Assembly: GCA_009780825.1 (NCBI GenBank)
Contig: WQZH01000001.1
Location: 62,001 to 126,000, forward strand
DNA length: 64,000 bases
Reading direction: 5' to 3'
DNA from: Desulfobulbus sp.
GTDB taxonomy: Bacteria > Desulfobacterota > Desulfobulbia > Desulfobulbales > Desulfobulbaceae
In this document: one piece after another, positions 1 to 64,000 of the stretch
Layout of the letters: the number at the start of each line of letters is the position of its first letter
How positions within the stretch are numbered: position 1 is the stretch's first letter
Notes under the pieces: generated by a model
Told to the model about the DNA's origin: nothing
Seen by the model: only the letters and a program-made list of their open reading frames with translations
Databases searched by the model: none
Position numbers and translations under genes: made by a program

Positions 1-5
1 ACCCA

Positions 6-785
6 TTGCTCACCGTCAGCGGCCTGACCATGGATTTCGGCGGCATCCGCGCCCTGGACCAGGTGGATCTGCGCATCCTGCCGGAAAAAATCGTGGCATT
101 GATCGGCCCGAACGGGGCCGGCAAGACGACCTTGTTCAACTGCCTGACCGGCATGTACCGGCCCACCGGCGGCCACATGGCGCTGACGCCGCCCGGGCTG
201 CCGGAACGGCGCCTGCACGGCCTGCCTCCCTATCGGATTACGGCGGCCGGGCTGGCCCGCACCTTTCAAAATATCCGTCTTTTCCCCAACATGACCGTGC
301 TGGAGAACGTGATGGTCGGCCGTCATTGCCGCACGACAGCCAAGGTGTTCGGGGCGATTTTCCGGCCGGCGGCGACGGTGCGAGAAGAACAGGAAACCGT
401 TGACAGGTGTCTCGCCCTGCTCGAACGGATCGGGTTGGTTGATCAGGCGAACGAATATGCCCAAAACCTGCCGTACGGCGCCCAGCGCCGGCTGGAGATT
501 GCCCGGGCCCTGGCTACAAGCCCGAAACTGCTGCTGCTCGACGAACCGGCGGCAGGGATGAATCCCCAAGAAACCGTGGAACTGGAAAATCTGATTCTCT
601 CCATCAGGGAGGACGGTCTATCCATCCTGCTGATCGAGCATGACATGAAGCTGGTGATGCGCCTGTCCGACCATATTTTTGTCATGGATTATGGCCGGAT
701 GATCGCCGAAGGGACGCCCGACGAAGTTCGGCGCCACCCAGCGGTCATCAGGGCCTATCTGGGCGAGGTGGAAGCCGATGCTTGA
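6..785 (+). CDS. livG: Branched-chain amino-acid ABC transporter ATPase (LivG type)
   Basis: ATP-binding subunit that powers inner-membrane uptake of leucine, isoleucine, valine or related solutes. The Walker A motif GPNGAGKTT is near residues 34-42, followed by the LivG-typical insertion before the AGLARTFQNIRLF Q-loop, a signature reading LPYGAQRRLE, Walker B LLLLDEPAAG and the switch histidine in LIEHDM. The ORF track starts at a TTG, but the frame is open to the left edge and the preceding codon is a proline, as in the usual start of this family (M-x-PLL), so the true start probably lies just outside the window. It overlaps livF by 8 bases, indicating translational coupling. The permease and binding-protein genes would be upstream, outside the window. 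Substrate within the hydrophobic amino-acid family is inferred only. Confidence 0.93.
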   Translation: MLTVSGLTMDFGGIRALDQVDLRILPEKIVALIGPNGAGKTTLFNCLTGMYRPTGGHMALTPPGLPERRLHGLPPYRITAAGLARTFQNIRLFPNMTVLENVMVGRHCRTTAKVFGAIFRPAATVREEQETVDRCLALLERIGLVDQANEYAQNLPYGAQRRLEIARALATSPKLLLLDEPAAGMNPQETVELENLILSIREDGLSILLIEHDMKLVMRLSDHIFVMDYGRMIAEGTPDEVRRHPAVIRAYLGEVEADA

Positions 786-1485
786 ACTGCGTGCCATTGA
801 TGCCGCCTACGGCAACATCCAGGTGCTCCACCAGGTCAGCCTCCGGGTGGAGCATGGAGAAATCGTGGCCTTGATCGGCGCCAACGGGGCCGGCAAGACG
901 ACAACCCTGATGGCGATCAGCGGCTTGGTACCGCCCCGCCGGGGCGCGATCCTGTTCGAGGGCCGCCCCGTCAACGGCTTGCCGCCGGATGCGCTGGTCC
1001 GGCTCGGCATCTGCCAGGTGCCCGAAGGCCGTCATGTCTTTCCCGGGCTGAGCGTGGCGGAAAACCTCGACATGGGAGCCTTTCTCCGCCGGGACCGCCG
1101 CCAGGTGGCCACGGACAAAGAGCAGGTGTACAATCTCTTTCCGGCCTTGCGGCAACGGCGCCATCAGCCCGGAGGAACCTTGTCCGGCGGCGAGCAGCAG
1201 ATGCTGGCCATCTCGCGGGCGCTGATGGCCAGGCCCCGGTTGCTGCTCCTTGACGAGCCTTCCATGGGTCTGGCCCCGCTGATGACCAAACATCTTTTTG
1301 CCACCATCGTCGCCATCAACCGGGAACAGCAAACCACCATTCTTTTGGTGGAGCAAAACGCCAACGTCGCCCTGCAGGTAGCGGATCGGGGCTATGTCCT
1401 TGAAAACGGACATATCGTCATGCAGGACACCGCTGAGGCGCTCCGTCGCGCCCCTGCCGTCCAGAGCGCCTATCTCGGCATCTGA
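778..1485 (+). CDS. livF: Branched-chain amino-acid ABC transporter ATPase (LivF type)
   Basis: Second nucleotide-binding subunit of the same importer; LivG and LivF together form the ATPase dimer. At 235 residues it has the usual LivF length. Visible motifs are Walker A GANGAGKTT, the LivF-typical CQVPEGRHVFPGLSVAENL region, signature LSGGEQQMLAISRAL and Walker B LLLLDEPSMGLAP. The ATG start lies inside the end of livG. It is the last gene of the liv operon: after its stop the sequence degenerates into a remnant of another gene, and no hairpin terminator was seen. Confidence 0.95.
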   Translation: MLELRAIDAAYGNIQVLHQVSLRVEHGEIVALIGANGAGKTTTLMAISGLVPPRRGAILFEGRPVNGLPPDALVRLGICQVPEGRHVFPGLSVAENLDMGAFLRRDRRQVATDKEQVYNLFPALRQRRHQPGGTLSGGEQQMLAISRALMARPRLLLLDEPSMGLAPLMTKHLFATIVAINREQQTTILLVEQNANVALQVADRGYVLENGHIVMQDTAEALRRAPAVQSAYLGI

Positions 1486-1532
1486 TTGCCGGCTTCATCC
1501 TCGGCCCGCCGGTCAAAAGGCAACGGGAGAAT

Positions 1533-1655
1533 ATGAAAAATTGTGCGCACCGGCGCGACAGGTGTTGCATATCTGGGACGTTCTCATGTTCAGCGATACG
1601 CGGCCACGGCGGATGCCGGCCTGATCGGCGCGGCCGATCCCGATCCGGTCATTTT
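1533..1655 (+). pseudogene. Decayed duplicate of the 5' end of the Gfo/Idh oxidoreductase gene
   Basis: The stretch from the ATG at 1533 matches the first roughly 40 codons of the intact gene that starts at 3597. A hand alignment of the best 89-base block (aggtgttg... to ...cgatccgg) shows 16 mismatches, about 82% identity. The homology begins just before the start codon and fades after about 1650. A missing base near the start (atgaaaaattgtg against atgaaaaagattgtg) puts the copy out of frame, so it cannot encode the protein. The VWA gene lies between fragment and intact gene, which suggests that the DNA carrying VWA arrived by an event that duplicated the 5' end of the oxidoreductase gene. 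Confidence 0.8.
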
Positions 1656-1888
1656 GAGTGCAAAAAAAAGAGAATACAGTATGAACAAGACACGATAGAG
1701 CTGACCGCCGTTTGGGCAATGCAATCCAAGGATGAGCTACCATCGTGCATGCACATCTTGTTCAGCGGAGAGCAGCGCTGGCCTTCGCACTTGGCGTACG
1801 CCGCGGCACCATCCCAAAACTGGTTGCCCGGATGTGCACCGGCGCATCGTTGCGTTTAACCTTCAAAAAACTCTTTCAAGGCAACACC
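1656..1888. other. Intergenic region before the VWA gene, no gene seen
   Basis: Between the oxidoreductase remnant and the likely VWA start there are 233 bases containing only overlapping short ORFs with no recognisable product. The ORF track extends the VWA ORF upstream to 1745, but those 48 extra residues do not look like protein and precede a clear signal peptide, so I treat them as leader. No confident promoter or hairpin was seen. Confidence 0.4.
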
Positions 1889-3472
1889 ATGTATAAACGT
1901 CTTCTCTTCCCGTTCGTTGCGGCGATGGCGCTTATCTGCGCAATGACGCCGTCCGTCCACGCCAATCCGAATCCGGCCGCGGCAAAAAGCCCGCCCCTCA
2001 AAGTGACTTCCCGCTGCGACGTGGCTGCCCTCGCCCCGGATGTCGCTGTGACCGTCACCGTGCTGGTCGCTATTGATACGCCTGCAATCCAAACCGCTGA
2101 TAAACGCCCGCCCGTGGCCGTGAGCCTGGTTATCGACCGATCCGGTTCAATGGAGGATGCCAAAAAGCTCGATTACGCCAAGAAGGCCGGTAAAACTCTG
2201 ATAAAAAGCCTTGGACCGGATGATCAGTTTGCCCTCACCATCTACAATGACCGCGTGCAGGCGCTGTATCCCATGGCCAAAGTGACGGATAAGGAAAAAC
2301 TGTTCAGACTGATCGACTCCATCACGGCTGACGCCACCACCTTTTTGTCCGGAGGGCTGGAGGAGGGCATCAACCAGCTTAAAGGCATGGGCAAGGAAGG
2401 CCCTTGCCGGGTCATCCTGCTTTCCGACGGACTGGCCAATCGCGGCGTCACCCAAGCCGAGCAGGTGGCCGCCATCGGCGCGAACGCCAAAAACAAGGGC
2501 ATCACCGTCACCACCGTCGGCCTCGGGCTTGATTTCAACGAAGACCTCATGCAGCTTCTGGCGCAACGTTCCGGCGGGCAGTATTATTATGTCAAGGATT
2601 CCGAGGACCTGCCCGCCATGTTCACGCAGGAACTCAATCTCACCGCCGCCCTGTTCACCCGCAACCTGAAAGCCGTGTTCATTCCCCACGGCAAGGTCAG
2701 CGACGTCAAGGTCTACGGCTACAGCAACGCCGTCAAGGACCAGGCTACGGACATCGAGATGAGCGATCTTTCTTCCGGAGAGCAGCGCCAAATCCTGCTC
2801 AGCATGCAAGTGAAGCCGGAAGCGGCCGCCGGTGAGCAAAAATTGGGCGCCTTGCGCTTAAGCTATGTCGATCCGGCAGAGGGTGACACGAGAACCGTTG
2901 ATCTTCCCGTGGAACTCAAAATCATTGCCGATGAAAACGCCCGCAAGGAAGAGACCGCCAAACAGCGGGACGCCATCCAGCAGGTCCGTGACGAAGCCAT
3001 CCTGCTTGAGGCCGAACAGGCTCATGTGACCGCCATCAACGAACTGGAGAAAGGCAACGTGACGGCAGCCAGGAAGATCCTGTTGGAACAGAAGAGCGTT
3101 CTGGCCCAGGCCGCTCCGTCCAACAAAACCGTGGCTAGCAAGATGGAAGCCATAGACCAGGACGAGCAAAACCTTGAACAGGCCGGTCGTGATCGGTCCA
3201 TGCTCCAAAAAATGAGCAAGGCCAGCAAGTCCTCTGCCTATCAGAGTGCCCAGGGCAAATCACAGGGCCTGATGCTCCAGAAGGGCGACAAGGGCTTTAT
3301 GGTCGAAAAGCTGCAAAACGCGCTCAAGGAGAAAGGTTTTTATGCCAAGGACGTGGACGGCGTCTACAGCCAGAACGTTGAGGATGCGGTCAAGGCGTTT
3401 CAGCGGGCCAAATCCATCAATGCGGACGGCATCGCCGGACCGGCCACGCAAGATGCTTTGGGGATCAGGTAG
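1889..3472 (+). CDS. Secreted VWA-domain protein with C-terminal peptidoglycan-binding domain
   Basis: The start is placed at the ATG at 1889 because it opens a good signal peptide (MYKRLLFPFVAAMALICAM...SVHA), giving 527 residues. A von Willebrand factor A domain follows at about residues 80-260, with the metal-site motif DRSGS (MIDAS DxSxS) and the later LLSDGLANRG. A charged helical stretch rich in Glu, Gln and Ala lies at about 350-440. The last 70 residues form a PG_binding_1 domain (LQKGDKGFMVEKLQNALKEKG ... DGIAGPATQDAL). The protein is therefore probably periplasmic or envelope-attached, binding a protein ligand through VWA and murein through its C terminus; its partner is unknown. 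It sits alone between a remnant and the intact copy of the Gfo/Idh gene, so it looks like an insertion into the ancestral order. Confidence 0.88.
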   Translation: MYKRLLFPFVAAMALICAMTPSVHANPNPAAAKSPPLKVTSRCDVAALAPDVAVTVTVLVAIDTPAIQTADKRPPVAVSLVIDRSGSMEDAKKLDYAKKAGKTLIKSLGPDDQFALTIYNDRVQALYPMAKVTDKEKLFRLIDSITADATTFLSGGLEEGINQLKGMGKEGPCRVILLSDGLANRGVTQAEQVAAIGANAKNKGITVTTVGLGLDFNEDLMQLLAQRSGGQYYYVKDSEDLPAMFTQELNLTAALFTRNLKAVFIPHGKVSDVKVYGYSNAVKDQATDIEMSDLSSGEQRQILLSMQVKPEAAAGEQKLGALRLSYVDPAEGDTRTVDLPVELKIIADENARKEETAKQRDAIQQVRDEAILLEAEQAHVTAINELEKGNVTAARKILLEQKSVLAQAAPSNKTVASKMEAIDQDEQNLEQAGRDRSMLQKMSKASKSSAYQSAQGKSQGLMLQKGDKGFMVEKLQNALKEKGFYAKDVDGVYSQNVEDAVKAFQRAKSINADGIAGPATQDALGIR

Positions 3473-3596
3473 TCGTTTTGCATAAACCGCATTGCCGATG
3501 CGCAGGGCAACAGCCGCCGCCAATCCAGGAGCGCTGTGCCTCTCTCGGAGCTGATTGCCGAATCGGAGCGCACCAACCACAAGAAACCAGGCGAAC

Positions 3597-4604
3597 ATGA
3601 AAAAGATTGTGAAAGCAGGCGTAATAGGTGTTGGATATCTAGGGCGTTTTCATGCCCAGAAATATGCGGCCATGGCGGATGTCGAACTGATCGGCGTAGC
3701 CGATTCCGATCCGGCGCGGGCCCGGCAGGTGGCTGATGAATGCGCCACCCAGCCTTTCAGCGACTACCATGCCCTGCTCGATCAGGTCGATGCGGTGTCG
3801 GTCGTGGTGCCGACCAGCCTGCACCACGAGGTGGCCAAAGCCTGCCTGCGGCAGCGGGTCGATGTCCTGGTGGAAAAACCCATTACCACCACTTTGGGAG
3901 AAGCCGACGATCTGATCCGGCTGGCCCATGAACAGCAATGCATTCTCCAGGTGGGGCATCTGGAACGGTTCAATCCGGCGGTGCTCGCCATGCGGCCCCT
4001 GCTCACCCATCCCCTGTTCATTGAGGCGCACCGGCTCAACGTGTTCAAGGAACGGGGCACGGATGTGGATGTGGTGCTCGATTTGATGATCCACGACATC
4101 GACATCGTGCTCTCCATCGTCAATTCGCCGATCGTCTCGATCCTCACCGCCGGCGCTCCGGTCATCACGCGCGTGACCGATATCGCCAATGCCCGCCTGA
4201 TCTTTGCCAACGGCTGCACGGCCAACATCACAGTGAGCCGCGTTGCCATGGAACCCTTACGCCGCATGCGCATCTTTCAACCCGGCCAATACCTGTCGGT
4301 TGATTTCGGCCGCAAGGAAATCATGACGGCGCGGAGGCAACCCGGTAAAGACGGCGGCACCCCGGTGCCGGAAATCGACAAGTCGGCCTTCCCGGAACAC
4401 GACGCCCTTGAGATGGAACTCAGCGATTTTGTTCACCATGTCCAAGAGCGCAGCCAACCGGACGTCAGCGGGGAAGAAGGACGGCGCGCCCTGGATGTGG
4501 CCCTGCAGGTGATTGCCCAGATCCATGACAACCGCGATCGGATCGCGCAGATTCTCCAAGACGAGGGCCGCGCCGATCTGCTGTCCTGGCTGCCGGCCAA
4601 CTGA
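3597..4604 (+). CDS. Gfo/Idh/MocA-family NAD(P)-dependent oxidoreductase (lipid A locus)
   Basis: The start at 3597 (MKKIVKAGVIGVGYLG) is preferred over the tracked 3555 start because it places the Rossmann motif GVIGVGYLGRFHA at the N terminus as usual, giving 335 residues. The family lysine motif is present as VEKPIT near residue 97, followed by GHLERFNP and the alpha/beta substrate domain. Family members oxidise or reduce sugars, often nucleotide sugars. The gene lies seven bases upstream of lpxB; in many deltaproteobacteria a Gfo/Idh gene sits between lpxI and lpxB, so a role in lipid A precursor chemistry (for example a UDP-GlcNAc 3-dehydrogenase like GnnA) is a reasonable inference. The partner aminotransferase GnnB is not in the window. 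Confidence 0.88.
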   Translation: MKKIVKAGVIGVGYLGRFHAQKYAAMADVELIGVADSDPARARQVADECATQPFSDYHALLDQVDAVSVVVPTSLHHEVAKACLRQRVDVLVEKPITTTLGEADDLIRLAHEQQCILQVGHLERFNPAVLAMRPLLTHPLFIEAHRLNVFKERGTDVDVVLDLMIHDIDIVLSIVNSPIVSILTAGAPVITRVTDIANARLIFANGCTANITVSRVAMEPLRRMRIFQPGQYLSVDFGRKEIMTARRQPGKDGGTPVPEIDKSAFPEHDALEMELSDFVHHVQERSQPDVSGEEGRRALDVALQVIAQIHDNRDRIAQILQDEGRADLLSWLPAN

Positions 4605-4610
4605 CGACCA

Positions 4611-5798
4611 ATGATCGCCTCCGGACAGAGCGACCAACATCCAGAAGTCATGATCGTGGCCGGCGAGGCTTCGGGCGATCTGCACGGCGCCCATCTGGTC
4701 CGGGCCATGCTGGCCCTGGACCCGCGTCTGCGCTTCTGCGGCATGGGCGGCCTGGAATTGCGCTCTGTCGGGGTGGAACTGCTGGCTGATGCCGCCAAGC
4801 TGGCCGTGGTGGGAGCGGTGGAGGTGCTCAGCCATCTGGGCGATATCCTCCGGGCCCGCCGCGCCCTGATCGAACGCATGCGGGCCCGCCGACCTGACCT
4901 GCTGATCCTGATCGACTACCCGGACTTCAATCTCCTGTTGGCCAAAAAAGCCAAACAGCTCGGCATCCCGGTCTTTTATTACATCAGCCCCCAGATCTGG
5001 GCCTGGCGCACCGGCCGGATCCACTCCATCAAACGCCTGGTCGACCGGATGGCGGTGATCCTTCCCTTCGAGCCCGCCTTTTACGCCCGTCACGGCATGC
5101 AGGTCGATTTTGTCGGTCATCCGCTGCTCGATTCGGTCAAGCCGGGATTGTCCGCCGATACGTTCAAGAGCAAGCTCGGCATCGAACCGGGCCAAACCTT
5201 GGTGGGACTCCTGCCCGGCAGCCGGCGCAAAGAGATCGCGGTTCTGTTGCCAATTTTCCTGGCCGCGGCCGGCCGCATCGCCCAGAACATGGGCCAGGTC
5301 GTCTTTCTCCTGCCCCAGGCGCCCACGATCAGCCGCGCCCTGCTCGACGAACACGGCCTGGCCGCCTGGCAGGAGCGCCTCGATATCAAGGTGATAACCG
5401 AAGACCGGTACGCGGCGATGGCGGCCTGCAACGCGGCGGTGACGGCATCAGGCACGGCGGTGCTGGAACTGGGCATTCTGGGAGTGCCGACCGTGGCCGC
5501 CTACCGCATGAGCCCCCGTACCTACTGGCTGGGGCGGCTGCTGATCCAGAGGCTGCGTTTTTTTTCCCTTATCAACCTGATCGCCGAACGCGAAGTCATC
5601 CCCGAACTCCTGCAGGATGGAGCCAGTCCCGATCAGATAGGACGGGAAACGCTGAGCATTCTGCAAGACGGCACCAGGCGGCAAGCCCTACTGGAAGGCC
5701 TGGCAGAGGTACGCCGCCGTCTGGGCAGTCCGGGCGCCTCGGAGCGGACCGCTGCCGCCGCCCTGGACCTGCTCGCAACCCGAGGAGCCAATGGATGA
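4611..5798 (+). CDS. lpxB: Lipid-A-disaccharide synthase
   Basis: Glycosyltransferase (GT19) that joins UDP-2,3-diacylglucosamine and lipid X to make the lipid A disaccharide at the cytoplasmic face of the inner membrane. The 395-residue length is typical. Recognisable blocks are VAGEASGDLHGAHL near the N terminus, LLILIDYPDFNL, the hallmark YYISPQIWAWR, FVGHPLLD, LLPGSRRKEI and the C-terminal SGTAVLELGILGVPTVAAYR. It follows the Gfo/Idh gene by 6 bases and overlaps the Smr gene by 8 bases, so the three are co-transcribed. Confidence 0.97.
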   Translation: MIASGQSDQHPEVMIVAGEASGDLHGAHLVRAMLALDPRLRFCGMGGLELRSVGVELLADAAKLAVVGAVEVLSHLGDILRARRALIERMRARRPDLLILIDYPDFNLLLAKKAKQLGIPVFYYISPQIWAWRTGRIHSIKRLVDRMAVILPFEPAFYARHGMQVDFVGHPLLDSVKPGLSADTFKSKLGIEPGQTLVGLLPGSRRKEIAVLLPIFLAAAGRIAQNMGQVVFLLPQAPTISRALLDEHGLAAWQERLDIKVITEDRYAAMAACNAAVTASGTAVLELGILGVPTVAAYRMSPRTYWLGRLLIQRLRFFSLINLIAEREVIPELLQDGASPDQIGRETLSILQDGTRRQALLEGLAEVRRRLGSPGASERTAAAALDLLATRGANG

Positions 5799-6186
5799 TC
5801 TGGAACCGGTGACCCTGCCCATTGACGGCATCCTGGATCTGCACGCCTTTCACCCGGCGGACATCCGCACCCTCGTTCCGGACTACCTGGAAGAATGCCG
5901 TAAACACGGCATCCTGCGGGTGCGCATCATTCATGGCAAGGGGACCGGCACCCTGCGGCGGACAGTACATGCCGTGCTCGGCCGGTTGGACATGGTGGCC
6001 GGATTTCGTCTGGCTGACGAAACCGGCGGTTCTTGGGGGCTACGCTGGTGGTTCTTCGGCAGGAGGAGCCATCGGCTCGACCAATCCATGCTCGGCGGCC
6101 AGACTGCGCACCTGGAGCATGAAGGTGGAGGGCAGCGGCAGCTCACGGTCTTCCTGGAGGATGCCAAGGGCTCTGGCCATAAGTAA
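5791..6186 (+). CDS. Smr-domain protein, probably frameshifted near its end
   Basis: Small MutS-related domain: ILDLHAFHPADI and the loop VRIIHGKGTGTLRR, motifs of proteins with DNA or RNA endonuclease activity. Stand-alone Smr proteins normally end with a strand like GGxWGATLVxL. Here the frame reads GGSWGLRWW and then runs on for about 45 unconvincing residues, whereas the +2 frame from 6039 reads GATLVVLRQEEP and stops at 6122. One extra G in the G tract at 6035-6039 would restore the expected end, so a real frameshift or a base-call error is likely. The 3' part overlaps the convergent gene on the minus strand. It overlaps lpxB by 8 bases at its start. Confidence 0.75.
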   Translation: MDDLEPVTLPIDGILDLHAFHPADIRTLVPDYLEECRKHGILRVRIIHGKGTGTLRRTVHAVLGRLDMVAGFRLADETGGSWGLRWWFFGRRSHRLDQSMLGGQTAHLEHEGGGQRQLTVFLEDAKGSGHK

Positions 6187-6555
6187 GGAGGGCATGGAAT
6201 GGATGCCCTCCTGATTGTCGCAGATAGCCTTCATGCGCAGGGTATCGGTGAGCAACGGCACCAGCGGGGCACAGGTGACGGCGAGATCACGCAGTTCCCG
6301 TTCCACCAGTTCCCGGTTGGCCGCGCCAAAAGCCGCCACCGCCGCATCCGCCGGCAGGGTGCCGAACAGGTTGTTGATCACCGCTCCGGCCAACTGCGTA
6401 TGCTCGGGTTCTGTCCGATCGATATACCGGTCATGGATGCTCTGCCGCAGGTTCCTGAACAGCAGCATCTGCACGGTGACGATCGCCTCCCGCATCACCG
6501 GGATGAGCTTGTTGTCAACCAGGGGTTTGTCCATGGCCGCCGCGGAGCCGCTCAT
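6040..6555 (-). CDS. Conserved hypothetical protein downstream of DUF493 gene
   Basis: The tracked ORF of 282 residues is too long: the first 111 residues are a shadow of the DUF493 gene. The real start is the ATG at 6555 (MSGSAAAMDKPLVDNK), which overlaps the DUF493 stop in an ATGA arrangement, giving 171 residues. The protein is largely helical (REAIVTVQMLLFRNLRQSIHDRY; ELVERELRDLAVTCAPLVPLL) with an acidic, proline-rich tail, and no motif I can name. It is translationally coupled to DUF493, so a related role is plausible but unknown. Its 3' end overlaps the tail of the Smr ORF on the other strand. Confidence 0.7.
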   Translation of the reverse strand: MSGSAAAMDKPLVDNKLIPVMREAIVTVQMLLFRNLRQSIHDRYIDRTEPEHTQLAGAVINNLFGTLPADAAVAAFGAANRELVERELRDLAVTCAPLVPLLTDTLRMKAICDNQEGIHSMPSLLMARALGILQEDRELPLPSTFMLQVRSLAAEHGLVEPMAPPAEEPPA

Positions 6556-6818
6556 AGCACAGCCCTGACGGCCGGATCGGCGGCAAACTGCTGATACAAA
6601 CGCAACCGTTCCGCTTCGTCGGCAACCGTGGTTTCCACGGTGACGCTCAGATAGCGGCCGCCGGAACTGACGTTGCCGTCGGCAATCTCGCAGGCCGAGA
6701 TGTCCACCACCGTGCCGACTGCCGCGACCATGGCGGCCCGTTCCTCCCCGATCAGACGAAACTGCCATCGGCAGGGATAGTGAATTTCCGGCTTGCAGCC
6801 GCTGTTGCTGGTGTTCAT
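6552..6818 (-). CDS. DUF493 (YbeD-like) family protein
   Basis: An 88-residue protein that begins KPEIHYPCRWQFRLIGEE and ends ADEAERLRLYQQFAADPAVRAVL, the pattern of the DUF493/YbeD family of small ferredoxin-like-fold proteins (in E. coli ybeD lies next to lipB). The molecular role is unclear; a regulatory domain role resembling ACT has been proposed for the fold. The ATG has a good ribosome binding site (aaggagcagaaac). It heads a two-gene minus-strand operon diverging from the GGDEF gene at 6948. Confidence 0.8.
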   Translation of the reverse strand: MNTSNSGCKPEIHYPCRWQFRLIGEERAAMVAAVGTVVDISACEIADGNVSSGGRYLSVTVETTVADEAERLRLYQQFAADPAVRAVL

Positions 6819-6947
6819 GTTTCTGCTCCTTGCACGGCCTTATACTGCAGTCTGCCATCCCTGCCAATGAAAAGGGTGTTTCTTTCACGCTGCAATGGTA
6901 TGTTTTGTTGGCGTCTCCTCTCTCTCGTTCATCCTCGGAGCAGTGCC

Positions 6948-7862
6948 ATGAGTTCTCCTTTTCTGGTTGTCAGCCATCATCTGAACTTTGATAGCTTTTT
7001 CTCGGAATTTTCGAACTCGTTCGAGGCGACCGTGGTCAGGAGCGGTGCGGATGGGCTCGCCACCCTGGCCTTGCTCACCTCCTGGAAGGGTGTGCTCGTG
7101 GCCGCTCAATTGCCCGACATGGACGGCCTGGACCTGATTGAGCAGGCAGACTCGATTTCCAGCGCCGTTCCCCTGCTCCTGGTCCCGGACGCCCGGCTGG
7201 CCGAACTGCTGCCGCTGGCCAACAACCGCTCTGTTTTCCGGGTGATCCCGGAAAGTACACCTGCGAACATCCTGGCCACCATCCTGCTCGATACCGTGCG
7301 TCAATTCGACCTCCTCCAGCAGGAACACCGCCTGCTGGCGCGGATCGAACAGATGACGTCCACTGACCCGCTCACCGGCTGCTGCTCCAGGCAGCACATC
7401 CCCCCTCTCCTGCACCGGGAGCTGCGCCGTTCCCTCCGCTACCGCCATCCCCTCTCGATCATCCTCTGCGATCTTGACGGGCTGACAAAGATCAACGAGA
7501 CCTTCGGCCACTCGGCCGGCGACGCTATCCTCTCCGGCTTCGCCCTGGCAGCCAGTCAGGCGACCCGGCAGGATATCGATACTGTCGCCCGCTGGGGCGG
7601 TGACGAATTTCTCGTTATCCTGCCTGAGACCCCAATCAGCGGTGCGGGTATTGTCGCCACCCGGCTCAGGGAGCGGTGCATCCAACTCGGCCATGCCGCC
7701 GATGGCAATGTCATCGCGTGCAGCGCCAGTTTCGGGGTGACCGGATTCATCCCGGAAAATGCGGACCGCCACACCACCGCCGAAAATCTGCTGCAGCTCG
7801 CCGAACATTGTCTGCTCCAGGCCAAGGCCGCCGGCGGCAATCAGATTCTCTACTGTCCGTAA
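6948..7862 (+). CDS. GGDEF diguanylate cyclase with degenerate receiver domain
   Basis: Start set at the ATG at 6948 (MSSPFLVVSHHLNF), because the upstream part of the tracked ORF covers the divergent promoter region. Residues 1-115 resemble a response-regulator receiver, but the phospho-acceptor Asp is replaced: the region reads VAAQLPDMDGLDL, with Ala where DxxMPDMDG needs Asp. A short linker leads to a GGDEF domain at about 140-304 with intact WGGDEF and DPLTGCCSR blocks, so synthesis of cyclic di-GMP is expected. The autoinhibitory I-site RxxD is not intact (Gln at the Arg position in RQDIDTVARWGGDEF). Activity is therefore predicted to be neither phosphorylation-gated nor product-inhibited in the classical way. 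Confidence 0.85.
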   Translation: MSSPFLVVSHHLNFDSFFSEFSNSFEATVVRSGADGLATLALLTSWKGVLVAAQLPDMDGLDLIEQADSISSAVPLLLVPDARLAELLPLANNRSVFRVIPESTPANILATILLDTVRQFDLLQQEHRLLARIEQMTSTDPLTGCCSRQHIPPLLHRELRRSLRYRHPLSIILCDLDGLTKINETFGHSAGDAILSGFALAASQATRQDIDTVARWGGDEFLVILPETPISGAGIVATRLRERCIQLGHAADGNVIACSASFGVTGFIPENADRHTTAENLLQLAEHCLLQAKAAGGNQILYCP

Positions 7863-7995
7863 ACGCCTCCGCCTCGCGGGGCCGCACTCGCCATGCCCCG
7901 CAGAAACCGATCTGCGCGCTTTTGGCCGGGAATGGTTGCCTCTGCCGGAGAAAACAGGCCAAGCCATAATCGGCTGGAGTTGCGGGTGCAACGGG

Positions 7996-9039
7996 CTACG
8001 TCCAGGGCTGCTCTCCTGCGATCATTGCCTTCAACCGCGCGATGCGCGCCAGCGAAGAGCGGATACGATGCGGATCGACCCGGTTGCGGGCAAGCAGAGC
8101 CTCTATTGCCCCAATCCCCTCTCGCACGGCATGTTCGGTCGGTCTGAGATTGTTGCCGACCACCACTACATCCACTCCGGCAAGCACGGCCCGCTGCACG
8201 GCTTCCGCGTATCGCCAGCCTGTGCTGATGGCGCGCATCTGGATATCGTCGCTGAACACCACCCCGGCGAACCCGAGTTTCTGCCGCAACTGTCCCGTGA
8301 TCATCTCCGGCGACAAGGTGGCCGGCAGCCCGGACGGATCGAGCTGACGATTGATCAGATGCGCTGTCATGATCCCGTCGCAATAGCCCGCAGCCAGCAA
8401 TTCCCGGTAGGGCTCCAGCTCGACAGCTTGCCAAGTGGCGGTGGTATCGACGAAACCGAGATGGGAATCACCGCCGGCGCTGCCGTGGCCGGGAAAATGT
8501 TTAAGACAGCAACCGACACCTTGGCGATGATGGGCCTCGATGAAGATGCGGGCGTGCGCCGCCACCAGTGCCGGATCGGAACCGAAGCTCCGCTGATGGC
8601 GGCCGATGATCGGATTATCCGGATTGAGATCGAGATCGACCACCGGCGCGAAATTGAAGTTGATGCCGTATCCGGCCAGTTCCGCCGCCATGCGGTCGGC
8701 GGCGCATGCCGCGGCCGCCATGCCCTCACCGGCCAATTCCGCGGCACTGCGGGAGGGCAGGAATCCGTCCTGTGGCGTCAACCGGCAGATTTTGCCGCCT
8801 TCCTGATCAATGGCAATGAAGGGAGGGAGGGCGGCAAAATGACGCAGTTGGGCGATCAGGCGCTCAAGTTGCCGGGGCGAATCAATATTCTGCACCGACC
8901 CGTCGACATTGCGGGCAAAGAGGATCACTCCGCCCAGACGATCTTCGGATAACGCCTGGGCGAGCCAATGGTCTGCCTCGACCTCGCAGCCGCGAAACCC
9001 GACCAGAAACATCTGGCCCAGATCCAGTTCGCTCTCCAT
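7996..9039 (-). CDS. nagZ: Glycoside hydrolase family 3 beta-N-acetylhexosaminidase (NagZ-like)
   Basis: A 347-residue single-domain GH3 enzyme that removes N-acetylglucosamine from muropeptides in peptidoglycan recycling. Motifs are AIDQEGG near residue 77, INFNFAPVVDLDL, the NagZ signature KHFPGHGSAGGDSH carrying the catalytic His/Asp pair, and FSDDIQM with the nucleophile Asp. There is no signal peptide, fitting a cytoplasmic enzyme. It is transcribed divergently from the cyclase at 9269 across an AT-rich region. Secretory GH3 hexosaminidases exist, but length and motifs favour NagZ. Confidence 0.92.
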   Translation of the reverse strand: MESELDLGQMFLVGFRGCEVEADHWLAQALSEDRLGGVILFARNVDGSVQNIDSPRQLERLIAQLRHFAALPPFIAIDQEGGKICRLTPQDGFLPSRSAAELAGEGMAAAACAADRMAAELAGYGINFNFAPVVDLDLNPDNPIIGRHQRSFGSDPALVAAHARIFIEAHHRQGVGCCLKHFPGHGSAGGDSHLGFVDTTATWQAVELEPYRELLAAGYCDGIMTAHLINRQLDPSGLPATLSPEMITGQLRQKLGFAGVVFSDDIQMRAISTGWRYAEAVQRAVLAGVDVVVVGNNLRPTEHAVREGIGAIEALLARNRVDPHRIRSSLARIARLKAMIAGEQPWT

Positions 9040-9268
9040 CGTCTCCCCCTATACCCCGCCTGCCGCCATCATCGGTCGAAAATTTGACAACAGACTGCCC
9101 GCTGCGCTCATCATCATGCAAACCGATACGGAACCATTTGTTTTTATTGAATAATACAAATTATTATATAACGGGCACAAAAATAGCTAAAACAGGCAAG
9201 GCATCGCGGTATGATGCGCTCCGTACACGAGTCTCTGTCACATCATCACCTTAATCCCTCTCCAATGT
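9040..9268. promoter_or_regulatory. Divergent intergenic region, AT-rich
   Basis: Between nagZ (minus) and the diguanylate cyclase (plus). It holds an AT-rich core around 9140-9175 (gaataatacaaattattatataacg) that contrasts with the GC-rich neighbours and is the likely place for one or both promoters. A TTGACA hexamer occurs at about 9083 on the plus strand, without a clear -10 box at the right distance. No hairpin with a T tract. Confidence 0.35.
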
Positions 9269-10282
9269 GTGACCGTTATGAACGTGAAAATACTCGATGA
9301 TCAGGCTGAGGTACAGGTTGCCGCCACGATGGCAAATCTGCTGTCCGAACTGTACCACCACCAGAGGCAATCAGAAAAACTCCAGAAAATCAATACGCTC
9401 CACCAAAGAATGGCGGGGATTCTCGACCTCCCCTCCATGATCAAAACCTATTCCATCTGGCTGATGGAGGTCACTGAGCACGAGCTGATCGGCTACCACA
9501 ACGCATCCCGCCAGCGCATGCACATGTTCTGCTCCTACCACGGGCCCAAGCGGCGGGAAGCCATCCAATTGGCGCAAAGGATCATGGAACAACCGGCGGA
9601 TCAGGCGCCAGACAGCACGCAAACCATCGGCTTCAACGTCCACAAGTGGATATTTGACCATGGCGACAGTCAGGGGGTACTGGTCATCATGGGCAAGGGA
9701 GAACCTCTTGCCGAGGACGAACTGCAATTCATCGACGAGTCGCTCATTACCCTGTCGGAACCGTTCAAGCGGGCGCTGAAATACGAAGATATTTTTGCCC
9801 AGGCGCACCAGGACAGCCTAACCGGCCTGCCCAACCGTTTTGTGTTCGAGGAACGGATCGACTCCATTGTCGAACAGGCCCGCCGGCACAGCCGGCCGCT
9901 CACGCTGGCCGCGCTCGATCTGGATCGTTTTAAGGCGGTCAACGACACCATGGGTCATTTTATGGGCGATCAAGTGCTGAAACAGGTTGCCGATACCCTG
10001 CAAAAGGAAATTCGCCTCACCGACATGCTGATCCGGATGGGCGGCGACGAATTCCTCCTTGTCCTGCCCGACACCAGTATACTGGAGGCCAGATTCCTGG
10101 CCGAGCGGCTCTGTCTGGCGGTGGAGCAGCTCAACATCAACACCAATGTCGGCAAATTGGCAATCAGTATCGGCCTCTCCGAATGGCAGCCGGATATGAC
10201 CATTCCGAACTGGCTCGAACAGGCCGACGACATCCTCTACCAGGCCAAGGCCAACGGCGGAGCGCAGGTCGCTGTCAATTAA
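9269..10282 (+). CDS. Diguanylate cyclase with N-terminal helical/GAF-like sensor
   Basis: The tracked start is a GTG at 9269; an ATG three codons later (9278) is an alternative. The N-terminal 170 residues begin with a coiled coil (LLSELYHHQRQSEKLQKINTLHQRM) and then resemble a small GAF-like sensing domain. The C-terminal GGDEF domain (about 180-337) has DSLTGLPNR, LDLDRFKAVNDTMGH and an intact RMGGDEF active site. It also has an intact I-site (RLTD, nine residues before GGDEF), so product inhibition by cyclic di-GMP is expected, unlike the cyclase at 6948. No membrane segment is visible, so it should be cytoplasmic. The signal sensed is unknown. Confidence 0.9.
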   Translation: MTVMNVKILDDQAEVQVAATMANLLSELYHHQRQSEKLQKINTLHQRMAGILDLPSMIKTYSIWLMEVTEHELIGYHNASRQRMHMFCSYHGPKRREAIQLAQRIMEQPADQAPDSTQTIGFNVHKWIFDHGDSQGVLVIMGKGEPLAEDELQFIDESLITLSEPFKRALKYEDIFAQAHQDSLTGLPNRFVFEERIDSIVEQARRHSRPLTLAALDLDRFKAVNDTMGHFMGDQVLKQVADTLQKEIRLTDMLIRMGGDEFLLVLPDTSILEARFLAERLCLAVEQLNINTNVGKLAISIGLSEWQPDMTIPNWLEQADDILYQAKANGGAQVAVN

Positions 10283-10313
10283 TCGTCTTTCTGCACAACC
10301 ATCTCTGGCGCGC

Positions 10314-10712
10314 TTACTGCCGCGCCAGTTGTATTTTCAAAGGGATGCGGTGCAGCGAGTCTCCCTGCTGTTCGGTGTGACCGAGCTTCCAAGCCGTGCA
10401 GCTCAGCGTGCCGCCGAGAAGCTGTTCAATACCTTGTACCAGCCCCTTGATGTCGATCACCGGGTGCCGGCCGAAGACTTCCGGCAGGCCGTAGGTCAGA
10501 TTGCAGGCCAGACAACGTCCCGGCCGTTCATGCAGATTGAGGAAAAAATCAAGGGTGTTGTTCTGCGGATCATACCCTGCATAGGTCAGGGCAATATCGT
10601 AGGCCCCTTCGCTGGCATCGCCGAACAGGGCATCGAAAAAAGCATCGGAGCGCTCCGGTGGAAACAACGACCGGAGAACTTGCTCCGTAAATATTTGCTC
10701 TGGCTGTATCAT
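10314..10712 (-). CDS. Conserved hypothetical protein (RPGxCLACNLTxGLPxVFxRHP family)
   Basis: 132 residues with no signal peptide or membrane segment. The central block HERPGRCLACNLTYGLPEVFGRHPVIDIKG looks strongly conserved and carries a CxxC pair that could bind metal or form a disulfide. I recognise the pattern from sulfate-reducing deltaproteobacteria, where I recall it carrying misleading automatic names; that recollection is unverified and no function is established. It converges with the cyclase gene, with 31 bases between the stops. Confidence 0.75.
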   Translation of the reverse strand: MIQPEQIFTEQVLRSLFPPERSDAFFDALFGDASEGAYDIALTYAGYDPQNNTLDFFLNLHERPGRCLACNLTYGLPEVFGRHPVIDIKGLVQGIEQLLGGTLSCTAWKLGHTEQQGDSLHRIPLKIQLARQ

Positions 10713-10870
10713 TGACTGTCATCCTCTGTCAGAATTCCGTCTACACGACATAACACCTCCCATCCCCCGATTGTCGCGCATGCACCGTCACGGATGCGAC
10801 TTTACCCAGTGGCAACCATCGGTGTCAACAGACATTGCGCCTCTGCCCCTGCTGTGGTAGAAGAGTGGCT

Positions 10871-13066
10871 ATGCATTATGCCCCTTTCTCCCCGATCTCC
10901 GATCAGGCAACGCCCCCATCCCCGACTCCATTGGCCGAGCAACTCAATCGTGCGCAATACGCCGCCGTCAACCATGGCGACGGCCCCATCCTGGTCATAG
11001 CTGGAGCCGGATCAGGCAAGACCCGCACCCTGGTCTACAGGATGGCGCATCTCATCGCCCGGGGTGTGACGCCCGAATCGATTCTGCTGCTCACCTTCAC
11101 CCGCCGCGCCGCTCAGGAAATGCTCAGCCGCGCCGGTGATCTGAGTGCCGGTTCCTGCCGCCGAGTCATGGGAGGAACCTTTCACGCCACCGCCAACATC
11201 CTGCTCCGCCGCCATGGGCATCATCTGGGGCTAGGCGCCAATTTCACCATCATCGACCGGGGCGATGCCGAAGGCATCATCAACCTGCTCAAATCATCAC
11301 TGGGCATGGCCGGAGCCGGCAAACGCTTCCCCTCAAAACGGGTGGTGATGAACCTGATTTCCGGAGCAATCAACAGGGCGACCACCATCGAGCAACTCGT
11401 GCATGGTGATCATATCCACCTCATTGAATTTACAAACGATTTCTATACAATCGCCGAACATTATCGTCAGTTCAAGCTGGATCACGGCCTGATGGATTAC
11501 GACGACCTGCTCATCAACTGGAAGAGGCTGCTGGCCGAGTCGGAAGCGGCCCGGAACGAACTGTCCACCCGGTTTCAGCACATTCTGGTGGACGAATATC
11601 AGGATACCAACCTGCTGCAGGCCGAGATCGTCCGCTTGCTGGCCTTTCGCCACCACAATGTCATGGTGGTCGGCGACGATGCCCAATCGATCTACAGCTT
11701 CCGGGGAGCGGATTTTTCCAACATCATGCGGTTTCCCGAGCAATTTCCAGGCACCGCCATGGTCAAGCTCGAAGAAAATTACCGTTCCTCCGAGCCGATT
11801 CTGCAACTGACCAATGACATCATCGCCCATGCCGAAAAAAAATTCACCAAAACGCTCTTTACCAGTAAAACCGGGGGCAATAGGCCGCAACTGGTGGTAG
11901 CCCCCACCGAAGCCGCCGAGGCCCGTTTCGTGGTCGAGACAATCGAACGACACCGGCAGGAAGGCGTGCCGCTCCATGAAATCGCGGTGCTGTTCCGCTC
12001 CGGTTATCACTCGTTCAAGCTGGAAATCGAACTGGCCAGCCACGCCATCGACTTCGACAAGCGCGGCGGACTCAAGCTGACTGAATCAGCTCATGTCAAG
12101 GATTTGCTGTCTTTTTTCCGGGTGGTGATCAACCCCTGGGATAACCTGAGCTGGAACCGCATCCTGTTGCAGCTCGACCAGGTCGGCCCCAAGACAGTGC
12201 AAAAGATCCTGGCAGCCCTCAAGGCAGCGGACTCCCCCTTCGCCGCCCTGGACGCCTATCGGCCGAGTCCGAACTGGAAAGCCCAATTCGAGGTGCTGAC
12301 CGCCACCATGCGTCGGTTGCTGGAGCCAGGTTTGACCCCTTCCGATCAATTCGATCTGGTCATGCAGTATTACGGGCCGGTATTCGAAAAGATGTATTAC
12401 GATGATTACCCCAAGCGACGCCGGGAGCTTGACCAGATCAAAGTCCTGGTCACCGGATACGACAACCTGCAAGCCTTTGTCGATGACACCGCGCTCGACC
12501 CGCCCGAGGTTGGCGCTGGCGCTGATGTCTTCGCCGCCGACATGCGACTCGTGCTCTCCACCATCCATTCGGCCAAGGGGCTGGAATGGGACACGGTCTT
12601 TGTCATCGGGCTGGCCGAAGGCCGCTTTCCCCATAGCAACGCTACTCCTGGCGAACAGTGGGAGGAAGAACGGCGGCTTTTGTATGTGGCCGCGACCAGG
12701 GCCAAAAACCAACTGTACCTGAGCTATCCGCGGGAACTGGTCACCCCCGACCGGCAGCAGATACGGAGCGCGATGTCGCCTTTTCTGCGGGAGATCAGCC
12801 CCGGCCTGTACCACACCATCGACCGGGCCGGCACCAGGAGCGAACCGCTGATGAGCCAGTACCAACCTGTCCTACCCCCGACATCCGCAGCCGCAAGAGC
12901 TGCCTCCCGGCCGATTTTTTCCGAGGGGATGCGAGTCAGCCATGCCTTTTTCGGCCCCGGACGGATCGCCGCAATTCCGGGACCACGCCGGGTGGAAGTC
13001 CATTTCGACCGCCACGGCAGCAAGATTCTCCATCTCGACTACGCCAAGCTCGATCTCCTCGAATAA
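10871..13066 (+). CDS. UvrD/PcrA-like superfamily I DNA helicase
   Basis: 3'-5' DNA translocase of the UvrD/Rep/PcrA type acting in DNA repair or replication restart. The start at ATG 10871 (MHYAPFSPI) is chosen over the TTG at 10835. Helicase motifs run in order: Q-motif LNRAQYAAV, motif I AGAGSGKTRTL, Ia LLLTFTRRAA, II LVDEYQDTN, III VVGDDAQSIYSFRGA, IV LEENYRSSE, V LSTIHSAKGLEWDTVF and VI YVAATRAKNQLYLSYPR. The last 45 residues (VSHAFFGPGRIAAI...VHFDRHGSKILHL) form the PcrA/UvrD C-terminal Tudor-like domain. It precedes folC by 18 bases. A second UvrD-type helicase is encoded at 29998-33285. Confidence 0.95.
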   Translation: MHYAPFSPISDQATPPSPTPLAEQLNRAQYAAVNHGDGPILVIAGAGSGKTRTLVYRMAHLIARGVTPESILLLTFTRRAAQEMLSRAGDLSAGSCRRVMGGTFHATANILLRRHGHHLGLGANFTIIDRGDAEGIINLLKSSLGMAGAGKRFPSKRVVMNLISGAINRATTIEQLVHGDHIHLIEFTNDFYTIAEHYRQFKLDHGLMDYDDLLINWKRLLAESEAARNELSTRFQHILVDEYQDTNLLQAEIVRLLAFRHHNVMVVGDDAQSIYSFRGADFSNIMRFPEQFPGTAMVKLEENYRSSEPILQLTNDIIAHAEKKFTKTLFTSKTGGNRPQLVVAPTEAAEARFVVETIERHRQEGVPLHEIAVLFRSGYHSFKLEIELASHAIDFDKRGGLKLTESAHVKDLLSFFRVVINPWDNLSWNRILLQLDQVGPKTVQKILAALKAADSPFAALDAYRPSPNWKAQFEVLTATMRRLLEPGLTPSDQFDLVMQYYGPVFEKMYYDDYPKRRRELDQIKVLVTGYDNLQAFVDDTALDPPEVGAGADVFAADMRLVLSTIHSAKGLEWDTVFVIGLAEGRFPHSNATPGEQWEEERRLLYVAATRAKNQLYLSYPRELVTPDRQQIRSAMSPFLREISPGLYHTIDRAGTRSEPLMSQYQPVLPPTSAAARAASRPIFSEGMRVSHAFFGPGRIAAIPGPRRVEVHFDRHGSKILHLDYAKLDLLE

Positions 13067-13084
13067 ACGAAACGGTGTTGCCCC

Positions 13085-14392
13085 ATGTCTGCGACCATGA
13101 GCACACGCCAGGCCGAAAACTGGCTGGATCAACGTCAGATGTTCACCATCAAACTTGGTCTGGACACCACCCGAGCCTTGCTTGCCGACCTGGGCAATCC
13201 CCAGGAACGGCTGCGGATCATTCATATTGCCGGCACCAACGGCAAGGGCTCGGTGGGCGCAACCCTGCTGGCGATTCTCTCGGCCGCCGGATTCCGGACC
13301 GGTTTCTACTCCTCGCCGCACCTCATCAACGTGCGGGAACGGTTCCGGATCAACCACACGATCATGGACCAAGCCGATTTTGCCGCGCTGACCTCCAGAT
13401 TGGCCGCCCTGATCGACACCCGAAACCACCAACCCACCTATTTTGAATGCACCACCTTGCTCGCCCTCATGTGGTTTGCGGAGCAGGGCGTTGATGCCGC
13501 CATCCTGGAAACCGGCATGGGCGGCCGTCTCGATGCCACCAACGTCGCCTCGCCGCAGATTGCGGTCATCACCGATATCAGCCGCGACCATGAACAGCAC
13601 CTCGGACCAACCCTGGCCGCCATTGCCGGAGAAAAGGCCGGGATCGTCAAGCCTGCCATTCCAACTGTCTTTTCCGGCAGAGCGCCCGAGACGATCCCCG
13701 TGATTGAGGCCCGATGCCGGCAGTTACACAGCCCGCTGTTCATCTTTGGCCGTGATTTTTCAGCGCATGCATCCGCAGACAACACTTTTGCGTACCGCGC
13801 CATCGCCGGCGCACCCCTCACCGCCCTGCCCCTACCCCTGCAGGGTGGCCATCAGGTGGTCAATGCCGCCTTGGTCCTGGCGGCGCTCGAAGTGCTGGCT
13901 CCGGTTTTTCCTGTCGCGCCCGGAGCGCTGACCACCGGCTTGCGGCAGGTCCGCTGGCCATGCCGCCTGGAGTTGATTCCTGTCCGGGACCGGGAAAGAA
14001 CCGTGCGCGTTCTTCTGGACGGCGCCCACAACGAGGCGGGTGTGGCCGCCCTGGTGCACGAGGTGCATACCAACTATGCCGGCTGCCGGCTGCTGTTGAT
14101 CTGGGGCAACATGGCGGACAAGGATATGGGTGCCCCTTGGTACGATCTCCTGACCCTGGCCGTGACCATCATGCTCACCCGCACCGACTCGCCGCGCTTC
14201 GCGGACCCGGAAACGCTATTGGCCCAACTGCCGTCCAAGATGCGCGCCAAGGCCCGCTGGTGTCCGTCTGTCGAGCAGGCATTGGCGATGGTGGTGGAAC
14301 AGGCAGGGCCGGATGATCTTGTCTGCGTGGCCGGATCGCTGTACCTGGCAGGACGCGCCCGCCAGGTACTGTTAGGGGGTGCCGCCGCATGA
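13085..14392 (+). CDS. folC: Bifunctional folylpolyglutamate synthase / dihydrofolate synthase
   Basis: Adds glutamate to dihydropteroate and then extends the polyglutamate tail of folates; a cytoplasmic Mur-ligase relative. 435 residues is normal. The P-loop is IHIAGTNGKGSVGATLLAIL near residue 45, followed by GFYSSPHLINVRERF, the FECTTLLALMWF block, ETGMGGRLDATN and the C-terminal LLDGAHNEAG. It is co-oriented with the helicase upstream and overlaps the HNH gene by ATGA. Confidence 0.96.
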   Translation: MSATMSTRQAENWLDQRQMFTIKLGLDTTRALLADLGNPQERLRIIHIAGTNGKGSVGATLLAILSAAGFRTGFYSSPHLINVRERFRINHTIMDQADFAALTSRLAALIDTRNHQPTYFECTTLLALMWFAEQGVDAAILETGMGGRLDATNVASPQIAVITDISRDHEQHLGPTLAAIAGEKAGIVKPAIPTVFSGRAPETIPVIEARCRQLHSPLFIFGRDFSAHASADNTFAYRAIAGAPLTALPLPLQGGHQVVNAALVLAALEVLAPVFPVAPGALTTGLRQVRWPCRLELIPVRDRERTVRVLLDGAHNEAGVAALVHEVHTNYAGCRLLLIWGNMADKDMGAPWYDLLTLAVTIMLTRTDSPRFADPETLLAQLPSKMRAKARWCPSVEQALAMVVEQAGPDDLVCVAGSLYLAGRARQVLLGGAAA

Positions 14393-14688
14393 AAAAAGCA
14401 TACTATGGCTTCGCGGCCATCGACGAAGCTATGATCCGGGCCGAGCGCAACAAGGCCCGGATCCTGCGCAAAAGCCGCTGGTGGCAGCAAAAGACCGCTT
14501 CCGGCACCTGCTGGTACTGCGGCCGCCAGGTCGGCTACCACAACCTGACCATGGACCATGTCATTCCCCTGACCCGCGGCGGCCGCAGCACCAAGGACAA
14601 CCTCGTTCCCTGCTGCAAGGAGTGCAACACCAGCAAACAGTCGCTCCTGCCGGTGGAATGGGAGGATAACCCTGCTCAAAAAGAGTAG
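14389..14688 (+). CDS. HNH endonuclease family protein
   Basis: 99 residues beginning with a basic helix, then a McrA-type HNH finger: CWYCGRQVGYHNLTMDHVIPLTRGGRSTKDNLVPCCKECNTSK. Both zinc CxxC pairs and the D-H-x(n)-N-x(8)-N pattern are intact, so nuclease or nicking activity is possible. Its start overlaps the folC stop (ATGA), so it is made together with folC. Small stand-alone HNH proteins of this form are common in chromosomes outside phage and restriction loci, and their roles are mostly unknown. No methylase or phage gene is nearby. Confidence 0.88.
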   Translation: MKKAYYGFAAIDEAMIRAERNKARILRKSRWWQQKTASGTCWYCGRQVGYHNLTMDHVIPLTRGGRSTKDNLVPCCKECNTSKQSLLPVEWEDNPAQKE

Positions 14689-14800
14689 CGTTGGGCCTAC
14701 CGCCCGGCTGACCGATCTGGGCAGCGGCAGAAAAAGCAACTCTAAGCTGACCTCTCTATGAACCGCAAACGCCGTCCGCCGGCTGGAAATCGTAGCAGCC

Positions 14801-17005
14801 TCAACTCTTGTTCTGATCGATGGTCACGGTGAAATCCTCCAGCTTGACCAGAGCGTCCTTGCCCTCTCCCACCAGGAAAAAGGAAAAGGATTGCCGCGGC
14901 TTGGGATTATAAAAGGAGAATTCCACCTTGCCTTCCTCCCCGGCATGAAGGATCGGAAAATTGTCGAAGGGGATGTCGTGGCTATCCGCATTCCATTCCT
15001 TGATCAGCAAATTCAGATTGATTCCCGTAACCGGCGCCTTGACTGCCTTGACCCGGACCGAGACATGCACGGTCGATTCGGCGGGAAAGTCGAGATATTG
15101 CGCTCCGATCAGACTCTCAGACCACTCGCTGCTGACCTTTTCCGGTAGTTTGCGTAGTTCGCCCTTGGCGAACCGGAACACCCTCGGTCCCGGTTGCGCC
15201 AGCAGTTTGTTGTCCAACGTCCGGGCGATGGCAAAAATCTGACGCCCATCCCCCTTACTGTCCCGATGCAAATTCGCAGGCGGCTCACCGAGGATGCTGG
15301 CGGCCTGCCCCATCCGGCAGCTGCCGTTGTCGGTGCATTCATAGCGCAGGTTGCCGCTGGTTAGCCAGCGCAGTTTGGAGGTGGTGAACGAGATCATGTC
15401 GCGGGGCTGATCGTAATCGCGGAAAAAGCTGCGGCCGATGACCGGAGAAGGAATGGCCAACCCCATGTAGTCGAGGATCGATGCGGTGATATCGACCAGA
15501 CCGTAGCCGCCTGCCTTGATCCGCGGCAACTGCTGCTTCTCCGGTGCCAGCACGATGCCCAGCCCCCAACTGCTGATCCAATCCGCCAGCTCGGAACCGT
15601 GCGACTCGTCGGAGGTGATAATCACCAGCGTATCCTTGAGCACCCCATCGCGGCGTAGCCCGTCGATGAACCGTCCCACAACCCGGTCAAGCTCGGCTAC
15701 GCTGGCGATCTTGCGCGAGGCATACCGCCCGGCGACCTCGTCGGTCACCCCGTAGGGCTGATGGGTGGCCACAGTGAGCAGGGTCAGCATCCAGGGGCCG
15801 CGCTTCTTGCGCAGACCGTTGATATACTGGCGGGCACCACGAAAGAAGACCTCGTCGATCACTCCCCATTCAAAAGGGAAGGGATTGGGTTCGGTAAACC
15901 ACTCACTGCCATGAACCCGCTGGAATCCGATGGCTTCCATGACTTTATCCTTGGCCATGAACTGAAGACCGGCGGCCTGGAGGAAATGGGTGGACCAGCC
16001 GTTGGCCGCCAGTTGCGCCGGCAGGCATTCCCCGGCCCGGAAGGGATTTTGCAGCAGTTCAAAGGCCTTGGGCGTATCGTATGAGAGCTTGCTGTAGTCG
16101 CCGCAGAGCATTGAATAAAGACCACGAATGGTCTGGTGGCTGTGCACGGCGAAATCGGGAATGAGCATCCCATCGACCGTGCTTCGGGCCAGATTGTCCA
16201 TGGTCAACTCGTCGCTCTCCACCGCCATGGCCCGGCGCATCTCAGGATGATAGAGGCCGGTGATACCCTCAAGGACGACGATCAGCACGTTTCTGGCCTG
16301 CCCTTTGGCGGCGAGAAGAGATGTGCCCTCCAGGTCGAGTTGCCGCAGCCCGACAGGCAACTCCGCCTCGGAGATCGGTTTCACCTCCTCGCGTAGCGCT
16401 GCCGACACGGCATCCTCGACAAACCAGTGCAGACCGTTGTAACGGGCGGCGACAGGCTGTTCGTCATATTGGCGGCTGACCATGCCTTGCACCAAAAACA
16501 AGCAAAGCGCCGCCGCCATGCCGCCCCCCAAGGCCCGATTCCCCCAGCGGGGAACGGGTTTGACGGCGGTCAAGAGCGCCGTGGTCAGCAGCAGGCCCGC
16601 AAGCCAGGGAGAAGAAAGCCTGAAACCATCGACGCTGGCGCTGATGAAATCAGGATCGGTCAGGTAGCTGAGATCGTGCCAGGTAGGCAGTCGCTGCATG
16701 GCGGAGAACAGCTCGACAGTCGCTGTCTGGGACAGGGCCCAGATCGCAACAAGGGGTATCCTCAGCCAGGGCGGGCTGCTCCGGGCCAGCACAAAAAAAA
16801 GGGCGGCGACGCTGAGGTCGGAAAACAAACCAATGGGTTCGGTCAGGCCGTTCCCCCAGAGGCGGCTCGCCACTGGCAGGCAACAGGCCGCCACCAGGGC
16901 AGTGGAGGACAAATATGACAGGTATTTTGTTGTTATCAATGGGAAAACTGCGATACGGGAAACTATGGGGAAAAGCCGGCTCAGGCCTCCAGAGAATTGA
17001 CGCAC
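14801..17005 (-). CDS. LTA-synthase-like membrane sulfatase (phosphoglycerol transferase family)
   Basis: 734 residues. The first 180 contain several transmembrane helices (LSSTALVAACCLPVA, LSVAALFFVLA, PLVAIWALSQTATVELF, LAGLLLTTALLTA, LGGGMAAALCLFLVQ). A periplasmic sulfatase-fold domain follows from about residue 235 with the metal-site start NVLIVVLEGITGLYHPE, the nucleophile region SHQTIRGLYSMLCGDYSK (Thr) and TSDESHGSEL. Relatives transfer phosphoglycerol to glycans or lipids or modify the envelope; the substrate here is unknown. The start is a GTG with no obvious ribosome binding site, so the exact N terminus is uncertain. The last 130 residues look like a beta-rich C-terminal extension. 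Confidence 0.85.
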   Translation of the reverse strand: MRQFSGGLSRLFPIVSRIAVFPLITTKYLSYLSSTALVAACCLPVASRLWGNGLTEPIGLFSDLSVAALFFVLARSSPPWLRIPLVAIWALSQTATVELFSAMQRLPTWHDLSYLTDPDFISASVDGFRLSSPWLAGLLLTTALLTAVKPVPRWGNRALGGGMAAALCLFLVQGMVSRQYDEQPVAARYNGLHWFVEDAVSAALREEVKPISEAELPVGLRQLDLEGTSLLAAKGQARNVLIVVLEGITGLYHPEMRRAMAVESDELTMDNLARSTVDGMLIPDFAVHSHQTIRGLYSMLCGDYSKLSYDTPKAFELLQNPFRAGECLPAQLAANGWSTHFLQAAGLQFMAKDKVMEAIGFQRVHGSEWFTEPNPFPFEWGVIDEVFFRGARQYINGLRKKRGPWMLTLLTVATHQPYGVTDEVAGRYASRKIASVAELDRVVGRFIDGLRRDGVLKDTLVIITSDESHGSELADWISSWGLGIVLAPEKQQLPRIKAGGYGLVDITASILDYMGLAIPSPVIGRSFFRDYDQPRDMISFTTSKLRWLTSGNLRYECTDNGSCRMGQAASILGEPPANLHRDSKGDGRQIFAIARTLDNKLLAQPGPRVFRFAKGELRKLPEKVSSEWSESLIGAQYLDFPAESTVHVSVRVKAVKAPVTGINLNLLIKEWNADSHDIPFDNFPILHAGEEGKVEFSFYNPKPRQSFSFFLVGEGKDALVKLEDFTVTIDQNKS

Positions 17006-17057
17006 CGGCTGGGTTATACCTACCTATTCCCCGCCAAGTTTGCTCGCAAGGCAAGGA

Positions 17058-17074
17058 TTATGGCACCACCATAA
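17058..17074. repeat. Perfect inverted repeat TTATGG-n5-CCATAA
   Basis: The sequence ttatggcaccaccataa reads as two perfect 6-base arms around 5 bases. It sits between the start of the sulfatase gene (minus) and the small plus-strand ORF at 17091. It could be an operator for either, or chance. Confidence 0.4.
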
Positions 17075-17090
17075 CTCTTGGAGGCTCGCG

Positions 17091-17480
17091 ATGCACACCG
17101 CCTTGATGGAGAATTGGTATTACCAAAACCGCAGACCGGATCATCCGCGCTGTCAGCAGTGCGGCGCAATGGTGTCTGGGTCGGATGATACACGCCGGCA
17201 GAAGGGATGCAAAGCAAAAGCAGCGGCCAGGCAGACAGATCAGTGGCACATTCGGGAAAGAAAACGCGTAACTTTTCACAGATACGTATCGGGATATTTT
17301 CCGGCAAAAGTCTTTTCCGAGGCAGCGGTACCGACCATCAGCAGTTCATTATCCGCTTCCAGCACTTCGGAGGGGTCGGGGTTGATGCGTTGCCCCCCAC
17401 CCTGGAAGATGGCGATCACACTGCAACCGGTGCTCTCGCGGATTCCGCTGGTCAGCAGATTCTTGCCGATCAGTTGCTGA
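17091..17480 (+). CDS. Possible small CxxC protein overlapping the channel gene
   Basis: An ATG at 17091 has a very good ribosome binding site (ggagg, 6 bases upstream). The frame reads MHTALMENWYYQNRRPDHPRCQQCGAMVSG with one CxxC pair, then basic residues. After about residue 62 it runs antisense through the end of the K+ channel gene for 205 bases, so the C-terminal half is probably not selected for. Either a short gene with a decayed end, or chance. No family recognised. Confidence 0.3.
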   Translation: MHTALMENWYYQNRRPDHPRCQQCGAMVSGSDDTRRQKGCKAKAAARQTDQWHIRERKRVTFHRYVSGYFPAKVFSEAAVPTISSSLSASSTSEGSGLMRCPPPWKMAITLQPVLSRIPLVSRFLPISC

Positions 17481-18976
17481 GGTATCCGACAGCGGAAAAT
17501 GTTCAACCCCTCGGTGAGCATCAATATCCGGTCAGGGGTCAGGATATTGATGATGGTATTGACGGCCATGGAGGCGTGCGACATCACCAGATCAGCTCCT
17601 GCGGCGTGGAGGAGACTGATGTTGCGATCCAGGGTCGCCCGGCTGATGATCTGGATATCCGGCCGCAATCTGCGGCAATAGATGGTGAGATAGATGTTGA
17701 CGTCGTCGTTGTGGGTAGTGATGAACACCGAAGGAGCGGTTTCGATCCCGGCCCTGATCAGAATCTGATGGTCGGCCGCGCTGCCGATCACGCAATGCTC
17801 TCCTTCCTCACTGATCCGACGATTCTTCTCGACAATGCAGTAGGCCACCCCCTGTTCCCGCAGGGCACTCACCGCTGCCCTGCCCACACGACCGCCGCCC
17901 AGAATGAGCGCCGGCGCGGCGGCGGGCGCCCCGGTCTCGCCGATATAGGCGCCATAGGAGGTCAGTTGTCTCTCCGAACCCGCCAGTACCAGCACGGTGC
18001 TCGATTCGATCACCGTTTCCGCCCGGGCCAGGGTAAAGTGGCCGCGGTTCCACAGGCCGACAATGGTGATGCCGGTGGCCTGGCGCAAATCGAGCTGCCG
18101 GATCGTCTTGCCCACCAGATGGGTCCGCATGGCCAAAGCCTCCGCGATGACCAGATCCTCGAAACGGCCGATGACGTTGGCATGGGTACGCGCCCTCAAA
18201 GTGCGCCGGGCCAATGACCGCCCCAGCATGTCCTTGAATTGGAAGACGTGGCTGCACCCGGCCAGGGTGAGGATATCCACCGAATCATCCAAATCGGCGT
18301 CGGCGACGATGGGTACAAGGGGAGTGATTTCCCGCACCGTATAGACGATGCTGGTGTTTTTCATGTCATCGTTGAGGGTCACCACCAGGGCAGCCCGCTC
18401 GACATGTGCCCGTCGATAGGTTTCCAAGTCATCCAGATCGCCCACCAACACCTTGTAGCCCTGATCGACCAGGTCGAGAGCCTGCTGCACTTCGGGCACG
18501 AGCAAGACGTATTCGTGCCCGTACTGCTTGAGCCTTTGTGCCAAGGCGATGGCAATGGGGTCGTAACAGGTGATGATGACGTGATTGTTGATCGCCGCAG
18601 GCAGATGCCTGGGAACCCGTGACCTGTTATGGGCCTCCAGCCAAGGGGCGTAAAAAAACTGGATAAAGGTGAAAGGCAGCATCACCAGCAGGAGAATGAT
18701 CCCGGACAACAGCACGACAATGGAAAACAGCTTGCCCAGGTCGCTGTGAAAGGTGATATCGCCAAATCCCAGGGTCGACATCACGGTCAGGGTCCAGTAC
18801 AGGCCGGTAATGGCTGAAAAATCGCGGCCCTCATGGAGCATGATCACATGAAAGATGTAGCTGTAGACCGCCATGATCACGACCAGGAACAGGGCGAATT
18901 TGGCCAGCGAGCCGATATTGCGACGCGCTCGCCCGTCTTGGAGCAGAAAGACAAACTGGGCGATGAGGAGTTTCAT
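17276..18976 (-). CDS. Potassium channel with two RCK (TrkA-N/TrkA-C) modules
   Basis: The start is moved to the ATG at 18976 (MKLLIAQFVFLLQDGR), preceded by ggcagg, giving 566 residues. Residues 25-115 contain a two-helix pore with selectivity filter TLGFGD (VMSTLGFGDITFHSDLGKL). RCK1 follows at about 125-340: HVIITCYDPIAIALAQRLKQYG is its nucleotide-binding motif, with an Ile-Thr-Cys variant of the glycine-rich loop. RCK2 at about 345-566 has the canonical LILGGGRVGRAA. Such ligand-gated channels pass K+ across the inner membrane and are controlled by NAD(H), nucleotides or Ca2+ bound to RCK. The variant loop in RCK1 suggests that module binds its nucleotide differently or not at all. Confidence 0.92.
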   Translation of the reverse strand: MKLLIAQFVFLLQDGRARRNIGSLAKFALFLVVIMAVYSYIFHVIMLHEGRDFSAITGLYWTLTVMSTLGFGDITFHSDLGKLFSIVVLLSGIILLLVMLPFTFIQFFYAPWLEAHNRSRVPRHLPAAINNHVIITCYDPIAIALAQRLKQYGHEYVLLVPEVQQALDLVDQGYKVLVGDLDDLETYRRAHVERAALVVTLNDDMKNTSIVYTVREITPLVPIVADADLDDSVDILTLAGCSHVFQFKDMLGRSLARRTLRARTHANVIGRFEDLVIAEALAMRTHLVGKTIRQLDLRQATGITIVGLWNRGHFTLARAETVIESSTVLVLAGSERQLTSYGAYIGETGAPAAAPALILGGGRVGRAAVSALREQGVAYCIVEKNRRISEEGEHCVIGSAADHQILIRAGIETAPSVFITTHNDDVNIYLTIYCRRLRPDIQIISRATLDRNISLLHAAGADLVMSHASMAVNTIINILTPDRILMLTEGLNIFRCRIPQQLIGKNLLTSGIRESTGCSVIAIFQGGGQRINPDPSEVLEADNELLMVGTAASEKTFAGKYPDTYL

Positions 18977-19222
18977 GCCTGCCGAAGTTGTATCTGTTCG
19001 GGTTGATGGACGGGCACAAGACAACCACCTCTGCCCCGCACTGTCTGGAGCCGGACCGGCGACATCGCGGTACGGCGCCCACGGATAGTCCGCACTCCGA
19101 GAACATTGTCAGAGTGCCGATCGGCAACAGGCGGGCAGAGACTACCAGCCGGAACCGGCGACAGCATCCTCATTGTACAGCCCCGGCAATTGCACGCATG
19201 GCAGCGGCGGCGGCGGGCGGGG

Positions 19223-19732
19223 CTACCATGTCTCCCGGTGCACGCGCTCCGGCCTGGTTCTGTTGACCGGATGAAACGAGCCGGCCGGCCAGCCCACCGG
19301 GATCAGGGCGAACGGATGGATATGTTCGGGGATGGCCAGAAGCCGGCGGAACCCGGCTATGCGTTCCTCGATCGGATATATTCCCACCCAGACTGTTCCC
19401 AAACCGAGATCGCGTGCCGCCAGCAAGGCGTTTTGAGCGGCGGCGCTGCAATCCTGAACCCAGAACTCCGGCCACGCCCCACCGGCAGGGTCGCCGCAGA
19501 TGAGGATCGCCACCGGCGCTGTGTGCACCATGCCGCTGTAGGGATGAAAGGCAGGGATGGCGTTGAGCTTCTCCCGGTCCGTGATCACGATGAAATGCCA
19601 AGGCTGCTGGTTGCCGGCCGAGGGCGCCAGCATGGCTGCCTCGATGATCGTTTGGATGTGCTCGTCGGCGACCGGACGTTCCTGAAAGCGGCGGATGCTT
19701 CGCCGGGTGTTGATGGCTTCGATGAGTTCCAT
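19223..19732 (-). CDS. Nitroreductase-family flavoprotein
   Basis: 169 residues. The N terminus MELIEAINTRRSIRRFQERPVADE and the FMN-binding APSAGNQQPWHFIVIT are diagnostic of the NfsB/Nox-like superfamily. The region GLGTVWVGIYPIEER and the C-terminal PFALIPVGWPA complete the fold. It reduces an organic substrate with NAD(P)H and FMN in the cytoplasm; the substrate is unknown. It lies downstream of the Fe-S flavoprotein gene in the same direction, separated by a strong hairpin. Confidence 0.9.
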   Translation of the reverse strand: MELIEAINTRRSIRRFQERPVADEHIQTIIEAAMLAPSAGNQQPWHFIVITDREKLNAIPAFHPYSGMVHTAPVAILICGDPAGGAWPEFWVQDCSAAAQNALLAARDLGLGTVWVGIYPIEERIAGFRRLLAIPEHIHPFALIPVGWPAGSFHPVNRTRPERVHRETW

Positions 19733-19767
19733 GGATTTCTCCTGCGCGAGAGTTGCATATAATGAAA

Positions 19768-19801
19768 CCCGGCGGCCCCAGCCGCGTCGACGGCCGCCGG
19801 G
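19768..19801 (-). terminator. GC-rich hairpin between flavoprotein and nitroreductase genes
   Basis: Perfect 10-bp stem cccggcggcc/ggccgccggg with a 14-base loop, 35 bases past the flavoprotein stop. On the minus strand it is followed by gtttcattata, a weak T tract, so it is a plausible but imperfect intrinsic terminator. Confidence 0.45.
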
Positions 19802-19836
19802 CTGGCAGATCCCTATCCGAAACAGCGCAGCGGGCC

Positions 19837-20472
19837 TCAGCGGATGAAGTTCATCCGCACCTTGCTTTCCCGCGCGGGCGGGATGATCGTGCCCTTGCCG
19901 TGTTCGACCATTCGCATCAGCCAGGCCATGTTTTTGCCCAGCGTCCGCATGATCTGGATGCCTTCCTCGTCCTTGGTGACCTCACCCGGCAGCATCCCGT
20001 GAATCACGTTCCAGTAGTTGGAGCCCGGGATCAGCATCTCGGCATAACAGAGGAAATTATTCAACTGGTTGAAGGCAGGCAGGCCGCCGGAACGGCGCAC
20101 CGCTATTACGGCGGCGCCGACCTTGTGCCGCAGCATGCTGCCATTGCAGCCAGTGACGTAAAAGACGCGATCAAGAAATGATTGCATGGTCCCGGCAACG
20201 GCCGCGAAGTGAACCGGCGAACCCAGGAGAATGCCATCCGCAGCCTTCATCAGTTGGATGCACTCGTTGACCGGGTCATCTGTCTGGATGCACCGCTCGT
20301 TCCTCATCTTGAAGCACTGACCGCAGGCCAGACAGCCCCGCACCGCCTTATTGCCGACGTGGACGATCTCGGTGGCGATTCCTTCTTTTTCCAGCTCGTC
20401 GGTGACCATCTTGAGCGCGTGCCACGTGTTCCCTGTTGCATTGGGGCTACCGTTAAATGCGACGAGTTTCAT
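19837..20472 (-). CDS. Iron-sulfur flavoprotein / NADPH-dependent FMN reductase-like protein
   Basis: 211 residues with a flavodoxin-like FMN site at the N terminus (VAFNGSPNATGNTWHAL). A compact cysteine motif GCLACGQCFKMRNERC at about 46-61 resembles the cluster motif of archaeal and clostridial iron-sulfur flavoproteins. The GSPVHFAAVAGTMQSFLDRVF block is typical of the family. These proteins shuttle electrons to small molecules in anaerobes. It is transcribed away from srkA across a 311-base region containing a plausible promoter. Confidence 0.88.
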   Translation of the reverse strand: MKLVAFNGSPNATGNTWHALKMVTDELEKEGIATEIVHVGNKAVRGCLACGQCFKMRNERCIQTDDPVNECIQLMKAADGILLGSPVHFAAVAGTMQSFLDRVFYVTGCNGSMLRHKVGAAVIAVRRSGGLPAFNQLNNFLCYAEMLIPGSNYWNVIHGMLPGEVTKDEEGIQIMRTLGKNMAWLMRMVEHGKGTIIPPARESKVRMNFIR

Positions 20473-20783
20473 GTTCGTCCTCCTTGGGTATACATGATGA
20501 TATTTTCCCTTCCGCCGTTGTGCTGCTTATAATGCGCCATAGGCTGCGCCCCGTCAATATCGTACTGTTCCGAAAGGGCACGGCAGAACAAGAATCACCC
20601 CTTTGCTCGCGAAATAATTTCCCCATGTTTTTCATCCCTCTCCTGGTAGCTGGTTCTGGTTCGGAAGATCGCACCCATTTGCACGCGGATGTGGTAGAGT
20701 ACCCTGCATACCGCGTGTCACCAAGCCTGCGTGCGTAGACAGGTTTTCCGAAAAACGCTTGCATCGATAAACGAGGATCACCC
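20473..20783. promoter_or_regulatory. Divergent intergenic region between flavoprotein and srkA-like genes
   Basis: 311 bases without a convincing gene. On the minus strand TTGACG (20552-20557) and CATTAT (20529-20534) are spaced by exactly 17 bases, a plausible sigma70 promoter for the flavoprotein gene. No clear promoter for the plus-strand kinase gene was identified, and no terminator hairpin was seen. Confidence 0.45.
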
Positions 20784-21797
20784 ATGGCTGCCCACCCGCC
20801 TTCTTCTTCCCTCACCGCTTTCCAGGATCTGACCCCAGAGCGGATTCTGGAGGCAGCCGAAACAGCGCTGGGGACCGCCTGCACCAATCTCTGTCGGCCA
20901 TGCAACAGCTACATCAATCGGGTCTATGAATTGAAGGATTGCGAGGGAAATGGGCTGATCGCCAAATTCTACCGGCCAGGGCGGTGGCCCTTGCAGGCGA
21001 TCCGGGACGAGCATGATTTTCTGCAAGAACTGGCCGCCGAGGAGCTGCCTGTAGTTGCGCCGCTGCCCCTGCGGCAGGGGGGCACCATCGGCCGGTGCGG
21101 CGCGGTCTTTTTCGCCGTGTTTCCATGGAGGGGCGGCCGGTCCATCAATGAATTCAGCGCCGAACAGTGGCTGGCCGTCGGCCGCCTGCTCGGCCGGATG
21201 CACATGGTGGGAGCCAGGGCTCCAGCAGCGCACCGATTCCGTCTGCATCCGGCCACCACCACTGCGGCTCAGGTGGCATATATCCGATCCAGCGGCCTCA
21301 TTCCCGATGATCTGTCCGAATCCTATGCCCAGACCGCCGACCGGCTCATCGCCACCATAGCTCCCCTATTCTCTGGCCTCGAAACCATCAGGATCCATGG
21401 CGACTGCCACACCGCCAATCTGGTGTACCGCCCCGACACCTCGTTTCTCCTGATCGATTTCGACGACATGGTCGTCGGACCGCCGATACAGGATTTCTGG
21501 ATGCTTCTGCCAGGACGCCTGGGAGATGCTTTGGCAGAGGCCGACCTGCTGATTGAGGGCTACGAAACTTTCCGGCCTTTTGCCCGCAGCACGCTCCGGT
21601 TGATTGAGCCCCTGCGCGCCATGCGTTTCATCCATTATTCGGCCTGGTGCGCCCACCAGGTCGTCGAAGATGGGACAACGGCCGTAGTGCCGGATTTCGG
21701 CTCCCGTGCATACTGGCAGGCTGAAATCGACGATCTGCGTGATCAGCTGGCCCGAATCGAAGGGGCGCATCAGCCAACCGGCGATCTCTGGGGATAG
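20784..21797 (+). CDS. srkA: Stress-response serine/threonine kinase (SrkA/YihE/RdoA family)
   Basis: 337 residues of the aminoglycoside-phosphotransferase-like kinase fold. The catalytic loop is IRIHGDCHTANLVY (Asp base) and the metal loop is LLIDFDDMVVGPPIQDFWMLLPG, nearly the SrkA signature. N-terminal NSYINRVYELKD and GLIAKFYRP carry the glycine-rich and ATP-lysine regions. In E. coli SrkA counteracts programmed death in stressed cells and is linked to the Cpx response; the same role here is inferred from family. It stands as a single gene. Confidence 0.9.
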   Translation: MAAHPPSSSLTAFQDLTPERILEAAETALGTACTNLCRPCNSYINRVYELKDCEGNGLIAKFYRPGRWPLQAIRDEHDFLQELAAEELPVVAPLPLRQGGTIGRCGAVFFAVFPWRGGRSINEFSAEQWLAVGRLLGRMHMVGARAPAAHRFRLHPATTTAAQVAYIRSSGLIPDDLSESYAQTADRLIATIAPLFSGLETIRIHGDCHTANLVYRPDTSFLLIDFDDMVVGPPIQDFWMLLPGRLGDALAEADLLIEGYETFRPFARSTLRLIEPLRAMRFIHYSAWCAHQVVEDGTTAVVPDFGSRAYWQAEIDDLRDQLARIEGAHQPTGDLWG

Positions 21798-21988
21798 AAC
21801 GAAGCCACCGCGAAGGCCGGCATGAACAAGAACAGCGGAAAAGACTTTCGCAACTGACCAGTATCCAGTACATTACCTCGGCTTCCCGTAAAGCCACCGG
21901 AAGCAGGTCATCCGCCCGCGACCGCCGCTGTATGCTGCGGCGACGATACCGGGCACAGACAGCAATCATCATCGCAGGAGTACGAATC

Positions 21989-22261
21989 ATGAAGAAAGTA
22001 TGCGCCCTTGCCGCCTACGCCCTTGCCGCCTTATCCTTGGTCGGTTGCGGCGCAGCCACCATCGCCCCCAATTATCAGTCGACCAATCCCGACCTGATGC
22101 GTATCGGCGGGGATACCCCTGGGCAAAAAGAGCCGGAAATCGTCAATATGGGCTCCTATTGCCTCCAGGTGACCGACAAATGGAAAACCGACGGCAAGAC
22201 CCCTGACGGCCAGGTGATCTGGACCAAGGACAGTTTCCGTAAAGCCACTCCCTGCCGCTGA
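21989..22261 (+). CDS. Small lipoprotein of unknown function
   Basis: The ATG at 21989 follows an aggag site (21976-21980). The product is 90 residues: signal peptide MKKVCALAAYALAALSLVG followed by the lipobox LVGC, giving a mature 70-residue lipoprotein starting CGAATIAPNYQ. It has a second cysteine pair near the end (SYCLQV ... TPCR), so a disulfide in the periplasm is possible. No family recognised. The tracked ORF extends further upstream but without a credible start. Confidence 0.75.
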   Translation: MKKVCALAAYALAALSLVGCGAATIAPNYQSTNPDLMRIGGDTPGQKEPEIVNMGSYCLQVTDKWKTDGKTPDGQVIWTKDSFRKATPCR

Positions 22262-22339
22262 TCAGGCAACCGCGCCAGGAAAGGCAGATCCCGAAATGCC
22301 GCGGGCGGCGCTTGCGCCTCCTGCCGCGCGTTTCGGCGC

Positions 22340-22379
22340 AAAAAAAACGGGTTGTTGTTCGTCGGCACAACAACCCGTT
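22340..22379 (-). terminator. Strong intrinsic terminator (minus strand)
   Basis: A perfect 13-bp stem (22346-22358 with 22367-22379; aacgggttgttgt/acaacaacccgtt) with an 8-base loop is followed on the minus strand by eight Ts. It lies 157 bases downstream of the minus-strand orphan gene ending at 22536 and would end its transcript. It could also block read-through toward the lipoprotein gene. Confidence 0.88.
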
Positions 22380-22535
22380 CCCTTTGCCCGCCAACACCGA
22401 TTGCTTACCCACTTTCCCCGAGCCGCGACCACGGCACGAAATCCGGCGGCCAGGATTTCTTTTGCTTCACGGCGCATCGACGCATGCCCGTGCCATTGCA
22501 GCCAGCCTCGGCCTGGGTGTTTGTTACCGACGACG

Positions 22536-23642
22536 TTACCGTGCCCTCCTGCTGCCGGCCAGGGCACGGAAGACGGTCGCCCCCAAAACCAGGGCCTGCA
22601 GAATGCCGACTCCCACCAGGATCAGTATGACGGTGGATTGGGTCTCGCTTTTTTCTCGCTCACCAACGGGATTGAAAAAATCCTTGAAGCTCAGATTACC
22701 CAATTCCAGATCCCGGCCTGAGGAAAGGCTGGTTGACTGAGTGACATCGTTCCGCACCCCCGACGAGCCTGTCCTGTATCCTGGCCCGCTGTCGATAGCA
22801 CTTGCGCCCGCATACCGGGAATCTCCGAAGTTCGTGGTTGCAACGGCGGTGGCGGGACTTCCAGCCTCGGCCTGGGGTCTTCTGGTTGGGGCCTTGCCCC
22901 ATAACTCTGCCTTCTCCGGTTCCTGCGCAGGGCTAGAGGAAGCAGAGTTGAGACCGAGGTCGAATCTGGGCAACGAGGGTATGGCCCATGTTGCCCTTGC
23001 CGGGTCTCCTGTGTTGCTGGGCATGGCGGCATTGGCCGTTCCTGGGACAGAGCTGCCAGCGCTCGTCGCATAGCTGTTGGAGACATAATTGTTGGAGACA
23101 GTCTCTGTTATCATGCCGCCGCCAAGAAGGACAGTATTGCCGCTGGTCCTGGCCGCGCCAGAACTCGCCACGGCACCAAAGATGGTGATGCCGCTGTCCT
23201 CATCATCGCTGTCGTTGCTCAAAGCCTGGACCCCGGCATCGCTGTCCTCCTCGGCGCCATCACCGCTTACAGCCGCCTGTTTGCTGGTCTTGTCATCCTC
23301 GGTGCCATCATCGCTTATTGCCGCCTGTTTGTTGGTCTTGCCTGCCTCGAAATAGCTCTTTACGTAGCCACCGAAGACAGGAGTGTCCATTATCGCGTCG
23401 TTCTTGCCGGCAGCGCTGTCGGAGCTTCGATTCTGCTCGCCGGGCGATGCGGGTTCACACTGCTTCCCGGAGGGGCAGCTGTCATCTTTTCTATCCGGCC
23501 CGCCAATGACGACAATTTTTCCTGCCAAGGATGGGGATGGGCCGGCAACCATCAACAAAACGGCGGCAAGAAGAGATATGCGGAAAAAAGATCCGATCCT
23601 GGGATTGTCTTTCTTGTTCATGGCGAATGGATTGAATGGCAT
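22536..23642 (-). CDS. Orphan secreted, low-complexity protein with C-terminal membrane anchor
   Basis: 368 residues, or 361 if started at the internal ATG at 23621 (MNKKDNPRIG). A signal peptide (FFRISLLAAVLLMVAGPSPSLAG) is followed by a Ser/Ala/Asp/Gly-rich low-complexity region with a double repeat TNKQAAISDDGTEDD / TSKQAAVSGDGAEED. A hydrophobic helix near the C terminus (TVILILVGVGILQALVLGATVF) ends in a basic tail. This N-out/C-in layout suggests a periplasmic stalk anchored in the inner membrane. One CPSGKQC pair is present. I recognise no family; its composition and the lack of neighbours in the same operon suggest a fast-evolving lineage-specific gene. A strong terminator follows. 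Confidence 0.7.
   Translation of the reverse strand: MPFNPFAMNKKDNPRIGSFFRISLLAAVLLMVAGPSPSLAGKIVVIGGPDRKDDSCPSGKQCEPASPGEQNRSSDSAAGKNDAIMDTPVFGGYVKSYFEAGKTNKQAAISDDGTEDDKTSKQAAVSGDGAEEDSDAGVQALSNDSDDEDSGITIFGAVASSGAARTSGNTVLLGGGMITETVSNNYVSNSYATSAGSSVPGTANAAMPSNTGDPARATWAIPSLPRFDLGLNSASSSPAQEPEKAELWGKAPTRRPQAEAGSPATAVATTNFGDSRYAGASAIDSGPGYRTGSSGVRNDVTQSTSLSSGRDLELGNLSFKDFFNPVGEREKSETQSTVILILVGVGILQALVLGATVFRALAGSRRAR
23245..23340 (-). repeat. Two tandem 48-bp repeats within the orphan gene
   Basis: Copies 23245-23292 and 23293-23340 differ at six of 48 positions. In the protein they give two imperfect 16-residue acidic repeats (KTNKQAAISDDGTEDD and KTSKQAAVSGDGAEED). Confidence 0.85.
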
Positions 23643-24154
23643 GTTCGTGCTCTTCTGGTCGAGAAGGGATGATGATTGTATCTAATCAGGGACAACGGGG
23701 TCGTGCTTGTCGGTCTCGCACGATTCTCCCGCCTCGCCCTGACGACTGCGCGCCTTGGCACCCGGCGACCTTCGATCCGAGGTAAACGGCAACGATACCG
23801 GCCTCCTGTTCTTGGCGGAATTGGGAAACTTCGCACCGTTTAAGGCACTGTCGTTTCAGACTGTTTGTCACAAGACTGTTCCCAAATTACTTATGTTGTT
23901 ATTTAGCTACGGAACACGCTTGTCGTCTATAAAAATCACTATCATGCCCAGCAAAAGACAACATCACCGGCCACTTTTTCCTCTTGTGGCGGCATCAGGC
24001 GTGATGGCCCGGACAGCAGCCCAACCTTGAACCAGCCTTGTCTGCGCACCGATCATCCTGCCATCCAACCGGCTGTTTCCTCCACAAAAAACGACAAGGC
24101 CTTGACGGACGCGGTGCCGTCACGTAAAAATTCATCAAAGACGCCACTGACTGA
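23643..24154. other. 512-bp divergent intergenic region
   Basis: No convincing gene. The central part (about 23870-23950) is AT-rich compared with the flanks (caaattacttatgttgttatttagctac ... tctataaaaatcac) and probably carries the promoters of the orphan gene and the porin. No hairpin with T tract and no riboswitch pattern recognised. Confidence 0.4.
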
Positions 24155-25555
24155 ATGCGCCACGCATTGATCCTGACCCGCAACCTTTTCTCGTCCCAAT
24201 CCGCGATGCCAATACGCCTGACTTGCCCAATCGTCCTCCTTTCATCGGCCTTCCTCGCTCTGCCTTCCGCTCTGCTAGCCGCCGAGAATGTCGACGATGC
24301 CGTCAATCCGCTGCGTTTCTATCACAGCGCCAACGGCAGCTTTCTTCAGGCCACCCTCGGCCTCGACCTTGCATTCTTCAGTCAGGGCAACGCCTGGTAT
24401 GGCAACGACAAGGGTATCCTCAAGGGACAAACGGTCGACTCCTGGTGGGAATCGCTCATCCGCATCGGACTGGAAGGCAACTATGTACTGCCCAACACGC
24501 AAAGCCTGTACGCCAAGATCAATGTGGTCCAGGCCAACACCTTCGGCGGCATCGACGCCGACGGCACCAACGCCGGCATGGGCGACGTCAAGTGGCTGGG
24601 CATCGACAACGCCTATGTCGGCTGGCGTTCAGGCACATTGTTCAACAGCCTGGGCCAAGATTTCCTTGATCTCTCCTTTGGCCGCCAGATTTACACCGTC
24701 GGAACCGGTTTCCTCTTTGCCAGCGAGGGCGAAGCCGGATTCCAGCGGGCAGCCTACTACCTCGGCGGCCGCAATAGCGCCGACTATGCCGCCATCGCCC
24801 GCATGAAAAGCGGAGCTTGGTCCGGCGATCTGTTCTATTTCAAAGACAACAGCATCCTCCCCAGCAACACCCGGGCAGGAGGATGCTCCATGGAGTACGC
24901 TTTTACCGACATTGCCATCCTTGGCGGCAGTTTCTCGGCCATCGAATCCGACCTGTCCGACCGCGACGGCATGCAAGTGTTCAACCTGCGCGGCAGCATC
25001 AACCCCTTTGCCTTGATCAACGGCCCCATGATTCTGCGGCCGCTCACCCTCGAGGGCGAATTCGTCCGTGAACAACGCGACAACAACCTGCCCTCGGGTT
25101 TCGGCTGGTATGCAGCCGTCAGTTATCAATGGAGTGAAATGCCTTGGAAGCCTAAGCTGACCTACCGCTACGCCAGTTTCGACGAACACTACGACACCTT
25201 GTTTTACAGCTCCACCGACTGGGGTTCCTGGTTTCAAGGCGAGATCACCGGCGAGTACGACTTGTTCAACACCAACCTTGATTCGCACATGCTCCGCCTT
25301 AAGGTCCAGCCGGTAGAACCTCTGACCCTCAACCTGTTCTATTACCGTTTCAGCCTCCACAACCCTGGCTTTTTCGGAGTACAGGACAGCCACTATGCCG
25401 ACGAATGGGACCTGACCGCCGACTGGACCGTCAACCGTCATCTGACTGTAAGCCTGGTGGGAGCCCTGGCCGTTCCCGGCAGCGGCGCCATCGCCCGGCT
25501 TGGCGGCGACAGCAACTGGACCGCCACCATGGTCATGATCACGGTGCGGTATTAA
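24155..25555 (+). CDS. Outer-membrane beta-barrel protein (alginate-export/porin-like)
   Basis: 466 residues from the tracked start; the ATG at 24206 (MPIRLTCPIVLLSSAFLALPSALLA) gives a cleaner signal peptide of normal length. The mature part consists of alternating aromatic beta-strand segments (LYAKINVVQANTFGG, LDLSFGRQIYTVGTGFLFA, WYAAVSYQWSE, PKLTYRYASFDE, LTLNLFYYRFSL) and ends in an aromatic residue (MITVRY), the usual signal for BAM-dependent insertion. Strand pattern and length resemble the AlgE-like alginate-export barrel family, but the substrate cannot be told from sequence. It stands alone in its transcription unit. Confidence 0.8.
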   Translation: MRHALILTRNLFSSQSAMPIRLTCPIVLLSSAFLALPSALLAAENVDDAVNPLRFYHSANGSFLQATLGLDLAFFSQGNAWYGNDKGILKGQTVDSWWESLIRIGLEGNYVLPNTQSLYAKINVVQANTFGGIDADGTNAGMGDVKWLGIDNAYVGWRSGTLFNSLGQDFLDLSFGRQIYTVGTGFLFASEGEAGFQRAAYYLGGRNSADYAAIARMKSGAWSGDLFYFKDNSILPSNTRAGGCSMEYAFTDIAILGGSFSAIESDLSDRDGMQVFNLRGSINPFALINGPMILRPLTLEGEFVREQRDNNLPSGFGWYAAVSYQWSEMPWKPKLTYRYASFDEHYDTLFYSSTDWGSWFQGEITGEYDLFNTNLDSHMLRLKVQPVEPLTLNLFYYRFSLHNPGFFGVQDSHYADEWDLTADWTVNRHLTVSLVGALAVPGSGAIARLGGDSNWTATMVMITVRY

Positions 25556-26457
25556 CGGAGAGAATGCCTCAGAAAGATTAAGATGCGCAAACCCTGTACC
25601 AGCGACGCATCCGCGACTGTTGCCAATATCTGCCTGCAAATCAGCGCCCGGCTGACGGGGTGAGCACAACGCACAAGGGGATGAAATGGTTGCCTCCCCC
25701 CGGCCGTTGGTGAGAGGCAGACAAGGAAGCAGAAAGAAGAGTCCTCGCTGTACCTGACGGTATCATGCGCCCAAGTAGAGAGGGTGAACAACCACCAATG
25801 GTCAGGAGGGCTCGGATATGCGAGGTAAACATTCCAGCGGCCCTGGAGCAGTTGGAAAAGAGGCTGCCAGCCATGGTGATCGAAGCCTTGCGGGAGCAGA
25901 TCAAGCGCACCGCTGATCTCGGGCAGGAGATTCCAAGATTGAGCGGAAGCTCACTGTCTGGAAGAATGAAGACCAAACAACCAAGAAGTTGCTGGCTATC
26001 CCCGGTGTCGGGTTGCTGCCCGCCACGGCAGCCTGGTACCGGCGGACGGGCGAAGCTGTTGGGCATCAGCAAACGGGGCGACCTATACTTGCACACCTTG
26101 TTGATTCACGGCGCCCGCTGGGCACTTCTGGCCCATGACCGGATATACCAGAGAGGTTACGTGGTCAAGGCCGCGTAAAAGACCAACAAACCAAAAAGGG
26201 AGATGGATCGCTGAAAGGTTGCGCAGGTTGATGTGCTGATGATGGCGAGACAGGTCCGGGCCGCAGGGGAACAAACTTGAATGGCTTCCAGTCCTTCGAG
26301 GGCGCTTAGGAGATGAGGCCTTCCCCGGCAAATTCGATCAGGCCCGGCAGATTGATCCGGTCTTGCACTGCAGGCCGGATAAAACTGCAGCTCGTTCCTC
26401 AAACGCCACACATCAAATCATCCCTTGCCAGGCCGGGAAGCCTCCATATAACATGTT
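25556..26457 (+). mobile_element. Remnant of an IS110/IS1111-type insertion sequence with flanks
   Basis: The region between the porin stop and the CBS gene holds the transposase remnant plus 209 bases before and 279 bases after it with no gene. Part of these flanks is presumably IS-derived, but IS110 elements lack conventional inverted repeats and I could not find the ends. The exact extent is unknown; the coordinates mark the gene-free interval. Confidence 0.5.
25765..26178 (+). pseudogene. Degenerate IS110/IS1111-family transposase remnant
   Basis: The C-terminal block LLGISKRGDLYLHTLLIHGARWAL is diagnostic of the Transposase_20 part of IS110/IS1111 transposases. Upstream, IPAALEQLEKRLPAMV matches the usual linker. 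After TADLGQEI the frame shifts: the +1 frame reads KIERKLTVWKNEDQTTKKLLAIPGVGLLPATA, the expected continuation with the helix-hairpin-helix IPGVG motif. Between that block and QPGTGGRAKLLGISKRG about 40 residues normally present (FKNGRxLAAWLGLVPR) are missing. The N-terminal catalytic DEDD domain is absent. The element is therefore truncated, frameshifted and internally deleted. Confidence 0.88.
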
Positions 26458-26913
26458 ATGCTCAAAGCAAAAGATATCATGACCCGCGAGGTGATCACCA
26501 TCAAGGAAAGCGGCACGATACGGGAGTTGGCCGCGCTTTTGCTCGCCAACAATATCAGCGGGGTTCCGGTAGTCGACGAGGACGGCCGGGTTACCGGCGT
26601 GGTCACCGAAAGCGATCTGATTTTTCAGAACAAAAAAGTGCACCTGCCTACAGCCTTTGCCCTGCTCGACGCCTTTGTCTTTCTCGAACGGCCGGGCAAG
26701 ATGGAGCAGGAGCTGAAAAAGATGGCGGGCTCCAAGGTCAGCGATATCTGCACCCGCAGCCCAATATCCGTTTCCCAGGAAACAGAACTGGATGAACTGG
26801 CCACCTTGATGGCCGAGAAGAATATTCACACCCTGCCGGTGATGGCTGAAGAGCGGTTGGTGGGCGTGATCGGCAAGTCGGATATCATCCGTACCATCGC
26901 CCAGGGGATGTAG
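26458..26913 (+). CDS. CBS-domain pair protein
   Basis: 151 residues consisting of two CBS motifs (Bateman module). The first is KAKDIMTREVITIKESGTIREL ... GVPVVDEDGRVTGVVTESDLI; the second is KVSDICTRSPISVSQETELDELATLM ... TLPVMAEERLVGVIGKSDIIRTI. An insert of about 35 residues (LPTAFALLDAFVFLERPGKMEQELKK) lies between the halves. Such free-standing proteins bind adenine nucleotides and regulate other proteins; the partner is unknown. It follows the IS remnant and converges with the response-regulator gene, with two bases between stops. Confidence 0.9.
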   Translation: MLKAKDIMTREVITIKESGTIRELAALLLANNISGVPVVDEDGRVTGVVTESDLIFQNKKVHLPTAFALLDAFVFLERPGKMEQELKKMAGSKVSDICTRSPISVSQETELDELATLMAEKNIHTLPVMAEERLVGVIGKSDIIRTIAQGM

Positions 26914-26915
26914 CC

Positions 26916-28220
26916 TTATTCGGAGTAAATCTGCCAGCAGTTACGGCCTTTCTTCTTGGCCTCGTACATGGCGATATCGGCATGACGGAGCATGGTCTCG
27001 GCATCCTGGCAGTCGATGGGAAAGACCGAGATGCCGATACTGGCGCCGATGAAGCAGACGTGATCGCCCACCTCGATCGGCTCGTTGAGTGATTCGATCA
27101 CCTTCTGGGCTACCAGAATGGCGCCGTCGAGCGTCTCGGTGCTTTCCAGCAGGGTGACAAACTCGTCGCCCCCCAGCCGACACACCGAATCCGAGGCCCG
27201 CAGGACGTTACGCAGCCGTTCGGCCACCTGCATCAGGACCATGTCGCCGACTCCGTGACCGAACTGATCGTTAATCGGCTTGAACCGGTCGAGATCGACG
27301 AACAACAGACACAGGATGCGGCCGTAACGCCGGGCCAGGGAGACGGCCTGGGGCAACCGGCGCCGGAAATAGTTGCGGTTGGGAAGATTGGTGAGCGGGT
27401 CGTGATTGGCCATATAACGGATCATCTCCGCCGCTTCCTGCCGCTCGGTGACGTCCTGGAAGACCAGCACCCCGCCGATCAGCCGATTCCCCTGGAGAAT
27501 CGGCGTTGAGCGGAAATCCGCGGGAAAGCTGGTGCCGTCCTTGCGCAGCATCCTGACTTCGTCGAAGCAGGTCATGGTCTTCAAGTCCGGCTGGGTGAAA
27601 TACGGGCAACAATCTTCGAAAAAATCCTCGCTGCCGGGCAGGGAGATCTTGAACATCTCCCGGTAGTCACGCTTCCTTGCATCCTTGATGCTGCAGCCCA
27701 GCATCCTCAGGGCGGCAGGGTTGACATAGCTGATCCGCCCCTTGTCGTCGACCCCACAGATGCCGTTGGCGGCGGCGTCAAGGATCATCTCGTAGTTGCG
27801 GGACAGCAGCTCCAGTTCCTGTTTGCCCCGATGCGACCCCATAATATAACGGATGCGGTTCTTGAACACCGGCCAGCGCAACGGCTTGCGGATATAATCG
27901 GCGGCGCCGGTGCTAAAGGAACGTTCGACGCTCTGCTCGTCATCAAGGGCCGTCACCATCAGAACCGGCGGCGGATCGGCCATGGAGGAACGGATGTGTT
28001 CGCACACGCTCAGGCCATCGATGCCCGGCATGGCGATATCGAGAATCACCAAGTCGAACGACTGCTCCGCCAGCTTTTCCAAGGCCGCATGCCCATTCTC
28101 AGCTTCAACCACAGTATAGCCCTCGCCTTCGAGAAACTGGCGCATGAGCATACGGATAACCTCGTCGTCATCGACGACCAGAATGACTGGAGCAGAGCCA
28201 GCGAGCAAGGAAACCGTCAT
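26916..28220 (-). CDS. Response regulator with PAS and GGDEF output (diguanylate cyclase)
   Basis: 434 residues. A receiver domain at 12-125 has acidic pocket VVDDDE, phospho-acceptor LVILDIAMPGIDG and conserved Lys YIRKPLRW. A PAS domain follows at about 145-260 (ILDAAANGICGVDDKGRISYVNPAALRMLG) and a GGDEF domain at 270-434 (DPLTNLPNRNYF, LCLLFVDLDRFKPINDQFGHG, RLGGDEFVTLLES) with intact I-site RASD. Phosphorylation should control cyclic di-GMP synthesis. The hybrid kinase upstream on the same strand, ending in an HPt domain, is the natural phosphodonor. About 97 bases of AT-rich DNA separate them, so it may have its own promoter. Confidence 0.93.
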   Translation of the reverse strand: MTVSLLAGSAPVILVVDDDEVIRMLMRQFLEGEGYTVVEAENGHAALEKLAEQSFDLVILDIAMPGIDGLSVCEHIRSSMADPPPVLMVTALDDEQSVERSFSTGAADYIRKPLRWPVFKNRIRYIMGSHRGKQELELLSRNYEMILDAAANGICGVDDKGRISYVNPAALRMLGCSIKDARKRDYREMFKISLPGSEDFFEDCCPYFTQPDLKTMTCFDEVRMLRKDGTSFPADFRSTPILQGNRLIGGVLVFQDVTERQEAAEMIRYMANHDPLTNLPNRNYFRRRLPQAVSLARRYGRILCLLFVDLDRFKPINDQFGHGVGDMVLMQVAERLRNVLRASDSVCRLGGDEFVTLLESTETLDGAILVAQKVIESLNEPIEVGDHVCFIGASIGISVFPIDCQDAETMLRHADIAMYEAKKKGRNCWQIYSE

Positions 28221-28317
28221 AAGCGAAAACGGGAAGAAGGGAGAAGGATATCGGATAGATTACATCAGATAGATCGTGGTTCTTCTCTATCTATTCTATT
28301 GTATAGATTACGGTCAA

Positions 28318-29994
28318 TCACGCAAGCAGTTCAGCAAAAAAACGTTTGACCCGGTCGGCAGCACGGATAATCTGACCGTGGAGCTGGTCGACCTGCTGCA
28401 TATTGCCGCTCTTGCTCACCTGTTCCGCCGACAGACACAGCTGTGCCAGTTCCTCGGCTCCAAATTGGCTGCTGCTGCCTCGCATCGTGTGCATTATCTT
28501 GCTGACCGCTTCGAGGTCTCTGGTGCGCACAGCCCGTTCCAGCTCGGCAAGACGCCGGTCAAGCGCATTCAGGAAGATGCTGACCGCTGGCATGATGTTG
28601 CCTACATTATCGCGCAGACGCTGTAAAACCGCTTCGTTAACAGTCATCGGCGCCGGCGCGGGCTGTTCGGTCACGGCATCCGCCCTTGCTCCCGGAACGA
28701 TGCAGTTGCGCAACTCAGGCAGCCACCGGGCAAGCACCGCCTGCAGTTTGTTGAAGTCCAGCGGCTTGACCAGATAATCCACCATCCCCACTTCCCGACA
28801 CCGTTTTTGCGCGGCCGCCGTAGCATCGGCGGTCAGGGCGACCACGGGAGGAGCCGGATATGCGTGTTGCTCCGCCTCCTCCACAATGACCCGGGTGGCG
28901 GCAAAGCCATCGAGCACCGGCATCTGACAATCCATGAAAATAAGATTGAACCGGTTGGTCCGGCAGAGGTCGACGGCCTCCTGACCATTGCAGGCTATCA
29001 CGATATCGACATCAGTCCGTTGAAAGGTCTCCGCCATGACGATACGGTTGGTTTCCTCGTCATCGACGATCATGATGCGCAGATTGCACGGAGATCCGGG
29101 AGCAGTCGGCGATGCCGCGGCTGAGGCCGTCGCATCCGCCGTTCCTGCCAGAGCCACCGGAGCGACTGTCTGGGGTCTTTGCCGTGCCACCGGCAGGGAG
29201 ACAACGAACCAGAACGTTGCGCCGTGCCCGTATTCGGACTGCACACCAAAGGTCCCCCCCATCAGCTTGATGAGTCGGGCGCAGATCGACAATCCCAGGC
29301 CGCTGCCGCCATAGAGGCGGGTCGATGAACTGCTCGCCTGGCTGAACGGCTGAAACAGTTTATCGATCGATTCGCGCGGGATGCCCATCCCCGAATCTTC
29401 CACCTCGAACCGGAGCCGCTCTCTTCTGCTATCTGCCTCTTCCCGGCTTACCCGCAGGGTAATCGTGCCCTGCTCGGTGAATTTGACCGCATTGCCGAGC
29501 AGATTGACCAGCACTTGGCGCAAGCGATAGCTGTCGCCCAGATAGTGGTGCGCAAGTCCGGAGTCGATCTCGGCGGTGACCGCCAATCCCTTGCTCCTGC
29601 CGGTCACCATATGCAACGACAGCAACTGTTCAAGCAGGGCCCGCAGATCGAAGGGTTCGATGTCCAAAGTCATCTTCTCCGCCTCAATCTTGCTGAAATC
29701 GAGCAAATTGTTGATCAGGATGAGCAGACTGGAAGCCGAAGTGCGGATCAGTTGGGCAAAATGCTTTTGCCGGGGCTGCAGTTCGGTATCGAGCAACAGC
29801 TCGGTGATCCCGATGACGCCGTTCATCGGCGTGCGGATCTCGTGGCTGATCATGGTCAGAAAATCAGACTTGGCCCTGTTGGAGGAATCGGCCTGCCGCG
29901 CCTTGAGCCGCAAGGTGCGGTTTTCCTGCTCCAGTCGTTGGACCTTGGCTTCAAGCTCTGCAATCCGGTTCTGGGCGAACATACTGTCTTCCAT
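28318..29994 (-). CDS. Hybrid histidine kinase with receiver and HPt domains
   Basis: 558 residues, no membrane segment, no obvious sensor domain. An N-terminal coiled coil ([24 protein letters not shown]) leads into HisKA with [14 protein letters not shown]. An HATPase_c domain has the N box [12 protein letters not shown]1 DSGMGIP and GGSGLGLS. A receiver at about 310-425 has [10 protein letters not shown] and [10 protein letters not shown]-terminal HPt domain at about 460-558 has [13 protein letters not shown]. This is a cytoplasmic BarA/ArcB-like phosphorelay. The ATG lies 3 bases after the stop of the EndoQ-UvrD gene, so the kinase is co-transcribed with that repair gene. Confidence 0.94.
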
Positions 29995-29997
29995 GGC

Positions 29998-32900
29998 TCA
30001 GGAAAAAAGAGAGAGTTGGCGTACCGCAGGCTTTTTCCGCTGGGCCCGCGGCTGGAGGATCGGAGAAAAGGCGTCGGCCGGGAGCTCGTCCAGAAACCGG
30101 GATGGCTGGCGGGACTCGACCGGAGTGCCATACAAGGCGCGCGATCGGCACCATGTGCAGATCAGGTTGGTGGTGGTTCTGGTGACACCCACGTAGAAAA
30201 GGCGCCGTTCCTCTTCCAGTTGGCGGCGCTGCGTTTCCGGAGATTCCGATACATGCGGCGCCAGCGGCAGCAGCCCTTCCTCGCAACCGGCGATGAAGAC
30301 CACGGGGAACTCCAACCCCTTGGCCGCATGGAGGGTCGACAGAGTCACCGCCTCGGCGCGCGGATCGTAGAGCACGGAATCGCTGAACCGGTGCAGATGG
30401 CTGGCAAAATCGGCAAGCGACCCAAAACTTAAGGCCAGTTCACGCAAGCGCTTTACGTCCGGCTGCTCGGGATCGAACCCGTACCGGGCGCAGAGGGCAA
30501 CGAGCACCTCTGCCGCCGGCGCGGTCGCCGACAGGGCGCGCATCCGCGCAAGCATCTGATGAAACGGTGCGAGTACCGCGTCAATGGGACCACCCAGAAG
30601 CGGCATCGCGCCAAACTCGTTTTCCCGTTGCCGAACCATCTGGCACAGAACGAGGCGCACCATCCGCACGGCCTGCTCGTCGATCCCCTGTTCCCGGCGG
30701 ACCAGGGCCAGCAGATGTTCCGGCTCGGCCCGGTTCGCGAGCAGCAGCAGCCAGCAATACAACAGGCGGCACTCTCCCCTGATGTAATAGGCTTCAAGGT
30801 CAACCAGCTGAAAAGGAATGCCCCGCTCCGTGAGCACCTTGCCGATCGTCTCGGCCTGGCGGCCGATACGGTACAGGATACCGATGTCGCGCAGACCAAC
30901 GGCGGCGCCGCCGGTGTGATCGAACCGTTTCAAGCTGCGATGCGAGGTGCCGCCCAGGCGGATCTCAATCTGATCGGCGATGAAGCGGGCTTCCTGGTCG
31001 GGCGCGGCACATTCCTGGCGCTGGATGGTCCCCTGCCGCGAGACGTGGGCCTGCATCGATGCCGGCGGCAGCGAGTGAACATTGTGGCTGATCAGTTGGG
31101 CGGCGGCGCCGACGATAACCGGAGCGCTGCGATAGTTGCGGACCAGGGAGTGCACCTCGGGATGCATTTCCCGGATAAATGCGTACAACCACTGCGGATC
31201 GGAACCGCGAAACCCGTAGATCGCCTGATCCGGGTCACCGATGGCAAACACGGTCGAGGTCTGCGCCAGAAGCGCGACCAAGGCGTACTGCGCCTCGTTG
31301 ACATCCTGGAATTCATCGACCAGAAGATGGCGGCCGGTGGCACCACGGATGGCGGCAGCCTCTTCGCCATCCTGGCGCAGCATCTCCACGGTACGTGGCA
31401 CCACCGCCTCGATGTCGATCAAGGATCGTTCCACCAGGGCCGCGAGGTAACGGTGCGTTTCGGCGGTATGTTCGCCGGGATTGGAGCGGCAAAACAGATC
31501 GCCAAGATCGCGGGAAAAACGCTCCCGCTTTTTGGCATTCCATCCGGGAAAGATCTCTTCGATCAAGGCGGCCCGTTCCTCTGGTCCCGCCACCTGCAGA
31601 CCGGGCGTGCAGCGCCTCAACTGGGCCAGGCAATACCCATGGAAGGTGGCGACCGTCACCGCCCCCCGAGCCGCGCCCGAGTTCTGCAAACGCTCCCTGA
31701 CCTCTTCCGCCGCCTTGTTGGTGAAGGTGATCACCGTGCAGGCCTGCTCAACCTGCGCGCTCAGCCGTCGCACCCGGCTCACCAGGGTATTGGTCTTGCC
31801 GGTGCCTGGCCCGGCCTGGACCAGAATCAGCGCGGCCGCACTGTCCACCGCCTGCTGCTGCTCGCTGTTCAGTTGCTTGAGCGTTGGTCTTGTCCCCGCA
31901 TCCTGCTTCTCCTCCCGTTGCCCCAGCCGCTGCCGTTTCTTGCCCATATTTTGGGACGGGCCGGCAACGGGGCCAAACAGGCTGGATTGTCCGCACAGTT
32001 CTGCGCGTTCTCCTTCGGAAAAAACAGTAATCACGCCGAACTCGCCATCATAGCCGGGCTTGCGGATCACCCGGTTCGATCGCACCCGCTCAATCGCCTC
32101 GGCCAACAGCGCGGACCCTTTGGCCTGGATTGCCTCCACAGGCGTCTTGAGCAGGAGCCCGAACTCGGAGCCGAAGATGTTGATCAGGCGGATATAGCCT
32201 TCCATCACCTTCTTACTCGCCGGCCCGCAATCGAGCAGCTCGGCCACAATCTCCGCCAGGGGAACGAGGCTGTGCACCTGCGGACTGCCCGGCGGCAGCA
32301 CCGGCTGCTCCCGGTCGGCCAGTTCCATGACCCGGTGGAGCACTCCGATGGTCAGGGGCTTGCCGCAAACCGGACAGAGCCCTCCAGATGCGCGGGTTGC
32401 ATGGGGTTGCAGGCAGACTTGACAGGTGCGATGCCCGTCGCAGTGGTACTTGCCTTCTTCGGGATAAAACTCGACCGTGGCGGCGAAAACCTGCTGGCCA
32501 GCCTCGTTGACCGGCATCCGTATCGCCTCGCGCATGGAGAAATAATCAAAGCCGGTGGTGAAAATATTGGCTTCGCGGCCCAATTTTGCCGGTGAATGAC
32601 AGTCCGAATTGGAAATGAGGGTAAAACGATCCAAGGCGGAGATCAGTCGATTCATCTCCGGGTCCGAAGAAAGACCGGTTTCCAAGGCAAATATGTGGGG
32701 GCTGAGAGCGCCGAAACATTCCTCGATCGAGTCGAATCCCGATTTCGAACCGAAAAGCGAAAACCAGGGTGTCCAAATGTGGGCAGGGACGAGGAAACCC
32801 TGGTGAGCCTTTTCCAGCAAAATTTCCAGAAGATCGCGGGAGTCGAGACCGAGGATCGGCCGGCCGTCAGCGGCGATGTTGCCCAAGGTGGCCAGGGTGG

Positions 32901-33285
32901 TGTTGAGGCGGCGGGCAGCGTCGAAATCCGGCACATAGAGCAGGTTATGCACCTTGCGGACCTTGCCGCCTCGCTTGTAGATGGAGCTGATCTCGGCGCT
33001 GAGGACAAAACGGATGGCGGTCAACTCCATCGCCGGCCGAATGCCCTGCGGCAGCAGATCGCCAAGCTCTCCGGCCGGATCGGCCTTCAGGCGGAAGAAT
33101 CCCGGTTCGGCCGGCTCCAGGCACTCGTAGAGATGGGCAAACCAGCCGGGATGGGTGAAATCGCCGGTGCCCACCACGCTGATGCCCTTGACCGCGGCCC
33201 AGGCGGCCAGCCCATACAGATTGCTGGCCTTGCTGGTGGCCCGGGAGTAGTGGCTGTGGACATGGAGGTCGGCGATGTAGTTCAC
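29998..33285 (-). CDS. Fusion of an EndoQ-like PHP endonuclease and a UvrD/Rep-type helicase
   Basis: The start is the GTG at 33285, overlapping the nadD stop (GTGA), because the PHP motif begins at once: VNYIADLHVHSHYSRATS. This gives 1095 residues. Residues 1-350 match the PHP family with metal ligands DLHVHS, GTGDFTHPGW, SAEISSIYKRGG and SNSDCHSPAKLG. Next is a zinc site HCDGHRTCQVC ... GLCPVCGKP at about 285-320 and a helical region to about 410, the EndoQ arrangement (endonuclease that nicks 5' of deaminated bases). After a linker, an SF1 helicase follows: LNSEQQQAVDSAAALILVQAGPGTGKTNTLV, LVDEFQDVNEAQ, AIGDPDQAIYGFRGSD, LVRNYRSA, LSTLHAAKGLEFPVVFIAG and FYVGVTRTTTNLI. Co-translated after nadD and before the hybrid kinase. 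Confidence 0.9.
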   Translation of the reverse strand: MNYIADLHVHSHYSRATSKASNLYGLAAWAAVKGISVVGTGDFTHPGWFAHLYECLEPAEPGFFRLKADPAGELGDLLPQGIRPAMELTAIRFVLSAEISSIYKRGGKVRKVHNLLYVPDFDAARRLNTTLATLGNIAADGRPILGLDSRDLLEILLEKAHQGFLVPAHIWTPWFSLFGSKSGFDSIEECFGALSPHIFALETGLSSDPEMNRLISALDRFTLISNSDCHSPAKLGREANIFTTGFDYFSMREAIRMPVNEAGQQVFAATVEFYPEEGKYHCDGHRTCQVCLQPHATRASGGLCPVCGKPLTIGVLHRVMELADREQPVLPPGSPQVHSLVPLAEIVAELLDCGPASKKVMEGYIRLINIFGSEFGLLLKTPVEAIQAKGSALLAEAIERVRSNRVIRKPGYDGEFGVITVFSEGERAELCGQSSLFGPVAGPSQNMGKKRQRLGQREEKQDAGTRPTLKQLNSEQQQAVDSAAALILVQAGPGTGKTNTLVSRVRRLSAQVEQACTVITFTNKAAEEVRERLQNSGAARGAVTVATFHGYCLAQLRRCTPGLQVAGPEERAALIEEIFPGWNAKKRERFSRDLGDLFCRSNPGEHTAETHRYLAALVERSLIDIEAVVPRTVEMLRQDGEEAAAIRGATGRHLLVDEFQDVNEAQYALVALLAQTSTVFAIGDPDQAIYGFRGSDPQWLYAFIREMHPEVHSLVRNYRSAPVIVGAAAQLISHNVHSLPPASMQAHVSRQGTIQRQECAAPDQEARFIADQIEIRLGGTSHRSLKRFDHTGGAAVGLRDIGILYRIGRQAETIGKVLTERGIPFQLVDLEAYYIRGECRLLYCWLLLLANRAEPEHLLALVRREQGIDEQAVRMVRLVLCQMVRQRENEFGAMPLLGGPIDAVLAPFHQMLARMRALSATAPAAEVLVALCARYGFDPEQPDVKRLRELALSFGSLADFASHLHRFSDSVLYDPRAEAVTLSTLHAAKGLEFPVVFIAGCEEGLLPLAPHVSESPETQRRQLEEERRLFYVGVTRTTTNLICTWCRSRALYGTPVESRQPSRFLDELPADAFSPILQPRAQRKKPAVRQLSLFS

Positions 33286-33962
33286 AGAGGCTCCTGCCAG
33301 CCGTAGAGACGATGGCGCCTGATGTAGGCCAGCACCGGCGGCGGCAGGAAGACCGGCGCCAACCCCCGGGCCAGTTCTTCCCGGATGGCCGAAGAAGAAA
33401 CCGGCAGCGCGATATCGTCGAGAAAAACCGCTGTTCGCCCGGCCTGGTTCTGCCACCGTTCCTGGCCAGCGTGATAGCTAAAGGGTGGATGCAGGGCGGC
33501 GAGCGCCCGGGCAACGGCCGCCGCGTCGATCGCTTCCCGTTGGATCACAATCAGGTCGATCAGGGTAAGAAGCTCCTCTATCCGGTGCCAGTGGGGCAGA
33601 TCAAGCAGCGAATCAGCACCGATAATCAGGCTGTACCGGCATGATCCTTTTTCCTGGATCAGGGCCTGCACCGTGTTGTTGGTGTAGGAGGGCTCCGGCA
33701 ACCGCGCTTCAATGCGGGAACAGCAGATACGCCCCTCGATTCCTTGGCAATCGGCCAAGGCCGCTTCGATCATGGCCGCCCGGTGGGCAAAGGATGCCAT
33801 GGGTTGTTGTTTGTGCGGCGGCAACAGAGCCGGGATGAACAGCAATCCGTCGAGACGACAACGGATAACCACGTGAAGCGCCAGATCAATATGGCCCTGG
33901 TGGACGGGATCGAAGGTCCCGCCGAACAGCCCGACCCTCAGTTCTTCGTCTGGAGCAACCAC
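33282..33962 (-). CDS. nadD: Nicotinate-nucleotide adenylyltransferase
   Basis: Makes deamido-NAD from nicotinate mononucleotide and ATP in the cytoplasm. The nucleotidyltransferase motif VGLFGGTFDPVHQGHIDLA lies near the N terminus, and the second motif reads LPVSSSAIREELARG near residue 190. 226 residues is typical. It lies four bases downstream of proA and overlaps the EndoQ-UvrD gene, matching the common proA-nadD order of this group. Confidence 0.95.
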   Translation of the reverse strand: MVAPDEELRVGLFGGTFDPVHQGHIDLALHVVIRCRLDGLLFIPALLPPHKQQPMASFAHRAAMIEAALADCQGIEGRICCSRIEARLPEPSYTNNTVQALIQEKGSCRYSLIIGADSLLDLPHWHRIEELLTLIDLIVIQREAIDAAAVARALAALHPPFSYHAGQERWQNQAGRTAVFLDDIALPVSSSAIREELARGLAPVFLPPPVLAYIRRHRLYGWQEPL

Positions 33963-33965
33963 GTC

Positions 33966-35234
33966 TCAGGACCGGGTCTCTCCGGCACCGTAGACGATGA
34001 ACTTCTGCGTGGTCAACTCCTTCAACCCCATGGGACCATACGCGTGCAGCTTGGTGGTGGAGATGCCGATCTCGGCGCCCAGGCCGAACTGGCCGCCGTC
34101 GTTGAACCGGGTGGAAGCGTTGACCATCACCGCCGAGGCGTCGATCTCACGCAAAAACCGCTGGCTGTGCGCATAGGAACGGGTGATGATGACCTCGGTG
34201 TGCCTGGAACCGTATCGGTCGATGTAATCCATGGCCTCGTCGATGCCCGACACCACCTTGACCGTCAGGGCCAGGCCAAGGAATTCGGTGCCCCAGTCGC
34301 TGTCCGTTGCCGGCTCGATCATGTCGGTGCAGATCTGACAGCTCAAGCGGCAACCGAGCAGGCGCACCCCCTCATTTTTCAGGGCCAGGCTGACTTTGGG
34401 CAGGAACTCTCCGGCGATTTCCCGATGAATGAGTAACCCCTCAAGGGCGTTGCAAGCACTCGGCCGCTGCACCTTGGCGTTGACAATGATCGGAATGGCC
34501 ATTGCCTGGTCGGCGTCGGCATCGACAAAACAGTGACACACGCCCTTGTAATGCTTGAGCACCGGGATCCGCGATTTCTCGGTGACCGCCCGGATCAACC
34601 CCTCGCCGCCGCGCGGAATGACCAGATCGATATACGCCTCCTGCTGGAGCAGGATGTCGACCCCTTCCCGATCGGTGAAGCCCAGTACCTGGGCCACGGC
34701 GGGATCGATTTCGTGTTTGACCAGCACCTTCTGCAGAACCTTGGCCAGGGCCAGGTTGGAATGGATGGCCTCGGAGCCGCCCCGGAGGATGACGGCGTTA
34801 CCGGCCTTGAGGCATAGTGCCGCCGAATCGATGGTCACATTGGGCCGTGACTCGTAAATCGTCAGGATAACGCCGAGCGGCACCCGCATCCGACCGACGA
34901 CGATGCCGCTGGGCCGGCGGCGCATCTCGCCGACCTCGCCCACCGGATCTGCCAGGGCGGCCACCTCGCGCAAACCCTGGACCATGTCTTGGATACCCTT
35001 TTCGCTGATCCGCAACCGTTCGAGCATGGCGGCGGACAGTCCTTTCTCCTCGCCGGCGAGCATATCCTTGTGATTTTCCCCGAGGATATACGGCTGCTGC
35101 GCGATCAGCTCCGCGCCGACATCAAGCAGGACAGCATTTTTCAAAGCGGTCGGCATGGCGCTGAGACTCCGGGCCGCTCCCCTGGCTTTCTGCACCATAT
35201 CAAGGACTGTTGCTTCGATCTGTGCCCGTTCCAT
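33966..35234 (-). CDS. proA: Glutamate-5-semialdehyde dehydrogenase (gamma-glutamyl phosphate reductase)
   Basis: Second step of proline synthesis: NADPH reduction of gamma-glutamyl phosphate. The tracked ORF carries about 91 spurious N-terminal residues. The ATG at 35234 (MERAQIEATVLDMVQKARGAA) has an aggagg ribosome binding site and gives 422 residues, the normal size. Motifs are VIYESRPNVTIDSAALCLKAGNAVILRGGSEA, IPRGGEGLIRAVTEKSRIPVLKHYKGVCH (with the catalytic Cys region PSACNALEGLLIH) and VMVNASTRFNDGGQFGLGAEIGIST. Downstream of proB in the same operon. Confidence 0.96.
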   Translation of the reverse strand: MERAQIEATVLDMVQKARGAARSLSAMPTALKNAVLLDVGAELIAQQPYILGENHKDMLAGEEKGLSAAMLERLRISEKGIQDMVQGLREVAALADPVGEVGEMRRRPSGIVVGRMRVPLGVILTIYESRPNVTIDSAALCLKAGNAVILRGGSEAIHSNLALAKVLQKVLVKHEIDPAVAQVLGFTDREGVDILLQQEAYIDLVIPRGGEGLIRAVTEKSRIPVLKHYKGVCHCFVDADADQAMAIPIIVNAKVQRPSACNALEGLLIHREIAGEFLPKVSLALKNEGVRLLGCRLSCQICTDMIEPATDSDWGTEFLGLALTVKVVSGIDEAMDYIDRYGSRHTEVIITRSYAHSQRFLREIDASAVMVNASTRFNDGGQFGLGAEIGISTTKLHAYGPMGLKELTTQKFIVYGAGETRS

Positions 35235-35326
35235 ATCGGTTATGCCCTCCTGTCGCCTGCAAACATGATTCCCGCTCCAACCGCCTGTTCCACTATGCCG
35301 CGAAGCGGCGGCGTTGTAAAGCGGCG

Positions 35327-37634
<2,308 letters not shown>

Positions 37635-37898
37635 TCAGTCCTGCTCGACGGGATAAACGGAAACGCGCTTGCGCTCCTTGCCGAAATCCTCAAATTTGAC
37701 GGTCCCGTCAATCTTGGCGAACAGGGTGTAATCGCGACCGCAACCAACATTGGCGCCGGGGTGGATCACCGTGCCCAACTGCCGCACCAGAATATTGCCG
37801 GCCTTGACGACCTGACCGCCGAACCGCTTAACCCCGCGCCGTTGCCCGGCGCTGTCGCGACCGTTGCGAGAACTGCCGCCTGCTTTCTTATGTGCCAT
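37635..37898 (-). CDS. rpmA: 50S ribosomal protein L27
   Basis: 87 residues starting [43 protein letters not shown], the universal L27 N terminus that reaches the peptidyl-transferase centre. It has a strong ribosome binding site (ggaggg), lies 27 bases after rplU and is followed by an intrinsic terminator. Complete, with no N-terminal pre-sequence of the Firmicute type. Confidence 0.98.
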
Positions 37899-37925
37899 GG
37901 TATGCCCTCCGGATGTACGTGTTGC

Positions 37926-38237
37926 TTATGCCGAAATCGTCTCGATGTTCAGGGCGGTGTACATTTGCCGGTGGCCTTTTTTGACCTGATAGCCCTTACG
38001 CCGCTTTTTCTTGAAAACGATAACCTTCTTATGCCGGCCCTGCTCCACAATCTTGGCCACCACCTTGGCGCCATCGACCACGGGCTGGCCGATCTTGACA
38101 GCCTCGCCGTCAGCCAGCAGCAGAACATCCGACAACTCAACCATATCGCCCACTTCGCCCTCCAGCTTCTCCACACGAAGTGTATCACCGGCCTCTACCT
38201 GATACTGCTTGCCGCCGGTGCGGATTATTGCATACAT
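37926..38237 (-). CDS. rplU: 50S ribosomal protein L21
   Basis: 103 residues from the ATG at 38237 (MYAIIRTGGKQYQVEAGDTLRVEKLEGEVGD), preceded by gaggag; the tracked ORF adds eight upstream residues. The C-terminal signature VIVFKKKRRKGYQVKKGHRQMYTALNIETI is diagnostic. First gene of the rplU-rpmA operon. Confidence 0.98.
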   Translation of the reverse strand: MYAIIRTGGKQYQVEAGDTLRVEKLEGEVGDMVELSDVLLLADGEAVKIGQPVVDGAKVVAKIVEQGRHKKVIVFKKKRRKGYQVKKGHRQMYTALNIETISA

Positions 38238-38304
38238 GCGACTCCTCCTCTCTCTCCTCAACTAGAACGCCGTGCAGTGGAAATAATTAGTCGTAGAACT
38301 TTGT

Positions 38305-38334
38305 ATTTAACTCGAAGATGCCCAAGATTGTCAA
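38305..38334 (-). promoter_or_regulatory. Sigma70-like promoter of rplU
   Basis: On the minus strand TTGACA (38329-38334) is followed after 18 bases by TTAAAT (38305-38310), about 70 bases upstream of rplU. The -35 box is a perfect consensus, and the -10 box matches at four of six positions. Confidence 0.6.
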
Positions 38335-38604
38335 GAGTTATATTTGCCGGCAGACCTTTTCCCCAATCCCGCCGGAATTCCTCCCGCTTGCATCCCGAAT
38401 TGAAAGGAGCGTCCACCGGTTGAGAACGTGCCACAACGCAGGGGATTTTTCCTGCCAGGCATGGTTTTTCTTGTCGCAACATGGAAAAAATTATACTGTG
38501 CGACCGATGAGACGGTCATCTCCGTCCATTCTTCTTCAGAAGGCCGACGGAAGCGTACATCGACCGGTATCTTTATTATCTTTTATCTCGTAAGGAGAAG
38601 CTCC
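38335..38604. other. Divergent region upstream of rubredoxin, no gene seen
   Basis: Holds no recognisable gene. A good -10 box TATACT lies at 38492-38497 on the plus strand with TTGTCG 15 bases upstream, a possible though short-spaced promoter for the rubredoxin gene. Confidence 0.3.
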
Positions 38605-38763
38605 ATGCAGAAGATGGAATGTCCCTGTGGGTATATTTACGATCCGGTTGAAGGCGATTATGAACACGGCGTGGCTCCGGGCACACCTTTTGCCGGCCTG
38701 CCGGATGATTGGGTCTGCCCAACGTGCGGCGCGGAAAAAGAATATTTTTACGCCGTCGATTGA
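38605..38763 (+). CDS. Rubredoxin with an unusual CxC first iron-binding motif
   Basis: 52 residues from an ATG with a good taaggagaag site; the tracked ORF runs too far upstream. [27 protein letters not shown] and the acidic composition identify a rubredoxin, a one-iron electron carrier of anaerobes. The C-terminal pair is a normal CPTCG, but the N-terminal pair reads MECPCGY, that is C-x-C where canonical rubredoxins have C-x-x-C. One residue is missing from the first knuckle, so the FeS4 geometry or redox potential may be altered. All four cysteines are present. It is the first gene before the SYLF protein. Confidence 0.93.
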
Positions 38764-38873
38764 ATGTTTGCGTCGCTCACTGACCATTTTCTTGTGCAAA
38801 AAAGATCGATGCAATAGCATCACCCGCTCCGGGAGAAAGAAACGCTTCCCTGTTGACCCAGAAGGTTGCCGTC

Positions 38874-39578
38874 ATGTGTATTCCCCATCGCTCTTTTCTG
38901 CTTGCAGTAGCCCTCATTCTTGCCACGGTTTTTTTCCATGTCCCGGCCAGGGCCGACGATTACAGCGGCCCCGCCGAACTGGTGGACCGGGCGACCTCGG
39001 TGTACAAAAGGTTCTTGGCCGACCCCAACATGCAATGGTTCCGGAACAACGTCGGTAGCGCTCGCGGCATTCTCATTGTGCCGCAGATGCTGCGCGGCGG
39101 TTTTATCATCGGCGGTTCCGGAGGCCAGGGCCTGCTCGTCGCCCAAGATCCCGCCACCAACAAATGGAGCGCGCCGGCTTTCTACCGCATGGGCTCAGTT
39201 TCCCTGGGTTTTCAAATCGGAGCCGATGTCTCGGAGATCATTTTGCTGATCATGACCGACCGAGGACTCAACGCCATGCTGTCCACCGATTTCAAACTCG
39301 GCGCCGACGTGGCCATCGCCGCCGGACCGATCGGCGGCTCGGCCAAGGCTCAGACCGCCGACATCCTCGCCTTTGGTCGTTCGCAGGGCGCCTACGGCGG
39401 GATCAGTCTCGAAGGTGCCGCCATCTCCCCACTAGACGACTGGAACGCGCGCTATTACGGTCAATCGGTGCGGATCTTCGACATTCTCATCGACCTGAAA
39501 TGGAACAACCCGCAGGCCGATGCCCTGCGCCGGCTTCTGCCCAAACCGGGCCCCAACGTGCAACCGATCGGCAGGTGA
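38874..39578 (+). CDS. SYLF (Ysc84-like) domain lipid-binding protein, secreted
   Basis: The start at ATG 38874 (MCIPHRSFLLAVALILATVFFHVPARA) gives a clean signal peptide and has agaagg eight bases upstream. The mature protein is a single SYLF domain: AELVDRATSVYKRFL, ARGILIVPQMLRGGFIIGGSGGQGLLVAQD, GFQIGADVSEIILLIMTDRGLNAML, DFKLGADVAIAAGPIG and GGISLEGAAISP. Eukaryotic members bind phosphoinositides; bacterial ones are periplasmic with unknown ligands. It sits directly upstream of the Mla-type lipid transporter genes, which makes a lipid-related role in the envelope plausible. Confidence 0.88.
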   Translation: MCIPHRSFLLAVALILATVFFHVPARADDYSGPAELVDRATSVYKRFLADPNMQWFRNNVGSARGILIVPQMLRGGFIIGGSGGQGLLVAQDPATNKWSAPAFYRMGSVSLGFQIGADVSEIILLIMTDRGLNAMLSTDFKLGADVAIAAGPIGGSAKAQTADILAFGRSQGAYGGISLEGAAISPLDDWNARYYGQSVRIFDILIDLKWNNPQADALRRLLPKPGPNVQPIGR

Positions 39579-39591
39579 GCGGGCCATCCCC

Positions 39592-40740
39592 ATGCACATG
39601 GAGCCTCGCCGCAACCCCAATTCCATGGATCGCCCGCCGGCTTTTACCCTCCAGCGGCCTCTGCCCGGAGAGCTCACCATCGTATTGAGCGGGGCCTGGA
39701 CTCTGCACGCCCATCCCCCGCCGCCGGCCGACCTGCTCGCCGCCCTCGACAAGACCGTCCGTTGTCTGCGTTTTACCTGCGACGCCCTCGAAACCTGGGA
39801 TACCCGGTTGCTCGTTTTCCTGAAAACAATCTTGGAAACCGCCGAACAACGGCACATCGACGTGGACCGCACCGGTCTGCCCCCAGGCGTGCTGCGCCTG
39901 TTGACGCTTTCGGAAGCGGTTCCCGAACAGGTCACCTACAGCCAGCCGGACCGGGAGTTCCTGGTGACCCGCATCGGTCGTCAGGTCCTGACCCTGGTCG
40001 GGCAGGCGTGCGAACTAGCCACCTTCACCGGCGAAATCCTGCTGGCCCTGCTGCACCTGCTGACCGGGAAAAAACCGTTCAAGCCCCGAGACTTCCTGTA
40101 CTTCATCCAAAATTGCGGCGTCGGCTCCCTGCCGATCGTCTCCCTGATCGCCGTCCTGGTGGGAGTCATCCTCTCGTTCGTCGGCGCGGTGCAATTGCAG
40201 ATGTTCGGCGCCCAGATCTATGTGGCCAACTTGGTCGGCCTGGGCATGGTGTTGGAAATGGGCGCCCTGATGAGCGGCGTGATCATTGCCGGTCGCATCG
40301 GCGCCTCCTATGCGGCGCAACTGGGGACCATGCAGGTGAACGAAGAGATCGACGCCCTGCGGACCATGGGCATCTCACCGGTGGGCTTCCTCGTATTGCC
40401 CCGGATATTGGCCCTGATGCTCATGCTGCCCCTGCTCTGCGTCTATGCCGACATCATGGGCATTCTGGGCGGCTCGCTGATCGGCGTGACCATGCTCGAC
40501 CTCTCCCTGGTGGAATATCTGGAACAAACCCGGAAAACAATTCAGCTCAGTCAATTCGGTCAGGGCATCATGAAGGCGTCGATCTTCGGCATCCTCATCG
40601 GCTTTGCCGGCTGTTTGCGCGGCATGCAGTGCGGCCGTAGCGCCCTGGCAGTAGGCGAAGCCACCACCTCGGCGGTGGTCACCTCGATCGTGCTGATCGT
40701 GGTTTCGGATTCATTCATCACCTATCTCCTCTACCGGTGA
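39592..40740 (+). CDS. mlaE: Mla-type lipid ABC transporter permease with N-terminal STAS-like domain
   Basis: Inner-membrane permease of an MCE lipid transporter. The start is chosen at ATG 39592 (MHMEPRRNPNSM); 39625 is possible. Residues 15-120 are a STAS-like domain (GELTIVLSGAWTLHAHP ... LRFTCDALETWDTRLLVFLK). The MlaE domain follows: LYFIQNCGVGSLPIVSLIAVLVGVILSFVGAVQLQMFGAQIYVANLVGLGMVLEMGALMSGVIIAGRIGASYAAQLGTM and the TMQVNEEIDALRTMGISPV coupling segment. Fusion of STAS to the permease replaces the separate MlaB of E. coli. Seven bases separate it from the ATPase gene. Confidence 0.92.
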   Translation: MHMEPRRNPNSMDRPPAFTLQRPLPGELTIVLSGAWTLHAHPPPPADLLAALDKTVRCLRFTCDALETWDTRLLVFLKTILETAEQRHIDVDRTGLPPGVLRLLTLSEAVPEQVTYSQPDREFLVTRIGRQVLTLVGQACELATFTGEILLALLHLLTGKKPFKPRDFLYFIQNCGVGSLPIVSLIAVLVGVILSFVGAVQLQMFGAQIYVANLVGLGMVLEMGALMSGVIIAGRIGASYAAQLGTMQVNEEIDALRTMGISPVGFLVLPRILALMLMLPLLCVYADIMGILGGSLIGVTMLDLSLVEYLEQTRKTIQLSQFGQGIMKASIFGILIGFAGCLRGMQCGRSALAVGEATTSAVVTSIVLIVVSDSFITYLLYR

Positions 40741-40747
40741 TGCCGCC

Positions 40748-41524
40748 ATGACGCATCCTGTTCCCGCCATCACCGTCAAAGGGCTGACCATGGCCTACGG
40801 CAGTTACGTGCTCCAGCGGGATCTCGATTTCGCCATCAACCGGGGCGATATTTTCGTTATCATGGGCGGGTCGGGCTGCGGCAAGTCCACTCTGCTGCGG
40901 CACATGGTCGGCCTCAAGCAGCCGGCCTCCGGATCGATCAGCTACGGCGATGCAGATTTCTGGACCCTGGCCGAGGACGACCGGGCGACGATCATTCGCC
41001 GGGCCGGCGTCCTGTACCAATCCGGCGCACTGTGGAGTTCGATGACCCTGGCCGAGAACGTGGCTCTGCCCCTGCAGCACTACACCGACCTGAGGCCGGA
41101 GGTGATCGCCGAGCTGGTCTCCTTCAAACTGTCGCTGGTCGGGCTTGCCGGCTTCGAGGCCTTTTATCCGGCCGAGCTGTCGGGCGGCATGCGCAAGCGG
41201 GCGGCGCTGGCCCGGGCCATTGCCCTTGATCCAGATTTTCTCTTTTTTGACGAACCCTCCGCCGGACTCGACCCGATCAGCGCCCGCAACCTCGACCAAC
41301 TGATCCTGGAATTACGGGAAAGTCTGGGGGCCACCGTGATCATCGTCACCCACGAACTGGCCTCGATCTATGCCATCGCCACCAACTCAGTCTTCCTTGA
41401 CAGCGAGACCCGGACCATGCTGGCCACCGGCGATCCCAAAATCCTGTTGAGGGAATGCGCCGATCCCACGGTGCTCAACTTTCTCACCCGGGGGACCGGG
41501 CAACGGGAGGTTCGAACGGTTTGA
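40748..41524 (+). CDS. mlaF: Mla-type lipid ABC transporter ATPase
   Basis: ATP-binding subunit for the permease encoded before it. 258 residues with Walker A MGGSGCGKSTLLR near 39-50, LYQSGALWSSMTLAENVALPL (the MlaF Q-loop region), signature ELSGGMRKRAALARAI and Walker B FLFFDEPSAGLDP, then the switch VTHEL. Its end overlaps the MCE gene by four bases. Direction of lipid movement (to or from the outer membrane) cannot be told from sequence. Confidence 0.95.
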   Translation: MTHPVPAITVKGLTMAYGSYVLQRDLDFAINRGDIFVIMGGSGCGKSTLLRHMVGLKQPASGSISYGDADFWTLAEDDRATIIRRAGVLYQSGALWSSMTLAENVALPLQHYTDLRPEVIAELVSFKLSLVGLAGFEAFYPAELSGGMRKRAALARAIALDPDFLFFDEPSAGLDPISARNLDQLILELRESLGATVIIVTHELASIYAIATNSVFLDSETRTMLATGDPKILLRECADPTVLNFLTRGTGQREVRTV

Positions 41525-42531
41525 GCAAAAAAGCCAATCCCACTCTGGTCGGCGCCTTCGTGCTGGTTGCCCTGGTCTTGACCCTGGCTGCGGTCATCAT
41601 CCTGGGCAAGATCAAATTCAAGGACGACCGGCTCCGCTGCGTCGCGTACTTCACAGGCTCACTCTACGGCCTCGACGTCGGCGCGCCGGTGACCTTCCGC
41701 GGGGTGACCATCGGTCGGGTCACCGCCGTCCAGATCAGCTTCAACGAGGAGCACAACAACTACATTATTCCGGTGTATCTGGACATCCAGCAACAACCCG
41801 ATTTTTCCGGTGGGCAGAAGGCTGACCAGGATCCGGAAGAACTCCGCGCCCTGCTCCGGCAGATGATCAGCCAGGGTATGCGCGCCCAACTGAAGATCAC
41901 CAGCCTCCTGACCAGCAAGCTCTACATCGATCTCGCCTTTTTCCCTGAGACGCAACCGCCTCCGTATGCCAAGGACGGCTCCCTGCTTGAAATCCCCACT
42001 CAGCCCTCCGGTCTGGAGCAGATCGCCCAGAAACTGGAAAGCCTGCCGCTCACCGACATTCTCAACAAAACCGCCTCGGCCCTCGACGGTATCAACACCA
42101 TCATCAATTCCAAGGAAACCCATAACATACTGGGGGCGCTGAGTTCCACTTTAGACAGGATCAACGGTCTGCTTACCCGTGCCGATGCGGAATTTCCTCT
42201 CCTGGCCGCTGACCTGAAAAGAGCCCTCGCCAATTTCACCACTCTCTCGGCCGCCGCCACCACCTTTCTCCGCACTGCGGACAAAGAAGTTCCGGAGACG
42301 AGCGCCGAATTGAAACGCCTGCTATCCGGGTTGAATGCCACGGCCGGGGCGCTGACCAAAGCCCTCAACAACATCGAGCAGCTGACCGCAAAGGATTCCA
42401 TGCTCGCCTATCAGGTGACCGCCTCCTTGCGGGAGATCGAACGCGCTGCCGCCTCGGCCCGACAGCTGTCCGACTACCTCCAGCAGCGTCCCAATGCCCT
42501 GATCTTCGGTCCGCAAGAGGACAAACCATGA
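41521..42531 (+). CDS. mlaD: MCE/MlaD-family lipid transporter substrate-binding protein
   Basis: The start is the TTG at 41521 (LSKKANPTLVGAFVLVALVLTLAAVIILG), overlapping the mlaF stop (TTGA) and putting one N-terminal transmembrane helix at the right place. The MCE domain follows at about 40-120 (VAYFTGSLYGLDVGAPVTFRGVTIGRVTAVQI). A long helical tail (about 190-325) contains amphipathic repeats such as ILGALSSTLDRINGLL and AELKRLLSGLNATAGALTKALNNIEQL. This is longer than E. coli MlaD and nearer to Mce/PqiB-type helical extensions that form a channel through the periplasm. 336 residues. Confidence 0.92.
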   Translation: MSKKANPTLVGAFVLVALVLTLAAVIILGKIKFKDDRLRCVAYFTGSLYGLDVGAPVTFRGVTIGRVTAVQISFNEEHNNYIIPVYLDIQQQPDFSGGQKADQDPEELRALLRQMISQGMRAQLKITSLLTSKLYIDLAFFPETQPPPYAKDGSLLEIPTQPSGLEQIAQKLESLPLTDILNKTASALDGINTIINSKETHNILGALSSTLDRINGLLTRADAEFPLLAADLKRALANFTTLSAAATTFLRTADKEVPETSAELKRLLSGLNATAGALTKALNNIEQLTAKDSMLAYQVTASLREIERAAASARQLSDYLQQRPNALIFGPQEDKP

Positions 42532-43148
42532 ACAGCCACGACCTTTGCCCGCGCTCCCTGTGCCTGGCCGCGCTCTGCGCCTTGCTGCTCAGCGCCTGCC
42601 TGACTCCGGCCACCACCCTCCATACCCTGCAACCCGTCCGCCAACAGCCGTTGAGGCAGGATTTCGCCAATTTTTCCGCATTGATCCTGCTGATGCCGGT
42701 GCAGCTTGCGCCCCACCTGCAGGCACGCGGCCTGATCGACAGGCTGCCCGACGGCGCAGCCCATACTTCGACCACCCACCTCTGGGCCGGTCCGCTGGAC
42801 GAGCAGATCGGCCAGCAGATGGTCAACGACCTCAGAGACCTGCTGGCCACCGACCATATCGGGCTCTACCCAGGCCCACGCTTCGGGGATATCCGTTATC
42901 AACTGGAGGTTGAGATGAGTGAGTTCAGCGGCGACGGTCATGCCTTCACCATCGTTGCCGTCTACACCATCAGCGACAGCGCCGCCAAGACCATCCTCAC
43001 CAGAAAGGCCTTCCGCCAGACCCGAACTATCGCCACGCCTGACTATTCCGGTTATGTTGCCAGCGCCTCCCAGGCCATTGCCGATCTGAGCAAGGAAACG
43101 GCCTCAGCCCTTTTGGCCGCGCATCGTTCCCAACCAACAGCCAAGTAA
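42528..43148 (+). CDS. ABC-transport auxiliary lipoprotein (PqiC-like)
   Basis: 206 residues. Signal peptide SLCLAALCALLLSAC with lipobox LLSAC, then an ABC_trans_aux domain: FSALILLMPVQLAPHL, GLIDRLPDGAAHTSTTHLWAGPLDEQIGQQMVNDLRDLL and RYQLEVEMSEFSGDGHAFTIVAVYTI. In PqiABC the homologous PqiC is an outer-membrane lipoprotein that docks the MCE tube. It overlaps mlaD by ATGA, so the complete transporter is one operon: permease, ATPase, MCE protein, lipoprotein. Confidence 0.9.
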   Translation: MNSHDLCPRSLCLAALCALLLSACLTPATTLHTLQPVRQQPLRQDFANFSALILLMPVQLAPHLQARGLIDRLPDGAAHTSTTHLWAGPLDEQIGQQMVNDLRDLLATDHIGLYPGPRFGDIRYQLEVEMSEFSGDGHAFTIVAVYTISDSAAKTILTRKAFRQTRTIATPDYSGYVASASQAIADLSKETASALLAAHRSQPTAK

Positions 43149-43376
43149 GCCAGTGTTTCTCCGACGTATTGCTCCGATCCCGCTGTTTCTGCTGCAAGCG
43201 AGCGGCCCGGCGCCGGCTCGGCCATCGCATCGGTGATCGACACCCAGATGCAACCGGGTATGGCCTGCATTGCCATTGGTCGGACGCTCAAAAAGATCCC
43301 GGCCTGTTGACGCACGATGTCCTACCAAGAAACAACCGAAAAAAGAGACCATCACATTGCCCTGACAAGGATCGAT
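43149..43376. other. Intergenic region, no gene seen
   Basis: 228 bases between the lipoprotein and the solute-binding protein. One frame (about 43194-43308) reads as a plausible coding tail (SAIASVIDTQMQPGMACIAIGRTLKKIP), possibly a remnant, but I recognise no family. No terminator. Confidence 0.25.
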
Positions 43377-44189
43377 ATGGCCCGTTTCTACCGACTCCTG
43401 CTGCCGCTGGCAGCCATTCTCATCCTGACTGGCTGCGCCTTCATCAACTCGAACAACCTGCCCGATGCGCCCATGCCGGCTAATGTCCTCAGGGTGGGCA
43501 CTGTCAACGATGCACCGCCGCTCGCCTACGCCAAAAACGACGCGATTACCGGATTGGAGTCCCTCTTCGCCGCCGGCCTGGCCGATTCCATGAACCGCCG
43601 CCTGGAGTTAGTGCCTCTGCCCAAGGAAGAGCTGTTCCTGGCTCTGCGGGAGCAAAAAATCGATATCATCATGGCCGGAATGACCACCACCGAGGCGCAA
43701 CGCTCCAGGCTCGCCACCACCAGCCCCTATCTCTCCTCTGGCCTGAACACCCTGGTACGGCTCGGCGGTTACGACCGGCTGGGCAACGGCGTTCGGTACC
43801 TGACCGCGCCCTCAATCCGGCTGGGCGTAGTCGCTGGCAGCGCCGCCGACGTATGGCTCAAGGGGCTCCGCCCCCAGGGCGCAGTCAGCCGTTTTCCCAC
43901 GGCTCCGGAAGGGGTGCAAGCCCTGATAAAGGAAAGCATCGATGTCTTCATCGCCAACCAGACCACCAATTACTATTACGCCTCCCTCTATATCGACCAA
44001 GGACTCACCCCCGGTAACATCCTGCTCACCAGGGATGAGCTGGCCTGGGTAGTACGGCCCGGCAGCGACGACCTGCGCGAGGCGGCCAACAAATACTTGG
44101 CCGCCATCAAGCAAAGTGGTGCCCTGCAGCAGATGCTGGACCAGACCATCCCTTTCTACCGCGGCACGGCCTACAGTCCGGCGCAATAG
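43377..44189 (+). CDS. Solute-binding protein family 3 lipoprotein
   Basis: The start at ATG 43377 (MARFYRLLLPLAAILILTGC) gives a lipoprotein signal with lipobox ILTGC and an aagga ribosome binding site; the upstream part of the ORF is leader. The mature protein is a periplasmic amino-acid-binding fold: LRVGTVNDAPPLAYAKNDAITGLESLFAAGLADSMNRRLELVPLPKEELFLALREQKIDIIMAGMTTTEAQRS, then GVVAGSAADVWLK and VRPGSDDLREAANKYLAAIK. No transporter genes adjoin it, so it may act as a free binding protein or periplasmic sensor rather than as an importer subunit. Confidence 0.87.
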   Translation: MARFYRLLLPLAAILILTGCAFINSNNLPDAPMPANVLRVGTVNDAPPLAYAKNDAITGLESLFAAGLADSMNRRLELVPLPKEELFLALREQKIDIIMAGMTTTEAQRSRLATTSPYLSSGLNTLVRLGGYDRLGNGVRYLTAPSIRLGVVAGSAADVWLKGLRPQGAVSRFPTAPEGVQALIKESIDVFIANQTTNYYYASLYIDQGLTPGNILLTRDELAWVVRPGSDDLREAANKYLAAIKQSGALQQMLDQTIPFYRGTAYSPAQ

Positions 44190-44245
44190 CGGTTCGCTCT
44201 GTCTGTTCCTGCGTGCGGCCCGGTGGTCAAAGTGCTGTGTGCTGA

Positions 44246-46315
44246 TCAATAATGATAGGCCAAACCAACGTAGAAGTTACGGCCGGGCATGGGGTAGTCC
44301 ATGACGTAGGCGTAGTCCTGATTGAACAGGTTGTTGATTGCGGCGCGCAGGCTCATGGTGCCTTTGTCTTTAAAATCAACCAGCTTTTGTTCAAGACTTA
44401 GGTTCACCACGGTGAATCCGCCGTAATAAATGTACTTTGTCTCGTAGGTCGGGTTGGTCGTCACATTCCAATCGTTCTGATAAGATTTGCCGAAGTAGGT
44501 GAGGTTCAGGTTGGCCGACAGGCCCAGGTCCGGATGATTGAAATCCAGACCGTATGAGGCCGTCATTTTCGGCACATAGGGCAGGGTGCCCGGATCCTGA
44601 GGCACGTAGTTGGTCTGGTCGCCGTTATCGCGCTGCGTCATGAGCGTGATATTGACATAGGGGCGCAGTTTGAATCGCTGCTTCATGGCCTTGCCCAAGT
44701 CCGCTCCAAAAGACAGCTCAAAGCCGGCGTAGACTGAGTCACCCGCCAAGTTGCCATAGATGTAGTTGGGTTGGGGGTAGGGCAAACCAGACGGCAGACC
44801 CGCGATTTTGTCTTTGTAGTTGGTATGGAAATAGGTCAGGCCGGCATTGATGCACTTCCATGACACGTCGGCGCCCACTTCGGCCCCCTGGCTCGTTTCA
44901 GGCTTTAGGCCAGGGCTGGGCGCATAGTAATACGAATCGCCGACCATCTGGGCGGGAGTGGGCATGTGAAAGCCTTCGGCATAATTGGCCCTGAGCTTGA
45001 GAAAATTGACCGGCAGCCAGGCCAGGCCTATCGAAGGTGAAAAATTGCTGTCGCTGAGGTTTTTTCCGCCCACTTCGTCCGTGTTTTCGTACGAGTCGTA
45101 CCGTCCGCCGGCCGACACAATCACTTTCTCGTCAAACAGCCGGAGCTTGCCCAAAAGATAGCCGGCGTAGTCAACAGACTTGGCCTTGGAAGAATTGTAG
45201 CTGTTATCCGCATCCAGGTCGTACTTGATGGCGTCGAACCCGGCGGTCAGCATCAACAGCTTGTTGTCGAACGTGACCCGGGCCTGCCCCTGCTGAAGAT
45301 CGGTGGTGGTAGCGCTCCGATAGTTGGGTACGGGATAGACGGGAGCGCCATAGGTATACGGGTAGTTCTGATCGTAGTAGGAAAGCGATTTGCTTTCGTA
45401 TTGTCCGAAGGTGTAGTCGGCTGCCCAACTGAACATCTTGTCTCCGGTGTGCCCTTCATAGCTGAGGGTGGTGTTGTAGGCAGTGTTGTCGTAGTTGTCG
45501 AAATTATCCGGCCAGACTGAGGTATCCGGCCAGCCGCCGCCGGGCAGTTCGCCATCGCTCATCTTGAAATAATTGAAATGCGCACCGATCCGATGATTTT
45601 CCGAAAAGGTGTATCCGGCATCCAGGTCGAGTCCCAGGCGGTCGCCGACGCTGGTGTGTTTCCAGGTGGCACCGGTTCCGGTTCTGTAATCATCCACCTT
45701 GGAATTGGTGATGGCCCCGGCAAAGTCAAACCCATTTTTGGCCCCGGACATGCTCAGTTTCTGGTTAAAGCCGCTATAGCTCCCCATCCCCACTTCGGCG
45801 TCGACGGTATAGCCTTCCTCTCCACGCTTGGTGATGATGTTGACCACCCCGCCCATGGACGAGGTTCCATACTGTACGGCCGCCGGACCACGGATGATCT
45901 CAATGCGTTCCACGTTGCCCAAGTCTTTGAGATTCAACAAACTGGTGCCGGTACGGTGCCCATTGAGCAAAATCAGGGTGCTCCCTTCCAGTTCATTGCT
46001 CAATGACGAATTGCCGATACCGCGAATGTAGAGGGCGGTGCTGCCGCTCCCATTGCCGCTGGTGGCGTAGGTCTGAAAGCCGTTTTGGTTCAAGAGTTGC
46101 CCCAGGTCGCTGGCCGTGGATTTTTTGATATCCTCTTCCGTGATCACGGTGATGTTGGACGTGACTTCTTTCTTGGCTTCCTTGGCGCTGCTGGCCGTGA
46201 CCACCATCTCGTCCAGTGAGGTCGAAGTTGTCGTGGTTTCGGCCCGAAGCCCTGGAGCGCCCATGAGGGTCAGGCCGAGAAGAGCCGAGGTACATCGAAG
46301 GTAATTGCCGGTCAT
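44246..46315 (-). CDS. TonB-dependent outer-membrane receptor (probable corrinoid receptor, BtuB-like)
   Basis: 689 residues with a signal peptide (LRCTSALLGLTLMGAPGLRA), a TonB box (SLDEMVVTASS), a plug domain (NITVITEEDIKKSTASDLGQLLNQ ... ALYIRGIGNSSLSNELEGSTLILLNGHRTG ... VERIEIIRGPAAVQYGTSSMGGVVNIITKRG) and a 22-strand-type barrel ending in an aromatic residue (FYVGLAYHY). The start has a very strong site (gaggagg). The subclass is BtuB/CirA-like; a cobalamin substrate is inferred because the upstream operon is under a cobalamin riboswitch. It lies 129 bases after the activase gene, so it is probably the last gene of that unit. Confidence 0.9.
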   Translation of the reverse strand: MTGNYLRCTSALLGLTLMGAPGLRAETTTTSTSLDEMVVTASSAKEAKKEVTSNITVITEEDIKKSTASDLGQLLNQNGFQTYATSGNGSGSTALYIRGIGNSSLSNELEGSTLILLNGHRTGTSLLNLKDLGNVERIEIIRGPAAVQYGTSSMGGVVNIITKRGEEGYTVDAEVGMGSYSGFNQKLSMSGAKNGFDFAGAITNSKVDDYRTGTGATWKHTSVGDRLGLDLDAGYTFSENHRIGAHFNYFKMSDGELPGGGWPDTSVWPDNFDNYDNTAYNTTLSYEGHTGDKMFSWAADYTFGQYESKSLSYYDQNYPYTYGAPVYPVPNYRSATTTDLQQGQARVTFDNKLLMLTAGFDAIKYDLDADNSYNSSKAKSVDYAGYLLGKLRLFDEKVIVSAGGRYDSYENTDEVGGKNLSDSNFSPSIGLAWLPVNFLKLRANYAEGFHMPTPAQMVGDSYYYAPSPGLKPETSQGAEVGADVSWKCINAGLTYFHTNYKDKIAGLPSGLPYPQPNYIYGNLAGDSVYAGFELSFGADLGKAMKQRFKLRPYVNITLMTQRDNGDQTNYVPQDPGTLPYVPKMTASYGLDFNHPDLGLSANLNLTYFGKSYQNDWNVTTNPTYETKYIYYGGFTVVNLSLEQKLVDFKDKGTMSLRAAINNLFNQDYAYVMDYPMPGRNFYVGLAYHY

Positions 46316-46410
46316 AGGTTGTCCTCCTCGTGTGATGAGAGCCGATGGATGTTAGGCCCATCGGCGGGTTACCCTGCCGCCTCCGGTTGGCAAGGCGCTT
46401 GACGGTCACA

Positions 46411-46435
46411 TCCGGCCTTCTTCCCAAAGGCCGGA
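46411..46435 (-). repeat. Intergenic hairpin before the TonB-receptor gene
   Basis: Perfect 9-bp stem tccggcctt/aaggccgga with a 7-base loop in the 129-base gap between the activase and receptor genes. No T tract, so not a terminator; possibly an mRNA processing or stability element that separates expression of the receptor from the upstream genes. Confidence 0.45.
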
Positions 46436-46444
46436 CCGCCAAAA

Positions 46445-47212
46445 TCAGGAAAGTGAAACGACCGCGCCATAGGCCACGCTGAACTGCGGCTCGGCCGTCA
46501 CATGAATATCCGTCAGCATTTCGTCTTCCAGCGCTTCCACCAGCCCCCGGTTTTGGGCCGGCCCGCCGTCCAAAAACACGGCCCCCTCCGATTGGCGGCG
46601 CCCCAGAATCCCAGCCACCCGACGGGCCACCGAGGCGTTGAGCGCCCAGATGATCTCCTCTCGTCCGACGCCCTGAGCCAAAAGCGAGATAATTTCACTT
46701 TCGGCGAAGACTGCGCAGGTGCTGTTCAATTCCACATGATTTTTCGCCCGCCGGGCCAGTTCGCCGAAATCTTCCAAAGGCGTATCCAGAAGCCGGGCAG
46801 CCAGTTCAAAGAAGCGGCCAGTACCGGCGGCGCATTTGTCGTTCATCCTGAAATCGGCCACCCGGCCTTTTTCGTCCAAAGTCAGCACCTTCACATCCTG
46901 ACCGCCGATGTTGATGATCGTGCGGGCCTGACCGCCGCTCAGACGGAAGAGCCCCAAGGCGTTGGCGCTGATTTCGTCTATTTGCCGGTCGGTAGCGGCA
47001 AAGAGATTCTTGCCGTAGCCAGTGGCCACCAGGCTGCCGATTTGCTCTTCCGGCAGCGCCAGATTGTGCCGTCCTTTCTGTATCAAACCCATAGCCAATG
47101 CTTCCTGCCCCGGTACGGTGGCCGTCTGGCCTCGCCAAAGAATTTTTTCGTTTTCGACAAAGACCACCTTGATGGCCGTGCTCCCCAGATCCAAACCGAT
47201 ATCGACACGCAT
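46445..47212 (-). CDS. HgdC/BadF-type acyl-CoA dehydratase activase (ATP-dependent electron-transfer ATPase)
   Basis: 255 residues of the ASKHA ATPase fold: phosphate-1 loop DIGLDLGSTAIKVV, NIGGQDVKVL and the cluster cysteines in NDKCAAGTGRFFE and ELNSTCAVFAESEII. In relatives the homodimer holds a [4Fe-4S] cluster between subunits and injects low-potential electrons into an HgdB-type partner with ATP hydrolysis. All key residues are present. The gene begins one base after the HgdB-like gene ends, which fits a dedicated pair. There is no CoA-transferase or dehydratase alpha/beta set nearby, so it probably does not serve amino-acid fermentation. Confidence 0.92.
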   Translation of the reverse strand: MRVDIGLDLGSTAIKVVFVENEKILWRGQTATVPGQEALAMGLIQKGRHNLALPEEQIGSLVATGYGKNLFAATDRQIDEISANALGLFRLSGGQARTIINIGGQDVKVLTLDEKGRVADFRMNDKCAAGTGRFFELAARLLDTPLEDFGELARRAKNHVELNSTCAVFAESEIISLLAQGVGREEIIWALNASVARRVAGILGRRQSEGAVFLDGGPAQNRGLVEALEDEMLTDIHVTAEPQFSVAYGAVVSLS

Positions 47213-47213
47213 T

Positions 47214-48455
47214 TCAGAGATTCTCCAAGTTGTTGCCGAAAGCCTCCAGACGGGTCAGAAGATTTCTGCCATCTTCGGCCGCATAGTCTGTTTCCAGCCT
47301 GATGAACTTCAAGCCGGCCCGCTTCAGCGGCTCCTCTAAGGTCAGGCTTTCCAGATCATACGGATGACAACCCTTCAACACGTGGAGAATCACCCCCTTG
47401 ATCGTCGTGCCCAATACCGCTCCCCGGATATTGTTGAGGCGGCGTCCGTTGTCGCCGAAAGTCGGGCACAAGCAGCCCTGGTGATAGCTTTCGGCCAGAG
47501 CCCGTAACAGCCCGAAATCCGTAGGGTCGTCCATGGTCACCTGGGCGGGAAGGAGCCGTTCCGACGAGCAAAGATCATCGCCTGTGACCGTCAGGCCGGC
47601 CACTTCCAGCAAATGAAGCAGCTTGAAGTTGGGAAAATAGATCGGCGAACCCGCCAAAAACACCAACCCCGCCGCCTTGGCCTGGGTTTGAAATGTTGGC
47701 AGGGCCGCGTCCAAGGCCGCTGTCCAGCGTTCAATGCGATCCAGAAAAAACGAATTGGCTATCAAAAAGAACCACACTGCCGGGACCCGACCAGCCCGCC
47801 GCGCTTCGATCAAACGGCTGAAAGTCTGCCTGGCCTGCTGGAAGGTGGTCAGAGAGTCTAAAAGCATTTTTCGGGTCGGTTTACGCCCCGACAGCCCGGC
47901 CAAAAAATCTTTCAGTCCCGCGACTTCGGCCAGCCAGCGCTCCCCGGCCCGGGCCGAATTCTTCAGATGCGGCAGCTCCAGCCAATGCAGTGGCGTGGAC
48001 ATGTCCAGGCCGCACAGACCCATCATTTCCCGAAATTTCACCACTCAGTCGCAGGTGGTGGGCAAAACCCACGGATGGCCAGAATCTGCCGCTGCCTCCG
48101 ATTCCAAGGCGCCCAGAACTGATCTAAGCATGGGGCACATCAAGGCCGGGAGCTTGGGAGCCGCGATCTGGCCAGCGGCCAGGGAACCGCTGGAAAATTT
48201 ATAAGGATGCAGACCACAGGCCAAAAAAAGCTCCAGCGGCGCCTGCAGACACAAAAGATTCACCACCGGACGATCCACCCGCCGAGCCACCGACGCTGGC
48301 GAAAATCCAGTCCGGAAAAGATCCAGGAAATATGCCAACTCTGGACGATAGTCGTCACGGGCAACAAGCATGTCCAATTCGCGAGCCAATTCCATCTGGC
48401 ATTTTTCTTCCAGCCGAAGTTTCAACCTGCTCTGCCGATCCATATTGCCGGTCAT
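47214..48455 (-). CDS. HgdB/DCCP-like Fe-S reductase component interrupted by an in-frame TGA
   Basis: The ORF track shows two ORFs (48563-48045 and 48044-47214), but both are in one frame and together make a 2-hydroxyacyl-CoA dehydratase subunit-D-family protein. From the ATG at 48455, overlapping the previous stop as ATGA, the frame runs 413 codons with a single TGA at 48047-48045 (codon 137) in LPTTCD-TGA-VVKFREMMG. Family cysteines occur on both sides: LMCPMLRS and PTTCD before; GDDLCSSERL, GCLCPTFGDN and VLKGCHPYDLE after. The TGA could be a nonsense change from Trp (TGG), a selenocysteine codon or a sequence error. The GTG after it lacks a ribosome binding site. The double-cubane-cluster proteins of this family carry out ATP-driven low-potential reductions. 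Confidence 0.85.
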
Positions 48456-49390
48456 AATTTTTTCCCCACCAGTCTCAAGGCCAGCCGCCGGGACGATGAA
48501 AAGAGACGGCGCCCGAACCAATTGAAATGCAGGGCCCCGTCGACCGGGCAAGATTCCAGGCAACGGCCGCAGTTCAGGCAGGTTCCGGCTTGGACATCGG
48601 TCTGTTCCTGTTCTTGGTAGACTTCTTCAATATCCATTGGGCAAACCCGTCGGCAGGTGCCGCAGCCGTGACACAACTGCGGCGTCTTGACCAGGCGCAG
48701 GGCGGTTAGAGGTTTCAAGAGGCGAATCAAAGCCAAGAGAGGACAGAATAGGCAAAAGAAACGGTCCTTGAGAAACATGCCCACCAACATGCCACCGGCG
48801 ATCAAGAGGGACAGAGCGGTGAAGCCCAACGTGACCGCGTTAGTGCAGTCCAGCGACAAGTATTGAGGTTGGCCGGCCAGGAGCGGTAACAGCGGCTTGG
48901 CTGGGCAGATATTGCAAAATGGCAGTTTGAAATCGGGATGGAGCCAGCCAACTGTCACCAAGGGTGGAACCAGGATCAGATAAGCCAAAAGACCGTATTT
49001 GATCCAACCCAGCCGAACCATGGTGGAGGCGGCAATCAGGGCTTCCCGCCAGCCTAAGCGCCGGCGCAGGGCGCTGAGCCAATCATGCACCAGGCCGAAA
49101 GGACACAGCCAGCCACACCAGGCCTTACCCAGCAGCACCACCGACCCGGCAAAGATCAAAAACCAGATCAGGACCCGCCAGCCATCGAAACCGGACAACG
49201 CCGTCCAGGAAAGGCCAAAGCCGATATAGCCCTGCAGGCCCATCAAGTAACAGTGGCCGCCGCAACCGACCACATAGGGGCAGGCAAAACACGGCAAGGC
49301 CGGCCCTAGATTGACGCCGAAGCGCCCGCCATACATCAAAACGATAAAGCCCAGGTGTTGGACGAGAAAGCGGAGGGAGGTCAGGCGCAT
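48452..49390 (-). CDS. Membrane-bound polyferredoxin (NapH/CcoG-like 4Fe-4S protein)
   Basis: The start at ATG 49390 (MRLTSLRFLVQHLGFIVLMYG) overlaps the upstream stop by ten bases; 312 residues. Several transmembrane helices (FIVLMYGGRF, VLIWFLIFAGSVVLL, LLAYLILVPPLVTVGW, LLIAGGMLVGMFL) alternate with cysteine motifs CFACPYVVGCGGHC, WCGWLCPFG (the NapH signature), CNICPAKP and CLFCPLLA. Two C-terminal 4Fe-4S motifs follow: CHGCGTCRRVCPMD and CLNCGRCLESCPVD. Such proteins pass quinol electrons toward a low-potential or periplasmic acceptor. Placement directly before the HgdB-like gene suggests that it feeds electrons to the activase/HgdB pair, or reduces an imported metal cofactor. Confidence 0.9.
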   Translation of the reverse strand: MRLTSLRFLVQHLGFIVLMYGGRFGVNLGPALPCFACPYVVGCGGHCYLMGLQGYIGFGLSWTALSGFDGWRVLIWFLIFAGSVVLLGKAWCGWLCPFGLVHDWLSALRRRLGWREALIAASTMVRLGWIKYGLLAYLILVPPLVTVGWLHPDFKLPFCNICPAKPLLPLLAGQPQYLSLDCTNAVTLGFTALSLLIAGGMLVGMFLKDRFFCLFCPLLALIRLLKPLTALRLVKTPQLCHGCGTCRRVCPMDIEEVYQEQEQTDVQAGTCLNCGRCLESCPVDGALHFNWFGRRLFSSSRRLALRLVGKKL

Positions 49391-50274
49391 ATTCCGAATT
49401 TCCGACGGGTCAGCCAGGCCAGCATGCCGCTGACCAAAGCGCCAGCGGCGAACACCCACAGGCCGGCGGACAAATTCCAGCCAGCCCTGCGGGAACGGTG
49501 GACGAAAAGCGTGAAGGCGACCGAATCGCCGTCGCCACTGTGGACGACGAAAACCAGGGGCTTGGAAGCTAAATCGCCGGCACGGTCGAGGATGGGGTCA
49601 TGCTCGGGTCGGTATCGGAAACCTGCCGCTCCGGGTTTCACCTCGGCCACTTGGCGACCATTATCCCACACGGCCAGGTTTTTGGCCGACGTACCTCCGC
49701 TCCTCTCAATCTTCAAGGTAAATTCCTGACCGGTTTGAGGCCAATAGAGCGGGCCATCGGAACTGACCAAAAATTCCGGCCAGTCTGGTGCCTGGGGCAA
49801 GCGGTTCGGCTCTGGAAAAGCGCCGGCTCCTGAACCGCCATACAGATTGAAGGCTGTTTGCGCATAGTGAAGGCGGCCCCCGATCTCCACCCGGGCGAAA
49901 ATTGAGGCACGTCCATATTCTCCGCTGAAAATGACGATTTTCAGTCCGGCCGTGGACCGCTCCCAACTCAGGCTATGGATTCCAGCGCCTTCAGGAGCGG
50001 TGGTTTCGTTAAAATGTTCCAGCCTGGTCAACCGGTAAAAAACGACCGGATTGCCCAACAAGACCCCGGGGCTGGAACTTTCCAAGGCCAAAATCAACTT
50101 GACCCTGCTATCGGCCAACCGCTCAATCGAAGCGGACGACCATTGCATAAATGCCCCCGCCGCCGGATTCAGTGTCTCGCCAGACGCACCCGAATTTGCG
50201 GTCAGAAATAGCAAACAGACAAAAAAAAAGATGAGCACGATATCGTTCTCACACCAAAATATACAAGGCGCCAC
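49381..50274 (-). CDS. Unknown periplasmic protein with N-terminal signal and C-terminal membrane anchor
   Basis: The tracked start is a GTG at 50274; a GTG at 50238 (VLIFFFVCLLFLTANSGASG) gives a neater signal peptide, so the start is uncertain. The body is beta-rich with no cysteines beyond the N terminus: VKLILALESSSPGVLLGNPVVFYRLTRLEHF, IFARVEIGGRLHYAQTAFNLYG, YWPQTGQEFTLKIERSGG and PLVFVVHSGDGDSVAFTLFVHRSRR. A C-terminal helix (LSAGLWVFAAGALVSGMLAWLTRRK) anchors it in the inner membrane, leaving most of the protein in the periplasm. I recognise no family. It is translationally coupled to the NapH-like gene, so it is likely part of the same electron-transfer or uptake complex. Confidence 0.75.
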   Translation of the reverse strand: MAPCIFWCENDIVLIFFFVCLLFLTANSGASGETLNPAAGAFMQWSSASIERLADSRVKLILALESSSPGVLLGNPVVFYRLTRLEHFNETTAPEGAGIHSLSWERSTAGLKIVIFSGEYGRASIFARVEIGGRLHYAQTAFNLYGGSGAGAFPEPNRLPQAPDWPEFLVSSDGPLYWPQTGQEFTLKIERSGGTSAKNLAVWDNGRQVAEVKPGAAGFRYRPEHDPILDRAGDLASKPLVFVVHSGDGDSVAFTLFVHRSRRAGWNLSAGLWVFAAGALVSGMLAWLTRRKFGICA

Positions 50275-50857
50275 ACCGACCTAGGATTCCTCGTTATCCT
50301 GAAGCAATGCCAGGGAGACAATTGATGCGGCCGAATTTTCTGACTCGTCTCGTTTCCTCCCCCTTCCTCAACGAAGGTGGTGGCCGGCATGGTGAAAACG
50401 GCTCCAGCCATTTGCAGCATACAACTCTCGGTCAACGGGCCCGCCCCGACTCATATCAGCCCGGACAATCGTCACCCCTTTTTTGCAGAAACCAAGGTTT
50501 TCCCCTGGGCAACACTCGGGTCAAAGGTCAACATTCTGACCTGACCGCTCGCACCGGGCAAGGAGGCGAGAAGGCCCGATGCGAACGACGTCTGGTCAGA
50601 ATCCATGATGTGCGCCGCCCAAGTTAAACAACAACCGCGTTGCAGGCTATGGCAGACGCCCCAAGCCGCTCAGGCCATCCAGAGTACCAAGTTGGCGGGG
50701 CGGGAAGCAAGCAAACCGCTGCCAGATGAACCACCGCCGCAAGAGTGAAAAGCGCAAGACACCCCCTCGCTTATCCGTTCACAGGCTCGCCAAGAGTGCC
50801 AGGCTGCGCAGCGCTCCGGCCAGTTGAACAGGGGAGTGATTGCCGATCAGCATCTGT
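50275..50857. other. 583-bp gap inside the cobalamin-controlled cluster
   Basis: No convincing gene on either strand. The tracked ORFs at 50307-50627 (plus) and 50202-50435 (minus) show no domain, signal or good ribosome binding site. I found no second riboswitch, no terminator with T tract and no clear promoter. The stretch separates tonB from the electron-transfer genes and may be remnant DNA or a long leader. Confidence 0.4.
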
Positions 50858-51580
50858 TCACCCTTCCAGTTTAAAGGTAACGGTTTGCTCCACCAGAGCC
50901 TTGACCGCCATACCGTTGACCGTGCCCGGTTTGAACCGCCAGTGGCTAACACACTGCAGTACGCTCTGTTCGAAAATGCCTTTGGGCTCAGCCGCCAGCA
51001 CCGAGATCTGCCCCACTTGGCCGTGTTCGTCGACCACGAATTTGACCTTGATCCAGCCTTCGATGTTCTGCCGTTTGGCGGCCGGAGGATAGGCTGGAGG
51101 CGTTCTGGCCAGCGCTGTCAGCGGCCCGTCGAGCTGACCGATGCTGAAGATGCCGCTGCTGTTGCCGCGCGTCTGGCTGGCCCCGGATCTTTGAGCCGAA
51201 GCGGGGGGGTCCGAGGACACCGGCGCACTGTCCGGTGACGCCGGGGCGTCCGCACCGGTGGTGACCGGAACCGTCTCCACCGACGGCGTCTCTTTGGCCG
51301 CAGACGGCAAAGATTTCCGGATGACCGTTTGTGGCGGCGGCGATTTTTTTCTGAGCGCCGGCTTGGGCGGCACCTTCTTTTCAACCATAGGAGGAGGCGG
51401 GGAGGCCGATTCCATCTTCGCAACCGCCTCCGCTGGTCCAGTTGATGCGAGGATGGAAAAATCAAGCAGGACCGGCGGTTGAATCAATTGGCTATGCTGC
51501 TTCAGGGTAACAACCGCCCCACATACCAACAGCGCATGCAACAGCAGAGATACACAGGCGGCTTTCGCTTGTCGATTCAT
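50858..51580 (-). CDS. tonB: TonB energy-transducing protein
   Basis: 240 residues: an N-terminal inner-membrane helix (ACVSLLLHALLVCGAVVTL) with the conserved His (LLLHALL), a Pro/Lys-rich periplasm-spanning region (SASPPPPMVEKKVPPKPALRKKSPPPQ), a flexible Ser/Ala segment and the TonB C-terminal domain (PAYPPAAKRQNIEGWIKVKFVVDEHGQV ... SVLQCVSHWRFKPGTVNG). It transmits the proton-motive force to outer-membrane receptors. Its ATG overlaps the exbD stop (ATGA). The cognate receptor is probably the one at 44246-46315. Confidence 0.95.
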   Translation of the reverse strand: MNRQAKAACVSLLLHALLVCGAVVTLKQHSQLIQPPVLLDFSILASTGPAEAVAKMESASPPPPMVEKKVPPKPALRKKSPPPQTVIRKSLPSAAKETPSVETVPVTTGADAPASPDSAPVSSDPPASAQRSGASQTRGNSSGIFSIGQLDGPLTALARTPPAYPPAAKRQNIEGWIKVKFVVDEHGQVGQISVLAAEPKGIFEQSVLQCVSHWRFKPGTVNGMAVKALVEQTVTFKLEG

Positions 51581-51960
51581 GGCTGCTGTTCGGTTTGCAG
51601 GATTAACGTGATGAAACCGAGCCGTTTGATCGTTTCGTACAGATCGACGAACTGTTGCAGCGCGATGTCCTTGTCCGCCCTGATGGTGAGCGGCGTGGTC
51701 CGGTCCACAGCCGCCAAGGCCGATCCCAGTTCAGTCAGCGGTGTTTCGGTGGTTTCGACCCAGACTTTCCCTTCCTTGGTGATGGTGATGTTTAAGGGGT
51801 GCTGCGCTGCCGCCTCCCGGCTGGCTGCGGCTTGGGGCAGCTCGACCTTGATGCCGCCGATGGCGATGAAAGTCGAGGTGGTGAGAACGATAGTCAGCAA
51901 CACCAGCATCACATCGACCAGAGGGATGACATTGAGATAATCAAATTCCTTTTCGTCCAT
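51577..51960 (-). CDS. exbD: ExbD biopolymer transport protein
   Basis: 127 residues from the ATG at 51960 (MDEKEFDYLNVIPLVDVMLVLLTIVLTTSTFI); the tracked ORF adds 30 spurious residues. The conserved proton-carrying Asp lies in the single transmembrane helix (PLVDVMLVLL), and the periplasmic domain has LTIRADKDIALQQFVDLYETIKRLGF. It overlaps exbB by 20 bases. Confidence 0.95.
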   Translation of the reverse strand: MDEKEFDYLNVIPLVDVMLVLLTIVLTTSTFIAIGGIKVELPQAAASREAAAQHPLNITITKEGKVWVETTETPLTELGSALAAVDRTTPLTIRADKDIALQQFVDLYETIKRLGFITLILQTEQQP

Positions 51961-52372
51961 GGCGGATATCCCACTGGATGAGGAGAACCTTGCAGCGGCG
52001 GAGCAGGAAGTTGTAGAAGGTGATCGCCGGAATGGCCACCAGCAGGCCAAGCGCGGTGGCCTTGAGCGCCAGTGCCAGCTCGGTCATGATCTTGGTGGTG
52101 TCAAAGCCGCTGGCGCCAATGTCGTAGAAAGTGAGCATGATGCCGAGTACGGTGCCGAGCAGACCAATATAGGGGGCATTGGCGCCGATGGTAGCAATCA
52201 GGTGAAGTTTATGGCTCAGATGCAGTTCAAGTTCCTTGCGGTCAGTGAATTGCTTGATGTCGGTCGAACGGTAAACCAGCCAACGTTCGATAGCCGTGGC
52301 AATGGCGATGACGCTCAACACCAGGAGCAAGCCGAGCACACCGTAATCGATCAGGGAATGCAAATGTTCCAT
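51941..52372 (-). CDS. exbB: ExbB proton-channel protein (MotA/TolQ/ExbB family)
   Basis: 143 residues from the ATG at 52372 (MEHLHSLIDYGVLGLLLVLSVIAIATAIERWLVYRS), preceded by aagga. The second and third helices carry LIATIGANAPYIGLLGTVLGIMLTFYDIG and the ALALKATALGLLVAIPAITFYNFL signature of the MotA/TolQ/ExbB family. Shorter than E. coli ExbB but normal for the compact type. First gene after the cobalamin riboswitch. Confidence 0.95.
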   Translation of the reverse strand: MEHLHSLIDYGVLGLLLVLSVIAIATAIERWLVYRSTDIKQFTDRKELELHLSHKLHLIATIGANAPYIGLLGTVLGIMLTFYDIGASGFDTTKIMTELALALKATALGLLVAIPAITFYNFLLRRCKVLLIQWDIRHGRKGI

Positions 52373-52630
52373 GAGGGTCCTTGAAGGCGGCGCAATAGTG
52401 GCGCATGAAAAACGGACGCATCGTTTACCGCGGGCAGAACGGATGCGCAGGCGACCGACGGCGCGGTGACAACCCGGAAACGGCGCAGGAGACAACGCGC
52501 CGTTTTCAACAGGCGTTGCGGTCGTTGCGGTGCAATGACAGGGGAAAAAGAGGCATCCTTTGCATGGTTCTCCGCATGATACGCAAGCAGCGTCGACAAT
52601 GAAGGATGGCCGGGAACCTGCGGAGGGGAC
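52373..52630 (-). promoter_or_regulatory. Leader between riboswitch terminator and exbB
   Basis: 258 bases with no convincing gene, transcribed only when the upstream terminator is read through. No further hairpin with T tract was seen. Confidence 0.4.
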
Positions 52631-52666
52631 AAAAAAAATCCCGGATCGAACAAATCGATCCGGGAT
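52631..52666 (-). terminator. Intrinsic terminator of the cobalamin riboswitch (expression platform)
   Basis: Perfect 12-bp stem atcccggatcga/tcgatccgggat with a 5-base loop, followed on the minus strand by eight Ts. It lies 73 bases past the B12 box and before exbB, so the riboswitch most likely acts by premature transcription termination. Confidence 0.92.
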
Positions 52667-52727
52667 AGCCCTATTTATCCACAGAAATGATGAAACCGGT
52701 ACGATGCCGTCCTCGCAGTCGTCTCCT

Positions 52728-52890
52728 CTATCCGTCCAGGCAGGTCTTCTGACTTACGGTTCATCCCTACTGGCTGCGTCTTCCCAACCCTTTGGTCAGT
52801 GACATGGTGCAGCGTTCGTCCCCGAATACAGCGGCGGGCCCATCCCTGATTCACACAGGGTTCCCGATTAAGTTCTTGCGAACACCTGAA
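52728..52890 (-). promoter_or_regulatory. Cobalamin (B12) riboswitch
   Basis: On the minus strand the conserved core reads TTAATCGGGAACCCTGTGTGAATC, then CCGCCGCTGTATTCGGGGACGAACGC, then CACTGACCAAAGGGTTGGGAAGACGC, and ends with the B12 box AGTCAGAAGACCTGCC (52739-52754). Order and spacing match the adenosylcobalamin-type class. It leads through an intrinsic terminator into exbB-exbD-tonB. Known members shut off downstream genes when cobalamin is plentiful; the same direction is inferred here from the terminator platform. Confidence 0.97.
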
Positions 52891-52899
52891 CTGTCGAAA

Positions 52900-52928
52900 A
52901 ATAGAATCCATGCGCCATGGATTGTCAA
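52900..52928 (-). promoter_or_regulatory. Sigma70-like promoter of the riboswitch transcript with embedded palindrome
   Basis: On the minus strand TTGACA (52923-52928), 17 bases, then TCTATT (52900-52905), ending just before the riboswitch begins. The 17-base spacer is a perfect inverted repeat ATCCATG-GCG-CATGGAT (52906-52922), exactly filling the space between the boxes, where a MerR-type activator or a repressor could bind. Confidence 0.7.
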
Positions 52929-53053
52929 GCAGAAAATTTTTTCCGTTGGGCGCGCGATACGCACACTCTCTCTGCCCACGCATGCTGGCCATGCCCCGCC
53001 AAGCGGTTATCTGCCTGCCGCTGTTCTATCTCTTCTGCATATCCCCATCGCGC

Positions 53054-54844
53054 TCACTTCCCATCCAAGCGCACCAAGTCCCGGTACACACCCCCTTGGC
53101 CCATCAGCTCGTCGTGGCTGCCCTGCTCGACGATCCGCCCTTGATCCAGGACAACGATCCGGTCAACCCGTCTGATGGTGGACAGCCGGTGAGCGATCAC
53201 CAACGAGGTGCGGTCGCGGAAACCAGCGGCGACTGCCTGCTCCAGCATATTTTCCGATTCGGTGTCGATGGAGGCGGTGGCCTCGTCGAGCACCAGGATG
53301 GCCGGGTCACGATATAAGGCCCGGACGAAAGAGAGTAGTTGCTTCTCGCCCAGACTGAGATTGAGTGCCCCCTCCCCGATACGGGTATCCATTCCCTTGG
53401 GCAGCCGGTCGACAAATGCCTGGAGGCCGGTCTGGTCAAGGATGGCGGCCAGCCGCTCCTCGTCCGGTTCTTGGTCGAGGATGATATTGGCCCGCACCGT
53501 GTCCGGCAGGATAAAAATGTCCTGCATGATCAGACCGACCCGTTGCCGCAGGATGTCCAGGGGCAGCGTGCGAATATCCTCGCCGTCGATCAGCACCTGT
53601 CCGGCCACCGGATCGTAGAAGCGGACCAGCAGGGAAATCAGGGTCGATTTGCCGGCGCCGGTGGTCCCGACCAGGGCCACGGTCTCGCCGGGTCGAATGG
53701 TCAGGTCGATCCCATGCAGAATCGACTGACCCGGTTCGTAGCCGAATTCCACGCCCTTGAATTCGACCAAGCCCATAACCGCTCGCGTCCCAGTGGTCAA
53801 TGGCCGGACAGGCACCGTCATGACAGGACGGGTATCAAGCGTCTGAAAAATACGCTCCGCCGAGGCCATGGCCGCCTGGACAATGGAATATTTCTGGGAA
53901 AGTTCGCGCAGAGGCTGAAAAAAAAGCCGCATGTACGAAATAAAGGCGGCGAGTTCGCCGATGGTCAAGTGGCGGCGGATGACCTCGCCGCCGCCGTACC
54001 AAATGATCAAGGCGATGGCGACCGAACTCATCAGATCGATCAGGGGCATAAACAGACCAAATAGCTTGATCTGGTCAAAGGAGTGCACCAGGTATTCCCT
54101 GGTCAACTCGCCGTGCCTGCGGCTGCTTCGTTCCTGGCCGCCGAAGCACTGGATCACCGCTACTCCGGCCAGGGACTCGGCCAAGAAGCTGTTGATCCGG
54201 GCCAACTGCGAACGGATGGCACGGAATTGCTCCCGGGCGAAACGGGAAAACAGCATGGTGCTGATCGCGGCCAACGGGATAAAAACTGCCATCACCAGGG
54301 CCAGCCGCCCGTTCATCAGGAACAAGAACCAGAAGATACCCGCCAACTTGAGGCCGTCATTGAACAGAGTGACCATCACCGAGGTGAACATCTCGTGCAT
54401 GTTTTCGATGTCGTTGGTCAGTCTGGTCACCAGGCGGCCGGCGGGATGGCCGTGAAAATAGTGCAGATCAAGGGTGAGGAGATGGGAAAAAAGATGCTGC
54501 CGCAGACGGTGCATGATCGACTGGCCGACCCATTCCAGCACCACCACCTGCAAAAAGGTGGTCAGAAAAACCACCCCAACCAGCAAGCCGTACAACAGCG
54601 CGACCCGGCCGAGTCCGGCAATGCGCTCGGACCGGCTGATCCCTTCGGCGACAATGGAGGTGTCGATGCCCATCTGCATCAGCCGCGGCAGAGCCAAAGA
54701 GGCCACGGTGATGACCAGCGCCAGGCCGACGGCCCCGGTCAGGGCCAGCCCATGCCCACGGCAGTAACCGAGAATCCGCCGCCAGAGCCGGACATCGCCT
54801 ATCGTGCCGGGATGCCCATCTTCCGCATACCCGAAATTATGCAT
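53054..54844 (-). CDS. ABC exporter half-transporter A (TMD-NBD), heterodimer partner
   Basis: The start is moved to the ATG at 54844 (MHNFGYAEDGHPGTIGDVRLWRRIL), overlapping the upstream stop by eight bases (ATGCATAA); 596 residues. Six transmembrane helices at 25-330 are followed by an NBD: Walker A LVGTTGAGKSTLI, Q-loop GLIMQDIFILP, signature reading NLSLGEKQLLSF (LSLGE instead of LSGGQ) and Walker B LVLDEATASID with the catalytic Glu. The altered signature here and the altered Walker B in the partner belong to the same composite site, as in TM287/288-type heterodimeric exporters. The substrate is unknown (drug or lipid class by family). Confidence 0.93.
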   Translation of the reverse strand: MHNFGYAEDGHPGTIGDVRLWRRILGYCRGHGLALTGAVGLALVITVASLALPRLMQMGIDTSIVAEGISRSERIAGLGRVALLYGLLVGVVFLTTFLQVVVLEWVGQSIMHRLRQHLFSHLLTLDLHYFHGHPAGRLVTRLTNDIENMHEMFTSVMVTLFNDGLKLAGIFWFLFLMNGRLALVMAVFIPLAAISTMLFSRFAREQFRAIRSQLARINSFLAESLAGVAVIQCFGGQERSSRRHGELTREYLVHSFDQIKLFGLFMPLIDLMSSVAIALIIWYGGGEVIRRHLTIGELAAFISYMRLFFQPLRELSQKYSIVQAAMASAERIFQTLDTRPVMTVPVRPLTTGTRAVMGLVEFKGVEFGYEPGQSILHGIDLTIRPGETVALVGTTGAGKSTLISLLVRFYDPVAGQVLIDGEDIRTLPLDILRQRVGLIMQDIFILPDTVRANIILDQEPDEERLAAILDQTGLQAFVDRLPKGMDTRIGEGALNLSLGEKQLLSFVRALYRDPAILVLDEATASIDTESENMLEQAVAAGFRDRTSLVIAHRLSTIRRVDRIVVLDQGRIVEQGSHDELMGQGGVYRDLVRLDGK

Positions 54845-56684
54845 GGCTCTGCTGCTTCTCCGCCATGGCGCGATACAATGGGTTGGCAAGCAGGGTCTGG
54901 TGTCGACCCTCGGCAACGATGCGCCCGTCGTCGAGGATGACGATCCGCTCGGCATGGCGCAGGACATTGACCCGGTGGGAGACGAGCAACACAGACCTGC
55001 CGCGCAAATGGTCCAGCAGGCCGCGCAGCACCTGTTGTTCCGTCTCGACGTCAATGGCGGACAGGGCATCGTCGATGATCAGCATCGGCCGGTCGCAGAG
55101 CAGTGCCCGGGCCAGCGCCAACCGCTGCCGCTGGCCGCCGGAAAGTTTCACCCCCCGTTCGCCGATCACCGCCTGGTATCCTCCGACAAAATCCTGGATC
55201 TCGCCGTCGATGGCTGCGGCCCTGGCCGCAGCCACGATTTCGTCCATGGTGGCGCCGGGGCGGCCAAAGGCGATATTGGCAGCCACGGTATCGGCAAAGA
55301 CCACCGGTTCCTGGCCGACATAGGCGATGCAATCGCGGATATCCGCCTGACTGAGCCGGTTGACATCGATCCCCCGGAAAAAGAGCATGCCGTCGGCCAC
55401 TGGATACATCCTGAGCAGCAGTCTGCACAGGGTGGACTTGCCCGAACCGGTACGGCCGGTCATGCCCACCAAGCCTGGTCCGATCGTCAGGTCAATTCCG
55501 GCCAGCGCCGGCCGCGTACCCGACGGATAGGTGAAAGAGAGCCCTTGACACGCATAGGTGGTCGGCATGGCGGAAGGCAGAGTTTGAAGAAAGCTGCCGG
55601 CATTGACCACCGGCCGTTGCGCCAACAGGCGATGGATGCGGCGCAGGCTGGTCATTCCCCGTTGAGTGAGGTTGGCTACCCATCCCAGCGCCATCATCGG
55701 CCAGATAAGCATATACAGATAGCTGACAAAAGCGACGAAAGCGCCGATGCTGATTTGGCCGTCGATCGTCAGGATGCCGCCGTAATAGAGAACAAGCAGC
55801 ATACCGACATTGCCGACCAGGGTGGCGATGGGAAAAAGCAACCCCTGAATGGCCGCCACCTTGAGATTGCTCCGCACATACGTCTCGCCCAGGTTCCGGA
55901 ACCGCTCCTCTTGGAACCGTTCCAAAGTATAGGATTTGATCAGCCGGATCGAGACCAGGGTGGCGCGGGTGAACTCGGTGAGCAGGGCGAACTGTTCCTG
56001 AACCAGGTTGAAGCGATGATGGAGGCGGCCAGACAGGATGCGGGTGCCCACGATCAGCACCGGCATGGGTAACAGGGCCACCAGGGTCAGCTTGATGTTG
56101 ATCGCCAGCATGAACCCCAGGGCCGCCGCCGACATCACCAGGGAGTCCACCGCCGCCACCAGCCCCATGCCGCAGGCCATTTGGATGGTGGCCAGGTCGT
56201 TGCTGGCGTGGGCCATGAGATCCCCGATGGTCCAGCGCTCGAAAAAGGGTTGATCCATGCGCAGCACATGCTCGAACAGGCGGTCGCGCAGCTTTTTTTC
56301 CAAAATGCGGGAAAAGCCGATGATCAGATAGCGCCAGACAAAGCGGAGAGCGGCCACCACCACAGCCACCGCCAGGACGTACACACTCAATTCGATCAGG
56401 CGGGCCGGAATAGCCGCCTGCACCGCCAGGACGTACACACTCAATTCGATCAGGCGGGCCGGAATAGCCGCCTGCACCGCCAGTCCGTCCACCGCCGACT
56501 TGACGAAGCGGGGGATGACCAGTTGCAGGAAGTCGACCGCCACCAGGGCAAAAAAACCGATGGTCAAACGTGGCCAGTGGCTGCGAAAGATGGGGACGAG
56601 CAACTTCAGCAGGGAAGCGGGGGGTGCCTCCTGACTGCCCGCGGCGCCTTGTCCGGTCCCGGAGCCGGTAGCTGAGACGGTCAT
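54837..56684 (-). CDS. ABC exporter half-transporter B (TMD-NBD) with an 18-residue tandem duplication
   Basis: 615 residues: a short polar N terminus, six transmembrane helices, then an NBD with Walker A TGRTGSGKSTLC, signature KLSGGQRQRLALARAL and Walker B LIIDDALSAID, where Asp replaces the catalytic Glu. It is therefore the partner with the degenerate Walker B in the heterodimer. Between helix 1 and helix 2 the sequence VQAAIPARLIELSVYVLA occurs twice in a row, caused by an exact 54-bp tandem repeat. The gene overlaps the J-domain gene by ATGA and the other half-transporter by 8 bases, so all are one operon. Confidence 0.93.
   Translation of the reverse strand: MTVSATGSGTGQGAAGSQEAPPASLLKLLVPIFRSHWPRLTIGFFALVAVDFLQLVIPRFVKSAVDGLAVQAAIPARLIELSVYVLAVQAAIPARLIELSVYVLAVAVVVAALRFVWRYLIIGFSRILEKKLRDRLFEHVLRMDQPFFERWTIGDLMAHASNDLATIQMACGMGLVAAVDSLVMSAAALGFMLAINIKLTLVALLPMPVLIVGTRILSGRLHHRFNLVQEQFALLTEFTRATLVSIRLIKSYTLERFQEERFRNLGETYVRSNLKVAAIQGLLFPIATLVGNVGMLLVLYYGGILTIDGQISIGAFVAFVSYLYMLIWPMMALGWVANLTQRGMTSLRRIHRLLAQRPVVNAGSFLQTLPSAMPTTYACQGLSFTYPSGTRPALAGIDLTIGPGLVGMTGRTGSGKSTLCRLLLRMYPVADGMLFFRGIDVNRLSQADIRDCIAYVGQEPVVFADTVAANIAFGRPGATMDEIVAAARAAAIDGEIQDFVGGYQAVIGERGVKLSGGQRQRLALARALLCDRPMLIIDDALSAIDVETEQQVLRGLLDHLRGRSVLLVSHRVNVLRHAERIVILDDGRIVAEGRHQTLLANPLYRAMAEKQQSHA
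56371..56478 (-). repeat. Exact 54-bp in-frame tandem duplication
   Basis: Units 56371-56424 and 56425-56478 (gccaggacgtacacactcaa...cacc) are identical at all 54 positions and keep frame, adding 18 residues to the first extracytoplasmic region or second helix of the ABC exporter. Absence of any mismatch points to a recent event. Confidence 0.95.
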
Positions 56685-57703
56685 CGCAGCGATGGCGCCA
56701 GCTCTTCGTAGGCCGCAGTCAGACGGATGAACTGTTCGCTGTCGCCGCCCTTGTCTGGATGCAGCTCATGGGCTTTTTGCCGGTAGAGACGGATCAGATC
56801 CCGTTTCCGCATCGTTGCCAGCTGTTCGGCATTGAGCCCGAAGATGGCGAAGGCCTGGCTGCGGGATACGGTTTCCGAAGGGGCCGTCGGCCGCCGATGA
56901 AAACGCCTGGAACGGAACCCATGGCCGAAGTTGGCCCAGGACACCGGCTCATCGGGAAGGGTGTCGAAATACATGATCAGATACCGGATCAGCGGATACG
57001 GCAGACGATTGCCACGGGGAAAACCTTGCCAGAACCGCTCGTCTGCCGCCACCCGGCATATTTCCCCGACCAAGACCGCATCAAGCCGCTTTCGGTCAAG
57101 GGCCTGGGGGATGGAACGGGCGTAACTTTCGTGGAAAAATCGCTGCAAATCGAAAATGGTGAACAGGTAGCTCTGGTATTCACGGGGCAGCAGCGCCTGT
57201 TCCTGTTCCAAAATCATCTGCTCGATCTCGTCACGGCTCTTATCGAGCAGCACGGTGTACATGGGCAGGGTCTTGTCAACGGTTTCCGCCGAGGTGCGGC
57301 CCATGCGCAAAAAATGGATGCGGCGCCGGTCCAGACCGTGCGTCTCCGCCATGATTCGCGCCAGCAGGCTCTCGGTTGCCGGCTGCCAGTTGCGGTAACT
57401 GTGCCGCTGGCGAAACGGTCGCAACCGGTTCTTGATGTACGGATCGACAAAAGGAAAGAGCAGATCCTCCAACTCGGAGTACGAGGCGCTCACTCCCTGC
57501 TCACGCAGACTGCGGAGAAGATTCTCATCAAGCTGGAAGGAGGAGTCATCGGTGTACACGATAGCGCGGCTGGGATCTGCTCCCAGTTCCGCCACTTCAC
57601 GCGAGCAAAGGATACCGCCGCTGCGGTAGGATTCCCGGAGCACATACTGATACTGCCTGAAGCCGGTCTCCTTTCTGGCTAAATACATACGATCCACACA
57701 CAT
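56681..57703 (-). CDS. Protein with C-terminal J domain (DnaJ-like co-chaperone)
   Basis: The tracked ORF starts inside the upstream kinase gene; the ATG at 57703 (MCVDRMYLARKETGFRQYQYVLRESY) leaves a 46-base gap and gives 340 residues; an ATG at 57688 is also possible. Residues 1-250 form an alpha-rich domain that I do not recognise (RMYLARKETGFRQYQYVLRESYRSGGILCSREVAELG; YTDDSSFQLDENLL). The C-terminal 65 residues are a J domain, FAIFGLNAEQLATMRKRDLIRLYRQKAHELHPDKGGDSEQFIRLTAAYEEL, with HPD intact, so it can stimulate an Hsp70. A C-terminal J domain is an uncommon arrangement. Co-transcribed with a sensor kinase and an ABC exporter. Confidence 0.85.
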   Translation of the reverse strand: MCVDRMYLARKETGFRQYQYVLRESYRSGGILCSREVAELGADPSRAIVYTDDSSFQLDENLLRSLREQGVSASYSELEDLLFPFVDPYIKNRLRPFRQRHSYRNWQPATESLLARIMAETHGLDRRRIHFLRMGRTSAETVDKTLPMYTVLLDKSRDEIEQMILEQEQALLPREYQSYLFTIFDLQRFFHESYARSIPQALDRKRLDAVLVGEICRVAADERFWQGFPRGNRLPYPLIRYLIMYFDTLPDEPVSWANFGHGFRSRRFHRRPTAPSETVSRSQAFAIFGLNAEQLATMRKRDLIRLYRQKAHELHPDKGGDSEQFIRLTAAYEELAPSLR

Positions 57704-57749
57704 GAAACGGGGAGCGAGAACGGCAAAGCCACCTCGTTTCCCTCGCAAT

Positions 57750-59711
57750 TCAAAGAAAACGATCCACCAGTCCCTCGACCGTGTCGATGGAAAACGGTTT
57801 GACCAGGGCAGCGGCGAAATGGTGGGCGTCGTAGTAGCGCATGACCTCGTCGGTGCCGCTGTCACTGACGGCCACCAACGCGGCCTCGGGGTCCATCGCC
57901 GCGATTTCGCGGGCGGCTGCCAAGCCACGACCACCATCCGCCGACAGGTCCAACAGGGCTAAATCAAACCGTCCACCCTTGGCAAGCTGCTGCTGGTACA
58001 ACTCGACCGCCTCTTCACTGCCGCTGGCCAGAGTGACCGTGCAACCGAAATGCTCGAACATCTTTTTGTTGATCAGTCGCATGACCTCCTCGCTGTCCAC
58101 GACCAGAATCCGCCGCCCAGCCCCCTTCTGAACCCGACTCTGGAGATCGGTCGCCACCGCCACTTGGGACGGCAGATACATTCTGACCGCGCAGCCCCCA
58201 TCGGGAGGCGTCTCGATCCAGACTGTGCCGCCGTGCTTCTTGATGATGGCATGGGCAATCGTCAATCCCAACCCCATCCCTTTCTGTGCGCCCTTCTGCT
58301 TGGTCGAAAAATAGGGATCGAAAACCTGATCAAGCAAAGCCGGGGCAACACCAGGCCCGGAATCGAAAAACACGATCCGTACCAGTTCGCCACTCGGCAG
58401 CGGGCGACTGGTTTTCGCCGCCTCTTCGTCACCGTTGACCCGGGCAATCACCACCTCGATCCGGCCGCTTCCCTCCATGGCGGCGACAGCGTTGCTTGCC
58501 AGATTGCTAAAAACTTGACCGACGAGGATGGGATCGACAGGAATCGCCGCTCCATCGTCGCTGCATGCCACATGGAATTCGATCCCGGTGGAGGCCAGTT
58601 CCTTCTCCAGAACCGCTTCGATGAGGGAGCACAACCGTACCTGCGATCTCTGGGGCAGATAATTGTCGGAAAAGGCGGTGAATTGACGAATCAGCTGGGT
58701 GGTCAGGTTGATCGCCTTACCGGCCTCGCGCAGCAGGTGGTTGACGTTCTCGTCCCGGCTGACATGATGGGCCATTTCGATATTGCCGCTGATAATGGTC
58801 ATCAGGTTGTTGAAATCATGCGAGATACCACTGGCCATCACCGACATGGCCTCCAGCTTGCGGATCCGTTGCAACTCCTTTTCCAGATGGCGCTGACGCT
58901 GCTCCAGCATCTTGCGGCGGGTGACATCCTGCAAAATGCCAATGATGAAGAAGGTTCCCCCTTCCTCCACCGGCACCAGATCGTAGGTCACCTGTCGCTC
59001 TCCCATCCAGACCGGATCGTCGTAGGGAAAAGACAGAGGGCCAAATCCTGTTGACAGGCCGGTCTGTTGTATCCAGGCCTCAATCCTGTCGCTGGCTGGT
59101 TGAGGCACCAGAGAGGCGAGACGGCGCCCCAGTATGCGGGCCTCGGGCTCACCAAACAGGGAGATGGCGACATCGTTGGCCATCACGATCCGCCCCTCAT
59201 GGTTGAGTTCGACCACGCCTTCGGTCATCCGGGCCAGGATCACCTCGCGATGCTTCTTGCTCACCAGTAGTTCACTGGTGACTTCGCGCGGATAGAGCCC
59301 TTCCATCCCTTGAATGATTCCGGTTCCGCCCCGATGGTTGGCATGAAAGCGCTCCAGAACCTCCTTGACGTGCACCTTCATGGTCGGAGTCGGTCCCTTG
59401 GCGATGCAGACATCGGCCTTGAGCCGCTTGACGATGTCGTCATCCTCCAAGGCAACGCCGGACAGGACCACCAGGAATATCTCTTCGAACTCCTTAGTGT
59501 TCCGGATGATGTAGCTGAGTTTCTCGCCGTCGATCTCGGGCATGATCAGATCGGTGAAGATGATGTCGGGGCGCTGTTCCGCTATGCGGTCCAGGGCTTC
59601 CAACCCATTTCCGGCCGTTCGCACGGAACAGCCCTCGGTCACCAGGATATATTCCAGAATCCGGCGAATAACGGGACTGTTGTCGACAACCAGTGCTTGA
59701 ATCCTATTCAT
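57750..59711 (-). CDS. Hybrid sensor kinase: receiver-PAS-HisKA-HATPase-receiver
   Basis: 653 residues without membrane segments. Receiver 1 at 5-120 (FTDLIMPEIDG); a PAS domain at about 170-285 (EGVVELNHEGRIVMANDVAISLFGEPEARILGRRLASL ... FFIIGILQDVTRR). The HisKA box is MASGISHDFNNLMTIISGN, of the HDFNN type. The HATPase_c domain has NLASNAVAAME, DSGPGVAPALLDQVFDPYFSTKQKGAQKGMGLGLTIAHAI. Receiver 2 is at about 530-653 (LALLDLSADGG, LVKPFSID). Coupled by an eight-base overlap to the single-domain response regulator upstream, which probably takes part in the relay. The signal is unknown, but the PAS domain suggests redox or small-ligand sensing. Confidence 0.93.
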   Translation of the reverse strand: MNRIQALVVDNSPVIRRILEYILVTEGCSVRTAGNGLEALDRIAEQRPDIIFTDLIMPEIDGEKLSYIIRNTKEFEEIFLVVLSGVALEDDDIVKRLKADVCIAKGPTPTMKVHVKEVLERFHANHRGGTGIIQGMEGLYPREVTSELLVSKKHREVILARMTEGVVELNHEGRIVMANDVAISLFGEPEARILGRRLASLVPQPASDRIEAWIQQTGLSTGFGPLSFPYDDPVWMGERQVTYDLVPVEEGGTFFIIGILQDVTRRKMLEQRQRHLEKELQRIRKLEAMSVMASGISHDFNNLMTIISGNIEMAHHVSRDENVNHLLREAGKAINLTTQLIRQFTAFSDNYLPQRSQVRLCSLIEAVLEKELASTGIEFHVACSDDGAAIPVDPILVGQVFSNLASNAVAAMEGSGRIEVVIARVNGDEEAAKTSRPLPSGELVRIVFFDSGPGVAPALLDQVFDPYFSTKQKGAQKGMGLGLTIAHAIIKKHGGTVWIETPPDGGCAVRMYLPSQVAVATDLQSRVQKGAGRRILVVDSEEVMRLINKKMFEHFGCTVTLASGSEEAVELYQQQLAKGGRFDLALLDLSADGGRGLAAAREIAAMDPEAALVAVSDSGTDEVMRYYDAHHFAAALVKPFSIDTVEGLVDRFL

Positions 59712-60072
59712 GGCTGAGCAGCTCCTTCACCGCTTCGGCAAGTTCGCGCACATCAAATGGCTTGCTGAACACCTTGTCAGCCCCCAATTCCCGGGCCGCC
59801 GGCAGATATGCCTCGGGCCCGATACGCCCTCCCCCTGAAATGGCGATGATCTTGAGATGAGGACATTCCTTTTTGAGCAGACTGATGGTTTCCAGCCCTT
59901 CCTGCTCGGGCATGATCAAATCGGTAATCACCAGGTCGGCTGTCTGCTTGCGGCATTTCTGTACCCCTTCCCGGCCGTTGCAGGCCTCAATCACCTCATA
60001 ACCGCTCCATTCCATCACCTGGCGCAATAAAGTTCGAATCTGATCGTCGTCGTCAATAACCAAAATTCTCAT
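59704..60072 (-). CDS. Single-domain response regulator (CheY-like)
   Basis: 122 residues from the ATG at 60072 (MRILVIDDDDQIRTLLRQVMEWSGYEVIEA), preceded by gagggga; the ORF track adds 28 upstream residues. Acidic pocket IDDDD, phospho-acceptor LVITDLIMPEQEG, Ser/Thr AISGGG and Lys VFSKPFDV are intact. It has no output domain, so it acts by protein contact, as a shuttle within a phosphorelay or on another target. First gene of the operon that continues into the hybrid kinase, J-domain protein and ABC exporter. Confidence 0.93.
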   Translation of the reverse strand: MRILVIDDDDQIRTLLRQVMEWSGYEVIEACNGREGVQKCRKQTADLVITDLIMPEQEGLETISLLKKECPHLKIIAISGGGRIGPEAYLPAARELGADKVFSKPFDVRELAEAVKELLSHE

Positions 60073-60686
60073 GAGCTCCCCTCTCAGTAGAATTTTCCCA
60101 ATGGCAAACGCAATCGCCGCATGACTATCGGCTTGACCAGAAGCCGGCACCCCCACCTCATATTGTCGGGCTTTCTGCCATAGCCAATAGTTTATTGTAG
60201 CCCGAGCAGAGGGTAATGGGCAAGTCCAGATGCAACGTATGGGGCCGATGCTGCCCCTATAAGCCGGTCATCTTCAGCAGGACACGAGCGGCAATCAGCA
60301 GATTATTGCCGCTCGGAACAAAACGCCCTGGGGGGTGTAAGGTTTCGCGGTATAACGCATCATGATCGAAGGCGTTGGCGCCCCTGCTCCGGCTCATCCG
60401 GCCCGACCATGAAGTCAGCCCCTCCCCCGGCCAACGGCTTGTCTCCCTCAAGACAACTTTGCGCACTGCCTCCGGAACTACGCAATGGCGGGCGAAATTT
60501 CCGGACGTCCCTGCTGAAGCGCAGGCAGTAAACCTCAAGTATATTTTCAGCGACAACACATCATCGAACCGAAACTTCTCTCTCTTTCTCACCACATCGC
60601 CTGTGCATCGCCAACCAGGGGCGTGGCCCGAAATGTATTTTCCATTATCGATTGTCAGCAACCCGCAGATGGTAATCGAGAAATAT
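60073..60686. other. 614-bp intergenic region, no gene seen
   Basis: The tracked minus-strand ORF 60257-60775 overlaps the end of the CofD-like gene and has no signal, domain or ribosome binding site that I can support. A perfect 11-bp inverted repeat cgagcggcaat/attgccgctcg (60285-60295, 60305-60315) is present without a T tract. The promoter of the response-regulator operon must lie here or in the first 100 bases. Confidence 0.4.
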
Positions 60687-63038
60687 TCACCCAACCGCTC
60701 CGGAAAACGAGAGGGCACGCTGACGAAAGACACGTTCCCGGAAAAAATCGATGGTTCTGCGTCTGCGGGCAACAAGCTTGACCTGTTCAGGAATCAGATC
60801 GGAGACGGTGGTGCGCATGATGGACATCTTGTAGTCTATATTGGCCGCAAAACGATTATCCAGATACCAGGCATAAAAGAGGCCAAAAAAGAGGCCGGGG
60901 GGCGTGAATCCCTCGCCGGGATTGATCACCCTGGTATAGATATGGCCATCCGGCCGCAGTCTGTGCATCCGGGACAGCCTCAGGTAGTTGTCGATATCGT
61001 CTGGTTGCAGAAAACTCACCAGCTGTTCTTCATTTCTGACCTGCAGCCGATATGTTCGCCCCACCACCTCGTTGCCGCAGACCAGATCCTCCATCCGCTT
61101 CTCCTGGGTATAGTTGCCCAGAAGCGATTGTCCCAAGGCCACCAGAAAAATCATCTCGAAGCGATTGAGATTGCCGACCTGATCCTGGCAGATCTTGATG
61201 CGCTGATCGACAGGGTCGTAAAATGAGTAGATGTTGTCCCATTCCTGGCAACGCTTCCACGATTCCGGCTCCACCAGGGCGATGCCGCGGATGAATTGCA
61301 GATGATCCAGCGAGATGTCAGGATGCTGGAAAATGATTTCCACCATCCGGTCCAAGAGCCATTTCCTTTCCGTCTCCGTCATCTTGACCAGCTGCAACGA
61401 GCCAGCGACGATCAGCTCGGTGCTGAGGTATTGCATCAGTGACCTGATTTTTTCGTAACGCAGACAAGGAACCGGTTTGGCCGCATAATCGTCTGGGATG
61501 ACAATCTCGGCGGTCGGCAGCGCTTCCTTGCGTTCGGGCTGCCGGCTATAACCAGCCTGCTGCAATGCCCAGAGTACCTTGACAGCCTGGGCCAGGGCAT
61601 CGGGATCGTGCTGAATCGCTCCCCGCTGCCGCAGCAGATCATTGTTGAAGATCCTGGCTTCCACCAAACCGAATCCCAAGGACTGTACCCGATCGCGGTC
61701 GATGTAGATCGGTTCCTTGTCTTCCAGAGCGTATCGCTGGAGGGTCGAACCCGGGATATCGCTCATATCGAGGGCAATTACATGGGAAAAGAGGTCGTGC
61801 ACCCCGTTGGGAATATTGCGGTGATAGGCCCGGATCAGATCGGAGACGTAAAACTTCCGGTCCGGTGCCTCGTGAATGGCGTCGGTCTCCCCTTTCTGGA
61901 CCCAGATATTGGCGATGAGCACCTTGAGGGCGGCCGTATTGGTACGGATAGCTTCGGCCAGACCGGAAACTTGAAGGATGGGAATAATCGAGGTGTACAG
62001 ACTGCCCGGAGCAAACAGGATGATGTCTGCCTGTTGCACCAGCCGAACCACTTCCGGCGGGAGAAAAGGTGGGCGGCTGAATTCGACCAGCACCCTGTCG
62101 ACCGGGTAGCCGCGCCGGGCCTTGCTCGACTTGTATTCGCTGGTGACCAGCACGCCGTTGTCATAGAGCATCTGCAACTGGGACAAGGTGGTGGTGCATG
62201 GCAGCACCGCATGCTGCCGCGCCCCGATACAGGCCGAGATCTCACCCAGACCGCGGATTGTCGCTGTTCGGACCACCTGGTGCGAGGCGAGCAATTCGGT
62301 GGCGGTCAAGGCGGGATCCATCTGACGATAGATGGCGGCGGCCAGCAGCAGATTGCCCAGGCATTGGGGTCGGTACAGGGTCGGGATGAGTCGAGGATCC
62401 TGGGTGAGCAGCCTGGCCAGTTCCTTGAGATAGGTCAGGATCGGCTCGGGCAGGTCGGCCAGAGGCGCGCCGGTGTCGCGGAGCAACTCCTCTGCAGAGG
62501 CAGGCGGCGAGATAAAACGGTAATTGAACACCGAGTAGAGGGCAGCGGCGCAACGAAGGGTTCCCGCACGATCCAGGCCATAGGCCCGGATCAGATTTTC
62601 CTGACGGATCGAAGAAATAAGCACATGCCGGATATCGCCCAAGGCGATCAGCGGCACATCCTTCTGCAACTCGCCGGTGGAACCGCCGTCGTCGGTGACG
62701 CAAACCACAGAACTGACCTGAGGAAAGATCGCCTTCAAGCCGCCGAAGGGATGCCTCGCCCATCCCAGCCGGCGGGAATCGCCCCCGATGATATTGGAGA
62801 GCCCGGTTCCGCCTCCGAAAACCACCACTCTGACCGAACTGATATCGTGCCGTTCTATCTTTTGCTTCAGCTTGGCAAAAAGAGAGGCGATAACCGGAGG
62901 CAAGCCGCCAGCGGTGCTGCCGAGGACAATGGAGGTTACCTTTTCCTCCAAGGTCGCCTCCGGAAGGACATCAAGGATGGAAAATCCTTCCGAGGCCAGG
63001 AATTGCAAATGGTTCTTAAGCTGTTGCTGCCCAGCCAT
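60687..63038 (-). CDS. CofD/YvcK-like protein, resembling the GAK-system CofD-related family
   Basis: 783 residues. The CofD/YvcK nucleotide-binding core is visible: VRVVVFGGGTGLSNIIGGDSRRL at about 68-90, VSSVVCVTDDGGSTGELQKDVPLIALGDIRHVLISS and LPCTTTLSQLQMLYDNGVLVTSE, then DIILFAPGSLYTSIIPIL. A long C-terminal half (about 480-783) has no domain I recognise. Size and architecture match my recollection of the CofD-related protein of the GAK system (a three-gene group with an ATP-grasp enzyme); the other members are not in the window, so the assignment is by resemblance only. CofD itself makes coenzyme F420 precursors, and YvcK controls cell-wall synthesis; either activity would be speculation. 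Upstream is kdsB, 42 bases away. Confidence 0.75.
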   Translation of the reverse strand: MAGQQQLKNHLQFLASEGFSILDVLPEATLEEKVTSIVLGSTAGGLPPVIASLFAKLKQKIERHDISSVRVVVFGGGTGLSNIIGGDSRRLGWARHPFGGLKAIFPQVSSVVCVTDDGGSTGELQKDVPLIALGDIRHVLISSIRQENLIRAYGLDRAGTLRCAAALYSVFNYRFISPPASAEELLRDTGAPLADLPEPILTYLKELARLLTQDPRLIPTLYRPQCLGNLLLAAAIYRQMDPALTATELLASHQVVRTATIRGLGEISACIGARQHAVLPCTTTLSQLQMLYDNGVLVTSEYKSSKARRGYPVDRVLVEFSRPPFLPPEVVRLVQQADIILFAPGSLYTSIIPILQVSGLAEAIRTNTAALKVLIANIWVQKGETDAIHEAPDRKFYVSDLIRAYHRNIPNGVHDLFSHVIALDMSDIPGSTLQRYALEDKEPIYIDRDRVQSLGFGLVEARIFNNDLLRQRGAIQHDPDALAQAVKVLWALQQAGYSRQPERKEALPTAEIVIPDDYAAKPVPCLRYEKIRSLMQYLSTELIVAGSLQLVKMTETERKWLLDRMVEIIFQHPDISLDHLQFIRGIALVEPESWKRCQEWDNIYSFYDPVDQRIKICQDQVGNLNRFEMIFLVALGQSLLGNYTQEKRMEDLVCGNEVVGRTYRLQVRNEEQLVSFLQPDDIDNYLRLSRMHRLRPDGHIYTRVINPGEGFTPPGLFFGLFYAWYLDNRFAANIDYKMSIMRTTVSDLIPEQVKLVARRRRTIDFFRERVFRQRALSFSGAVG

Positions 63039-63080
63039 AACCGCTCGCTTCAGGAAAAGGAAAAAAGGCGGTTTCCACCC

Positions 63081-63845
63081 CTATACCGCTTGCTTCCGGA
63101 GCAACTGTTCCACCCGCAGCAGATCCTGAGGGGTATCGACCTCCACCGAATCGTGGCTGGTCAGCACCACCCGGATCGTATACCCGAATTCCAGGGCGCG
63201 CAACTGTTCCAGTTTTTCAAATCGTTCCCACTGTCCCTCGGGCAGACCGACAAAGGTGAGCAGGAATCCTTTACGGTAGGCGTAAAAACCCAGGTGTCGG
63301 TAATAGGTCGGCTGTTGCGGTTCTCCTGAATCGCGCTGGAAGGGGATCGGCGCCCGTGAGAAATAGAGGGCGTTGCCGTGGCAATCGAACACCGCCTTGA
63401 CATGGTTGGGATTGGTGATCTCCTCGGGCCGGACGATCTTGTAGACCAGAGTGGCCATCGGCAGGGAAGGGTCGGCGATCAGCGGCCCGGCCACCTGGTC
63501 GACAATGGCCGGAGGAAAGAGGGGCTGATCGCCCTGAATATTGACAATCACGTCCTGATCCGCAATGCCGACAAGCTGCGCCGCCTCTGCCAATCGATCG
63601 GTGCCGGTGGCATGGCCGCGCCGGGTCATCACCCACAAGCCGCCAAACCCCTCCACCACCTTGGCGATCCGCTCGTCGTCCGTGGCCACCACCACTCGGG
63701 AGAGCGACGGAACCCGCCACGCCCGCTCAACCACATGCTGGATCATCGGCTTCCCCTGAATCAGGGCCAGAGGCTTGCCCTCAAAACGATTGGAGTGGTA
63801 ACGGGCCGGGATAATAGCGACTATTTTCGGTTCAACCATGCTCAT
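63081..63845 (-). CDS. kdsB: 3-deoxy-manno-octulosonate cytidylyltransferase
   Basis: Activates Kdo to CMP-Kdo for LPS inner-core synthesis in the cytoplasm. 254 residues with the signature IIPARYHSNRFEGKPLALIQGKPMIQHVVERA at the N terminus, VVVATDDERIAKVVEGFGG, NIQGDQPLFPPAIVDQVA and the C-terminal VEVDTPQDLLRVEQLLR. The start can be residue 1 or 3 (MSMVEPK). It is co-oriented with the CofD-like gene. Together with lpxB it shows a conventional Kdo-lipid A pathway. Confidence 0.96.
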   Translation of the reverse strand: MSMVEPKIVAIIPARYHSNRFEGKPLALIQGKPMIQHVVERAWRVPSLSRVVVATDDERIAKVVEGFGGLWVMTRRGHATGTDRLAEAAQLVGIADQDVIVNIQGDQPLFPPAIVDQVAGPLIADPSLPMATLVYKIVRPEEITNPNHVKAVFDCHGNALYFSRAPIPFQRDSGEPQQPTYYRHLGFYAYRKGFLLTFVGLPEGQWERFEKLEQLRALEFGYTIRVVLTSHDSVEVDTPQDLLRVEQLLRKQAV

Positions 63846-63949
63846 CAGCTCTTCTGGGGTTCTATAAGCAAACAGGCCCCATCACAGGGATGCCCAAGGA
63901 TGTCTGCCCGACTGGTCGCCCCTGGACGCAGGGTCCGGGAAGTTACCGA

Positions 63950-63985
63950 CATTGATTTGCTTTTTGTTATTTATTCATGATACAG
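63950..63985 (+). promoter_or_regulatory. Possible promoter at the right edge
   Basis: AT-rich stretch ttgatttgctttttgttatttattcatgatacagtg pointing to the right. TTGCTT with ATACAG at about 17 bases is a weak sigma70-like match. Its gene lies outside the window. Confidence 0.3.
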
Positions 63986-64000
63986 TGTGCGCACTCAAAA

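Follow-up and report, generated by a model that had tools for sequence, protein, structure and literature searches.

A stop codon at a conserved tryptophan position in an HgdB-like gene of Desulfobulbus sp.

An HgdB-like gene of Desulfobulbus sp. is interrupted by one in-frame TGA at a codon that specifies tryptophan (TGG) in all 39 homologues of its subfamily. The most probable explanation, with a probability of roughly 0.65, is a recent nonsense mutation from TGG to TGA (Trp137 to stop) in what appears from profile searches to be the genome's single PF06050 gene. The gene lies on the minus strand of the window, which here means the whole stretch of 64,000 nucleotides that was analysed (contig WQZH01000001.1, positions 62,001 to 126,000). 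The features discussed below are collected in Table 1.

Table 1. Features of the interrupted gene and its surroundings, in positions of the window
Feature	Positions	Strand	Evidence or remark
HgdB-like gene (PF06050, HGD-D), interrupted	47214..48455	-	413 codons if the inner stop is read through
In-frame TGA, codon 137	48045..48047	-	Otherwise invariant Trp (TGG) codon; TGG in 39/39 homologues
5' part of the gene	48048..48455	-	Would give a truncated product of 136 residues that ends ...PTTCD, just past the conserved TTCD cysteine
3' part of the gene	47214..48044	-	276 codons open from the GTG beside the TGA; carries the later conserved cysteines of the family
Claimed SECIS-like hairpin GGGUC-UGUGC-GGCCU	48007..48021	-	Not above background
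HgdC-like activator ATPase (PF01869 BcrAD_BadFG), intact	46445..47212	-	158.1 bits
NapH-like polytopic 4Fe-4S membrane protein, intact	48452..49459	-
Conserved exported protein, about 290 residues, no Pfam match	49381..50274	-	Same place in related operons
TonB-dependent outer-membrane receptor	44246..46315	-
tonB, exbD, exbB	50858..52495	-

The preliminary description of this DNA had reported a single TGA inside an otherwise intact HgdB-like gene, and this is confirmed on the minus strand, where the sequence runs ...CCC ACC ACC TGC GAC TGA GTG GTG AAA TTT... with the TGA at 48047-48045. The joined protein gives a single Pfam HGD-D match (residues 69-409, profile positions 1-341 of 342) that scores 193.7 bits, whereas the C-terminal part alone scores 153.6 bits over profile positions 79-341. 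One match that spans both parts, with a higher score than the larger part alone, shows that this is one gene that is truly interrupted. No other PF06050 match is present in the 2.75 Mb genome. GC content at third codon positions (0.61 and 0.70 in the two parts) is similar to that of the neighbours and is uninformative.

Evidence for the original codon is provided by the homologues. These were collected from GTDB genome contigs in general and from three narrower groups, namely the window's own family, its phylum and the family richest in close relatives. The subfamily to which the window gene belongs consists of 39 loci that are 40-57% identical and come from several phyla. Aligning homologues at the codon, a check that the preliminary description had proposed, finds TGG in every one of the 39, within the motif CDW, which favours mutation or error. 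More distant members carry Ala, Gly, Gln or Ser at the aligned position. Neither Cys nor TGA is found there in any homologue examined, whether in the subfamily or among the more distant members. Maximum-likelihood phylogeny places the window gene within the tryptophan clade (node support 99/97) and separates this clade with 100/100 from the outgroups, which carry Ala, Gln or Ser. Because the whole clade has TGG and the window gene is nested within it, the ancestral codon was TGG, from which one base change gives TGA. The branch of the window gene has an ordinary length (0.48, against a median of 0.34 for end branches). Across the other 39 sequences, 51 columns are almost invariant; the window protein keeps 50 of these and differs only at the tryptophan itself.

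The neighbouring genes are equally well preserved. The HgdC-like gene has lost 1 of 57 invariant columns and the NapH-like gene none of 36; both are intact and conserved. Since neither the interrupted gene nor its neighbours show any further sign of decay, the change is either recent or an error in the consensus. The proposal in the preliminary description that a Trp codon had become TGA by mutation or by base error is thus strongly supported, and it is very probable that one or the other is correct. How the probability is divided between the two is a matter of judgement.

In the second of these explanations, the TGA is a consensus error, or a base from a minor strain that entered the assembly, and the gene of the organism is intact. 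This is possible, though clearly the less likely of the two. It fits a gene in which everything but one base looks fully constrained and whose flanking genes are intact. A nonsense mutation, by comparison, must be recent because the rest of the gene has not decayed further, which is a point against it. However, the assembly appears to be of good quality, with 56 contigs, a completeness of 100 and a contamination of 0.07, and the local sequence bears no mark of error. We infer that the base is truly present in the organism.

The nonsense mutation is also consistent with the history of the gene. Members of the tryptophan clade were absent from the other members of the genus that were searched, where the best matches reach about 33% identity, and the closest relatives of the window gene belong to another family and to other phyla. 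This distribution suggests that the operon was acquired horizontally, and would suit a recent acquisition. By the look of it, the HgdB-like gene is dispensable. As in a pseudogene, an open frame with TGG is found in 39 homologues at the place where the window gene has its stop.

If the change is real and recent, it has struck the single HgdB-like gene of a NapH-HgdB-HgdC operon that was probably acquired horizontally. Ribosomes would halt after residue 136, so that the greater part of the protein would be missing, and with it the later conserved cysteines. Of the HGD-D domain, a product of this size would hold no more than the beginning, and it is presumably inactive. The expected outcome would be loss of the reductase component, and hence of function, next to neighbouring genes that remain intact.

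Broken copies of such genes may occur elsewhere too. Genomes of one family (f83; G310, G474, G476, G478 and others) contain up to five HgdB copies of the tryptophan type per genome. On one contig of these (C232 of G478), HgdB matches are found in two pieces, one of which has an inner TAA; it is this case that raises the possibility.

A TGA within a gene can also encode selenocysteine, and the preliminary description had offered this as a second option for codon 137. The organism does have the means. Its genome contains a tRNA-Sec (72.7 bits, anticodon UCA), SelB (355.7 bits), a SelD with an in-frame TGA near its N-terminus (L062; 367.8 bits), and the large subunit of a NiFe(Se)-type hydrogenase with a TGA at the C-terminal motif (L068). 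To judge from these genes, the organism makes real selenoproteins, and its SelD and hydrogenase, each with a strong SECIS-like hairpin, are genuine candidates. The option nevertheless fails on homology. Essentially all known selenoproteins have homologues with Cys at the position of selenocysteine (PMC12013277; PMC13188914). Here the aligned residue is never Cys: all close relatives have Trp, and distant ones have Ala, Gly, Gln or Ser. None of the 39 homologues has another TGA at this codon.

It fails on the SECIS element as well. In the bacterial model, the hairpin has a loop of 3-9 nt with a G in the first two loop positions, lies 16-37 nt from the UGA, and has a minimum free energy of -7.5 kcal/mol or lower (PMC13188914). 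The letters of the hairpin that had been put forward (GGGTC-TGTGC-GGCCT) are present at the position given, with the loop beginning at nucleotide 29 after the TGA. The geometry agrees with the model, but the energy of -6.7 kcal/mol misses the limit. This hairpin carries no weight, because it is weaker than the median of -7.7 kcal/mol for 400 random TGAs of the window, 62% of which equal or beat it. The caution that such hairpins arise by chance was well placed. The corresponding hairpins of the organism's own selenocysteine genes reach -16.6 kcal/mol (SelD) and -13.9 kcal/mol (hydrogenase). These two genes served as the controls; the model for the formate dehydrogenase alpha subunit gave open frames only. 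The fold of the whole 58-nt stretch downstream of the TGA is no more stable than that of shuffled sequence (z -0.56). An Rfam search around the TGA, run with a permissive cut-off, gave no meaningful match, only two chance miRNA matches far under their gathering scores.

Selenocysteine at codon 137 is therefore very unlikely. The preliminary description had set against the idea an invariant tryptophan in a genome without the machinery for selenocysteine. The tryptophan is indeed invariant, but the machinery (tRNA-Sec, SelB and SelD) is present. Such machinery by itself is not enough to save the idea. It would require that selenocysteine had replaced a conserved tryptophan beside a cysteine of the cluster type, in a reductase driven by ATP and without a canonical SECIS, which we regard as highly improbable. 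If true, this would be a selenocysteine with no corresponding Cys position, contrary to the pattern described in PMC12013277 and PMC13188914. The selenoprotein claim should be dropped. The lesson is that selenocysteine machinery, an in-frame TGA and a small hairpin are together insufficient, and that the aligned residue decides.

Alternatively, the two halves might be made as separate subunits through reinitiation, the third option that had been raised. The first would consist of residues 1-136, and the second would start at GTG 48044 or at ATG 48026 or 48023. A GTG directly after the TGA and an ATGATG 18 nt beyond it offer possible starts. However, all 39 homologues run unbroken through this site, and no good Shine-Dalgarno sequence precedes the candidate starts; the GGGA at 48031-48028 is a weak one and lies too near. 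The interruption comes two residues past the TTCD cysteine, whose motif aligns with that of the double-cubane cluster protein (6eno, 7yyl), so that a split would part this cysteine from the later conserved ones. The option is unsupported, and reinitiation is improbable.

Finally, UGA might be read as tryptophan, whether by reassignment of the codon, by a suppressor tRNA or by strong readthrough. The codon sits exactly at a tryptophan position, and tRNA-Trp reads UGA as a near-cognate codon at a low level. Against this, ARAGORN on the tRNA loci found a UCA anticodon only in tRNA-Sec, with CCA in tRNA-Trp and no dedicated UGA suppressor; two weak Rfam hits among these loci were unconfirmed as tRNAs. 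Long open reading frames also end in TGA more often than in any other stop codon (30 of the 51 in the window plus two other stretches). Other pairs of frames separated by an in-frame stop occur in 102 kb, and the 11 that were inspected proved to be either adjacent genes or, apparently, anticoding frames. A scan of the 102 kb for interrupted genes by codon bias, a weak detector, left the HgdB-like site outside its top 25. Reassignment of UGA to Trp is excluded, and strong reading of this codon as tryptophan by any of these routes has very little probability. Low-level leaky reading may occur, and is immaterial to the classification.

The neighbourhood is the more interesting part, although it is incidental to the TGA. 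On the minus strand, a run of genes (44246-52495) encodes ExbB, ExbD, TonB, the exported protein, the NapH-like protein, HgdB, HgdC and the TonB-dependent receptor. Relatives of NapH and HgdC occur in nearly all related loci (38 other loci each). The NapH-HgdB-HgdC cassette also stands beside TonB/ExbBD and a TonB receptor at six further loci (L034, L035, L037, L038, L039 and L040), and in the same six an open reading frame resembling the exported protein lies directly upstream of NapH.

In some relatives the cassette has additional companions. At L034 they are CobN-like, ExbB and TonB proteins; L037 has DUF2162, DUF2149 and CbiZ with a periplasmic binding domain (BtuF-like), and L039 has CbiZ. 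CobN itself has no match in the window's genome. The CobN-like protein HmuS removes iron from heme (PMC12583661), and CbiZ, according to its Pfam name, acts on adenosylcobinamide. These two activities make it plausible that the cassette provides low-potential electrons for the handling of an imported tetrapyrrole; this is a lead and not a result. It looks like tetrapyrrole import coupled to an ATP-driven low-potential reductase. We found no published description of such a coupling, and searching the literature for CbiZ in combination with 2-hydroxyacyl-CoA dehydratase returned nothing. The lasting value of the locus lies in this little-studied cassette, which is found with genes for TonB-dependent uptake, CobN-like proteins and CbiZ in metagenome-assembled genomes of several phyla.

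Elsewhere in the window, a perfect 54 bp tandem repeat of 2.2 copies (56367-56483) lies inside an ABC transporter gene (54837-56684, minus strand). It is an in-frame duplication of LAVQAAIPARLIELSVYV, either recent or an artefact of assembly.

Three known systems can be compared with the interrupted gene. Like bacterial selenoproteins with an in-frame UGA, it has a TGA in an otherwise intact gene for a redox protein, in an organism with selenocysteine machinery. It differs from them in that the aligned residue is Trp and not Cys, no homologue bears a TGA, and no SECIS rises above background. Bacterial pseudogenes with a single nonsense codon show the same pattern as the window gene, namely a one-base change at a conserved codon of a single, probably dispensable gene that is otherwise intact, and as far as tested there is no difference.

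The third comparison is with the double-cubane cluster proteins and the reductases of the 2-hydroxyacyl-CoA dehydratase type (PF06050; PDB 6eno, 7yyl and 3o3m; BzdN, 8s02). The window protein shares with them the PF06050 domain (positions 1-341 of 342), cysteines in TTCD, in a DDLCS-like site and in a C-x-C-like site, and an ATPase partner of the HgdC type. Double-cubane cluster proteins are defined by an [8Fe-9S] double-cubane cluster and by low-potential reduction that depends on ATP. The likeness of the window protein to the double-cubane cluster protein (6eno/7yyl) is one of sequence similarity, and even in sequence the window protein is distant from this group. After the CD motif, its subfamily has Trp where the group has Gly or Ala. 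Unlike those of the group, the window gene is accompanied by TonB genes and a gene for a NapH-like protein, and it carries a stop.
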